Source: Narthecium ossifragum (taxonomy: Eukaryota; Streptophyta; Magnoliopsida; Dioscoreales; Nartheciaceae). Taken from it: a stretch of 64,000 nucleotides of DNA. The position numbers and the translations under genes were made by a program. Under the pieces are notes generated by a model that worked only from the letters and a program-made list of their open reading frames with translations, was not told where the DNA came from and made no database searches. Positions 1-64,000 of this stretch are shown piece after piece. Location of the stretch: assembly GCA_963920575.1 (NCBI GenBank), contig OY986970.1:17878851-17942850 (forward strand). Direction: 5' to 3'. Each line of letters starts with the position of its first letter. Within the stretch, counting starts at the first letter, position 1.

Positions 1-570
1 TAAGGAATCTCATTTGGTTGCGGTCAAGAGGATCTTTAGATATCTAATAGGAACCCAAAATTATGGTTTGTGGTATCCTAGAAGATCATCTTTTGATCTA
101 ATTGGCTACTCCGATGCGGATTTTGCCGGATGTAGGCTTGATAGAAAAAGCACAAGTGGTACATGTTACTTTCTTGGTCATGCACTTGTTTCTTGGTTCT
201 CCAAGAAACAAAATTTGGTTGCTTTATCCACCGCCGAAGCGGAATACATTGCGGCGAGTAGTTGTTGTGCACAATTACCTTGGACGAAAATGCAATTGGT
301 AGATTACAATATACATGTAAGCAAAATGTTCATTAGATATGACAACACTAGTGCCATAAGCTTATCTAAGAATCCCATCCTACATTCTAGAACAAAGCAC
401 ATAGAAATTAACACCATTTCCTTCGTGATCATACACAAAAAGGAGATATTGTACTTGAATTTGTTAGCACTGAACACCAAATTGCAGATATTCTAACCAA
501 ACCCTTGAGTGAAGACAAATTTCTATATCTACTAAGGGAGCTTGGGATGTTCAATGGATGTCCAAAATAA
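1..570 (+). pseudogene. 3' end of Ty1/copia (Sirevirus) pol: RNase H domain, frameshifted
   Basis: Final part of a copia-type polyprotein that begins before the window. Visible RNase H motifs are YSDADFAG, the DRKSTSGTCYFLG stretch and STAEAEYIAAS, in the order usual for Ty1/copia RNase H. The frame is open from before base 14 to about base 409. There it shifts by one base between the conserved KHIEI stretch and the HHFLRDH-like stretch. The other frame then carries the usual copia terminus with ADILTKPL and stops at 568-570. The shift looks like a single-base deletion, so this copy cannot make a normal enzyme. It belongs to the same element as the envelope-like ORF and LTR that follow. Confidence 0.9.
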
Positions 571-1294
571 TGGAGCTAAAAAGAAAAGGTATGGTCACCT
601 CTTTATCTGTTTTTCATACCATATCCTACTTGAATGCTAAATTTTGTTAAATTGAGTAATTTTCATTACTTAAGAGTTGTTTTTAGCTCATAATATTTAG
701 TTACATGTGCATGCAAAGTTTTGTGATGTTTTGATTTAAAAATGATTTTAAATTAAATTTCAAAACTCACTTTCTGGAACTGACGGTCAACTGTGCGTAC
801 ATTCGCACTGGACGGTCGACCGCCAACTCTTTGGATCGACCGTGGGCTTTCATTTTTAGACCAATTGTGTGCCACGGTCGACCGCCAACTTCCTCGGATC
901 GATCGTGCGACTTAAATACTACACATATTGCTCGCAACGGTCGACCGCCAACTTCGTTGGATCGACCGTGCGATTGCTTTTTTACACCAAATGTTCGCGG
1001 CGGTCGACCGCCAACTTCTTACGGTCGATCGCCACGGATCGTGTGACAATAAGTGAGGGCTTTTTAGTCATTTTCACTCTAATCTCCCCTTATAACTCCC
1101 GATCAAACCTTCATTTCCCCTGGTTCGACCGTGCCCTAGCTTCTCCAACGTCCGCACCCTTCTCTTCTCCTCTCCCCACAAAACCCTAACAAAAGCCTCA
1201 CACCATGCCTCACACCAAGAATGTCGGCCCTCCTCCACCTGAGGAACCAAGTCAAGCTGGGAAAAGGAAAACCGCAATAGCAAAGTAAAAGAAC
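571..1294 (+). other. Sirevirus pol-to-envelope-like spacer with paired palindrome array
   Basis: No ORF of substance. From about 784 to 1040 there are four pairs of a short inverted motif, ACGGTCGACCG... then GGATCGACCGT, with about 20 bp between partners and one pair every 70-80 bp. The stretch 1040-1294 looks like a leader to the next ORF (pyrimidine-rich, ending shortly before the ATG at 1295). The array resembles the one in this element's own LTR (4497-4870). Confidence 0.6.
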
Positions 1295-3792
1295 ATGACG
1301 AAGAAAACCAAAGGTTCGCATGGCGTATCTTCATCTAATCCTCCACCTACTCCTTCCTACGATGACTACCTTTTCCTAGATAAGGATAGGTATAACTCCT
1401 GGCCTGAATTTAAGGATAAGTTTATAGTCTCGGGTAGAGCTCTTCAATTGCCTATAGGAAAGGAATATGTAGTTGAACGATTTTTCACTGATATGGGTTG
1501 GAAAAAATTCTTAGAGATGCCTCAGTACATTTATCTCGAAATGGTTAGATATTTCTATTGCAATATGACTGAGGATATTGATGATGAAGGATGTGTGGCC
1601 CTTAGTAGCTATATCTATGGAAATAAATTCAAAATTACCGTAGAATGGTTGAATGAGTTACTAGATGCACCAAATCAAGGAGAGTGCATATACTTTACTT
1701 CCTATGAGGACCTCAACCGAATTGATAAGGATAAACAAGGGAGAAAGGCAATCCTTGAGGCTGTCCTAGTTGAGAAAAATCCTATAGAATTAAATAGCTT
1801 ACACCAACATTTTAGGGAGCTTGGTGATGAGTCACTAAATGTTCATGATTAAACCCCTTAACTTAGCTTTGTTAGGTCTAGAGTGTGTGTATTTGATAGC
1901 TTGTTAGTTGATTTCAGGTTTGATCATGCTTTGAGAAGAAATGCATGAAATTCGGTTAATATGCTGAAATACACTGCTCTGTCGACTGTTAGCACAATAT
2001 TCACCAGAAATTATTTTTATGTCCAAATATTCTGAAATTTGAATGACAGCTAGTAGACATCATGACGTACAACTTTCATGTTGGACACTTTCAGAGATTC
2101 CTGATGGTGTGATAGCAGATTTGAAAAAGATGAAGATATTTAGCTGCTGGAAGACTGGTCAGTCGACGCCCAGGAGAATATTCGCCAAATATTCTACTTA
2201 AGTTCAAATATTGCAAACTCTTCGGGAGATTATAGAGAACTTCCAGATATACATCTTTTGTGTTAGACTCATTCTTAAATTCCGAACCGGTTGAGCCCAG
2301 TCGCGATTGGAAAAAGCTATCAGGGTTGGACCAGGAATTCTGAGTTGTACTTGAGGTCTAACTTAACCCTAAAACCCTAATCCGGGAATTAAGATATAAA
2401 AAGGGTTTTGTGGTTGGAAAACGGGGGCCTCCATAGAGAGAAAAAGAGGATCAAGGTTGCTGAAGAGGACGGAGATGCGGTGTAGATCTGAAGCTTTCTT
2501 CATCGAATACATGGCCTTTATCCCAAAGATGAGTGGCTAATCTTCTAGATCTAGGGATCTCATGAAACTCTCGTATAACTTTCTATATTTTCTAGTTGAT
2601 TCTTGTACTTCTTTCTCATAGACATGATCTTATGGATTTGAATTTATTGATAATAGAGTTGATGGAAGTATTTCCCTTGACGTATTTTGTGCCCTACTTG
2701 ATTGATGTGCTTGATGGTAGAGTTCCAAAAGATGGTTTTCATGTGGTTTTTGACATGCTTTTGAGATAATCTATGCTAAGTAAAGATAGATTGTACTCAG
2801 GTTAAGTCCGAAGACAATCTATGCTACACGAAGATAGGTTATGCCTTAGGTAGTCATCAACTTTCTTTTAGGCTTTCATGTGAGCTTAAGAAGCCATGAT
2901 TCCATAATGTCTAGAGAAGAAGCAAGATGATAATTAGAGAATATAGGAAGTGAAGCTAGAGTGGATTGAGGGATCCCTAGGTTGTTTCTCCCATTGATCT
3001 ATTTCAACCTCTTTAATTGCTTTCTTAATTAGTTTTAATTAATTAGTTTCCAAAATCCAAATCAACCCTTCATTGCTTTAGGATTAGAGTTTTGAGATTC
3101 AATTTCACCTTCGTGATTCAAGTCAAAGTTTTCCCTGAGGATCGACTCCATATTTCATCATTATACTATCGTTTGAATTTAATATTGAAATAAGGGTTAT
3201 AAATTTCTAAATTGCGTTTTGCGTACGATTTAACGACACCGTTCGTGAGCGATCACTTGGTCACTTTCTAGGAACAAATCTTTTTCCTAAGCTTGGCCAT
3301 CATGATCACTTGAAGCCCATCCATGCCTATGTTCTTTCTTGCATGGTTAGGAGGAAGCCTCTAAACCTAGGCTATCTCCTTATCAATGAGATGCTTAACC
3401 TTAATGCTAGGCAATCACTACCTTTTGGTGGGCTTCTAATAAGAATTTTCCAAACCCTTACCCTCAACCTAGCTGTTGATGAACGAAAACCCCTTTCTCA
3501 ACCCTTCAACAAATCTACCTATAAAAGGATGAAGGCCGCCAAACAAGCCTTAGGCCTCGGTTTTCCTGATATCAGTGGTGATGAAAAAGACGAGCATCAA
3601 GAAGAGCATGATGAGAAAAATCAAGGGGGAGAAGAAGATGCGCCTAGATTTCAAGGTGAATCCTCCAGTAGCCGAGCTCGTCGCAACACGGCACAAAAAC
3701 TTGATGAGCTTGAAGCAAGATTGGGAAGAATGGAAGTAAATCTAGGAGACATCAAGACTTCCCAAACAAAAATCACCGAAGATCAAAACTGA
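1295..3792 (+). pseudogene. Sirevirus envelope-like/plant transposon-protein ORF, split by a solo LTR
   Basis: Two halves of one reading frame: 1295-1824 and 3261-3792. The first half resembles the putative plant transposon protein domain found downstream of pol in Sirevirus-like copia elements (SYDDYLFLDKDRY, then a domain with YFYCNM and KITVEWLNELL). The second half has the usual HAYVLSCMVRRKPLNLGYLI-like block, then an acidic Glu/Lys-rich tail and a C-terminal coiled-coil-like stretch (LDELEARLGRMEVNL). The halves are separated by an LTR with a 5-bp target duplication (CTTGG). Removing the LTR and one duplication copy leaves the frame open, so the ORF was intact when the LTR landed. Function in the element is unknown; the envelope-like label is convention. 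Stop at 3790-3792. Confidence 0.75.
1825..3255 (+). mobile_element. Solo LTR (family C), 1431 bp, TSD CTTGG
   Basis: Starts TGATGAGTCAC and ends GAGCGATCA (TG...CA). It is flanked by CTTGG at 1820-1824 and 3256-3260, a perfect 5-bp target duplication. It has no coding capacity and no second LTR or internal region, so it is a solo LTR. A TATA-like box (TATAAAAAGG) lies at about 2395, followed by a leader. The 3' part, with a 'gatcgactcc' stretch and then 'ttaacgacac', matches the reverse complement of the LTR at 43298-44647, which defines a family. Confidence 0.85.
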
Positions 3793-4376
3793 AGACATTT
3801 TTTCCTACATCAAAACTGAATTCCCACCTTCCACACCTACAGTTGATTGATCCTAAATCCCCATCTTTCTTACTTCTTTTTGATGATGCCAAAGGGGGAG
3901 AAAAAGTGTGATGAATGAATGTTGAACAATAGCCCTACATTTCATATCTTTACTCTTGTATTTTGGAAAACCTTGTTTTGAAATGAAAGTCTTGTAAATC
4001 TAAAATTTTCTGAATGATTTTGAATGGAAGTATTGTATGCAAATGTTGGAATCTTTAGAATGAAAGGCAAATGTGTTTGGATATTGTTATGATGTACTAA
4101 TACAATGTTTTAATCTCAATGTTCAATATGAAATCACTTTATGAAAGCTTAAATGTTATTATTGAAAAGAAGTGAACATACTAAAATCCAAATTATTCTG
4201 TCAACATATCTTAAATGGAACTTTTCATATCATTTTAGAGATATATGACTTATGTGCATCTTGATAATTCACTTTAGAACACATTTCTTGAAAGAAATGG
4301 ATGCATTGATTAAGGGGGAGTCAAAATATTTTATCATCACATTTAAAAGGATTGTCATCATCAAAAAGGGGTCGAT
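3793..4376 (+). other. Sirevirus 3' untranslated region with repeated polypurine tracts
   Basis: Non-coding, AT-rich. Contains AAAGGGGGAGAAA at about 3891, TAAGGGGGAG at about 4311 and AAAAAGGGG just before the LTR. Multiple polypurine tracts before the 3' LTR are a known trait of Sireviruses. The phrase 'gatgatgcca' occurs both here (about 3882) and inside the LTR start (about 4399). Confidence 0.7.
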
Positions 4377-5430
4377 TGTTGATCCTAACCTTGTTTTGAT
4401 GATGCCATTATACATTAAATGATAAAATATATATTTAATATTTATTATCCTTTTAATTGGAAATCTTAAATTCAATATTTAAGTCACTTTTGTACTGACG
4501 GTCGATGCATGGATCGACCGTGGGAATGTGACGGTCGATCCATGGATCGACCGTGTGGTTGCACGTTGGATGCACTATACTTGGAAAAATGTATTGTTGG
4601 CTCACGGTCGATCGATGCATCGACCGTGGGAAGCCATTTTCTTGACAGAGCCTTACGGACGATGCGACGGTCGACCATAGAGCATTTATGAAGAAAAGTG
4701 AAGAAGCGACGGTCGATCGGAGCATCGACCGTGGGCAGCCATTTTCTTGACAGAGGCTGACGGACGATGTCACGGTCGATGTCACGGTCGACTGTGAGGC
4801 GTGATGGACGATGCATGGATCGACCGTCAATCAAAAAGGCTGAATTTTTATACATGACGGACGATGCATGGATTGACCACCAGCAACGCGCAGAGTAAAA
4901 AATTAGCCGTTGGAGAGTTGCAGAGAGCCGTTGGAGCTCCTTGTTGAGCTGATTGAAGCCTAGATATAAGTAGTCCTATGTTGTAAACTTGCCATAACTT
5001 TTATCATTATTATTGAGATCATCTAAGCAAGTCTTAGCAAAGTTTTCTACTTATTCTCTTTTGAGCTACAACTTTTGTAAACCTTCTTCAACTGTGAAGA
5101 GGTACTTTGAGAGTTATTCAACAGCAAGTGGCTGTGAGTGTAAGATCACCAAGCACCATGAAGCTTGGAGGAAAAGCTTGTAAACGATTTGCAAATAGTG
5201 GAACCTCAAGGGGAGCCTTGAGAGAAGTGGACGTAGACCAAGAGTTGGGTCGAACCACTATAAAATCGGTGACATCTCTCTAACCTTCATTGCTATTATT
5301 CTTGCATGCTATTTTGCTTTAGTCTCATTTCATCTACAAGCATTTAAGGTGTTAGTTCTTTCCTACCTGATTTTTCCATTAATCTAGTTTTTCGAAAAGA
5401 GTCCAATTCACCCCCCCTCTTGGACCTTCA
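4377..5430 (+). mobile_element. Sirevirus 3' LTR
   Basis: Begins TGTTGATCCTAACC directly after a polypurine tract and ends ...CTTGGACCTTCA. The stretch 'ccaattcaccccccctcttgg' near its end is typical of Sirevirus LTRs. 4497-4870 is an array of paired palindromes (GGTCGATGCATGGATCGACC type). A TATA-like box (TATAAG) sits at about 4965, directly downstream of the array. The 5' LTR and left target duplication lie outside the window. The right boundary is set where sequence homologous to 54117-54705 begins. Confidence 0.8.
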
Positions 5431-5964
5431 AGGCTTAGGTGGAGAACGACACAGTTGTAGTTTCCTTTCCTTTCCGTGTGACATAGTGTAGAACCCTACT
5501 AGGCATTGTTGCTCACCCTACTTGGGATGCATTGGCGATGCAGGTCGATGCAGTTCCTTCTTTCAGGTGTTCTTCTAGAAGATGGCGCGATATTTCGAGG
5601 TGATCGAGGACTTAGAGCTTCGAGGAGTTCTTCTACAGTTAACTTATAGTTTTAATCAATGATGTACTAATTGATGTATAATCTGATGTATCCAAGAACA
5701 TAATGGTATGAGTATTAATTCAGTTGTATTTGAGAGATGTTGTAACATTCTTTAATGTAATGATACTGAAGTTGTAAAAATTATAAAATGTATACATTTC
5801 TTGTGTTATAATTATAAGGGAGATTCTGCCAAATTTTTATGAACTGGAGGACTAGATGGTTTAAATTCATAGTAGTTATCTATTTGTACGCCTATTGATG
5901 ATGTAAACAGGTTTAGGTGGCTCACGTCTTGATCTGGATGGGTTTTCTGGATCGGGGCGTGACA
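5431..5964 (+). mobile_element. Family A LTR, 3' fragment
   Basis: Matches the 3' part of the complete family A LTR at 51507-54705 (about 54117-54705), including the 'aggtgttcttctagaagatggcgc' block and the terminal GGATGGGTTTTCTGGATCGGGGCGTGACA-type end. The 5' part is missing: the Sirevirus LTR abuts it, so the Sirevirus most likely inserted into this element. Confidence 0.75.
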
Positions 5965-6714
5965 GGCAACCTAAATATAATCAACTGAATTATGATTTTG
6001 AGGAATAGAGGTCGCATTGTCTATGTGTCCCAAGGGTTGAAGTGTGGAGTCGATGTCCATGATGTATGTCCCCATACAAGGGGTGGTGTATGGTGAGAGC
6101 TCCGGCGGTGAGTGCAGCGGCGATGCACCAACCCTGGGTCCGGGCTCGTGTTGGTCGTCCTCCTTGTTTCGACACTTGGGTGAGGGCAACCCTATTTAGG
6201 GGCCCATTCTGGATCGACGAGGCTTGATGCCTTCAGTGGCACCTTAGACTTGGGATGAAGGACAATACTGTTGTGGTTTCCCCTTCCTTGAGTGTGACGT
6301 AGAATAGAACCTTACTTGTGCGCCTATTGAGTGTTGTCGAGGACTTGGAGCTTCGAGGAGTTCTTCGACAGTTAATTTATAGCTTTAATCAATGATGTAC
6401 AAATTGATGTATAATCTGATGTATCCAAGAACAGAATTGTATGATTATTAATTTAGTTCTATTTGAGAAATATTGTAATATTCTTTAATGTAGATATTGA
6501 GGAATGTGACAATATTCAAATTGTAAAATGGTACAATATACAGATTTCTTGTGCTATAATTATAAAGGAGATTCAGCCGAAATTTTTTATGAACTTGAGG
6601 ACTAAATTGTTTAAATTCATAGTAGTTATATACTTGTGCGTCTATTAAAGATGTAAACAGGTTTAGGTTGCTCACGCCTCGATCTGGATGGGTTTTCTGG
6701 GTCGGGGCGTAACA
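5965..6714 (+). mobile_element. Second family A LTR 3' fragment, degenerate
   Basis: Repeats the same 3' half of family A (for example GTCGAGGACTTGGAGCTTCG, then the AT-rich 3' region, then the GTCGGGGCGTAACA end). The two fragments lie head-to-tail. No clear target duplication was found. The terminal TGACA has become TAACA, so this copy looks older or damaged. Confidence 0.65.
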
Positions 6715-6827
6715 ATCCCCCTCCTCTCCCAGTCCCTGCCCTCTGCTCCTCCCCTCCCCTTCCCTCTCCCCCTCTCCCCCTCTCCTCCCCCTCCCCTACC
6801 CCTGCAACTCCGCCATCATGATCAATA
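6715..6827. other. Low-complexity C/T-rich tract
   Basis: Almost pure pyrimidine run (ccctctcccc-type) between the family A fragment and the 30-bp repeat block. It could be a degraded 5' leader of a captured gene. No gene seen. Confidence 0.6.
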
Positions 6828-7300
6828 AGTGCGCCGCCTCCGATCCATCGTCGCAGTGCCTCAACGCCTCCGATCCGTCGTCGCAGCGCCTCAACGCCTC
6901 CGATCCGTCGTCGCAGCGCCTCAACGCCTCCGATTCGTCGTCACAGCGCCTCAACGCCTCAACGCCTCCGATCCGTCGTCGCACCGCCTCATCGCCTCCG
7001 ATCCGTCGTCGCACCGCCTCAACACCTCCGATCCGTCGTCGCACCGCCTCAACACCTCCGATCGCCTCCGATCCGTCGTCGCACCGCCTCAACGCCTCCG
7101 ATCCGTCGTCGCAACGCCTCAACGCCTCTGATCTGTCATCACAGCGCCTCAACTCCTCCGATCCATCGTCGCAACGCCTCAACGCCTCCGATCTGTCGTC
7201 ACAGCGCCTCAACGCCTCCGATCCGTCGTCGCAGCGCCTCAACGCCTCCGATCCGTCGTCGCAGCGCCTCAACGCCTCCGGTCCGTCGTCGTCGGAGGTC
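6828..7300 (+). repeat. 30-bp tandem repeat (10-residue unit), about 15 copies
   Basis: Imperfect direct repeats of about 30 bp around the core GCCTCCGATCCGTCGTCGCA. The + frame translates as NASDPSSQRL repeats. The - strand also stays open (RRCDDGSEAL), as expected from a stop-free repeat unit, so openness is not evidence of a gene. A few units are shortened or frame-shifted (about 6960-7070). Confidence 0.85.
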
Positions 7301-7893
7301 TTCGTGACGAACGACGCTGTCTACATCGACTCCGACCCCATCCACTCCTTCCAGGACATCCACGAGCACATCGTCGACTCCGAGGACACCTCCGCGGACT
7401 CCGCCCCCATGAACGGCTCCGTCCAACATGCCGAGTCCATGGGCAAAGGCATGGCCCTCACCACCACGAGCGGCTTCGCCCCTCACAACGTCTCAGACTG
7501 AGCTCGCCTGTGTTGAGGCCAAACTCGCCTTCTCCTTTCCTCCCAACCTCCGTGCTCTCCTCTCCTTCGCCCTTCCCTCCGCCCCGGGATTCCCTAACTA
7601 GCGTCGCCTACCCCTCCTCTGCCTCCCCATTGCAGCAACCTCCGCCGTTGTAGCTTCACTCCATCGGTCTCACCGCCATCGCGCCGCCACGCGTCGCTGC
7701 TAATCCCTCTCTTCCATCTCTTCTTCTACACCCACGCCGGAGTCCTTGGCGGCCTCAGCACGGGCATCTTTGCGAAGCCCACCCTCTGCAACCTCTACCT
7801 CATCGTCACCAACCCCCACGGTGGCATTTACGGCGACGTGGGCGGTCCCAGTTCGCCAAGCAGATCGCCGATTCGCTGTTCATTATTGGGTGT
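7301..7893 (+). pseudogene. Captured gene fragments, including an ammonium-transporter piece
   Basis: Three pieces in GC-rich, gene-like DNA. (1) 7301-7500 is open and continuous with the repeat frame (VFVTNDAVYIDSDPIHSF...); I do not recognise it. (2) 7501-7600 reads ELACVEAKLAFSFPPNLRALL, resembling plant SMI1/KNR4-like proteins (weak). (3) 7732-7893 reads HAGVLGGLSTGIFAKPTLCN...YGDVGG, then in another frame QFAKQIADSLFIIG. This matches the ammonium transporter (AMT) family near its conserved HxxAGxLGG region. The frame break at about 7852 and missing flanks show a dead fragment. Unrelated gene pieces side by side suggest transposon gene capture (Pack-type element or Helitron), but no element ends were found. 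Confidence 0.55.
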
Positions 7894-8144
7894 AAAGAGG
7901 AAAGAGAAAAAAGAAGTTGGGAGCTCATCGACGGTTAAGACCAGTATAGGAGAGATAGTAGCGACATCATGGAATAATTCTGATGGCTGATCGACAAGAA
8001 TGGCGACGGAAATGGGTGGTCGATTGAGAAAAGAGAAAAGAGAAAAATGAAAAAGAGAAAAGTGAAGTTGAGAGCTCGTCCTCAGTTAAGACCAGTATAG
8101 GAGGGATAATAGGGACACCAGGGAATGATTCTGGTGGTGGATTT
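7894..8144 (+). repeat. Direct duplication of about 100 bp
   Basis: About 7895-7995 and 8045-8145 are diverged copies: both have 'gagagctc', 'ggttaagaccagtatagga', a 'gacacca' step and 'gaatgattctg..ggtgg'-like ends. It sits between the AMT fragment and the A/B tandem block. Confidence 0.65.
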
Positions 8145-9190
8145 ACAAAGAGAATACTGAAATTCATTCATGTATATTAATCAAGAAGAGAAAAGAGGAA
8201 TATGCAATCATTGTATGAGCACATAATACTCTTTGGTAGGTATTCTTTTTTTATAAAGAGAATACTGTAATACATTCATGTATATTAATCAAAAAGAGAA
8301 AAGAGACGATTCAGGCCATTCATGTATATTAATGAAAAAGATAAAAGAGAATACTGTAAAGAGAAAACTGCAAAGAGAAAAGAGCACAATCTAAACCATA
8401 CATGAGCTCTAAATCCTGTTTCAGTATTCTCTTTTTACAAAGAGAATACTGAAATCCATTCATGTATATTCATCAAGAAGATAAAAGGGAAATCTGCAAA
8501 CATTGTATGAGCACATAATGCTCTTTGATAGGTATTTTCTTTTTACAAAGAGAATACTGAAATCCATTCATGTATATTAATCAAGAAGAGAAAATGGGCG
8601 ATTCAGGCCATTTCATGTATATTAATGAAAAAGAGAAAAGAGAAAACGACAAAGAGAAAAGAGCACAATCCAAACCATACATGAGCTCTAAATCTTCTTT
8701 GATAGGTATTCTCTTTTTTACAAAGAGAATACTGAAATCCATTCATGTATAATTAATCAAGAAGAGAAGAAAGAAATCTGCAAACATTGTATGAGAACAT
8801 AATACTCTTTTATAGGTATTCTCTTTTTACAAAGAGAATACTGAAATCCACTTATGTATATGAATCAAGAAGAGAAAAAAGGGAAATATGCAATCATTGT
8901 ATGAGCACATAATACTCTTTGATAGGTATTCTCTTTTTATAAAGAGAATACTGTAATGCATTCATGTATATTAATCAAAGAGAGAAAAGGGATGATTCAG
9001 GCCATTCATGTATATTAATGAAAAAGAGAAAAAAGAATACTGCAAAGAGAATACTGCAAAGAGAAAAGAGCACAATCCAAACCATACATGAGCTCTCAAT
9101 CCTCTTTGATAGGTATTCTCTTTGTAAAAAGAGAATACTGAAAACCATTCATGTATATTAATTAAGAAGAGAAGAGGGAAATCTGCAAAG
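8145..9190. repeat. Mosaic tandem block of two unit types with palindromic joints
   Basis: Units are joined by a palindrome (GTATTCTCTTTTTACAAAGAGAATAC type) seen at about 8155, 8261, 8434, 8548, 8725, 8831, 8941 and 9126. The intervals alternate between about 106-114 bp (type A, with 'gcaaacattgtatgagcacataatactc') and 173-185 bp (type B, with 'gattcaggccattcatg' and 'aaaccatacatgagctc'). The order is about A B A B A A B A. All units share 'cattcatgtatattaat'. Short open frames here are repeat artefacts. Confidence 0.75.
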
Positions 9191-9445
9191 AGAATATTGT
9201 TACTCGTCGAGGATGATGACGGGTGTGTGCAGGGGAGGGTGGTGGCGGGCAAATCTCACCAAGGAACGGTCGGGGAAGGGTCGCCCGCCCAACGAGGTAA
9301 TCGGATGAACTGGGAAGGCCGGAGGCGACGTAGTTGAGAAGAGGCGACGCTGAAGCTAGTGGAGAAGAGGTACCGTGAGCTAGGAGAGGACGGTGGTGCT
9401 TGGTCACCGGATCTGGCCGGAGAATGGACGGAGGAGGTTCGCGGC
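9191..9445. other. GC-rich host or old-element DNA, left of nested LTRs
   Basis: GC-rich, gene-like composition without a recognisable product. It continues at 13715 once the inserted family A LTRs are removed, because the duplication GGTGA flanks both sides. Confidence 0.5.
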
Positions 9446-9450
9446 GGTGA

Positions 9451-12400
9451 TGTCGCGCCCCGAACCGCGTAGGTCCAACCGGGTCGGGGACGCGAACCGG
9501 AACCTAACTGACTGCGGAAATTTTGGCGAGGTTTCCCTCTAATTATAGTGGTCTCCCTAGCAATTCATAATCATCCCGTATTAAACATTTAATCACAAAC
9601 TTCAAAACTGAAACTGAAAATATTACAAATCCTCAACAGGGTAAAAGTTATACAATTCTCTCCCGTATGAGGCTAACTAAGCAAAATGGTATAAGTAAAT
9701 GATCATCGCTCCTCAAGCACCGCCAGACGCCACCACGTCATGAAAATCCTGCCTGGTAGGGGCGACCGAAAAAGAGCTAGCGCCATCACCTGCAAAATGT
9801 AGCATGGATAGGAGTGACCACTAAACTCAGCAGGGACACTACACTACGATACTCACAAGGGAGGGAACACAATAGTGTCGTCCCCAAGTCAAACCTAGGT
9901 GTATACAAGGGTCCTACAACCCCACCGGGAATCCGTGAACGCAGGCCCAAACATTGCAGACTCTCAACATGACACAGAACACTGTTTGGCGGGAAAGGGC
10001 ACCACTGAGTAGGTAACTCCTCTACTCAAGAGTCAAGAACACCGGACACCGGCTACACCTCAGATTCAACTTGGAGTCGACACAACCTCTAATTATCAAA
10101 CAACATGTATTCAGGTCATCTAACCCTATCATCGAATTCAACTGAATTCTACAAATCGAGTCCTGGACCAAGCTATCCGTAACGGTCCTAGAGCTAGATC
10201 TGGACTACCCGAAAGCCCCGGATCGGCGATGAACCCATCGCCAGCGTCCTACTCTTATGCAACTAATGTATAAAACAATGCATGCTATGATCACACGCAG
10301 GATAAATACAGATACGCATGCAACAAATGTGATGATATATTAAACAAGGTCTGGGCACAGCACTCTGCCGGCCAGGGGTGGTGAACATGTAAGTAAGGTC
10401 TAGGAACTGCTGCAGTGGTGCCACCACCAACTGCCAGCAGTCCACCACAACACCTGCATCGGAAAGCAGCCCCGCAAACAACAGTTCACAGATCACAGAT
10501 AAAGCCCTCGGCGCACGCCAGCATGCAAGGCTAAGGAAAGCTGTAGGGCTACCCGCCCGTTTATTCTAAACATCCCGGGAGTCATCACTCCCCCGATTCA
10601 CCACTGCCCCTATTATAGGGCTAACATGCTTAAACATATGTACCAGGTATAAGGCGGTAAGAAAAACCGTCATACAAAGCCCCGCGGGCAAAAGCCACTT
10701 GAAAAATACCCCTCAGCCACTAAGAGATAGATCTCTCTTCCAGAGAAGATCGATCTTCTTAGTGCTTGGGAGAAAACTCGTCCCTGTCAACCGAAATAGA
10801 TCGATCTTCTCTACCAGAAGGATCGATCTTCTTCATGACATGGGAGAAAACTCGTCCCTGTCAACCAAAGGAGATCGATCTTCTCCACCAGGAGGATCGA
10901 TCTTCTTCGTAACATGGAACCCGCCATACCAGCCTAAGCAAGGATCGATCTTGTCCAATCGAAGGATCGATCCTGCTCGGGCTGGGCCTGACGCCCCACA
11001 AGGGATCGATCTTTCCTCAAGAGAGATCGATCCGAATGGGTTCTCCGACGGCCGGACGGCGAGAAATACCGCCGGAAAACACAACCAAACCCCCCAAAAT
11101 TCTGGGATCTGGTAGATCAAGGAACCACGAGTCCAACCAGTGAGATCATGGAAAACAAACATGTATTTTAACAGATCTAAGCAAAAGATCACAATCAAAC
11201 CGGAAAACTCCAAAAACCTGACAGATTATAGGTAGGATCCCTACCTAAGCAATAACAGCTTCAATCCAAGCTACTAGGCCTTGGATCATCCTCAACTCCT
11301 TCAAAATCAACAAATCTGAGCTCAAGATCCACGGATTTCAAAAGGGATTCAAGAAGAGAGTTGCATCCGCTTTATAGGCAAACGAACCGACCTATGAATG
11401 ATCGATCTTTCCTGGGAGAAAGATCGATCCTTCATAACGATCACACCTTGACTTTCTGGCACAAGGAGATCGATCTCTTAGCTAAAGAAGATCGATCTTA
11501 TTTTGTCTCACCCCGACCCGCGTAGGCCCAACCGGGCCGGCCGACGCGAACCGGAACCTAACCTATTGCGGAAATTTTAGCGAGGTTTCCCTCTAATCGT
11601 AGTGGTTACCCTAGCAATTCATAATAATCTTGTATTAACATACAATTACAAACCTCAAAGACTGAAACTAATATATAATACAAGTCCTCAAAACAGGGAA
11701 ATTATACATTTATCACTCCCGTAGGAGACTATCAAAAACAGAAGGGTAAAACTGAGATCGCCGACGCTGCCACGTCACCAAACACCAGCCCGGTAGGGGC
11801 GACCGAAGAAGAGCTAGCGCCATCACCTGCAAAACGCAGCCGGGGTAGGAGTGAGCACTAAGCTCAGCAGGGACACTACACTACGACACTCACAAGGGAG
11901 GGAAAACAACAGTGTTGCCCCCAAGCAAAGCCTGGATGTATACAGAGGTCCCATAACCCCACCGGACGTCCCAAACGCAGGCTCCCAGCACTACGGACTC
12001 ACAGTAGGACCGTGAACACTACCGGCGGGACAAGGCACCACTGAGTGGGCACACCCCCACTCAGAGATTCAAAGACTGTCGGACGCTGGCTACACCTCAG
12101 GACTCGATTCGAGGCTGACACGACCTCTAAACATCAAACAATATGTATTCAGGTCATCTAACCCTATCATCGAAAACGACTGAATACTACAAATCGAGTC
12201 ATGGACCAAGCTACCCGCAACGGCCCTAGAGCTAGATCCGGACTACCCGAAAGCCCCGGATCGGCGAACAACCCATCGCCAGCGCTCTACACAGATGCAA
12301 CTAATGCACAACACAATGCATGCTATGGACATGCACAGGATAATACATGTAAGCATGCAACAATATGTGATGATATAAATAACAAGGTCTGGGCACGGCA

Positions 12401-13709
12401 CCCTGCCAGCCCGGGGTGGTGAACATGTAAGAAAGGTCTAGGAGTTGCTACAGTGGGACCACCACCAACTGTCAGCAGTCCAACACAGCACCTGCATCGG
12501 GAAGCAACCCCGCAAACAACAGCTCACAGATATCACAGATAAAGCCCTCGGCGCACGCCGTCATGCAAGGCTAGAGAAAGCTGTAGGGCTACCCGCCCGT
12601 TTATTCTAAACATCCCGGATCTTCCTCGGAGGAAGGATCGATCTTTCTCGAGACAGAGGGCACCCTTCTGGTCGCGCCAAGAAAGATCGATCCTTCCTCC
12701 CAGGAAGATCGATCCTTCTCGCGATGCAGGGTAACCATGCTACCCAAGACCCAGGATCGATCTTCTCCAAGCAGAGGATCGATCCTTCATCGGGCGTAGC
12801 ATGACCAACTCAGAGGGATCGATCCTTCTTAAGGAAGGATCGATCCGGATGGGTTCTCTGGCGTACTTTCGGCGAGAAATACCGCCGGAAAATACATCCC
12901 AACCTATCAAAACTCTGGGATCTGATAGATCAAGATCCCACGAGTCCAAAACCGGTGAAATCACGGAAAACCAACATGCGTATTAAGAGATCTAAGCATA
13001 AGAACACAATCAAACCGGAAAAACCAAAAACCCGAAAAGATTGTAGGTAGGAATCCCTACCTAAGCAAGAGCAGCTTCAATCCAAGCTGGTAGGCCTTGG
13101 ATCGTCCTCAAACACCTTCAAAAATCGCAAGATCTGAGCTCAGATCTCCGGATTTTAAAAGGATTTAAGGAAGAAAGTCTCGTCTGCTTTATAGGCAAAC
13201 GAACCGACCTATGAATGATCGATCTTTCCTTGCACTTGACTTTCTGGCACCAAAAAGATCGATCTTCTAGTAAGGAAGGATCGATCATTTAGGTGCAGAA
13301 AGCTAGACTTGGGCTAGAACTTAAGCCCAAGCCCGGATCTTTCGATCTCGGGTCCCACTAACCATTCTAGCCAAACATTACCACAAACATGGTCAGTGTG
13401 TGCACACGCGGGTGTAAAACAAGCCAACAAGGCGCAATTTACCAAATTTCCCTTGCGGTCCACGACGAACCACAGGAGTAGAGGGACGGGTCCTCACAGA
13501 TTTGTCCAGAAAGCTAAACTTGGGCAAGAACTCAAGCCCAAGTCCGGATCTTTCGATCTCAGGTCCCACTAACCATTCTAGCCAAACATTACCACAAACA
13601 TTGTCAGTGTGTGCACACGCGGGTGTGAAACTAGCCGACAATGCGCAATTTACCAAATTGCCCTTGCGGTCTACATCGAGCCACAGGAGTAGAGGGACGG
13701 GTCCTCACA
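9451..13709 (-). mobile_element. Family A solo LTR (outer copy), TSD GGTGA, carrying a nested copy
   Basis: Starts TGTCGCGCCCCGAACC and ends GGGACGGGTCCTCACA, flanked by GGTGA at 9446-9450 and 13710-13714. About 2.26 kb after removing the nested copy at 11504-13498. The TATA-like box (CCTATAAAGC on -, about 11371-11380) shows transcription sense is -, so the element's own start is TGTGAGGACCC. Paired GATCGATC palindromes lie at 10727-11035 (five pairs) and 11398-11500 (two pairs, directly upstream of the TATA on -). No coding region is recognised. Confidence 0.85.
11504..13498 (-). mobile_element. Family A solo LTR nested inside the previous one
   Basis: Starts TGTCTCACCCCGACCC and ends GGACGGGTCCTCACA. 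Flanks are TATTT (11499-11503) and GATTT (13499-13503), a 5-bp duplication with one mismatch. 1995 bp. It is closely similar along its length to the outer copy (same 'aaagccctcggcgcacgcc' and 'cctatgaatgatcgatctttcc' blocks). Paired GATCGATC arrays lie at about 12615-12850 and 13217-13290, and a TATA-like box on - at about 13187-13196. Confidence 0.85.
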
Positions 13710-13714
13710 GGTGA

Positions 13715-14455
13715 GGGGTCCTTGGATCTGATGGTGGATGGCGGTGGAGACGTTGGGTGCGGTGGTGCTGAGCAGGGGGCGCCGCCTATTCCCAAAGAGG
13801 GCGTATTGGTTGCGGGGTCTAGAGGAGGAAGGAGGAGAGGAGCGCCGGGCGGGTTCGCCGGAGTGGTGCTGAGGGGTGGATGTTGCGGGGTCCAGAGGAG
13901 AAAGGAGGAGAGGAGCCGCGGGGGGTTGTGTGGGTTCAGTGGCACTGATAGGTGGGGGCGGTGGCGGATCTGGATCTGGGAACGACCGATGATGGATCTA
14001 GGGGTGGGGGCAGTGGCGGATCTGGATCTGGGAGCAGCCGATGACGGATTTGGATCTGGGGGTGGCGACGGGGGGCGATGGATTTGGGAGCGGCGACGGC
14101 GGTGGCGGATCGGGATTTGGGAGAGGCCGGTGACAAATCTAGGGGTGGGGGCGTCGGGGGATCTGGATCTGGGAGCAGCCGGCAACGGATCTGGATATGG
14201 GGGCGGCGGCAGCTGGCGACGGATTTGGAAGCAGCGACGGCGGCGATGGATCAGGATCTGGGAGTGGCCAGCGATGGATCTGGGGGTGGGGGCGCCGGTG
14301 GATCTGGATCTGGAGCAGCCGACGACGGATCTGGGAGCGGCAGTGGCGACGAATTTTGGATCTGGGAGCGGCCGATGACGGATCTAGGGGTAGGGGCGGC
14401 GGTGGATCGGGAGGTGGTAGCCGTCCGAATCTAGAGGTGGGGGAGGTGTTTTAAA
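13715..14455. repeat. GC-rich degenerate tandem region (Gly/Asp-coding look)
   Basis: Imperfect repeats of GGATCTGGATCTGGGAGC with CGGCGATGG-like spacers. Long overlapping frames are open on both strands (for example 13641-14378 +, 13631-14185 -) only because the repeat lacks stops. No conserved domain. It is the right-hand continuation of 9191-9445. Confidence 0.6.
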
Positions 14456-15571
14456 GGGGATATAGTGATAATAATAGAGAGAAGGGTATAAGAGTCTTTA
14501 AATTCTAAGATAGTGTTTAGGAGTTAAATCTAAACGTTGTTGTTTTATTAGTAGGATAAGATTTACTTATGGTGCTCCCTACTAAAATCCTAAAAAAATA
14601 CACGTTACGAACACGCGTATAAATGAATACACGTATAACCAATAATGATACGCGTACTCATGATACGTACATAACCAATAATTATATATGTATATTATAT
14701 ATATATATTTTATTAAGGGTCATGTCAAAATAAGATATGTGATCTTAAAGTGTCAAAATTGAATATTAGGGGTTGTATTTGAAGAAAAAAAAATCCGATT
14801 CACGTGCCCTTAAAATGGAATCTTTGTACAGTTTGCAGGTGGATCCATTTGAATCCCGAGGCCATCGAAGAGCCAAGGTGTCCATTTCCTTTCTTTTCTT
14901 CTGGTGGTTCGGAATTATAAAGGAAAGAAACAGCTGCCTCCAAGGCTACAAAAGATTCCCTCGTGGGTTCCTCGCTTACGGTTTTTTAACTGGTATCTGA
15001 CACCAAAAGGCCCCATCTTGGGACGTGTTCTCTCCTCTCAACATACACTCTCCTCTGCTCCCATTGAGAGGGGAGTGAGTGAAGAGAGAGAGGGCCTCTC
15101 GTTTGCCTCGTTTATTATAAAGTTATCGGGGCCGTTGAGATCGTGGGGAGATGGGAGAGGAGCCGTCGGTCACTCGCTGGACCTTTGAGGTTAAAACTTT
15201 AAACCCCTCTCAAATCTCCCCATTTTAGCTCGCTATTTCTTCTAAAGTTGCGAGCTTGTGTCTGATCTCGCTTCTCTATATGGTGGGTTTTGATCTCGAT
15301 TGGTCCTCAATCGATGTCATTTGTGGGTTTTATGCCATCGTGGAAATTAGTGGGTTCCGGAAAATGGGTTTTCTTTGATTCACTGTTTTCATGCTCTCGA
15401 AGAGCCCAATTCGTAGATTTAGCACCAGGATTGTCCTATTTTCCCGTTTTTAATTCAAAGATTTGATCTTGACATTGTTATCCTGAAAAGTTCTTTTTTT
15501 CCCTCACTTATTATACTGTCCTCTGAAAGTTTTGTTTTGGTGTGTCTCCTGCCTCGATTTAGGATTTCAAG
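14456..15571 (+). promoter_or_regulatory. Upstream region and 5' leader of the AAA ATPase gene
   Basis: 14456-14780 is AT-rich with alternating 'tacgcgta'-type motifs and a TA run near 14690-14710. From about 15040 the sequence becomes CT/GA-rich and leader-like. A 5'-UTR intron is possible between about 15283 (GGTGGG) and the CGATTTAG acceptor at 15562, nine bases before the ATG. I cannot fix the transcription start. Confidence 0.4.
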
Positions 15572-22388
<6,817 letters not shown>

Positions 22389-22960
22389 AGGTGTGGCATG
22401 AAAACTTTGATCTCATGCTGAGATCTTTCTTTTTCCATTTCAAACAACTCAAATGTCATGCTAGCTTTTTGTCTGCCACTCCAGGGTTGTCTTGAGATGA
22501 CTTCACCAAAGGAACTCAATGTTGGGAGCATTCTGTTGTAATGTGATACATTGATGAGTTGGAATTGTGAGTCTGCTATCTCTGGTGTATGAACAAGCAA
22601 ATGATTCATCTCTAGGCATTTATTCTCTATGACGCAATTGGAGTGTAGACTGTTGCAGTTCATGGCTTGAATTGCTGCAGTGGTGGAAACTTGTTCAAAA
22701 TGCTTACAATGTAGTGATTGCAAAAGTTCGAGCTTGGCTGTCTTGATACATGCCTTTTCCTTCATCTAGACAACCGTATCCTTTCCTACGTGGGGGTTGT
22801 GGGGGGAGCGTAGTGGGTGGCAAGGGGACCACTAGTACTGTATGTCACTAGCAATAAAACAATGGTTTTTTTTTTTTGTTGTTGAAGATTATCAACATCT
22901 ATCAAGTACTACCACCTGAAGGTTACAATAGAAACATTTAACCTGCCGTGGACCCATGTA
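22389..22960 (+). other. 3' UTR and downstream flank of the AAA ATPase gene
   Basis: Non-coding after the TAA at 22386-22388. An AATAAAA-type polyadenylation signal is at about 22853 ('agcaataaaac'), followed by a T run. No other gene. It ends at the MULE target duplication (22961-22969). Confidence 0.5.
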
Positions 22961-22969
22961 TAAGTTTGG

Positions 22970-23100
22970 GTTACAGCTATCCGCATCATAATTTGGACTC
23001 AACACATTATAGTCTATGTTTGAAAATCTCAGTTTTTACTCAACACATCATACAAAATAAATCTGTTTACCTAAACTATTCTCAAAATCTCACACCACAC
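22970..23100 (+). repeat. Left terminal inverted repeat of the MULE
   Basis: Pairs with 30560-30693. The best-kept core is GCTATC-GCA-CATAATTT-GACTCA, then looser matches in 'atctgtttacctaaac' against 'atcttatctaccttaac' and 'tctcacaccacac' against 'catcacaacaccac'. Confidence 0.75.
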
Positions 23101-23812
23101 TAACACCCCCAATCCACCCCAAACAAAACCCAAAATATCTACACTACTTCTCACCCCACTCCAGCCCCTACCTTCTTCCCCCTCTTCTACCGAGACTTCC
23201 TCCCTCCCTCTTCTACCGAACTCTCTCCCTCTCTTCACTCTCCCGAGCATCTCCCTCCACCTTCCCAACGCCCTCTCCCGAACGTTGCCAGCCTCCCTAC
23301 ACCCGCGGCAGAGCCTCGCCGGCGAGCTATCCACGCCTCCGTCGAGTCCGTCGAGTGAGATTTCACAACAAGTGAGTTTTTCATTTCTTGTTGCATGAAA
23401 TGCATTGCCTTTGTATTGTTTTTGCATATATAGCATTGGTTTTGCAGCATTGTTCTCCGAATACGGTTTTTTTCAAGATTTTCAAAATTTTCCAATGGGT
23501 TCCGACCTTTCAGTTTTATACGTATCAATCGGTACAAGACAACCGAATGATTCACTATCATATCGGTACATATTCACCGATATGATAGGATTATTTATCG
23601 GTACGTAGGTACCGATCAATACGCTTTTTGCTGTATGGAAAAGAGCTTGTTCGGTATCAAGGTACCGATATCTATTCTAAACTATCGATAACTTACTACC
23701 GATATGTATGATTTATTACCGGTACTTAGGTACCGTTAATAACGCTTAATTGCCGGTATATGGATACCGAAACGCTCTACTAATCTTTGCATTTCTTTTT
23801 CAAAACAGTTAA
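23101..23812 (+). promoter_or_regulatory. PMD gene leader, first intron and left TATCGGTA cluster
   Basis: 23101-23370 is a C/T-rich leader. A donor (AACAA|GTGAGT, about 23370) and an acceptor (CAAAACAG, ending 23809) define a likely 5'-UTR intron, four bases before the ATG. From 23528 to 23771 this intron holds about 12 copies of the motif ATCGGTAC/TACCGAT or the variant TACCGGTA, in both orientations. Coding exons lack such a cluster. Confidence 0.65.
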
Positions 23813-26270
23813 ATGGTTCGTCCACGGGGAAAAGCACCCGCCGGAGCCTCGTCATCTTTGGTGGCCTCGACATCTTCATCGGCCCGCGGTGACCGGCCGA
23901 CGGCCTCAGCTAGGAGGAGGAGAGCGGTACTAGAGGAGATTCCAGAGGAGATCCCAGAGGGTGCCTTAATGGCTGCTGGCCCTGGTGAAGAGGAAGAGGT
24001 GTCTGACGACGAGTCACCCATCCCTGGTGGGCCTGTTGACCGGTCGGTTTTGACGGAGTTCAAAACACACGTGGCATATCGGATATGGGCTGGAGAGGTA
24101 AAAAAAGGTTGAGTTTTTTTTATATCATGCCGTGTTTATATCAAAGTCTGCTCACTTTTCCCCTTCTTCTTAACGTAGGAGCGTGGCCCACTGAAAATTT
24201 ATGCGCATGGGCTCTCCACTACGAAATGGGACAGCATCGAACGGCAAGACTTTAAGAATGCCGTGGAGGCCACCGGTCTAGCAAATCTGACGGAGTGTTC
24301 TTACAAGACTATCAACAGTGCCCTGGTGTCGGCGTTCATCGAGAGGTGGCATCCGGAGACCAACACGTTCCACCTGCCCTGTGGAGAGATGACGATCACT
24401 TTGGGTGACGTGAGTCGTATACTGGGCATCCCCGTTGCCGGTAGGCCACTTGAAGAGTGCAAGTTGAAAGTCTCCCAGCTGAAAGCGCTTATGAAGGTTA
24501 ATTTGGGAGTCAGTGAATCAGAGGCCGCGAGCCAGTTGGATGGGAGAGGGCTGTCAGTCAGTATGACCTGGCTGAGGAGAGAGTGCACTCTCTGCAAGGT
24601 CGGCCTGAGTGCTCTGTCAAGGCATACAAGTCGGGGTCGAAGGTTCACGTGTCCTGCCTTTCTGCTCTCACGGACTTGGATACCGTGCGTGAGTATGCGT
24701 GGGGTGCCGCCGGCCTCGTCTACCTCTATCACATGCTTGGCTCTGCCAGTCGATGGGGGACAAGAGCAATTGGCGGATACTTGACTCTGGTGGAGGTACG
24801 TACTTTTCAAACATCTGCTTTGTGATATAATACCAATAATTGTGACTGACCCATATTTTTTTAATCAATGCAGGCATGGATATATGATCACCTCCCGGTA
24901 ATTATAAAGCCACAGCCCGACCCAGAATACACGGTTGACAAGACGACTGCTCTTGCATGGCTGGATCACAAAGATCCAGGTCAGGATCCGGAAATGGCTC
25001 TGCTTCAATGGCGCGCAGAGATTGATTCCCTGAGTAGACATAAGGTGAGTTGTAATCTTTGTCTGACTCCGAGTTGAATTTTGTAATCTATTTAGTAGTG
25101 ATCAAATATTGATTCCCTTACGGCATGTTTGGTTCGCACAAGGAATGGGAATGGGAATGGGAATGAGATTAGGAATGGGGATGGAATGGGATTGGGATTA
25201 AGAATGGTCATTACCAAGGTGATTTTGTAATATTAGGATTGTGAATGAGAATGAAGCATTGCCATGTTTTGTATACAAACAGAAGCATGGGAATGGAATA
25301 GGAATGAAATATAGATAACTAAAATACCCTCTTTTTTTAACATAGAGAGATCCGATTAAGGGTAGATTAGTAATTTAATTTTTTAACCACCATTAACCGC
25401 CATTTCGTCGGGAATGGAATGAGGCATTCCGGGGTATTAGATGGGATTGCCTCATTCCCAACTTGTCAGGAATGGAGCATTCCATTCCCAACTTTAATGT
25501 CTAACTAAACAACGGAATGGGATTTGACCAAGGATTTGACCATTCCATTCCCGGCGGTTATGTCCAACCAAACATGCCGTTAGTATGAGTATGGTTGCAG
25601 GTTGTGTGGGACCCATACGTCAGACATAGAGGAGGCCCCTTCCCTCGTGACGATATTAGCTTTTTCCTCGGCACCATAAGCAGCGGGGAGCACGTCGAGC
25701 CGTACCATCCTGATCGGGTGCTTCGGCAATTCGGGATCATACAGACCATTCCCGCCGCCCCACTAAGGCCAACCCACTTCCACATGGGAGCCAAGGAGAC
25801 TGCCCGGGGGTACAAGAGGGCCTTCCACTACGAGCCGCGGTTCTGGGCTGATTGGCCAAGCCACTGCACTGCTCTATGCCGGACGGGTGAGTATGCTATC
25901 CGTGGGTATGACTGCGTGGATGGGTATTATGACTGGTATCGATCCATATCTCATGTGAAGGTCATAAACCCAGAGCGGAGGACTTTCTAGGCTGAACATG
26001 CAGATGATTATCTGCCGGCGAATGTAACTTTTAGAAATTCTAAATGAAAATGAAATACTAGCGCATAATATTATGTCTAATTTGTTTCGAATTCTTGAAA
26101 TTCAGTATGATCGGATTGTCACGATCATCGACGACACCATGGCGCACATGGATACCCTGACCATTGACGACCACAGGAGTAGGTGGGCGCGGGCTCAAAG
26201 AATAGCCCGAGTCGAGATTGACACGGAGCGCGCCTACGAGAGAAGATCTAGACAACGAACCAGAGAATAG
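23813..26270 (+). pseudogene. Plant mobile domain (PMD, aminotransferase-like) gene carried by the MULE
   Basis: Exons: 23813-24097, 24179-24795, 24874-25044, 25601-26023, 26106-26270; GT-AG introns, about 553 codons. An N-terminal low-complexity acidic region (about residues 1-75) is followed by the PMD. The diagnostic block TNTFHLPCGEMTITLGDVSR and ILGIPVAGRPL lies in exon 2. The second half has YAWGAAGLVYLYHML, VVWDPY and QFGIIQTIP blocks, then a basic C-terminus (ERAYERRSRQRTRE). Two lesions: exon 2 is one base short (617 bp), with the frame changing near 24520-24560; and a stop codon at 25988-25990 is followed by 11 more in-frame sense codons up to the donor. PMD proteins such as Arabidopsis MAIN/MAIL1 act in silencing and genome stability, and PMDs are also known inside transposons. 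A role in the element's expression or transposition is inference. Confidence 0.8.
25121..25579. mobile_element. PIF/Harbinger-type (Tourist-like) MITE, TSD TTA
   Basis: 459 bp with perfect 14-bp terminal inverted repeats CGGCATGTTTGGTT ... AACCAAACATGCCG, flanked by TTA at 25118-25120 and 25580-25582. The interior has GGAATGGGAATGGGAATG-type repeats common in Tourist-like elements. No coding capacity. It lies in intron 3 of the PMD gene and is bounded by intact splice sites (25045 donor, 25600 acceptor). Confidence 0.88.
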
Positions 26271-27119
26271 CATGTATATTGATCGTCATGAATGTGTTTC
26301 CAATGTATGAACTTAATTGTTTCCAATGTATGGACGTGTTTCCAATGTATAGACGTGTTTCCAATGCATTGCAATTTCTACAGGATTGGTAGAATTAAAC
26401 CTCCCTCCCAAATACTCTGTTTTTTTTATCAGGTCTGGTTCTATCGGTACCCAAGTACCGATAACAACCCAAACATTATCGGTACCATACTACGGAATAT
26501 ATACCGCACCTTATCGGTACTTAAATACCGTTACAAAGCCAGTCAAGTAAAACAAACACTGTTACGGTACTCACTCTTCCGAACAGTGAAGCATTATATC
26601 GGTACTTTAATACCGATAGAACATGGAATCAAAGACAGAAGTAAGCTGCGTTTTATCGGTAGTATAGTACCGATAAAATGCTTCACTGTTCGGAAGAGTG
26701 AGTACCGATACAAAGCCAATCAAGTAAAACAAACACTGTCTCGGTACTCACTCTTCCGAACAGTGAAGCATTTTATCGGTACCTTAATACCGATAGAACA
26801 TGGAATCAAAGGCATAAGTAAGCTGCGTTTTATCGGTAGTATCGTACCGATAAAATGCTTCACTGTTCGGAAGAGTGAGTACCGAAACAGTGTTTGTTTT
26901 ACTTGATTGGCTTTGTATCAGTCTTCAATTACCGATATTTTCGGGTATACATCCGGTAGTATGGTACCGATATTTGTCTGGGTTATTATCGGTACTTTGG
27001 TACCGATAGAAGCATACCTGATAAAAAACAGTTTTTGAAGCAACCCTTTGCAACACAATGTTTACAACCATACAAGATATTAATATTCAAAATCATACAA
27101 GATATTAATACCCAAATTT
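26271..27119. repeat. Intergenic TATCGGTA/TACCGATA cluster with nested inverted repeats
   Basis: Lies between the convergent 3' ends of the two MULE genes. 26291-26372 holds about four copies of a 'gtttccaatgtatggac' repeat. From 26438 to 27010 there are roughly 20-25 TATCGGTA or TACCGATA half-sites, mostly as facing pairs 4-7 bp apart (TATCGGTACTTTAATACCGATA-like). 26534-26915 also holds a unit of about 180 bp, present twice in direct orientation and partly a third time inverted (arms containing CACTCTTCCGAACAGTGAAG and its complement). An open frame here (26292-26906 +) is a repeat artefact. Confidence 0.8.
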
Positions 27120-30100
27120 TCATTCAAGATCTATAGTGTCCGTTGTAGCAACATCTGATGACACGATTAACCCAAATTTTTCTATCTCATCGTATAGGAA
27201 TCCCATCCAATGGCACAAGCATCTCGATATCGAGCCCAGCTGCTGACTACTGGTGGCATTGGACATCCAGGCTGCATGTGTAGTTGAACAAAGTGATTTC
27301 CGTTTACGAACCCGATCGCGATGATCCTCCGTGCCGGTTTCGGGGGCGCTGCTGTCCAAAGTGGCAATAAGGTCACGCATTGTCTTCTGGAGATGTGAAG
27401 TAGGACAACCGAGTATCGTGATGCAATAAGATAACCCATGTCCAGCATGGTCATCTATCGATCGGGTAGAGTGTTGTATTCGAGAAACGACAATGAGTAC
27501 ATAAACTCGTGAACACGCTTTTCATTCCCATACAACTTAAGGTAGCCCTCGAAGTGATCACGCAACTCATTGATAAGATCGTTCCTCACTTGGGACCAGT
27601 TGTCCTCGCCGTAGCCCAATAGCCCGGCTATCGCTCTAAAGCCGCAGTTACCATCTGATGCAACATCCTTAACATGCTTAATATATTTTGTCAACCCTTC
27701 TGGAAACTGGCCAAGATAGCCCAGCGGATCGGCTGTCCGAGCCCTTATCACTCTCTCCTTTGGGCGCTTTTTTTTGACTATATCAGGCTTCTCTGGTTTC
27801 ATGCAAGATATGGGACTAACATGTAGAGGTGTTTCTTCTAGTGAGTTACTGTCCTTGAACGAAGGTGCATACTCAAAGGCGGATGGGTCGCGTTATGTTG
27901 AGAGCATCAACTTCTTCTCCTTAGCGCTTGGTCGACCGCGGGTCCTCAACTTCACCTCTGGCTCAAGAACATAACTAGACTGCGGTTCTGCTAGCTCATA
28001 CATTTTCCTCAGCATATGCATTCTTCCTGCCTCATTCTGAGCTAGAAATGCGTTTTCCAAGCGTTCTAGCGCATTTTGGCACTTAAGTTTTGGGATTTCA
28101 TTGGCTGGTATAGCCGACAAGTCAAGCTTCCGCCAATGGTGATGTATGCATGCTAGGGGTATGGGGCAGCAATGAAGCTTGTGGTTGGCGATCTCATGGG
28201 CACATGGCAAGCCATGTGTGCGTCGGACTGTACAACCACATGCGGACTTATCCGCACCGATCTCATTGGCTCTCTCTGATTCTTTTTGAACTATTAAAAG
28301 TGCACTCTTTGAAATGAAGCATCGCAGCTCTTTGAAGATGGTTGGCTTGAAGCTGTGATGCACAATGTATTTGCTCTTCTCGAAGGAGGCTTTGATCTCA
28401 CAGTGTTGCAGCTCAAGCAGGGAGTGAATAGTAGCCCACGATGTGTCAAAACTGCAGCTGGATGCCCCAAGATGCCACTTTAACTTGGCATGTGCACTCT
28501 CTACCCTATTTGTAGTGTGATTGCCAAAATGCATATATTCGTCAGTCCAAGCACTGACGAACAGTTCTTTGAAGCCATCCAGCCACGATTCCCGAACATA
28601 TTTAGAAGCTGCTGGGTAACCGCAAAAAGATGTCTCTAGTGTCTCCAACTGTTTCTTGTACTCCTCCTCGGTAGATGCAGTTACAACCAATTTCCACATT
28701 GTCATGAACAAGTCGGCTTTATCTGTAGTTTTGAAAATGTGTTTGCAGCTGAGCTCTACGTTCTTTTGGATATGCCATCTACATAGCATGCTTTTGGACT
28801 CCGGAAAGACCGAGCTGATAGCGTTCATCAAAGCCAGTTCTCGGTCTGTCACCACAACGCTTGGCATTGAGCATCCTTCTAGCAATGTCCTTAATATTTT
28901 CAAAGCCCATTTGTACCTGTCCTCCTTCTCACACTCTATGTAGGCAAAAGCTGCGGCGAATGTCATACTCGTCGACGTGACGCCAAGAATCTCTAGCAGT
29001 GGAAGTCGGTATCTATTGGTCTTGTAGGTGCAATCCATAATCAACACCTCGGGAAATGCACGGATTAAATCAATAGACATAGGGTGTGCCCAGAATACGT
29101 CCCTCACAGCGTCTGTGTCTTCTCGAACCGTATGATACTCAACGTATCCAAACTCATTTAGATGCTTCAATAGTTGCTGCATCTCTGATCTCCCAGCCTT
29201 TTCAATCACCCTATTCCTTTGGCGTACATTGTAGATAGTCTTCATGGTGGATATGTTTTCAGGATCTTGTTGCTTTATAGTGTTCAGGATTTGCCGTGGC
29301 TTCACTAGGTTTGCTGACATCATAACCACCATATCATTTTATTCAGCAGATAATCTTCCGGCGAACGAGTGACCCTCGAGGTGATCCGCATGGGGGTGAT
29401 TGTGGACTCCGTAAATAACTCTGAGCATCCAATCATCATCAGATACAAGCTTCACACCCTGAAGCTTGAAAGGACATCCACACTTCTTCGTCCCGGAGTC
29501 GACGGATTTTTTCCTTCGATTGGCAAATTTTTTCTTCCCGCTATCATCTTTGTTCATAGTTTTCTGATACTCTCCACTACGCTCACATGCCAAGGTAATC
29601 CTCGGCTTTCTACCACACCCCCCGACCTCTGAATTCTTTGTCACAATCACCAGCCCATTCTGCCTCCCAACTGTCTGTACCCATTGGACAAATGGTTGTC
29701 GACTTTGAAATATCTATAATCAAACAATAAGAATTATGTTAATCAAACAATAAGAATTATGTTAATGAACTTTAGACCTAGTTGTCGTCCGACAAGATAT
29801 AGCGATTAAACAACATACCGTATTGGTCATGAATTCCAGTGTGTAGTCGTGAGTAATTATAGCTCCTACACCGCTCGCATCAGTAGAAACATGCTCCTGA
29901 ATGTAAGCAAAGAGTTAGTAAGGCAGGTAGCCAACACTGTGTTCACATCGGTACCATGGTACCGGTATACGAACGTATTATTCGGTACCATTTTACCGGT
30001 ATATAAAGCTATAGTTTCGGTGGATACGTACCGGTATACATAGCATACTAATCGGTACTATGTTACCGGTACATAAAGCCAAAGTATCGGTGGATACATA

Positions 30101-30251
30101 CCGGTATACATAGCATACTAATCGGTACTATGTTACTATTGATCAAAACGCGATCCGGGAAGGACAAAAAAAATCAAGAGAAGAGGAAATGTACATTTTT
30201 TGAGGGCCTTTTCTCGTCTCCTTCGCTCCAGCATTCGTCTTTTCCATCCAT
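27120..30251 (-). pseudogene. MULE transposase-OTU cysteine protease fusion
   Basis: Exons on -: 30251-30195 (19 codons from ATG), 29896-29819 (26 codons), 29713-27120; splice phases agree. Order: FAR1/WRKY-GCM1-type zinc domain (CGCPF ... VHNHP, about 29340-29650); MULE DDE domain with VLIMDCTYKTNRY (first Asp), VVVTDREL (second Asp) and TTNRVESAHAKLK (Glu); a SWIM zinc finger (CGCTVRRTHGLPCAHEIA, about 28190-28260); then an OTU domain with DGNCGFRAIAG (Cys nucleophile region) and NGNHFVQ (His). Four lesions: in-frame stops at 29339-29341, 27893-27895 and 27455-27457, and a shift near 27185 after which another frame reads to 27120. All three stop-separated parts share one frame and the catalytic residues survive, so the damage is recent. 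Fusions of FAR1-like transposase with OTU are known in plants; what the OTU protease cleaves for the element is unknown. Confidence 0.85.
29897..30194 (-). promoter_or_regulatory. First intron of the transposase-OTU gene with right TATCGGTA cluster
   Basis: Intron between exon 1 (donor GTACAT at 30194) and exon 2 (acceptor CATTCAG at 29897). 29948-30135 carries about 11 half-sites, mostly ATCGGTAC and TACCGGTA, including two near-identical copies of about 80 bp (GTTTCGGTGGATACGTACCGG and GTATCGGTGGATACATACCGG types). It mirrors the position of the left cluster in the PMD first intron. Confidence 0.7.
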
Positions 30252-30693
30252 TTCGACCTAACACACCTTGAATTGACAATGTATAATGGGGAGGGCTTGT
30301 GTGAGTTGAAAACCTAAGGCTTGGAGGAGATGGTTTGGAGTATAATGTGAATGTGTTGGGAAGATAAGAAAGAAGATAGAATATGATGAGGGTAGGGAAG
30401 AACTATCTAGGATGGAGGGGGAGTGAGTAAGTTGAAGACCTAGGGCTTGGAGGAGATGGTTAGGGATTGGAGGAGGTGGTTTGAGGCGGTGAAAATGATG
30501 AAGGGGGAGTAAGGGGAAGATGTGGTGTTGTGATGTATTGAGAAATAATTGTTAAGGTAGATAAGATTTTGTGATGTATTATGTTTTGAAAGGTTATTTT
30601 AGATATTTAATCAATGAGTGTTTTGGATATGAAAATTATGTTAAGTAGATGTGATGCGATGAGTCTAAATTATGGTGCTGATAGCCACACACT
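30252..30693 (-). promoter_or_regulatory. Promoter side and right terminal inverted repeat of the MULE
   Basis: Read on -, a C/T-rich leader precedes the ATG at 30251. The terminal ~130 bp (30560-30693) pair with the left end. Two direct copies of 'aagacctagggcttggaggagatggtt'-like sequence lie at about 30310-30335 and 30434-30460. Confidence 0.6.
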
Positions 30694-30702
30694 TAAGTTT
30701 GA

Positions 30703-31107
30703 CATAAGGAAGTCCTCCCAACATTAGTGATTTTGGACCCGTGAACCAATTCGTGTATAATCAGACAACACTCCACATTCCCCCTTTCGACACCTGAATT
30801 TGCTATTTTCCTCCGAGGAGACTTTAAAAGGGCATTTTTGCTTGATATGCTGCGGTGAAGCTTTGGCGTCCACAACAGTACCCCATAGAACCCATTCAAG
30901 CCCATGTCAAGTGCAAACATGTGCAATACACCATAGCCAAACAAAGCAACTCAAAGATCTGATCCTGTGGAACAGTCTACATTTAATTACTCACGTCTGA
31001 TAAGATAAACTCACAAGCCAAGGTTCGCTACTAAACCATCCTCTACTAGAAACCAAAATCCCCCAGATGCTGGTTAAAATATCCTCCTCTATGTAAAAGA
31101 TCAGGGG
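30703..31107 (-). other. 3' UTR and downstream flank of the CacyBP-like gene
   Basis: Non-coding; the region between the MULE target duplication and the stop codon at 31108-31110. Nothing else seen. Confidence 0.5.
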
Positions 31108-34100
31108 TCAGGCGTCGTAGTTTCTTAGCGGGTCTGCTGTTTTCCCAGACCTTGCGTCGGACCATGCTTTGGCGATTGTTCGCTTCATTTCATCATCACC
31201 CTCTTCGTACATATTCTGCAGAATATGAAAAATAAACTCCGAATAAGATATCTGATGAAGAATACAACATTTGTAAAATGTAAAATAATGGCGCATAAAA
31301 GGAGTCACCTTCATCAGATCCATGATGCCTGCCATTGGATCCTTCTCTTTATCCAAATTTGGCTTCAGCTGCAGTCATAAGAATCACACCATTAAATCAC
31401 TGATGGTAACATCTGGGATGAATAAGCAAGTGCAGGAATTACAGCGGCCAAAAATAGTAAAGCAACATTGTAAAGAAACAGTAGGTCTGCCTGACATATC
31501 AAACAACCAGATTCTTCTTGATTAATTACAACTACTAATTCAGATATTCAGCAAATTTACCAAGACTACTGTAGTCACACTGGAAGAAATCAATATGGCA
31601 CTAACCATTCCATGCAGATCAAAAACATCTACTCTCGTAAGCTATTGCTTTCCATTATCTGAGATGACATATGGTAGAAAAGCTCAGCGGTACAAAACAA
31701 AGAATAAGAGGAAAGCTCTCTATCCAAAAATGCACACACTCGCCCAAGTACAAGAGAGAATTTACATCAAGACTCTTCTTAAGTGGCCTACATCTGCAGA
31801 AGTTGGATAGTGAGAAATGGGTCAACAAGATATGATGAAGAAAATAATGCACGTGTCATGGAGCCTTTGCATGACAACATATGAGAGCAGACAATGGAAA
31901 AGCGAATGCTCAAAAGCACATGAAGAGAAAAAATATCAAATGAATAGAAATGTGAACCATTGGAAGCTTTTTGGAGATTCATATTTCCCCAAATTCTAAC
32001 TTGTGAAGCACTGTTCAATCATTCTCCAAAACTGAAGAAAGATTTGTAACAAAATCCAGACCGTGAGAGATTTACCTTATCATCCTTGAAGTGCAAGTCT
32101 AGCCAATTTCCTTTGGAAGCTTTGAACAGCGTAACTATAACCCTTGTAGGTTTAACCACCACCTTGCATTTCTCAGGCACGATTTCATTGTTCAGTTTTG
32201 GTATGGCACATCGGTAGTTCTTTCCTTGGACATCAGGAATTTTGATGTCCATAGACATTGGCTTGAAAACAGGCTCCATCTTCTCTTGATCCACACCCTC
32301 GAGGGGTATATAAATCTAGACAATAAAGTCATATTCCCATTAGATTAAGACAACCCAATTTACATAAAACTAACATTGTCAAATGCATCAATTCCTGAAT
32401 CAGTAAATAAGAGGCAAATAAACTTTTCTTTTAGATGATGCTTTCCTGAATAAAAGTTAAAATACTGAACTGATCACCATCCAATTGTTTGATAGTCGGA
32501 TTACATTGATACTAAAGGCTTAGATTTTTTCAGAATTTTTTCTTTATGTTCCAACACAATCTGCTACATGAGTCACTAATAAACAAGCAACAGAAGTATG
32601 TGCATCATGTTGTCTTATGTTCCCAACAAAACAAGGCCATATGATGCAATATTTCCTCCACTCAATATTGTCCAAAGGGGATTTCACCTGCTACGGGACG
32701 TTTTTGACCAAATGTTTGAAATGGTAATTTCACCAAAATGAAGAAGTAATAAAGAGCAACTGGTTAAACGTTGAAAGGCTGGTCAGAGAGCACTAATGTA
32801 ATACACAAAAAGAATTTGAAAGCTGCTGAGAAAATCATTCAGAGCATTCCCACACATGACCTGCTGCAAGGCAATTACGAGTACTATAGTCTGCAGGAAT
32901 AACCCCAACCGTCTGTCCAATACCTCCAAAAATTCTGATGATTGTGTTCCCATTAAAGCTACAAGGAATAGAAGTATCATCTTTTAAACAAATCTCGTGA
33001 ATCAAACCAACATATGTTTTGTCTTGCAAGCAACACAAACTCTTTAACTCAGAATTATCAACACCGACTAAAGATATTATTTACACCATCCATGTTCATA
33101 ATAATCTGAAATTGGAACCCCCTGTATCTTATTCCCCGCAGCAGTCAGTATTGAAACTAAGATTGGTATAACACCATTCAATAGTTGCAGCTGCAATTTA
33201 AAGTTTCTACATTGTTTTTTGAGATAATATCAGTCGACTATGAATATCTAAGACACTACCAGGGTAATAAGCACCATAACTGCCTGGAAATTTCTGTTTT
33301 TAAAACTTATGGTTGTATGTACCAGAACAATTGGAGTCCCTTTTTACTTAGGCGATTCCTTAAATTTCTCGCCTTTTGGCCTCATAATCACTCATTTTGA
33401 CCACACATTCCCACTGATAATTTCATTTGTCTATGTGTTACATTCACCAATCCATTATTAGCAACTTTCTATAACCTTATCTGCCACAGTACAAGCACAT
33501 AATAACAACCCACCCTTAACTGAATAAGACATCATCATGCATGCCTACGTTATTCATTTTCTCCTAAGACGGAATCCAATCAAACCTGCCTCACAATTTA
33601 AACCCTACTCCTATCCAGGCAAACAGTCCACATTGTGCTGGATCACCAATCAAAAATCACTTCAGCTCTTAAGTTTCAGAATCAATTCATCTCTGTTTCA
33701 GCATTGATCTAGTGGAAGTTCATCAGATATCCTAATAATTTAATCAAAAAGTACTACAAATAACATAGTTTGTTCCTTATCCTACGGTGAGTAAAGTACA
33801 ATTTCAATATCTCAGAGTAGTGCCATCCATAAGCTGCATTCTTGAAATAAGAGAAATAATGCAAGGACAACTTCACGAGATGGTTAATCCACAACTCAAA
33901 TCACTAATCCGGAGGGAACAAAGTAGTAGCACAAAAGCTCGCGCCAGTAAATCCTCGAACGTAAGACTGTCGTCCTGTTAAACTATCAGACTAATCTTAC
34001 CACACCCAGATTTCTATACCATTTCCAAAAATAAACTGAACAAAAACAGTACAGGAACAAACCTTGATCTTGTCACTATCCTGATCCCAGCTGAACGATC

Positions 34101-34457
34101 CCAGAGTGACATAAATCAGCACGCTGCTGGCAGGGGTGCCAACGGCAGCAGGCGCCTTCTCCAAAGACGGTGGAGCAGCGGAGGCGACCTTCGATAGCTG
34201 CAGAGATGTAAACAATCGGTCAGATGACCCGACCGCCGCGGGATGGGGGAGCGCGCTCGCACACACCCACATACAGAGAAGTTGCGTATAGGGACAGGAG
34301 AAGGGGGTATACGAACGCAAACAACCTTGGAAACGAGGGAACGAATCTCCCCAGAGATGAGCGAGCTAACGCGGGGCCGCTTGGCGATGGACTCGAGATG
34401 GCGGAGCTCTTCAAGGTCGAGCTTGAGCTGCTCCTCCTCCGATGACGATGCCGCCAT
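31108..34457 (-). CDS. Calcyclin-binding protein (CacyBP/SIP)-like CS-SGS protein, 5 exons
   Basis: Exons on -: 34457-34326 (44 codons), 34197-34063 (45), 32315-32076 (80), 31368-31309 (20), 31215-31108 (35 plus stop). All introns are GT-AG, every junction is phase 0, 224 residues in total. The N-terminal helical hairpin (LKLDLEELRHLESIAKRPRV) is like the CacyBP dimerisation/Siah-binding region. A CS (p23-like) domain spans about residues 70-165 (SVLIYVTLGSFSWDQ, YRCAIPKLNNEI, KVVVKPTRVIVTLFK). The C-terminal SGS region contains DPMAGIMDLMK and MKRTIAKAWSDARSGK. The family acts as adaptor/co-chaperone in SCF-type ubiquitin ligase complexes in animals; the plant role is less clear. No lesions. 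The 1.75-kb intron 2 (32316-34062) is the largest and holds no recognised element. Confidence 0.92.
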
Positions 34458-35300
34458 TGACGTCGCCGCTGCTGCTAGCCGGAAATGGCTCGCGTTACCG
34501 GTTGTGCGAGGGTTGCCCTAAGAGGCAGGGAAGGTTCTGGAGACACAGAGAGAGAGGGAGAGATGATAACCGAAGCGGCGAGCGCGGTCAGGAATGTTCC
34601 GGAATTTGGAGGGATTGCGGCTGGTAAACTCACATTGTTTGGGCGGAAGTTAGAGGTGTCAAGCCCAATGGACCTAAAGCTCTTTAGTTGGCCATTAGGC
34701 AAATTCAGCAGTTTATCACCGCATGGGTAATATAATAGGTTTTTGTATATCATCAGCTACATTTTATTAATAATCCGTATTGATTATTTCATCTAGCAAT
34801 TTTATTTATTAATTTTATTTGTAAATCAGTACCTGTCATGAGCTTTCGTTTATACGCGTCAAGTTTGATTGTTACTTGACTGTCTAATCATAGTCAACAT
34901 ATGTCTAAATGATAATAAAAAAACCCTCTCATTATTTATAATATGTTAGACCAAAATAAGTTTTGGTTAATTATATGTTAAATCAAAATAATTTCCCAAC
35001 CGTTTCAGGATTTTTATCCCTCTCCACTCCAAAACATGATCGTCCTGGGGCTCTTCGTGGAACGGCTCATTTCTTTCCCCAGTCGCCATCTCATTCACCG
35101 TGATCCTAGGGTTATCTCCATCTCCCCACTCACCATGATCCTAGGGTTTTCTGTGGTCTACACCGTTCTTCTCCACTCACTCATGTGTCTCCCGCTTTGG
35201 TGGTGGATCTGAAGCTCGATGAGCCAATGAACTTTTCCCTCTCCACGGCGGTGCTGAACCTGGTCGGCAACCAAGGAAGCTGCTGCTATCCCGTGCATCA
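34458..35300 (-). promoter_or_regulatory. 5' flank of the CacyBP-like gene and unassigned intergenic DNA
   Basis: 34458-34760 is GC-rich near the ATG and then unstructured; the presumed promoter on -. 34760-35030 is AT-rich. 35030-35300 holds a short duplicated phrase (GTGATCCTAGGGTT / ATGATCCTAGGGTT) and an open stretch at 35185-35300 of exon-like composition (LDEPMNFSLSTAVLNLVG) that I do not recognise. It is cut by the family A fragment at 35301. Confidence 0.4.
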
Positions 35301-36412
35301 TATCGCGTCCCGACCCGTGAAAGCCCAACCGGGCCGGCGATGCGAACCGGAACCTAACGAAACGCGAAAAATTTGGCGAGGGTTCCCTCTAACCTATTGG
35401 TCTTCCTAAACAGTTCAGCAAAACACCCTCAATTTAAAAGACAATAATTTAAACAGCCTCGGACCCAAGATTACAAATCCAAAAGAGTTAATATACATAT
35501 CCTTGGAAAGGGGAAGATCCAAATACAACATTTATATAAACACTCCCGTAGGAGACTAACTAACATAAGGTTCAAAGCAGTAAAAGATCGCCACCTCTCA
35601 GACTCTGCCTGGCGCCGCTACACTGCCAACCAACTACGCCCGGTAGGGGCCACCAAAGAGGAGCTAATGGCTGCACCTGCAAAACATAGCCCGGGTAGGA
35701 GTGAGCAACTAAGCTCAGTAGGGAAACAACCCTACGACACACAGAAGGAAGAGGGAAACGTAACGGTGTCACCCTCAAGTAAGACCTGGATGTATACAGA
35801 GGTCCCATAACCCCACCACGTGTCCCTGAGGTCCACGATCATGATCTTCCAGAAGAACTGGTCACATGATGGATCACACTCAGTAAGCAAGAACTAACAC
35901 TGCTGGCTCACAAGCAGGGAAACGACACTGCAGGCGGGCAATGGCACCGATGAGTAGGCGACCCCTCTACCCAAGAGTCAACACAGTGGATCACCGGCTA
36001 CAACTCAGAATTCGACTCGAGGTCGACACGACCTCTACAATCACCAAGCAACAGGTGTACCAGTCATCTAGACCTATCATCGAATTTGATTGTACACCAC
36101 AATTCAAACCGGGTCCAAACTACCCAACCCCGGTCCTAGGGCTAAATCTGAGCTTCCAGCCTCGGGACGCCGACCCACAGATCGTCCACGTCCTAACCAT
36201 GCAACTAAAGCACAACAGAGATGCATGCAATGAACATACGCATATAAGCAGTTAAGCATGCAGCATGATGTGATAATAGCATAACAAGGTCTGGGCTCGG
36301 CACACTGCCGCCCCGAGGTGGGTGGTGAACAGATATTTAAGGTCTGAAACTGTTGTAGTGGTACACCACCAACTGCCATCCAGTTCACCAGCAACCAATG
36401 TTTGTATCGGTA
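35301..36412 (-). mobile_element. Family A LTR, truncated
   Basis: Starts TATCGCGTCCCGACCC (a mutated TGTCGCGCCCCGACCC) and follows family A through the 'gtaggggccacc' block, the 'aaggtctgggctcggcac' block and 'caccaccaactgcca'. Homology to the copies at 9451 and 11504 stops at about 36412 ('tgtatcggtagc'), where Harbinger sequence begins. About half the LTR is missing, including the TATA side. Confidence 0.75.
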
Positions 36413-38456
36413 GCTATCTCATATTTCTATAAAAGCAACAGTTTGCACTTGAGTGAAATCAAGATCTGCCACTACCTAAGTTCTCTCTCTCCCTCTCTCC
36501 AAAAATGAATTATGGAGCTGAGTCATCACATTTACCATCTTCATCCTCTTCTGATGATGAATTATTTTCTCAATATTTTCAAGAGTGGGAGGAAGAAACA
36601 ACTGAGTGGGCGAAAGAGGATGAAATCTTGGATCATATTTATACCTCCAACAAGGCCAAAATTGCATATCAACTTGAAGATGATGAGCAACCAAGACGCA
36701 GAGGTTTAGTACCTGGTCATGTGGTGATCAACCGCGGGAGGGTCGAAGTTAATACAAGGCTATGGAATGATTACTTCTCTGATAACCCCACATATGGGGA
36801 TAATCTATTTCGTAGAAGGTTTTGAATGCGAAGGAATCTATTCCTCCGTATTGTCACTGCAGTACAAGAGCACGACAACTTCTTCGTTCAAAAGAAAGAT
36901 GGTATTGGTAAGCTTGGATTATCTGCTTTACAAAAAATTACAGCAGCATTTCGTATGTTGGCATATGGAACATCAGCTGATAGTATCGACGAATATATTC
37001 GGATTGGTGAGTCAACTGTAATCTAATGTTTGAAGAGATTTTGCAGGGCAATTGTAGAGGTGTACAAAGATGAATATTTGAGGTATCCCAATGCAAATGA
37101 TGTTGCAAGATTGTTACAGAAAGGCGAAGAACGAGGGTTTCCAGGAATGTTGGGAAGTCTAGATTGCATGCATTGGCAATGGAAGAATTGTTCAACGGCA
37201 TGGGCAGGGCAATATTCAGGGCGTCATGGAGGGCCAACTATTATTCTTGAGGCAGTAGCATCATATGACTTATGGATATGGCATGCATACTTCGGCTTAC
37301 CAGGCTCAAACAATGATATTAATGTACTACAGTCGTCTCATTTGTTCGCCAACTTAACAGAAGGTATTACCCCTCCTGCTCATTAAACAATTCAAGGAAA
37401 AAATTATGACATTGGTTATTATTTAGCCGATGGCATATACCCGAAATGGTCGACACTTGTTCAAACCATTTCTCAGTCACAAGATAAAAAAAAACAATAT
37501 TTCGCAATGATGCAAGAAGCATGCCGGAAAGATGTGGAGCGGGCATTCGGAGTTCTTCAATCAAGATTTGCAATTGTTAAGGGTCCAGCACGTTTCTTGG
37601 ATAAACGTGTGTTACATGATATCATGACTGCTTGTGTTATAATGCATAATATGATTGTCGAAGATGAACGAGATGAAGATGAAAGTGATGTCATTTCTAC
37701 TCCGCCACGTACTCAGCATGCTGATGAGATGGAGGCAAGTGAATCCGACCGATTTCGCCAGTTTCTTAATCGACATAAAAAGATCAAGGACAAAGAAGCA
37801 CATTTTGCACTTCGGAATGCACTGATTGAACATTTATGGGAACGACATGGCAATGAAGAGATGTAACGTTTTTATCTATATTCAATGTTTTCACGTCTTA
37901 ATGCATATTAAATTAAAATTCTCAATGTTTAGTGTGTAAGATTCATCTTCATTTTAGTATTCTGCACAAATAACTTTAGATAATGTAATTACGATTAGAA
38001 TTAATTTTATTAAACACCCACGTACTAAAATATAATTTAAAAACCCAATGATGAAAAAAAACAGTAAAAAAATAATTTATATACAATTAGATAAATAATA
38101 ATTAAAAAGTATTCAATATTAGTCTTGTTTTGTAGGGATCGACAAGAGTTTTCCAATGATATATTATTTATTCTAAATAAATCAGTAATTTTAAAGTTAC
38201 ACAAATTATTGTAATTAAAGTACTTTAGCTATAGGATATGTTAGTAATTTAGAATTAAATGAGAAGAGTAGAAAGGGTAGTTTAGGTATTATAAATGTTA
38301 TTAAATATGATTGCTGCATATATGCAGCTCATACTCACCGGCTGCATATATGCAGCCTTGGGGAAGGAGCTGCATAAATGCAGCTGGATTTGCCGCCCGA
38401 TTGGAGCGGAACCGGGCTACAAATTTGAGTTTTGCAGCCCGGTTGGAGATGCTCTC
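36413..38456 (+). mobile_element. PIF/Harbinger element, left end missing
   Basis: Contains the nuclease ORF (36505-37866) and a right end with the plant Harbinger-type terminus CCGGTTGGAGATGCTCT (about 38440-38456). The matching left end (AGAGCATCTCCAACC) is absent: a family A LTR fragment abuts at 36412. 37867-38280 is AT-rich non-coding. 38310-38390 contains CTGCATATATGCAGC-type palindromes and a second, internal TIR-like copy (GCCCGATTGGAGC). No separate Myb-like ORF1 was found. Confidence 0.7.
36505..37866 (+). pseudogene. Harbinger-type DDE nuclease with three in-frame stop codons
   Basis: A single + frame of 454 codons with stops at 36823-36825, 37024-37026 and 37384-37386 before the natural stop at 37864-37866. 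It resembles plant PIF/Harbinger transposon proteins: acidic N-terminus (SSSSDDELFSQYF), a helix-turn-helix-like DNA-binding block (LGLSALQKITAAFRMLAYG), then the nuclease with LGSLDCMHW (first Asp), LPGSNNDINVL (second Asp) and DVERAFGVLQSRF (Glu). Spacing and identity of the triad look intact. There are no frameshifts, only point stops, so inactivation is fairly recent and by substitution. Leakage of truncated products cannot give the full triad. Confidence 0.85.
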
Positions 38457-38959
38457 TGGCACAAAAGAACTTTTCTTTTAGGTCTAAATATGTCTTGTTT
38501 GATATGGTGAAATAGGGAAGCTTGTCTCTCGTGTTCTTTCTGTTATGTATCTTAGCATATGCTGAACACAAATTAATTGTGTCAACACTGTAGGAATAGT
38601 TTTGATTAGTTTGGCTGAAAGTATGATATCTTTTGTGGTGAACATTAGATTAATTTTTATCTGGATGTTCTTATTTGATTGATCCACTTAGGCTGGTTGC
38701 AGATACCATCTGAGGTGTTTGGGTCTGGCATGATCTTAGCAAGCTTTCACCCTAAGAGCTTTGCAATATTTGATCTGCACAACGTTCTTAATTTGATTTT
38801 TTTTTTCCTTGACCTGGTCTTTCGAACATAGGCTGATAGCTTATTGTCTTTCGTTAGAAGATAACTCTGTTCTAGAAAACATATAACTTTTCTCCATTGG
38901 AGAAAGGACGAGCACGACGGAGGTGGCTAAACATACAAACATATTTACGGATCTATATG
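38457..38959. other. Intergenic island with one exon-like block
   Basis: AT-rich. A possible exon lies at about 38702-38771 +: an acceptor-like GGTTGCAG, then the frame IPSEVFGSGMILASFHPKSF and AIFDLHN, then the frame runs into a T-rich stretch. It could be a relic of a host gene interrupted by the LTR element at 38965. I do not recognise the peptide. Confidence 0.35.
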
Positions 38960-38964
38960 CTCTG

Positions 38965-41900
38965 TGATGAGATCCTAAATCTGGGAGATCTCACCGGGTT
39001 ATGGGTAGGAGATAGAAGATGGAGGTGGTGAAGATAAATCCTCGATGGAAGGCCCGAGGACGCCCCTCTCCCACTTGATGGCCGGAAGAAGACCATGGCT
39101 GGATAAACCCCTAACACTTTTCTTATTTCTCTGGATGCCTGACTACAGACTCTTGCCTCCTATTTATAGAGAGGCATATAGAAACCCTAGAACTCTCAAA
39201 TACCTAGATAACATCATAGCCGTTGGATGTGTAGCCGTCTAACGAATGGCTCATATCCAACCCGACTAACAACTGACTTGGGCTCATACCCAACCTAAAT
39301 CAATCATAACTACACTTGACTCAATCACAACTCCTAATTGACTAATACAAATATGACTGACTTATCCTACGACATGACTCCAAACTACTCATGACGTGGC
39401 TCGGCCCTCTGGCTCGACCCACTACTGGGTTCCTATCATTCTCCACCCCTTGAAATCGACCTTGTCCTCAAGGTCGAGCTCGTTGTCATCTGGTGGCCTT
39501 GTTGGTCGATTCAGTTGCGCCGTGTCGAATCCTCCCGGATCAAAAATGATTTGGGTGGTTGTTGGATAAAGTATCGAGTAGATTATATAGTCCTCATTGC
39601 TTCCAAGTGCATGAACCGGCTCAAATCGAGAATCAAAACAGTTGGATCCAAGATTAATTTGATCAGACGGCTGGAGCTTGTTGCACACTGTTTGGAAGGC
39701 TGAGATCGTCTGAAATCTGGTCTGATCTAGCTGAAGTCTGAAATCAAGCTTGGTCAAGTCTGATTGGCTGGGTGTGATGGAGCTGGACTGGCTTGGATCA
39801 AATCTGACTAGACCGAATCTGACTGAATCCAATCTAATCTGACTTAGCCTGAACTGGCCTGGACCTGGGCTTGATCGGATCTGGTTAGTGTAACCAAATT
39901 TGGGTGAACCTAACTGGTCCGGATCTGACTCGACCAATTCCGGGCATTTGAGTCTGACTCTGGCTAGATCCAATCTGTTGAAATCTGATTTGGCTGGATT
40001 GGGTCTAGCTGAACCCAATTGAATATGACTCAGTCTGACCTGGTCCAAGTCTGGGCTTGATTGGTTCTGGCTGGTACAGTCCAACCTTGTTGAGCTTGGA
40101 TGGTTGGGATTGAGCTCGATCAAATCTGTGTGACCGGGGTTGAGCCTAATCAGATGGAGCTTGCTGGGATCTGATCTGATCAGAGCTGTACGGTCAAGAT
40201 TCGCCTTGAGATCAAGTGTAGCTTGATCTGAATCTGACTCGATCAAATCTGTGAGACTGAGTCCGAGTTGGATCGGGTTCAGACATAGGGGATTTGATCT
40301 GATCATCTTGGACGGTTGAGATCTGTCCAATGCCTGAGGAAGAAGCTTCATAAAGGAAAGAAACAATCCGGCGGCTGTGAGTGGTCGGAGTCCGATCGCC
40401 TGTGAGGGAAGCTCGTCGGACGTCGGAGACGGTGGAGGGAAGGTCGCCGGAGGCACGGGCGGCCATCCAACGGTCTTGATCGCGTCGGAGGACAACGGCG
40501 GTGGTGGATCTGGAGGAGGACGGCGCCAGCAAAGCTTGGGTAGAGACGATCGTCGGTGGCGATCCATGGCCTGTCGGTGGTTGGAATCCATCGAGGCGGT
40601 GGCTGGAAGGACTCCAGCTTCTCCTGGTTCTTCCGATGGATGTGAACAGACCCAGATCGGAGGCCCATAGCTGGGGTTCTTCAGCAAGGAGGAACGGCAG
40701 AAGCAGGGTCGCCGGAGTGGGGGTCCGACGATCAGGGCCTCAATCCGGGGCGAGCTCGGCCATGGAGGCTTCGGGAAAGCCCTTAGATGCCAGAGTGAGG
40801 ACAAGGTCGGATCTGGCAGTGATGAAGGCTTGCAGAAGGAGGTCGGAACCGGCAGCGACGCTTGGTGAGGAGGATCCGGCGGCCGTGGCTTGCGGGGTGA
40901 AGGCGAGGTACTTGATGACAGGACTAGCACCGGAGAAGGTGATGCCGGAGGGCAAGTGGGTTGGTTGCGGCTGGAACAGGGGAGGTGTTGGTTCTGGCGG
41001 TGGCCACGAGTTGCAGCGGCTTGCAAGGGCGGCGGAGAGTCAAGCCGGCGATGGAGAGAGAGATGGAACTTCGGGAGGAGAGAGGCCGGACTTGATGACG
41101 GCAGTGAGCTTCTCAGTGGTGAGAGGTCGGGGCCGCGAATTTGGCGGTGGGATCTCAGCGGGGTTTTGTTGGGATCACAGCGGTGCTTGGGTGGAGAATA
41201 CGATAGAGATGAGGGTATCGGTGGAGAGGTGTGTCCCTGTGGCATCCTCAGATCTGAGGCTGGAGATGAGTCTAGGAGCCAGCGCCGGAGAGCAGGGCGA
41301 TCGGGGCGCTGGTAAGGTGAGGCTCGAGAAAGAGGATGGTGACGCTCTTTGCTGGCCCGGCGTCGAGGATGAAGGAATAGCCATCGTCGTGGACGAAGGC
41401 GAGGCCGGCGAGCTAGGGTCCGATGATGGAGAGAAAGGGGTGATTGGGAAGGAGGGGCAGAGGTCGCAGCCGGCGATGGTGGTACTACACTGGAGATGGC
41501 GACGGGATGCAAGGCCGGCGTCGAGGGCGCAAACCAGAGATGCGCGCTGGTCGAAGATAGAGGCGGCGGAAGGGGCAGCGGGGATTGCACGCGACGGAGG
41601 TGTAGGCGCCTGGCTTGGTTGAGTGGGGCTTGGCTTGGCAAGTTTGGTCGGTCGGGATCGGGAGGAAAGAGAGAGTTGATGGGGAGGGAAGAGAGAGTTG
41701 AAGAGAGAGTTGCGGTTGGGGAGACATCAATCGGGGAAGGTGGGTTTGGAGAAGAGAGAACGGGTGAGAAGAGAGAGGGTTTGGACAGTTGCGATGATAG
41801 GAGAGGTTTGATGGACGTTTCAGATCGGATGGGGGTTGGTAGTGATGGGTTAGGGTTTTGTAAGTTGGACGGGTGAATTGTGGCGGCTGACTCATGAGAT

Positions 41901-42751
41901 ACGTGGGTAATGTTAGGGCTTGTATGAGTGAACGGCTGAGATGTCACCATCGGATTAATGGATGGCTTAGGTTGAGTGGAGATTAATGGCTTAGGAAACA
42001 AAGTAGGCTGGTTGTTAGGGTTTGGGAAACTTGACGGCGGTGCTTCTACAGACTTGGCGGCTACGATGGTTGAAAGAATATTTCGCCTATCCTTGACCAT
42101 GCCTCTATCAATCTCTCGCCAATTTCTGATGTCGTCAATCATACTTCTGTTGATCTTCCGCATCTCCATAAAGTTCTCCATGATTTTTTGTATACCGCCT
42201 TGTATTTCTCTCACTTCTCGCCCGAAATCCATCGCCGCAAGATCTACAGCTCTGATACCAATTGATGAGATCCTAGATCTGGGAGATCTCACCGGGTTAT
42301 GGGTAGGAGGTAGAAGATGGAGGTGGTGAAGATAAATCCTCGATTGAAGGCCCGAGGACGCCCCTCTCCCACTTGATGGCTGGAAGAAGACCCCTTGTAC
42401 CCAATTGATGGCTGGATAAACCCCTAACACTTTTCTTATTTCTCTGGATGCCTGACTACAGACTCTTGCCTCCTATTTATAGAGAGGCATATAGAAACCC
42501 TAGGACTCTCAAATACCTAGATAACATCATAGCCGTTAGATGTGTAGCCGTCTAACGAATGGCTCATATCCAACCCGACTAACAACTGACTTGGGCTCAT
42601 ACCCAACCTAAATCAATCATAACTACACTTGACTCAATCACAACTCCTAATTGACTAATACAAATATGACTGACTTATCCTATGACATGACTCCAAACTA
42701 CTCATGACGTGGCTCGGCCCTCTGGCTCGACCCACTACTGGGTTCCTATCA
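38965..42751 (-). mobile_element. Complete non-autonomous LTR retrotransposon, TSD CTCTG
   Basis: Two near-identical LTRs (38965-39438, 474 bp; 42264-42751, 488 bp), both TG...CA, flanked by CTCTG at 38960-38964 and 42752-42756. Sense is -. Next to the 5' LTR (42264-42751) is GCTCTGATACCA (42250-42261, + strand), the complement of a TGGTATCAGAGC primer site for initiator Met tRNA. Next to the 3' LTR is a purine tract (AAGGGGTGGAGAA on -). Each LTR has a TATA-like box (CTATAAATAGG on -). The LTRs differ by one 15-20 bp indel and a handful of substitutions, so the insertion is young. No reverse transcriptase, integrase or protease domain is present. Confidence 0.93.
39422..42232 (-). CDS. 936-codon uncharacterised ORF of the non-autonomous element
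   Basis: Opens at ATG 42232, just after the primer-binding site, and runs with no stop to 39422, ending inside the 3' LTR; it fills the whole interior. The frame is also open upstream into the 5' LTR (to 42430), but that part would not be in the coding transcript region. N-terminus: charged helical stretch (DFGREVREIQGGIQKIMENF, then MRKINRSMIDDIRNW). Middle: long Pro/Ser/Arg-rich low-complexity region. C-terminal third: degenerate Leu/Asp/Arg/Ser repeats (LDQVRLSHIQLGSARPNP type). End: DNELDLEDKVDFKG, like the terminal residues of Ty3/gypsy polyproteins. No known domain. It could be a gag-like or transcript-packaging ORF, or a stop-poor repeat; a + frame of 373 codons (40501-41622) overlaps, so openness alone is weak evidence. 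Confidence 0.6.
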   Translation of the reverse strand: MDFGREVREIQGGIQKIMENFMEMRKINRSMIDDIRNWREIDRGMVKDRRNILSTIVAAKSVEAPPSSFPNPNNQPTLFPKPLISTQPKPSINPMVTSQPFTHTSPNITHVSHESAATIHPSNLQNPNPSLPTPIRSETSIKPLLSSQLSKPSLFSPVLSSPNPPSPIDVSPTATLSSTLSSLPINSLFPPDPDRPNLPSQAPLNQARRLHLRRVQSPLPLPPPLSSTSAHLWFAPSTPALHPVAISSVVPPSPAATSAPPSQSPLSLHHRTLARRPRLRPRRWLFLHPRRRASKERHHPLSRASPYQRPDRPALRRWLLDSSPASDLRMPQGHTSPPIPSSLSYSPPKHRCDPNKTPLRSHRQIRGPDLSPLRSSLPSSSPASLLPKFHLSLHRRLDSPPPLQAAATRGHRQNQHLPCSSRNQPTCPPASPSPVLVLSSSTSPSPRKPRPPDPPHQASLPVPTSFCKPSSLPDPTLSSLWHLRAFPKPPWPSSPRIEALIVGPPLRRPCFCRSSLLKNPSYGPPIWVCSHPSEEPGEAGVLPATASMDSNHRQAMDRHRRSSLPKLCWRRPPPDPPPPLSSDAIKTVGWPPVPPATFPPPSPTSDELPSQAIGLRPLTAAGLFLSFMKLLPQALDRSQPSKMIRSNPLCLNPIQLGLSLTDLIESDSDQATLDLKANLDRTALIRSDPSKLHLIRLNPGHTDLIELNPNHPSSTRLDCTSQNQSSPDLDQVRLSHIQLGSARPNPAKSDFNRLDLARVRLKCPELVESDPDQLGSPKFGYTNQIRSSPGPGQFRLSQIRLDSVRFGLVRFDPSQSSSITPSQSDLTKLDFRLQLDQTRFQTISAFQTVCNKLQPSDQINLGSNCFDSRFEPVHALGSNEDYIIYSILYPTTTQIIFDPGGFDTAQLNRPTRPPDDNELDLEDKVDFKGWRMIGTQ

Positions 42752-42756
42752 CTCTG

Positions 42757-43292
42757 ATTGGAACTGTAAGTTCAGAACTGGCGGCTCGTATACCACCATA
42801 ATCAAACTGCCTTTTATTATGATCAGTTGGACCTCGAACAGGGTTCGTACCGTACATTACTTCTTATATACCACGTTGTGGAAGTATTTTTTATTCATTT
42901 TGTTCTCAAAATTCTGTTAAATGTCGTATTTCATATATCATGGGTGAGTTTCTCTATCGTGATAGAAGCCTACACTCTTCGACATGTTATCGGCCGAATG
43001 TTAGGGATGTCATGGTGTTACGTTCTGAAAGGATAGAGAGAAGGAATGTAATAGTGGTTTCTCCATCGTGATAAGTAGCTAGATGAATGTAATTGAATGT
43101 AATAGTTTTTTACTCTTCTTCTTCCTGATAGCTATATGAATTGTTGCAGTTATATTTCAGGAAGTTGTGGTTTGTGTGGTTTGTGGGAACAAGGTTTGCC
43201 CCGAGGACAATGTTCACCCCTTCTAGATTGTGATTTAATTTTTTGTATTTGATGAATGTTATAGAATTGACTTATTTAGCCCTCGGTACTGG
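42757..43292. other. Intergenic island between LTR elements
   Basis: AT-rich sequence that was continuous with 38457-38959 before the insertion at 38965. Contains repeated 'ctctatcgtgata'/'ctccatcgtgata' phrases. No gene recognised. Confidence 0.4.
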
Positions 43293-43297
43293 GGAGG

Positions 43298-44647
43298 TGA
43301 TCGTTCGCAAAACGTGTCGTTAAAGTGCAGCAAACTTCAATCAAAATATAATCCTTATTACATCACTATCCTATAGGGTAGACTAGTGGTGAAGTTCGGA
43401 GTCGATCCACAGGGAAAACATTAGAAACTGAAATCAACGCTTAAAACTCGAATACTACGCGGAGTAATCAGAATTGAATGTAAAATTATCTAATAATTAC
43501 CTAAGAAAGCAAGTAAAGTGATCAAGATTTGAACCAAATTAAGAATTACCTAGGGTTTAGTTCATCCACCATAGCTTCACCTTTAATCTTCTCTAGTTAT
43601 CCTCTTGCTCCCTTCTCTCAACATTATGGATCATATGACTACAAGCTTACATGAATCTATAAAATAAGATTTATGTTTCTAACGATATAGTCTATCATTC
43701 TTGGCATATGTTGTCTTCGATCTTACGATTACTTTAAGTTATACTACTCTTAATGATATTGGCACAACCTATCCTAGCAGCATAGCCTATCTCAAAAGCA
43801 AACTATGTCATAAATCTGTAAAAATAATTACAGAAAATTTGTAAGACTGAAAATACTTCAAAGGAGCTCTGCTCCCTCAAATATCTAATCGCTAAAACCA
43901 TAATTATGAGATCATGTTGAGAACAAGTTTACAAGAATCAAACCAATGAAAATCAAAAGTTACATTATGGATTCATAAGATCCGTAAGTTTAAGAGTTAG
44001 CTACTCATCTTCTGAGAAAGATCCATAGGTGTCGGGAAGAAAGTCGTCGATCCCTGCGAAAAGATCTTCGTCTTCAAAACCCTAACATTCTTCTCCAAAA
44101 GTGGCCTAAAAGATCATAATATTCGGTTGGAACAACCCCTTTATATAATAGAAACCCTTAACCCCGGAATCATGAGTCATAGCTAAAGTTAAACTCTAAT
44201 TTCCCTAAATTCTGTACTGATGACGTCATCCGAACCACTGATCGGACTCAAAACCGATCGATCGGCCATGTCAGTTTTACTGGGTCTTCACTGCCACATC
44301 ATTAATTAATTTTAGCCTTTCTTTGCAACTTCCATATATCCGACTTTGATTCAAAACTGGCGCCAATGTATATGGAATCTCACAAAGTCTTAAACATGAA
44401 AGTTGTAGCTCTTGAAGTCTTTTTTCGTCTCCCAAAGTTCAAGATTTCTATATTTTCGTAGAAATTCTGGTGATTTATTTCCAAACAATTGACGAAGCAT
44501 ATTTTTTTTTACAGAATTTAATGATTTTTGACCGAATTTCTTGTATTTCTTCTCAAATCCTACTTAAACCTTAAATCGAACAATAAAATATCAAATGCAC
44601 TTGTTCTTAGGCTAACATGATAGGCTAACATGATATGTGACTTATCA
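43298..44647 (-). mobile_element. Solo LTR (family C), 1350 bp, TSD GGAGG
   Basis: TGATCGTTCGC ... GTGACTTATCA, flanked by GGAGG at 43293-43297 and 44648-44652. Its reverse complement (TGATAAGTCAC ... GAACGATCA) matches the LTR at 1825-3255 at both ends. The + strand stretch 'gagtcgatccacagggaa' is shared with family B LTRs. A TATA-like box on - lies at about 44140-44150, with one GATCGATC-type pair (about 44240-44270) upstream of it. Confidence 0.85.
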
Positions 44648-44710
44648 GGAGGTTTTGCCTACAGTTTCTGAAAGAAAGCCTAAATATCCATGTCATAGGC
44701 ACGTGCATTC

Positions 44711-47187
44711 TGTCGCGCCCCGACTCACGAAAGCCCAACCGGGCCGGGCGACGCGAACCGGAACCTACAAAACGCGGAAAACAAAGCTGGCGAGGGTTCC
44801 TTCTAACCTATTGGTCTCTCTAACAATTCACCAAAAGCACCCTCAATTAAAAGACATTAATTTAACAACATCGAACCACATATTTAAAACTCAAAGTGTA
44901 ATATACAAAACCTCGGAGAGGGGAAGATTCAAAATACAACATTACTCCCGTAGGAGACTATCTAACATAAGGGTAAAAGCAGTAAATGTCGCCATCTCTC
45001 AAAAGCCACCAGGCGCCGCCGCATCGCCAACCAACTGCCCGGTAGGGGCCACAGAAGAAGAACTGACGCCTGCACCTGCAAAACGCAGCCCCGGGTAGGT
45101 GTGAGCACTAAGCTCAGTAGGGATCTACACTACGACACACAGAAGGAAGAGGGAAACGCAACAGTGTCGCCCTCAAGCCAGACTCGAGTGAGCTACAATG
45201 GTCCCATTACCATTCATCGGTGATCTCTAGGCATATCCAACCATGGTCACCCCAACAGACTGGGCCCATCCTGGATACGCCTAGTGTCACAAGGTGCCAG
45301 CTGTGGTCACCCAACTCGGCCATGAGCCCACACTGATCCCCTACTGGCAGGAACGGACACTGCCCAAATAACAATACCCGCCACCGGTGGCACCCTCAAC
45401 GCCTAACTTGAGGCCGACACGACCACTACAATCATCAAGCCATAAGTGTACCAGTCATCTAAGCCTATCATCAAATCGATTGGACACCACCATTCAAACC
45501 GGGTCCAAACTACCCAACCCCAGTCCTAGGGCTAAGTCCGAGCTTCCAGCCTCGGGACGGCGACCCAAAGATCACCCACACCCTAACCAATGCAACTAAT
45601 GCACAAATCAACAATGCATGCTATGACATACACAGGTAAGAAGTAAAGCATGCAACAGTATGGCAAACATCATATAAGTCAACCGGATCGCTGCAGCGGT
45701 ACTATCGACCGCTGCCAGCCGATCCGCAGCGGGTCCGGGCATTACGACGGTGCCATGACCGTCGACCGCGAACTCCTGCAACGGGAAGCAACCCCGAAAA
45801 CGATGATGAACAGTAGAAATATAATATTATAATTCGACATATAATATTATATTTAAAACACCAAAAGTTCTCTACTAGAGGCTATTTGATCTGGTCAATC
45901 CGACATCCAAACGACATTGGATTCAAGATCCAACCTAGCCACCAGTAGAGCTACATGTATGGATCAACATATCCAAAATCCATAATCATCCAACGGTTGG
46001 ATTAACGGGAAAACGCTAATCAAAACCACTAATCAAAACTAACTTTCTAATTAATTGCTGCAATGCAGCCCTCCAGTACGAAAATCATAACAATTCGTAG
46101 GAAAATCGGAAAAATATGAAATCAGTTGGAATGGAAAGCTAACGAACAGATCTCCAACTCGTATGTTTATAAAAACCCAAGATCATATACGTACAAGCCG
46201 GAAAACCCGCCGCAAGCCGGCTATTCTTTAAGAACAGCAAAAAATCGGAAAAATCCGAGATTAATCATGCATAAATCCTACTCAAATCTCAACCAAATAT
46301 CATGAAACTCATATCAGTAATTTTAATAGGTATAAGGAAGCTAACAACACCAAGATCAACAAAATCCAACGGCTAGATCACGCGAAACCCATTAAAGAAC
46401 ACATGTAGGTAGAAGAACCTACCCAACAGCGCATTCCTCGGTTGATCCCTCGCAAACCCGTCACCAACACGGCTCCAAACCACCTCAGCTATGTTCCTCT
46501 CGTCGCCACGAATCCAACAAGCTTTGGAACGCCAAAAATGGTGGCCAGAGGAGGGAGAACGGAAGAGAAGAAGAGAAGAAACAGAGCACCGCGGGAAAGA
46601 AGAGAAAGAAGGAAGAAGAAGAGAAGAGAAGGGAAGAAGAGGAAGGAAAGCCTGGGGGAAAGCCGGGAAAGCCGGAGGAAAGGGGAAGGAGAGGAGGGAA
46701 AGTCCTCCCCTTCTGACAAGGGAGAGCGACGGCCGGCTGCCGTCCTTGCGAAAGAGAAAAGCCACCGACTGATTGCTCACGAGTCCGATCGCTCGAGACG
46801 CAAACAACCCAAAGACCTTCTGCACTAAGCGATCGATCTCCAAAGCATGTCAGATCGATCTGGCTAGCAAGGCCAGATCGATCTCATTAGCAATCCAGAT
46901 CGATCTCCTTCGCCCAGAAAGGCAAACTTGGGCTAAAACACAAGCCCAAGCTCAGATCTTCCGATCTCGGGTTCACCTAGCCATTCTAAACAAATACTAA
47001 CACATACAAGGTCAGTGTGTGCACACGCGGGTGTGAAACAAACCAACAAGGTGCAATTTACCAAATTACTCTTGCGGTCCAAGAAACAATACGATCCACC
47101 GGATCGCGCGCTCGACGCGAAGCAAACCAACGACCCACGGGCCTGACCCAGCCGGTCGACCCAGGAGTAGTGGGACGGGTCCTCACA
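44711..47187 (-). mobile_element. Family A solo LTR, 2477 bp, TSD CATTC
   Basis: TGTCGCGCCCCGACTC ... GTGGGACGGGTCCTCACA with CATTC at 44706-44710 and 47188-47192. GATCGATC-type palindromes cluster at about 46828-46910. 46540-46720 is a purine-rich run that keeps both strands open. No coding region is supported. Confidence 0.88.
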
Positions 47188-47192
47188 CATTC

Positions 47193-47365
47193 ACTGGTAT
47201 ATATATAATGTAAATGGAGAATAACTTTATTCTCTTATCGTTAAGATGAACGAATTTGTATACTAGAGGAGCTTGAAGTGACTCACGTCACTCTCAAGCA
47301 CCTTATTCCTATCTCTCTTCCCGTATATAAATAGAAGGGTTGATCCTTCGTTAGAAGCATAGACA
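47193..47365 (+). mobile_element. Remnant of an older copia-like LTR, left part
   Basis: Short stretch between two family A insertions with a TATA-like phrase (CGTATATAAATAG, about 47324). After removing 47371-51325 and one TGTAA it joins 51326-51506. Confidence 0.5.
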
Positions 47366-47370
47366 TGTAA

Positions 47371-50300
47371 TGTCGCGCCCCGACCCGCGAAAGCCCAACC
47401 GGGCCGGGCGACGCGAACCGGAACCTAACAAACGTGGAAGAAAAGCTGGCAAGGGTTCCCTCTAACCTATTGGTTTCCTTAACAATTTACCAAAAGCACC
47501 CTTAATTAAAAGACATTAATTTAACAACATCGAACCACAGATTTAAAACTGAAAGTGTTTAATATACATATCCTCGGAGAGGGAAAGATTCGAATACAAC
47601 ATCACTCCCGTAGGAGACTAACTAACCAAAGGTAAAAGCAGTAAATATCGCCACCTCTCAAAGTCCACCAGGCGCCGCCGCACCGCCGACCAACTGCCCG
47701 GTAGGGGCCACAGAGGAAGAACTGACGCATGCACCTGCAAAATGCAGCCCCGGGTAGGTGTGAGCACTAAGCTCAGTAGGGATCTACACTACGACACACA
47801 GAAGGAAGAGGGAAACGCAACAGTGCCGCTCTCAAGCAAGACTTGGGTGTGCAGCAAAAGTCCCATAACCCTTCGCCGGTGTCCCTGAAGGGAGGCCCAG
47901 TTATGGTCTTCCAGCCGAACTGGTCACATACTGGGTTGCCCTCAGCGAGGCAGGAAACCACACTGCCGTCTCACTAGCAGGCACCGGACACTGCTAGGTG
48001 ATAAGACTTGAAAAGTGCACAAAACACCCTTGTAATTTGGCTTTGTTGGGCCCCAAGCAATGCTGGATTGACTACTTTTATTCCATTTCAGGTATAACAG
48101 GTCCTGCTACGAGTTAGATCATCTTTGGAGCTAAAAGAATGATATTTTGGCGATTCTGACAAGTTAGATCGATCGGCCTCAATAGGTTGGATCGATCCAA
48201 CTCAACCAACAAGGGAACGATCAACAACGGCTGGATCGATCGAACTTCAAGTGCCCGATCGATCCAGCAAGGGATGTAGCTTAACAACGGTGGTTCGATC
48301 GATCGATCAAGCCAAGCCCGATCGATCCAGCTCGGGAGTTATCAGCAATAAAGGCGTAGGATCGATCGAACTCCAAGAGTTGGATCGATCCTGCTCAGGT
48401 GTTGTTCACAATATTAAGGGAGTTAAGGAGTCGGATCGATCGGGCTTCAAAGGTTGGATCGATCGGACGCGGCCAGAAGCAAAGATCGACTGCTCTGATC
48501 TTCCGTGGGAGGTTGTTTCTTGGACTATAAGTAGTCATCTTTTAGGGGTTTGTCGGGGGCTTTTTCCAGACGTTTTTAGAGAGAGTTTTCCTATCTTTTC
48601 TACATCTTTTCTTTGGCGATTCTTTGGAGGAGATCCATGGCGGGAGGAGATCATCAACTTCTACCGATGGATTATCCCCTGAAGATGAGTAGCTAAAACC
48701 CTAGCCATGGGATTCTTATTTGGTTTTATGGATTGATTATATTTTCCTATATCTTCGTGTTGATTTCTTGCTGGATGTTTGGATCGTTCTTGCTTGCACT
48801 TGATTCTAGAGCTTGTGTATGTTAGGGCGTGGATTGGATTCATCCGAATAAGAGGATCATGCTAGTCCCATGATATCTCGGATGGAATTTTGTTCGTGAT
48901 TAGGGATTGTATAGTGCTAGTCCCACTATAGTAGTGCTAGTCCCACTACGTTTCATCCCTAATCCTTCTTGCATCTTATCTTTGTAGTTTCGGCCATTGA
49001 GATGTGAAGTCATCTCGATATTACACCTAAATCCATATCTTTGGCTTTGCTTGCGATGAACTCATCTGAGTAAGAGGGTTCATTAGCAGTGAACGTAACT
49101 AATCATTCGGTCACTGATATTTCGTTAATTGTTCTTGCCGGCAAGGAATCCTAAACAGAACTTGTCGAGTGATAATGAGAACTAGCCATTCCTTTATCAA
49201 CTTTTAGGGAGTTATTTATCGTGTTTGCATACCCTGATCTTTGGAAAACCTGGTATATCCTTAGTTACTGATTAAGAATCCTATGGTCCTTTCTCTCATA
49301 TTCTTCAATCCTTTAGTATAAGTTTAGCTTAATTTCAACTTGCAATCTTTTCTCAACTTATTAGTAGGAGATTTGCTAAGTATTTGATTTAAATCCCTTA
49401 AATCCCTGTGGACTCGACTCGGACTCTCCACTATCTACTAGTTCTTAGTAGTTAAAGTAGAGCACCGGAATATATTGTAATTTTGGTTAGACTTGTTAAG
49501 CCACGACACTTTTCAAGTCGTATCACTAGGCGGGCAACCACACCGCTGGGTAGGCACCTCTTCCCCCCAAGAGACAATGACCCGGACACCGGTTTGCACC
49601 CACAACGTCTGGATCGAGGCCGACACGACCTCTACAATCATCAAGCAATAAGTGCACCAGTCATCTAAGCCTATCATCGAATCGACTGGACACCACAATT
49701 CGAACCAGGTCCAAACTACCCAACCCCGGTCCAAGGGCTAAATCCGGGCTTCCAGCCTCGGGACAGCGACCCACAGATCACCCACGCCCTAACCAATGCA
49801 ACTAATGCACAAATCAACAATGCATGCTATGACATACACAAACAGGAGATAGGCATGCAACAGTATGATAAGGCATCGAACAAGTCAATGGGATCGCTGC
49901 AGCGGTACTACTAACCGCTGCTAGCCGATCCGCAGCGGGTCCCGGCATTACGACGGTACCACGAACGTCGACCGCAAACTCCTGCAACGGGAAGCAACCC
50001 CGAAAACGATGATGAACAGTAAACAATATAATATTATATTCCAAAATATAATATTATATTCAAAACACCCAAAAGTTCTCTACTAGAGGCTATTTGACCC
50101 CGTCGATCTGACGTCCAAACGACGTCGGATTTGAGACTTAATTTAGCCACCAGTAGATCTACATACCAGGATCAACATATCCAAAATCCATAATCATCCA
50201 ACGGTTGGATTAACGGAAAAACACTAATCAAAACCGTTAATCAAACTAACTTTCTAATTAATTGCTGCAACGCAGCCCTCCAGTGCGAAAATCATAACAA

Positions 50301-51325
50301 TTCGTAGCAAAATCAGAAAAATAAGAAATCAGTTGGAATAGAAAGCTAACGTAGAGATCTACAACTCTTATGTTTATTAAAACCCAAGATCATACATGTA
50401 CAAGCCGGAAAACTCGCCGCAAGCCGACTGTTCTTCAAGAACAGCAGAAAACCAGAAAATCCGAGATTAATCATGCATTAATCCTACTCAAATCTCAACC
50501 AAATATCATGAAACTTATATCAGTAATTCTACTAGGCAAGAGGAAGCTAACAACACCAAGATCAACAAGATCAAACGGGTAGATCACGAGAAACTCATTA
50601 AAGAACACATATAGGTAGAAGAACTTACCGAACTGCGCATTCCTCGGTTGATCCCTCGCAAACCCGTCACCAACAAGGCTCCAAACCACCTCAGCGATCT
50701 TCCTCTCGTCACCACGAATCCAACAAGCTTTCAAGCTCCTAAAAAGGTGGTCGGAGGAGGGAGAATGACGAAGAAGTAGGGGGCTGCCGGAAGAAACAGA
50801 GGAAACAGGGCACAGCGGGAAGAAGAGAAAGAAGGAAGAAGAAGAGAAAAGAATAGAAGGAAAGAAGAGGAAGGAAAGCCCGGGGGAAAGTCGGGAAAGC
50901 CGGAGGAAAGGGGAAGGAGGGGAGGGAAAGTTCTCCCCATCTGACAAGGGAGAGCGACGGCCGGCGACCGTCCTCGCGAAGGAGAAAAAGCCACCGACTT
51001 GCTCACGAGTCCGATCGATCGCTCCTTCGAGCGATCGATCGCTCACGGGGCCGTCAGCTGCCCAAAAGCAAGCTTCCGCGCGCCCGAGCTGGGATCTTCC
51101 GATCCTGGGTCCACCTAGCCATTCTAAATAAACACTAACACATACAAGGTCAGTTTGTGCACACGCGTGTGTGAAACAAACCAATAAGGTGCAATTTACC
51201 AAATTGCCCTTGTGGTCCAAGAAACAATACGATCCACCGGATCGCGCGCTCGACGCGAATCAAACCAACGAGCTATGGGCCCAACTCAGCTGGTCGACCC
51301 AGGAGTAGAGGGACGGGTCCTCACA
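47371..51325 (-). mobile_element. Family A solo LTR, TSD TGTAA, interrupted by a family B solo LTR
   Basis: TGTCGCGCCCCGACCC ... AGGGACGGGTCCTCACA with TGTAA at 47366-47370 and 51326-51330. About 2.42 kb without the nested LTR (47999-49525). It is very similar to 44711-47187 over its length, including the 'ggctatttga' and 'caacggttggattaacgg' stretches. GATCGATC motifs lie at about 51012-51045. Confidence 0.88.
47999..49525 (+). mobile_element. Family B solo LTR, 1527 bp, TSD CTAGG
   Basis: TGATAAGACTTGAAAAGTG ... CACTTTTCAAGTCGTATCA; the ends form a 19-bp inverted repeat with one mismatch, long for an LTR. CTAGG flanks at 47994-47998 and 49526-49530. The same LTR, full-length partner present, is at 59576-61387. 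Five pairs of GATCGATC palindromes lie at about 48165-48470, and a TATA-like box (CTATAAGTAG) follows at about 48525. Confidence 0.92.
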
Positions 51326-51506
51326 TGTAACCTCGTTTCTCATAAATAAAGGTTGGTTTTGCTGAAGAGCTCTAGTGCAAATTATACTACATTCGCACTT
51401 CTTCTGTATGTTTTTTCCTTATAATTCTCCCCGCCTCCTCCCACGTGGTATTAGAGCAATTAACTCTGAGTGGAGTAGTTATGTAGACTTAATCAAGGAA
51501 CGATAT
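51326..51506 (+). mobile_element. Copia-like LTR end with primer-binding site
   Basis: 'cataaataaaggttggttttgctg' followed, about 60 bp on, by GTGGTATTAGAGC (about 51452), a Met-tRNA-like primer-binding site. This marks the 3' end of a 5' LTR and the start of an internal region, now cut by the family A LTR at 51507. The rest (54711-54738) is only 28 bp. Confidence 0.55.
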
Positions 51507-54500
51507 TGTGAGGACCCGTACCTCCAACCCGGTCCGACCGCGTCGGTCGAGGGTCTGGCTCAGTTTGGTTTGGCCCGGTTGGCCTTATTTCGTGATCTCC
51601 TTTGATTGTTGCGGTTCCGGGGGTAATTTGGTAAATTACCCTAGGCGGAGTTGGTTTCACACACGCGAAGTGCGCACACGACCTTGTGATGATGTATGTG
51701 CTTGGTTAGACCACTAAGAGTACCCCAGATCGGAGGATCTGAGTTTGATCGAAAAGATCGAGATTTGAGTGGCCGTGATTAAATCTGGTTGATGAAGTAG
51801 TCTTTGGACTTAATCACCGCTTGATTAAGTTAAACCCTTTTAAACCCTTCTCTCTCCCGTTAGAGCTTTAGCCGCGTTCGAGAGAGAGCTGCGGCGCGAC
51901 CCAACCGGAGAGAGGGAGAAGAGGAGAAGGCGACACCGGCGGCGGGGTTCCTTCTCTCGACGGCGGAGACCTTGGCTATGGCGACCACGGGTGGGCAATA
52001 GCAACCCCACGATCGGAGGAAATCGTGACCGGCGGAGAGCTTGGAGCTCGGGGATGACGACGCGGCCGGAATGGGAGGCGAGCTCGACGCTAGAGGTAGG
52101 GTTTCTAGCCTAAACTTGGTTTAGACTCTACTAGCATAGATTAGGCTATTGGATTGCATCTATGCTATATTTGCCCTATTTTTCCGATGAGGATATGTGC
52201 CGTTTTCCCCTTGGTTTTCCGGCGATGCTTGATTGGATTTCCACAGGATGCTTTGCTTCGGGCTCTGCTTTGTTTTCCTGCAGGTTTGCTCTGTTTTCCG
52301 GTTTGTTCCTACTCTGTTTTTCCGGCGTCCCCTTTCTTCCTTGTTCCCGGCGAGATCGGCCCTAATAATTCCGGCCATGCCTTGTTTCTCGTCTCTCCAG
52401 TAGTGCTCTATTCCACGTCTACTATTCCTCTTCTCCCTTGCCACTTGCTTTCTCTTCCTCTTCTGGCCGCTCGTAGACTTCAAAGATTAGTTGATTCCTA
52501 GAAAGTGTGAGATCTTGTTGGTTGATCTATTGCCATCGTCGGATTTATGAAGTCGGATTCCTAGTGGTTTAAATTTCTTTAGCTCCTATCTGGATTGGTT
52601 TGCCAAGAGGTGATGGATTCTTAGTGGCCAAAACAAGGGTGGTTGATAGCCAGTTCTTTGTTGATCTTTAGGAAATCCTTCCTTCCCCTGGTTTTGATGG
52701 ATCTCGATGCTCCTCCTCTGTTCTTGTTCCTGCTGCCATGCTGTATCTTCGTGGTTGGTATATATATATAGAATGGATTGTGATGCTAAGCTACAGATTC
52801 CTGCCGAATTCCTTCTAGATCACTGTTTACAGTTGTGTGTTGTCGAATGTCTGGAATTTTGCTGAATTGCTGTAACTATTGATTTTACTATGTATCAACT
52901 GTCGAGCCTTGGTTTCAATTGGTAGCCTCTGTTCAGTCGGATTGCTATGTGTTTCCCTTGCTGTCAAGTATTTCCATACCTATGCTATACTTAGATCCTC
53001 CCCTGTTATGCTATGTATGAGATTTCTATGGGTTGATATGCTGCTATGTTTCATCTCCATGTCTTGCTATGCTGTACTGCCACTAGGATACGCTGGTCTT
53101 CCCCTCTCAGCCAATATTATGCCAATGCCATGCAATATGATGCCCTATTTTTTGGTCGATAATGTTATTGCTCTCGTTAAGTTTGGATATTCCTCTACCA
53201 TGCTCATTTGGCTTCAAATGCTCCATTTAAGTGGATGCTCTAGTTCGATCATGTTTCTGTTGATTGAATATCCTAGTAGCTGAAGTTTTCTTTATGTGTC
53301 AGTCATGCTGGTTTTCGTTGATTAGTCGTTAACTATAAGTATGATCAAATCCCGGAGTTGGATAGCCCTAAGTTGGCTTACTGCATGGTGGACAGTTCTT
53401 GCAGCTTCATAGGAATGGCCTCAACTGTGCATCTTAATATCATATAAGCCTAGGGCCGGCAGTGAGCCCGTTTTTATTTCTTTTGTGGAAATGCTTATTT
53501 TGTGCGGGCCAGTGGTGCCCTGTTAGTTGATTAGCTGAGGGTGTGCCCATTGTACGATTTCTGGCTGACAGGCGGTGCATGCTGTTGTAATGCTAAAATT
53601 TGGATTGAAGTGTATACACTGCTGGTGGCGATCATGTGTTGGATAGTATCCTGTAGACGGATGAGTAATTATAATTTCTTGTTGTACTATATTCTTAGTT
53701 TGTTGTATGTTAATAGCTTAGCTCTCCTTTATGTCTTATATAATAAATTGGACATGCCTGATGAGTTGTCATGTAGAGACACCTAGGCCTAGTTGTTTGA
53801 ATAGGCTCATGCATGTTGTATGCATTAGAAGCATTAAGGCTAGGTGGTAGGCGATGGATTCGATCGCCAATCCAGGGTTCTCGGGTAGCCTCGATCTAGC
53901 CCTAGGACCGGGGATTGGTTAGTTGAAGATTAGGCCAAGTGTTAAGGATGGTTATCGATGTCCCTGACATGTGTGTCCCCGCGAGAGATGGTATAACTGG
54001 GCAGGGTGGTACCTGGACAGGAGCCCGCAGTCTTTGATTCCTCTCGTTTGTTCTTGGGTGAGGGTGGGACCTGGAGAGGAGCCCTCGGGAATCGACGGGG
54101 ATATGGGACCCCTTGGCATACCTTAGGCTTAGGCGGAGAACGACACAGTTGCAGTTTCCCTTCCTTTCTGTGCGACGTAGAGTAGAACCCTACTGGGCAT
54201 TGTTGCTCACCCTACCTGGGCTGCATCGGCGATGCAGGTCGATGCAGTTCCTTCTTTCAGGTGTTTCTTTAGAAGATGGCGCAGTATTTCGAGGAGATCG
54301 AGGACTTGGAGCGTTTAGGAGTTCTTCTATAGATAATTCACAGTCTTAATCAATGATGTACAAATTGATGTATAAATTGAGGTATAACTTGATATATTCG
54401 AGGACATAAATGTATAATCATTAATTCAGTTGTACTGGAGAAATGTTGTATTATTCTTTGATGTAGACATTTGAGAAATGTAATAATGAGTTACTTATTG

Positions 54501-54705
54501 TTGTTTCTTTGTACAACTTGAAATGGTCATATTATGAAATGTACAGGTTTCTTGTGTTATAATTATAGTGGAGATTCTGTCAAAATTTTCATGAACTGGA
54601 GACCGAATTAATCATTTATATGCTTGTTGCGCCAATTGATGATGTAAATAGGTTTAGATGGCTCACGCATCGATCTGGATGGGTTTTCTGGGTTGGGGTG
54701 TGACA
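51507..54705 (+). mobile_element. Family A LTR, long complete copy in + sense, TSD GATAT
   Basis: TGTGAGGACCCGTACC ... GGGTTGGGGTGTGACA, with GATAT at 51502-51506 and 54706-54710. 3199 bp. It is opposite in orientation to the copies at 44711 and 47371. Leader-like sequence with a donor-like GAGGTAGGGTTTCTAG lies at about 52090, where related copies also have it (59432 +). The distal 600 bp (54117-54705) is the part found as fragments at 5431-6714. Open frames of 60-134 codons inside are not supported as genes. Confidence 0.85.
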
Positions 54706-54738
54706 GATATAGTCTTTAGAAGACTCCTTTTATATATT

Positions 54739-57700
54739 TGTCACGCCCCGGCCCAGAAAATCCATCCGGGCCGGGACATGAGGGTCCTAAATCTAAAATC
54801 AAACGGCGAGAGTCTCCCTTGTAAACATCACTTTTAAACATGATGCATGATTATAATATTCACAATTTATTTAAACTATCCTATCATCAAATTATAATAC
54901 AAATTAACTACTACAATACTCAATTAACTTTAAAAATATATAATAATGGTTCAAGTCCTCCAAGTACAACAATCTCTGATCAATTTACATCAAATTGAAA
55001 TACAAATACATTTCTCCTTTATATTACAATTCATACATTCAAGGCTTTACATCAATTGAATAAGATAAAGTGATGATGTCCTCGATCTCACGCGCCGCCA
55101 AGGGGAGTGTCGCCTCCAAGCCGCAACTACCTGAAAAAGAAGGAACTGCATCGACCTGCATCGCCGATGCAGCCCAGGTAGGAGTGAGCAACAAAGTTCA
55201 GTAGGGTTCTACACTATTCTACGTCACACTGAAGGGAGAAAAACAACAACTGTGTTGTCTCTCCGCCTAAGTCTAAGGAATACCAAGGGTCTCATAATCC
55301 TGTTGATACGAGCGATCTACTCGTAATCCTCTCGTATCGGGTCTCTACTACTCCAATCGATCAGAATTGGCCTGATCGAACTTGATTTGAGTCCAATTGG
55401 CTGAATCTGGCTTATCTGGTTCAGATCTGGCTGAGCCTGAATAGATAGGACATGACTGGGTCAAGTCTGAATTGATCTGAATTAGGCTGACCTTGTTGGA
55501 TTGGGCTGGATTGGACTTGACTCGGATTAAGTGGCTGAGCTGAATCAGGTTAGAGTTGGATGAGCCAACTTGGTTGGGCTGAACCGGAGTGGATCCGTCA
55601 ACTGAGGATCGCCGGGATAGATCGCCGGCGTAGGGACGTCGGCGTCGGTCGGGATCTTGGCAGGGAAAGTCTTCGGAGGGTGGGGAAGATATCCAACGGC
55701 TCGGATCTGGGAGATAGGCGGTAGTTTGGCCGGATCTACGAGGTCGACGGTGGGTTTACAGGTTGCTGGCGTTAGGGACGACGACGGGGAGCTCGACGGG
55801 GGCTTGGGACGTCAGGAAGATGGTCGGGGAAGATCGGCGAGGGATTTACGATGGTTTGGAGGTGAGGTCGGGGATAGGAAGTGGGTTGACGGCGAAGGGG
55901 ACGGAGGTCGGGTTGTCAAGGACGGCGCCAGAGGTGATGGAAGATGGCGGGAAAGGGATGGCCGGAGTCGTGAGACTTAGGGAAGAACGGAGGTGGCCTT
56001 TGGAGGTGACGGGGGCGGCTGGAGAGGGCTGGGGAAAGGATGCCGGCGGTGAAGCTTGGCTAGGGCACGGGAGAGAAGAGGAAGACGGAGGTGACGTGGC
56101 AGGTGACTGGGCGTGGGGTCGCTGACGTGGCGGAGAGAGAAAGTGACGGGGATGGAGAAATACCAGTGGAGGCGGTGCCGACTGCGGAAAAGATGACTGA
56201 CGGGGAAGAAGGTGGATCTATGGTGGATTTTTAGTGGAATCTACATTACCTCTACTCCTATGATATTCTACTCCTATGATATTCTATCAACTATTCTTAA
56301 CATATCATTCATCATTCATCATCATTCAAACTACTGAGGTCCCTTTTATAGAGGCCTTGACAGAGTCATAATCTAACTAAAAAACCCCCTTGCTTAATTA
56401 GCAAGTAATAAGGTTTCAAACTCAACTCAACTTCCTAACTCAAATGGACTCTTAATTAATTCATAACAATCAAATATTAACTAGGACTCAATAAAATATA
56501 AAAGACTAATGATAAATCCTAATCAAATACTCTAGTTTGAACTAGGGAAGTCCAAGTTAAACTAAGAATGAGGCTGAACCAGTTTGGTTCCTCTTCTGGG
56601 TTCGGGTCCAGTTGGTCGAGTCGGATCGACTCGTATCACCTGTCGATGTCCCAAGGGCTCCCGTCATGAACCTCTCTTTTGAACATGTTACCAAGATCAC
56701 CCTAAGCACCAACAGGGGAACGGTACCATGCGGGATCACCCTTACCCAAGAACAAACGAGAGGAAACAAAGACTGCGGGCTCCTGTCCAGGTACCACCCT
56801 GCCCAGTCATACCATCTCTCGCGGGGACACAAATGTCAGGGAACACATCGACATCCATCCTTAGCACTTGGCCTTGGAGAAACAACACGACCTCTAAACC
56901 TCAACCACAATATTCCAGTCCGACTACCTAATAATCCTCGAATCATATCAAACATAGTCATTGATGACAATCACGTCCTAATCCTCAACTACCCCAAACC
57001 CCGGTCCTAGGGCTAGACCCGGGTTACCCAAGAACCCCGGATCGGCGATCGAATCCATCGCCTACCACCTATCCTTAATGCTTCTAATGCAAGCAAATGC
57101 ATGCAATGCTCACGCGCACAGAAATACAGAAAGATAAGCATGCAACAGTATGACATCACAACATACAGGGCTAGGCATAGGCTACAGCTTGCCAAAGAGT
57201 AAACATAGCAAGGGGTCTAAAGCAGATAAAGGTCTAAATTACAATAATCCAATAGTATAACGGTGCCCACGGCCGTAAACAAGCAACACCACATTCAATC
57301 GAAATTTCGGCATTACAACGGCATCCACACCCGTCAACCGCAATTTCTACAACGGGGGCACAACCCCGGCCACGCAATCCTCAATCAAGAAATCTGATAA
57401 GCAACAACTAGGGCACAACCTTTGCCCATTTAATTATCTAAACATCCCAAGGGGCATGACTCCTTTGGTTCAACCACAAATCTCACATAGGACTGGGCCA
57501 CACATAGGGCCTACATATATATATACATATAGATAACATGCTAAGAAAATGCTAACATAACATTGATAAGGGGAATCGAGGGGAATTCATCAAATATAGC
57601 ATTTTCGTAAATAGAAAACCCAAGTCTATTCTCTCAAGAAATCCACGTTAAATTCACAGGAAATCCAGCTGAAGACCGCCCACTAGCATATTAGTAATTA

Positions 57701-58799
57701 TCACACAGAATATATCAATTTGTATAAAAGGAGAAGATATTCATAAACATGACCTAGAACTAAGCATGCAAACAAATCTATCAAAATCCTACTGGGATTA
57801 ACATACATGCTCATTACCATAATCCAAATCACTTATAATTAATAGGCATACTTCACAATCTAATTGCTAATTAGAGGGGGTTTTGCAATTAACTAATTAG
57901 GCCAAAATTGAGGTAATTAAGTATACAAAGATCATCACATTGAACATGTTAATCCTAGAGATCAGTTGGAGCATTAACTTCATAATTCCTGAAGAATCAA
58001 ACACGATAAATCATCGAGAAATCCACTAACGAGCTAATCTCTGGATTTTTACATTAAACCCTAGTTAGAGGCGATGAAATCTTATCAATTCGACATCCAA
58101 ACGACGTCGAATTGGAAATAAAACTTGGACAAATGTATATTAGCATACTAGGGACATGCAGCCCAAGAATTGGATTAATCTAATGGCTAATCTTCCTGGA
58201 ATTCACTAATCAATTCACTAATTTCGGTCTCGTCGCAGATCCAAAGAAAAATCACTATAAATCGTAGAAAACTCTGAAAATTATGAAACCAGCGGCAATA
58301 GAAAGTAGATCCGAAGATCTACAACTCTCATCTTGATCAAATGAGATCATGCACGTACGAGCCACGATCAGAGCTAGAACAGCTCAGCTCGCAGAGAAAC
58401 AGAGCTTTGATGAAATCCGGGAAAAACATGCATAAAACCCAAATAAATCTCAATCAAATCTCCATAGACCTCAATCAGTAATTTAGCATGCTTAGAGGAA
58501 ATAATTAGCACAAATAAAACAGCAAATCGAACAATCAAACTCTAACTTAAGCTTAACCCAAAGATCAAGGTAGAAATCCTACCTTAATCGCTAAATCCGC
58601 CGTTAACCTCGCCTAATCCGCCTTCCTTCCTCGCCGTCACAGTCTCCAGTTCGTCGGAGAGCCACCAAGAACTCCCACTCCCGCTGCCATCATCGGAGAA
58701 GAAAAAGAAGGGAGAAGAGCCGCCGCGGAGAAAGGAAGGGAAGGAAGAAGAGGCCCTCGCCGCCGCCTACAGGACGCCGGGGAGGAACGGATGTTGCCG
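54739..58799 (-). mobile_element. Family A-like LTR, cut at its right side
   Basis: Starts TGTCACGCCCCGGCCCAG and follows the family A order (the 'ggtaggagtgagcaac', 'catcgcctacc', 'gcatgcaatg' and 'gcatgcaacagtatg' blocks), but diverged from the 47371 type. It contains a nested solo LTR (55304-56638). No GGTCCTCACA end is reached: another family A element starts at 58800 inside it. The interior 56644-58799 has no gene. Confidence 0.7.
55304..56638 (-). mobile_element. Solo LTR, 1335 bp, TSD CCTGT
   Basis: TGATACGAGCGATC ... GGATCGACTCGTATCA, with CCTGT at 55299-55303 and 56639-56643. A TATA-like box on - (CTATAAAAGGG, about 56345-56355) gives the sense. 55370-55600 is a degenerate CTGATC/TTGGCTG-type tract and 55600-56200 is GC-rich; the same two-part composition occurs inside the element at 38965-42751. 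Confidence 0.85.
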
Positions 58800-59575
58800 T
58801 GTGACGACCCGTCCCTCTATCCCCGTGGCTTGTTGTTTACCCCAAGGGCAATTTGGGAAATTGCGCCTTGGCGGTCGTTTCACACTGGGTGTGCACACAC
58901 AGACCTTGGTTGATGCTTGTGTTTGCTTAGAAAGGTTAGGTGGACCCGGGACCGGAAGATCTGGGCTTGGGCTTGAGTCTCAGTCCAAGGTTGCCTTTCT
59001 GGGCAAGGGAGATCGATCTCATTTGATGGTGAGATCGATGTGGTCTTGCTATCCAGATCGATCTGGCATGGCATGCAGATCGATCTCTCTGTGCCTGGAA
59101 GTCGTTGGCGGTGGCGTTCGAAGGACGGCCACGGCGATGGCCGTCGCTTCCCCTATCAGGGGAGGGGAGACTTTTGCTCCCCTCCTTCGCCTTTCCCCCG
59201 CCTTCGCCGGCTTTTCCCCGGCCATACCCCCCCTTCCCCTCCTCTTTCCTTTCTTTCTCTTCTCCCCTCTTCTTCCTGGCGAGAGCTCTGTTTTCTTCCC
59301 CTGTTCCGGCAGCCCTCTTTCCTCCTCCGTTCTCCCTCCTCCGGCCACCGTTCTCGGAGCTTGAAGGCTCGTTGGAACCGTGACGGCGTGAGGAAGATCC
59401 TAGGCTAGGCTTCGTGGATCGAAGCAGCTTTGTGGAGGTAGGGTTCTTACTCAAAGACTCTGACTTGTTTTAAGGGTTTTGAATCCGGTTTTGATTTGAG
59501 ATTATTCTTCATGCTTAGTTGATGTTTTATGGTTTTGAAGCCTTGGGTCGCTTCGTGGTTCTTGGATCTACCAGC
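58800..59575 (+). mobile_element. Start of another family A LTR (+ sense), interrupted
   Basis: Begins TGTGACGACCCGTCCCTC and runs in the same order as the reverse complement of 44711-47187 (primer 'gggcaatttgggaaattgc', three GATCGATC sites at about 59008-59085, a C/T-rich run at 59160-59350). At 59576 it is interrupted by a family B LTR. Right end not in the window. Confidence 0.75.
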
Positions 59576-61387
59576 TGATAAGACTTGAAAAGTGTCGTTT
59601 CTTAACAAGTCTACTCAAAATTACAAATTTATAATCAAACTACTAACTAACTACTTTAGGGATAGCTAGCAGTGAGTCTGAGTCGAATCCACAGGGAATG
59701 CGTAGGAAAATAATTAACTACTAAACTCAATCTAAGTATTCCTACCGATAAGTTGATAAAAGATTGAGAATTGAAACTAAATTAATACTAAAGGATTTAT
59801 AAATGCGATAAAAGATACCATGGAGTTCTTAATCAGTAACTAAGGATCTACCAAGTCTTCCTAAGATCAGGGCATGCAAACACCATGAGTGGCTTCCTAA
59901 TAATTGATAAGTGAATGGCTAGTTCTCCTTATCACTCAACAAGTTTTGTTTAGGATTCCTTGTTGGCAAGAACAATTATCTAATTATCAGTGACCGAATG
60001 ATTAGTTACGTTCACTGCTAATGAACCCTCTTATTAGGATGAATTCATCGCAAATAGTAGTACTGATATGGATTTAGGTGTGAGATCGAGACGAGTTAGC
60101 ATCTCGATGGCCAAATCTACAAAGGTAGGATGTACGAAGGATTAGGGATAGAACATAGTGGGACTAGCACTACTATAGTGACACTAGCACTATATAATCC
60201 CTAATCACGAAGAAGATTTTATCCGAGATACCATGGGACTAGCATGGTCCTCTTATTTGGATGAATCCAATCCAAGCCCTAGCATACACAAGTTCCGGAA
60301 TCAAGTGCAAATAAGAACAATCCATACATCCAGCAAGAAATCGACACCAAGATATAAAGAAAATAGAAATCAATTCATATAAGTCAAACAATCGTGTATA
60401 CAAGCTCTAGATCTAAGAAATCCATAATAGAAATCTTAGTTACATCATAAGAATCCCATGGTAAAAAATTAGCTACTCATTTTTAGGGCTTGATCCATAG
60501 ATGAAGGTTGATGATCTCCTCCCTCCATGGATTTCCTCCCAAAGATCTCTAAAGAAAAGTTAAAAAGAAGAAGGAAAACGTTCTCCCTCTCCAAGGGAGA
60601 AGAAAGACCCTCCAAGGGAGAGAAAAGACCCTCAAAAACCCTAAAAGATGCCTATTTATAGCCTATGTATAACCCTTTAACTCGGATTAGATCTGAACCA
60701 TTGATTTTCATCGCTGGGAAGGTCGGATCGATCCCTCAAAGGGTGTTGGATCGATCCGTTGCGTAAAAATCCTCAATTTCTGGCTTTTCCCGAGTCCGAT
60801 CGATCGGACTCTGGGTGTCGGATCGATCCGGTGCATAAAACTCTTCGATTTGTAGCTTTTCCTGAGTCCGATCGATCGGACTATAGGTGTCGGATCGATC
60901 GGACTCAGTAGGAGGGATAGCTGGATCGATCGGAAGGTGAATAGCTGAAAAATATACGCTCTGTGAGGTTTCTGCATAGTCCGATCGATCGGACTCAAGG
61001 TGTCGGATCGATCGGACTTTCCAGCGTATTTACTGTTTTGCCATCCAAACTGCGCCATCGGTACTAAAATTGCTGTAACTTCGTCTAGGAAACTCGGAAT
61101 CACGAACCGTAAAATTCTCCTGAAACTAGACTTCAAGAACTTTTCAACCATATATGGCATATCATCTGGTTCTTCCTGAGCAGGTACAGTTTAATCTTCA
61201 AAGCCAATCCATCTTCATTCATTTGCTCCTAGCATGTCTTTATTTGTTCGTTTTAGCACCAATCATAATCTAATCGTCATTGAAGGCTCTTATACCTGAA
61301 ATACATCATAGACTATCAAAATAGCATTGCTCGGAGACTAACGAGACCTAGTTAAAAGGGTGATTTGTGCACTTTTCATTCTTATCA
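59576..61387 (-). mobile_element. 3' LTR of a family B Ty3/gypsy-like element
   Basis: TGATAAGACTTGAAAAGTG on the left and CACTTTTCATTCTTATCA on the right; same family as 47999-49525. On - the LTR begins at 61387, directly preceded by the purine tract CAAGTTGGGGGGTG, so it is the 3' LTR and the interior lies to the right. 1812 bp. Paired GATCGATC palindromes lie at about 60720-61015, and a TATA-like box on - (GGCTATAAATA) at 60653-60663, directly downstream in sense. No matching target duplication is expected, since the other end is outside. Confidence 0.88.
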
Positions 61388-64000
61388 CACCCCCCAACTT
61401 GATCTTTGCTAGTTCTCGAGCAAAGCAAACAAAAATTAAAAATAAAGCAGTAAATCTAACTAGCCACTTTCGTAGGTCTCACGATTGCACTTAGTGTGTG
61501 CAACAAGCCTTTAAACCCCTGGGTGGCCCCAGTGGAGGAGTTATAGTCTCCTGAGGGTTTCCAGTGATGATACCCACAAACATCTATACATCCCCCTTAA
61601 CATGTCATCAGTAGTCCATTATAATACTCATTAATTCCAATGCATCAACCAGAAATACTATCCATGAATATATTCTTTAATTCATATTCACATAAAAGTA
61701 GAGCAAATCAAAACATGTCATAGCACAGTTCCAATACTTCAACATATTTAATCATGATTCAAAAATAACTTTGACTCACTAGTGTGTGAATTTGGCTTCA
61801 CATGTATCAGAATATCCATTATATTCAAGCAGTTAACTATTCAAGATCACAATTCTAAGCAAACACATATTTTCCACTTATCACATAACAAGCTCTATTC
61901 TTTTTCTTTTCTTTTTTTTTTCTTTTTTCACAAGGCTCTTCAACCGTTTTACGCGAACAACACGCTGGCTAGGCATATTGCCCGGTTACTAAGTTGAAGT
62001 CCTTTTTCTCATTGTTAGGCAATTCAACCGTTTTACGCGAACAACACGCTGGTTAGGCACATTGCCCGGTTACTAAGTTGAAATCCTTACACTTGCCAAC
62101 ACATATATTTGTAGCAAACAGAAAATTGCATGTGTTCATGTATCTTCTGTGACATGACAGAGAACTGCAGATCTATCCTAGTCTCATGCTCAGAATCTAA
62201 CTTCAATTCCTAAACATGTGAAAGTGCTCAAGTGCAATAAGATATGTCAAGTTATCTCTAAATCATGGTAAAAGTGTTAAAGTATAGAACTCATGCCATG
62301 CATAGCTAAATTTACTAAATCTTATATGATATATAAATTTCTGAATAATTCATAAGAAAAATTTCTAAATCAAGCATCTTTATCAATAAGTATCATAATT
62401 TCATTCTACTGACATAATCCAGGGGATGTATAATAGTTGGTTATCATAAAGTAAATAAATAACATGAATTCCTAGAATTCTACCCCCCAACTTAAATGTA
62501 ATTGTCCCCAATTACACTAAGTCATAAAAATAAATCAAAGAATATAGGATAGAGATAACCTGTAGAGGCTTCGTAAGAAAAGGTAACCTTGGTGATAAAA
62601 ATAAAAACAGATTTGCAGATCAAGGTTAGTCGTGAAAACCAAGTAATGTCGTGATGTCAACTTGCTGTGCATTTCATAGCATATATGCCTTGTAAAATCA
62701 GAGAAATAATACCCCCATGATTGCATTTATGGAAAGTTAAAAATAAGCATAAAAATTGGAGAAAAAAAATTGGACAGCATTTCCTCTATTTAGTCAAGAA
62801 GCACAAGGGCAAAATTTTCATTACATCTACATTAACAATCACCAATCCACATCCACATTCCCACGCACATACATATTGCTCCACCATCCCCTGCACATTC
62901 ACATATATATAGCCACACACACCTGGGGTACACCCCAAAAACCAACATCCAATGTATATATCCATTATCAAGATGCCAAACGATACAAAAATATGGAACA
63001 ATGGAGTACAAAAATATGGCCCTCCTCCCAGCACAAACCAAGCACGTCCCACCCAACGAAAAATACAAAACTGACCCCAAGATACAGTCTAACTCAAGAA
63101 GAACAAACCCATGGTACGACATGTGCCTAGGTACAAGAAACCTAACAGATAAACAATCGAACTAAGCAAGCACAAAGGCGACATGCAAACCGACAAGCTA
63201 CAAGCATTAGTATCATGGCTGGGGTCCTAGCGCCGTAAAGATGGGGGGGTTAGTATGGAACAATGGCAGTCACTGGTGGAGGAGGGTGGAGAAGACGCGG
63301 CGGCGGCTTTTCCTTTGCCGACGAGGCCCTTGCGGATGACGTTTTGGGCCCGAACCATAAGATCGACGGAGAAGACGATCGGGGCCGGAGAAGCTCGTCG
63401 GAGAAGATAGAACCGGCGGTGGAAAGGTGTGATGGGAATGGAGGAAAGGGATGAGGTCGGGTGAGTGGAGAAAAGGGATGGAGGATGGTCTCGGAGTGGG
63501 ACGGAGATACGCCACCCTAGTCTGGATGGCTAACCAACCGGCAGCGAACGCCGACGAGCGTCGCGCAAGGGAGGATGGCTGGATGGAAAGAAAAAAAAAC
63601 AGAGCATGGCTAGAACGGACAGGAAAAATAGAGTAGCAACGGTGAGGGAAAGGAAGAAAAGAAGAGAGAAGGACGGGAAGGTGGGCGCCGGCCTTGGCCG
63701 CCGGCGTCATTGGTCAAGACTCATGGCGAAAGCCATGGGTGTCGCCGGTGGCTAAGAAACAGAGGAAGCACGGAGAGTAGAGGAGGAAGGAACACAGAGG
63801 AGAGGATCGGTGATGTCGGAGGACACAAGGGAAGCTTACCAGCGTCGGAGGAGGTGGTTTCGATGGTGGTAGAGGCCGGCGAAGATTAGGAAGGAGGATG
63901 GCAGAGGTGCTGATCATGTGAGGTTTAGAAGAACTCGAGCAAGATCGATCGGACTAGACCGGTGGGATCGATCCGTCGCCATGTGGATGCATCGGGTGCG
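61388..64000 (-). mobile_element. Interior of the family B element, unassigned
   Basis: 61388-61440 is the region before the 3' LTR with 'ttgctcgagaactagcaaag' on -, seen before the polypurine tract of many plant Ty3/gypsy elements. Two 72-bp direct copies (TTCAACCGTTTTACGCGAAC ... CGGTTACTAAGTTGAA) lie at about 61938-62005 and 62025-62092. A second CCCCCCAACTT purine-tract-like site is at about 62483. 62500-63250 is AT-rich and non-coding. 63256-63920 is GC-rich with overlapping open frames on both strands (for example 63270-63710 -), not recognised. A GATCGATC pair at about 63940-63975 suggests another LTR begins near the window end. No pol domain is visible. Confidence 0.55.

What the first reader, a model, noticed from the sequence alone, without database searches (positions are those of the whole stretch)
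23528..30135. Three TATCGGTA/TACCGATA clusters confined to non-coding parts of the MULE
Seen: about 12, 20-25 and 11 half-sites at 23528-23771, 26438-27010 and 29948-30135. The first and third lie in the first introns of the two genes, the middle one between their 3' ends; exons lack clusters. Known: VANDAL MULEs of Arabidopsis accumulate a short motif in non-coding DNA that their own VANC proteins bind to remove silencing. Inference: a MULE-encoded protein (PMD or transposase) may read TATCGGTA in the same way, as an independent anti-silencing or transposase-recognition system.
Basis: partly seen in the sequence, partly recalled or inferred. Interest (0 to 1): 0.86.

Follow-up and report, generated by a model that had tools for sequence, protein, structure and literature searches.

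The report
Paired motif arrays in a MULE
A decayed plant jumping gene carries three regularly spaced arrays of a paired 8-letter DNA word in its non-coding parts and encodes a protein of a family whose predicted fold matches VANC21, the Arabidopsis transposon protein that binds such words to undo silencing, which suggests (but does not prove) a similar self-unsilencing system with a different protein and a different code.

The parts
22969..30692 (.). MULE element; 9-bp TSD ATAAGTTTG/TTAAGTTTG (1 mismatch)
   Evidence: TIR local alignment and TSD scan
22976..23007 (+). left TIR core, 27 of 32 bp identical to the right one; best matrix score in 22969-23060 is 0.9 of 13.5
30654..30685 (-). right TIR core; best matrix score in 30600-30685 is 4.9 of 13.5, at 30622, outside the core
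23527..23772 (.). left array: 7 dyads, pitch 34, 35, 53, 34, 34, 34; in the PMD leader intron
23809..26270 (+). PMD gene, inferred exons about 23809-24097, 24179-24795, 24874-25044, 25601-26023, 26106-26270; broken by a frame break in the second of these and an in-frame stop near the end of the fourth
   Evidence: exon limits read by eye
26422..27028 (.). middle array inside a ~607-bp palindrome: 14 dyad slots, 17 exact half-sites; contains a 177-bp tandem duplication at 95%
27182..30251 (-). transposase gene (AFT/FAR1 zinc domain, MULE domain; SWIM-like and OTU-like parts read by eye); inferred exons about 30251-30195, 29896-29819, 29713-27182; in-frame stops at 29339, 27893 and 27455 before the terminal one at 27182
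29946..30141 (.). right array: 6 dyads, pitch 34, 35, 35, 35, 35 (last half-site degraded, 4 mismatches); in the first intron of the transposase gene

Best explanation
The three clusters are cis arrays for a sequence-specific double-stranded-DNA-binding protein encoded by the element, most likely the PMD protein, which would bind each 22-bp inverted dyad as a dimer or pair of subunits and load along the array. By analogy with VANC, loading next to both promoters and in the shared 3' region would keep or make the element free of methylation and transcribed. Shown: the arrays, their geometry, the lack of shared spacers, lack of RNA-type covariation in the outer arrays, lack of motif in the TIRs, and the PMD-VANC21 fold match in models of relatives. 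In this copy both genes are broken, so the arrays could now be served only in trans by an intact copy, if one exists.
Against: No binding, methylation or expression data. A shared fold does not show shared function; TM-scores are modest (0.38-0.39 by query, 0.54-0.57 by target). The models are of relatives (37-40% identical to the window's PMD), not of the broken window protein, which shows no DUF1985 hit; nor does modelled P0123. The lag test ignores that tandem copies are not independent. VANC21 motifs lie in one orientation; these are inverted. Host PMD proteins MAIN and MAIL1 promote silencing (PMC7156037). A 600-bp hairpin between genes would be expected to feed silencing siRNAs. Between duplicated pieces half-sites change less than other bases only at P 0.07 (11/176 v 32/271, four overlapping comparisons pooled), and the largest one alone shows no difference (3/64 v 6/113). 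High CpG o/e is partly built into a CpG-bearing motif.
Confidence: 0.55

Rival explanations
1. The arrays are binding sites of the transposase (its FAR1/AFT zinc domain), used for transposition or for self-regulation of transcription, as subterminal repeats are used in CACTA and hAT elements (recalled).
For: The transposase has an AFT/FAR1-type zinc domain (AFT above its cut-off, FAR1 below). The left and right arrays lie almost symmetrically, 558 and 551 bp from the ends.
Against: The TIRs hold no motif; the outer arrays lie in introns away from the ends; the largest array is in the middle between the 3' ends. The fold match to a motif-reading protein is on the PMD side; the transposase was not modelled.
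Confidence: 0.2
2. The arrays are intronic and 3' regulatory sites for a host transcription factor.
For: Both outer arrays lie in first introns near the inferred promoters; nothing here identifies the binder.
Against: The word is at about background in the other 56 kb of the window (2 exact sites), and the dense geometry repeats in three unrelated spacer contexts of one element. No host factor with this dyad was sought here.
Confidence: 0.12
3. Mechanical tandem and foldback repeats without a reader: the middle palindrome is a nested foldback unit and the others are minisatellites, possibly siRNA sources.
For: The middle cluster is a near-perfect hairpin (MFE -371 v mean -143 kcal/mol in 20 shuffles) with a 177-bp tandem duplication; the right array has a 70-bp tandem unit; a weak 8-bp flanking repeat with 1 mismatch exists in T-rich sequence.
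Against: Three clusters share half-sites and spacing but not spacers, which copying alone does not give. Lag 14 recurs in each.
Confidence: 0.08
4. The dyads act as RNA hairpins in introns and 3' UTRs (splicing or 3' processing).
For: Each full dyad could form an 8-bp stem with a 6-nt loop.
Against: Left and right dyads pair no better than shuffled partners (82.7% v 83.3%) and covariation is below the shuffled mean. The middle dyads were not tested this way.
Confidence: 0.04

Closest known systems
VANDAL21/VANC21 anti-silencing system of Arabidopsis (Hosaka 2017, PMC5735166: passages and sections 8 and 9 seen; Sasaki 2023, PMC10398659: passages seen)
   Same: MULE; second gene encodes a protein of a family whose predicted fold matches VANC21's DNA-bound domain; short words repeated densely in introns and other non-coding DNA, sparse in exons; short degenerate TIRs
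   Different: PMD (PF10536) instead of DUF1985; motif is an inverted CpG-containing dyad with 14-bp offset and mostly 34-36-bp pitch, while VANC21's YAGTATTAY (no CpG) is arrayed in one orientation; no third gene like VANB was recognised among the open frames; host is possibly a monocot
PMD-carrying MULEs (groups MUDR, MULE-Monocots, MUDRAVI2, MDR of the Mutator survey PMC6446971; PMD-C capture in Ikeda 2017 PMC5418596; passages seen)
   Same: MULE transposase with a PMD gene on the opposite strand and a 9-bp TSD; anti-silencing use already proposed in general terms
   Different: No array of candidate target sites was mentioned in the passages seen; Ikeda describes transposase-PMD fusions in grasses and Amborella, here they are separate convergent genes
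En/Spm TnpA and its 12-bp subterminal repeats in maize (recalled, not read here)
   Same: Element-encoded protein reading many short sites and counteracting methylation (recalled)
   Different: Sites there are subterminal; here they are in introns and between the 3' ends, and the protein family differs
Host PMD proteins MAIN/MAIL1 with PP7L (PMC7156037, PMC9899485; passages seen)
   Same: Same PMD domain; a promoter word (DOWN motif) is tied to their targets
   Different: They silence TEs; the DOWN word (CATGCAGTTT in MORC1) is unlike TATCGGTA; direct chromatin contact is stated as unknown

Membership tests
VANDAL/VANC anti-silencing system | MULE with 9-bp target duplication | tested here: met
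   MULE domain E 1.2e-25; TSD 8 of 9 bp
VANDAL/VANC anti-silencing system | VANC protein with DUF1985 | tested here: not met
   Three window PMD pieces hit PF10536 only, no DUF1985 at E<=10; 16 of 28 relatives hit DUF1985 weakly, best E 5.5e-4
VANDAL/VANC anti-silencing system | protein with the fold of the VANC21 DNA-bound domain | tested here: met
VANDAL/VANC anti-silencing system | short motif dense in non-coding parts, sparse in exons | tested here: met
VANDAL/VANC anti-silencing system | motifs arrayed in the same orientation (VANC21) | tested here: not met
   Inverted dyads with 14-bp offset v PMC5735166 section 8
VANDAL/VANC anti-silencing system | protein binds the motif and removes DNA methylation | not testable with these tools
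   needs binding and methylome data
VANDAL/VANC anti-silencing system | motif recurs in sister copies of the family | not tested
   own-genome search did not complete (11 calls); no loci in viral or prokaryote contigs
PMD-carrying MULE | MULE transposase with PMD gene in antisense | tested here: met
   PF10551 and PF10536 on opposite strands inside one TIR-bounded unit
PMD-carrying MULE | falls in one of the named MULE clades (MUDR, MULE-Monocots etc.) | not tested
   no tree against clade references was made; top-ranked relative 52% identical

The most novel reading that the evidence does not exclude
PMD and VANC (DUF1985) are one family of sequence-specific DNA-reading proteins. MULEs across flowering plants would each pair such a protein with its own private spaced code in non-coding DNA, this one written in inverted CpG dyads whose methylation state could itself gate binding; host MAIN/MAIL1 silencing factors would be readers of the same fold turned to the host's use.
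Probability: 0.35. Interest if true: 0.9.

Novelty: new variant of a known kind. Interest (0 to 1): 0.78.

Why it matters
[quoted passage not shown] A concrete candidate DNA code beside a PMD gene, together with a fold match to a protein solved on its target DNA, makes that question directly testable by gel shift or DAP-seq. If right, sequence-specific anti-silencing is not peculiar to VANDAL-type elements but a wider strategy of plant Mutator-like elements, and it supplies further sequence-addressed proteins for epigenome editing.

Tried and rejected
RNA-hairpin reading of the dyads: disfavoured for the left and right arrays; middle dyads left out because they lie in one large palindrome. Rfam: no match at gathering scores. 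Relatives by DNA: no encoding locus for the transposase in viral contigs; 13 pattern matches but no confirmed relative in genome contigs. PDB by sequence: PMD profiles find no PMD or VANC chain (none at E<=10, one chain, a TGF-beta receptor, at E 0.33). OTU domain: sub-threshold in the window (E 0.046 and 0.087), and no OTU or otubain hit at E<=0.01 in the 10 transposase relatives scanned of 120 listed, though UniRef names two of those ten OTU domain-containing. Selection inside duplicated pieces: weak, P 0.07, pooling four of six comparisons made (D2, I1, I5, D3; I2 3/40 v 5/61 and I4 2/32 v 4/31 not pooled), which overlap in sequence. Foldback insertion of the middle array: only a weak T-rich 8-bp flanking repeat, undecided. 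Motif uniqueness by 8-mer ranking: not supported, 9th of 157. Host identity: a neighbouring CacyBP gene falls among monocots with weak support (78/87 and 81/95, no starred set holds it, 37 named rows that I picked from the 120 listed of 489), while its single most identical row is a eudicot (Diospyros, 80%); the top-scoring hit, Musa balbisiana, was inflated by a duplicated domain. Papers: no held paper has both VANC21 and crystal structure from 2023 on, and only Hosaka 2017 holds two of DUF1985, plant mobile domain and VANC, so I found no printed PMD-VANC link in that library; subscription papers and preprints are not covered, and two relevant papers (Fu 2013, Sasaki 2022) are not held.

Full report
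What was checked. The window has 43.7% GC and carries plant genes and plant transposons, so I take it as plant nuclear DNA. TATCGGTA occurs 23 times on both strands where 100 shuffles give 1.17 on average and at most 5. Twenty-one lie in two of the three reported clusters (4 left, 17 middle); the right cluster holds variants with at least one mismatch. Matrices trained on any one cluster recover the other two at 37-55 hits per kb against 0.73-1.02 per kb elsewhere. This is real and, in this window, confined to one element, though eight other 8-mers (one of them, ATCGGTAC, an overlapping form of the same word) are more over-represented in the window as a whole, GATCGATC above all.

The element. 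A local alignment of the two ends gives a TIR core of 27 of 32 identical bases (22976-23007 and 30654-30685), flanked by a 9-bp duplication with one mismatch, so the element spans about 22969-30692. On the + strand lies a PMD gene (PF10536; pieces with E 1.5e-20, 7.5e-10 and 4.6e-9), on the - strand a transposase with an AFT/FAR1-type zinc domain (AFT above its cut-off, FAR1 below) and a MULE domain (E 1.2e-25). Its C-terminal part has sub-threshold OTU-type matches, but 10 relatives scanned gave none; the SWIM-like Cys/His pattern and the OTU-like Cys and His were read by eye. Exon limits were read from splice signals and frame continuity and the transposase ends also from alignment to relatives. 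Both genes are broken: three in-frame stops before the terminal one in the transposase, and a frame break plus an in-frame stop in the PMD gene. The top-ranked relatives are distant: 52% identity over 98% for the transposase (best 120 of 839 listed) and 40% over 77% for the PMD (31 found).

The geometry. The half-sites form inverted dyads, TATCGGTA-N6-TACCGATA, with starts 14 bp apart: 7 left, 14 middle, 6 right. I assigned the slots by this register; 46 of 54 slots hold a half-site with at most 2 mismatches (13, 22 and 11), and four middle slots have 6. Without forcing a register, lag 14 is the commonest short lag in the middle and right clusters and ties with lag 34 in the left one (6, 8 and 5 pairs); uniform placement of as many sites reaches that count at any lag in 1 of 5,000 trials for the left cluster and in none for the other two. 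That null ignores the tandem copying seen. Of 24 dyad-to-dyad steps 18 are 34-36 bp: 5 of 6 left, 8 of 13 middle, 5 of 5 right. Between clusters the half-sites are 72-76% identical, outer spacers 24-30% and inner spacers 32-34%, against 27.5% expected from outer-spacer composition (using 5 of the 14 middle dyads). So what is shared is the word and its spacing, not a copied unit. The best-kept letters are in the CGGT core; 47 of 54 slots keep the CpG in place, and of the seven losses one is a CpA product and four are the TTCGGAAG form. CpG o/e in the arrays is 2.07, 1.40 and 1.80 against 0.30-1.05 in the seven other stretches measured; part of this is the motif itself.

DNA, not RNA. If the dyads worked as RNA stems, changes in one arm should be matched in the other. 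For the 13 left and right dyads they are not: 82.7% of cells pair against 83.3% in shuffles and the covariation score is 0.107 against 0.141. The middle cluster is different. It sits in a ~607-bp palindrome with an internal 177-bp tandem duplication, and folds at -371 kcal/mol against a mean of -143 for 20 shuffles. If transcribed it would be a strong source of double-stranded RNA, which cuts against a purely protective role for that part.

Position. The left array starts 558 bp from the left end and the right array ends 551 bp from the right end; the middle array starts 172 bp after the PMD stop. The TIRs have no motif: best matrix scores near the two ends are 0.9 and 4.9 of 13.5. This argues against a simple transposase end-recognition role, although it does not exclude a regulatory role of the transposase.

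Comparison. Hosaka 2017 (passages and sections 8 and 9 seen) shows that VANC21 binds YAGTATTAY, dense in introns and other non-coding DNA of VANDAL21, in the same orientation and often in tandem repeats; VANC6 uses AGTTGTCC/AGTTGTAC. Here the word is a CpG-bearing inverted dyad with regular spacing and the protein is a PMD. The Mutator survey PMC6446971 (passages) lists PMD, often in antisense, in several MULE groups, so the gene pair itself is known. Ikeda 2017 (PMC5418596, passages) already speculated that captured PMDs serve anti-silencing, and a 2021 review repeats it (PMC8616336, passages). In my ten paper searches and the passages read I met no target array beside a PMD gene and no PMD-VANC21 fold link. 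The depositors of 9LNJ may well have noticed the latter; I found no held paper on that structure.

Verdict. The VANC-like reading is the best supported mechanism at about 0.55; that the arrays are sites for some sequence-specific DNA-binding protein I hold at about 0.85. The PMD as reader, and anti-silencing as the result, are inferences. The element should be filed as a PMD-carrying MULE with a VANC-like target code, not as a VANDAL member.

Noticed in passing
window, 10 of 32 two-kb bins: GATCGATC occurs 56 times against 1.18 expected, including in several short tandem arrays outside the element (arrays).
   Followed up: no
26422-27028: The middle cluster is a ~607-bp near-perfect palindrome between two convergent genes, with nested inverted copies and a 177-bp tandem duplication; a potential dsRNA/siRNA source.
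   Followed up: partly
6835-7291 and 8142-9189: A 30-bp x 14.6 tandem array (CGCCTCCGATCCGTCGTCGCAGCGCCTCAA) and arrays with periods of 110 to 394 bp, outside the element.
   Followed up: no
25100-25590: An insertion-like stretch rich in GGAATG/CATTCC inside a PMD intron, possibly a small nested element.
   Followed up: no
about 31100-34520, - strand: A calcyclin-binding-protein-like host gene next to the element; its tree places the host weakly among monocots.
   Followed up: partly
36457-37866: Open frames that look like a PIF/Harbinger-type transposase (by eye, not searched).
   Followed up: no
P0025/P0145 and P0109/P0142: Transposase and PMD relatives from Rhododendron vialii and from Camellia sinensis list the same longest-contig length, hinting that the pair sits on one contig in other plants.
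   Followed up: no
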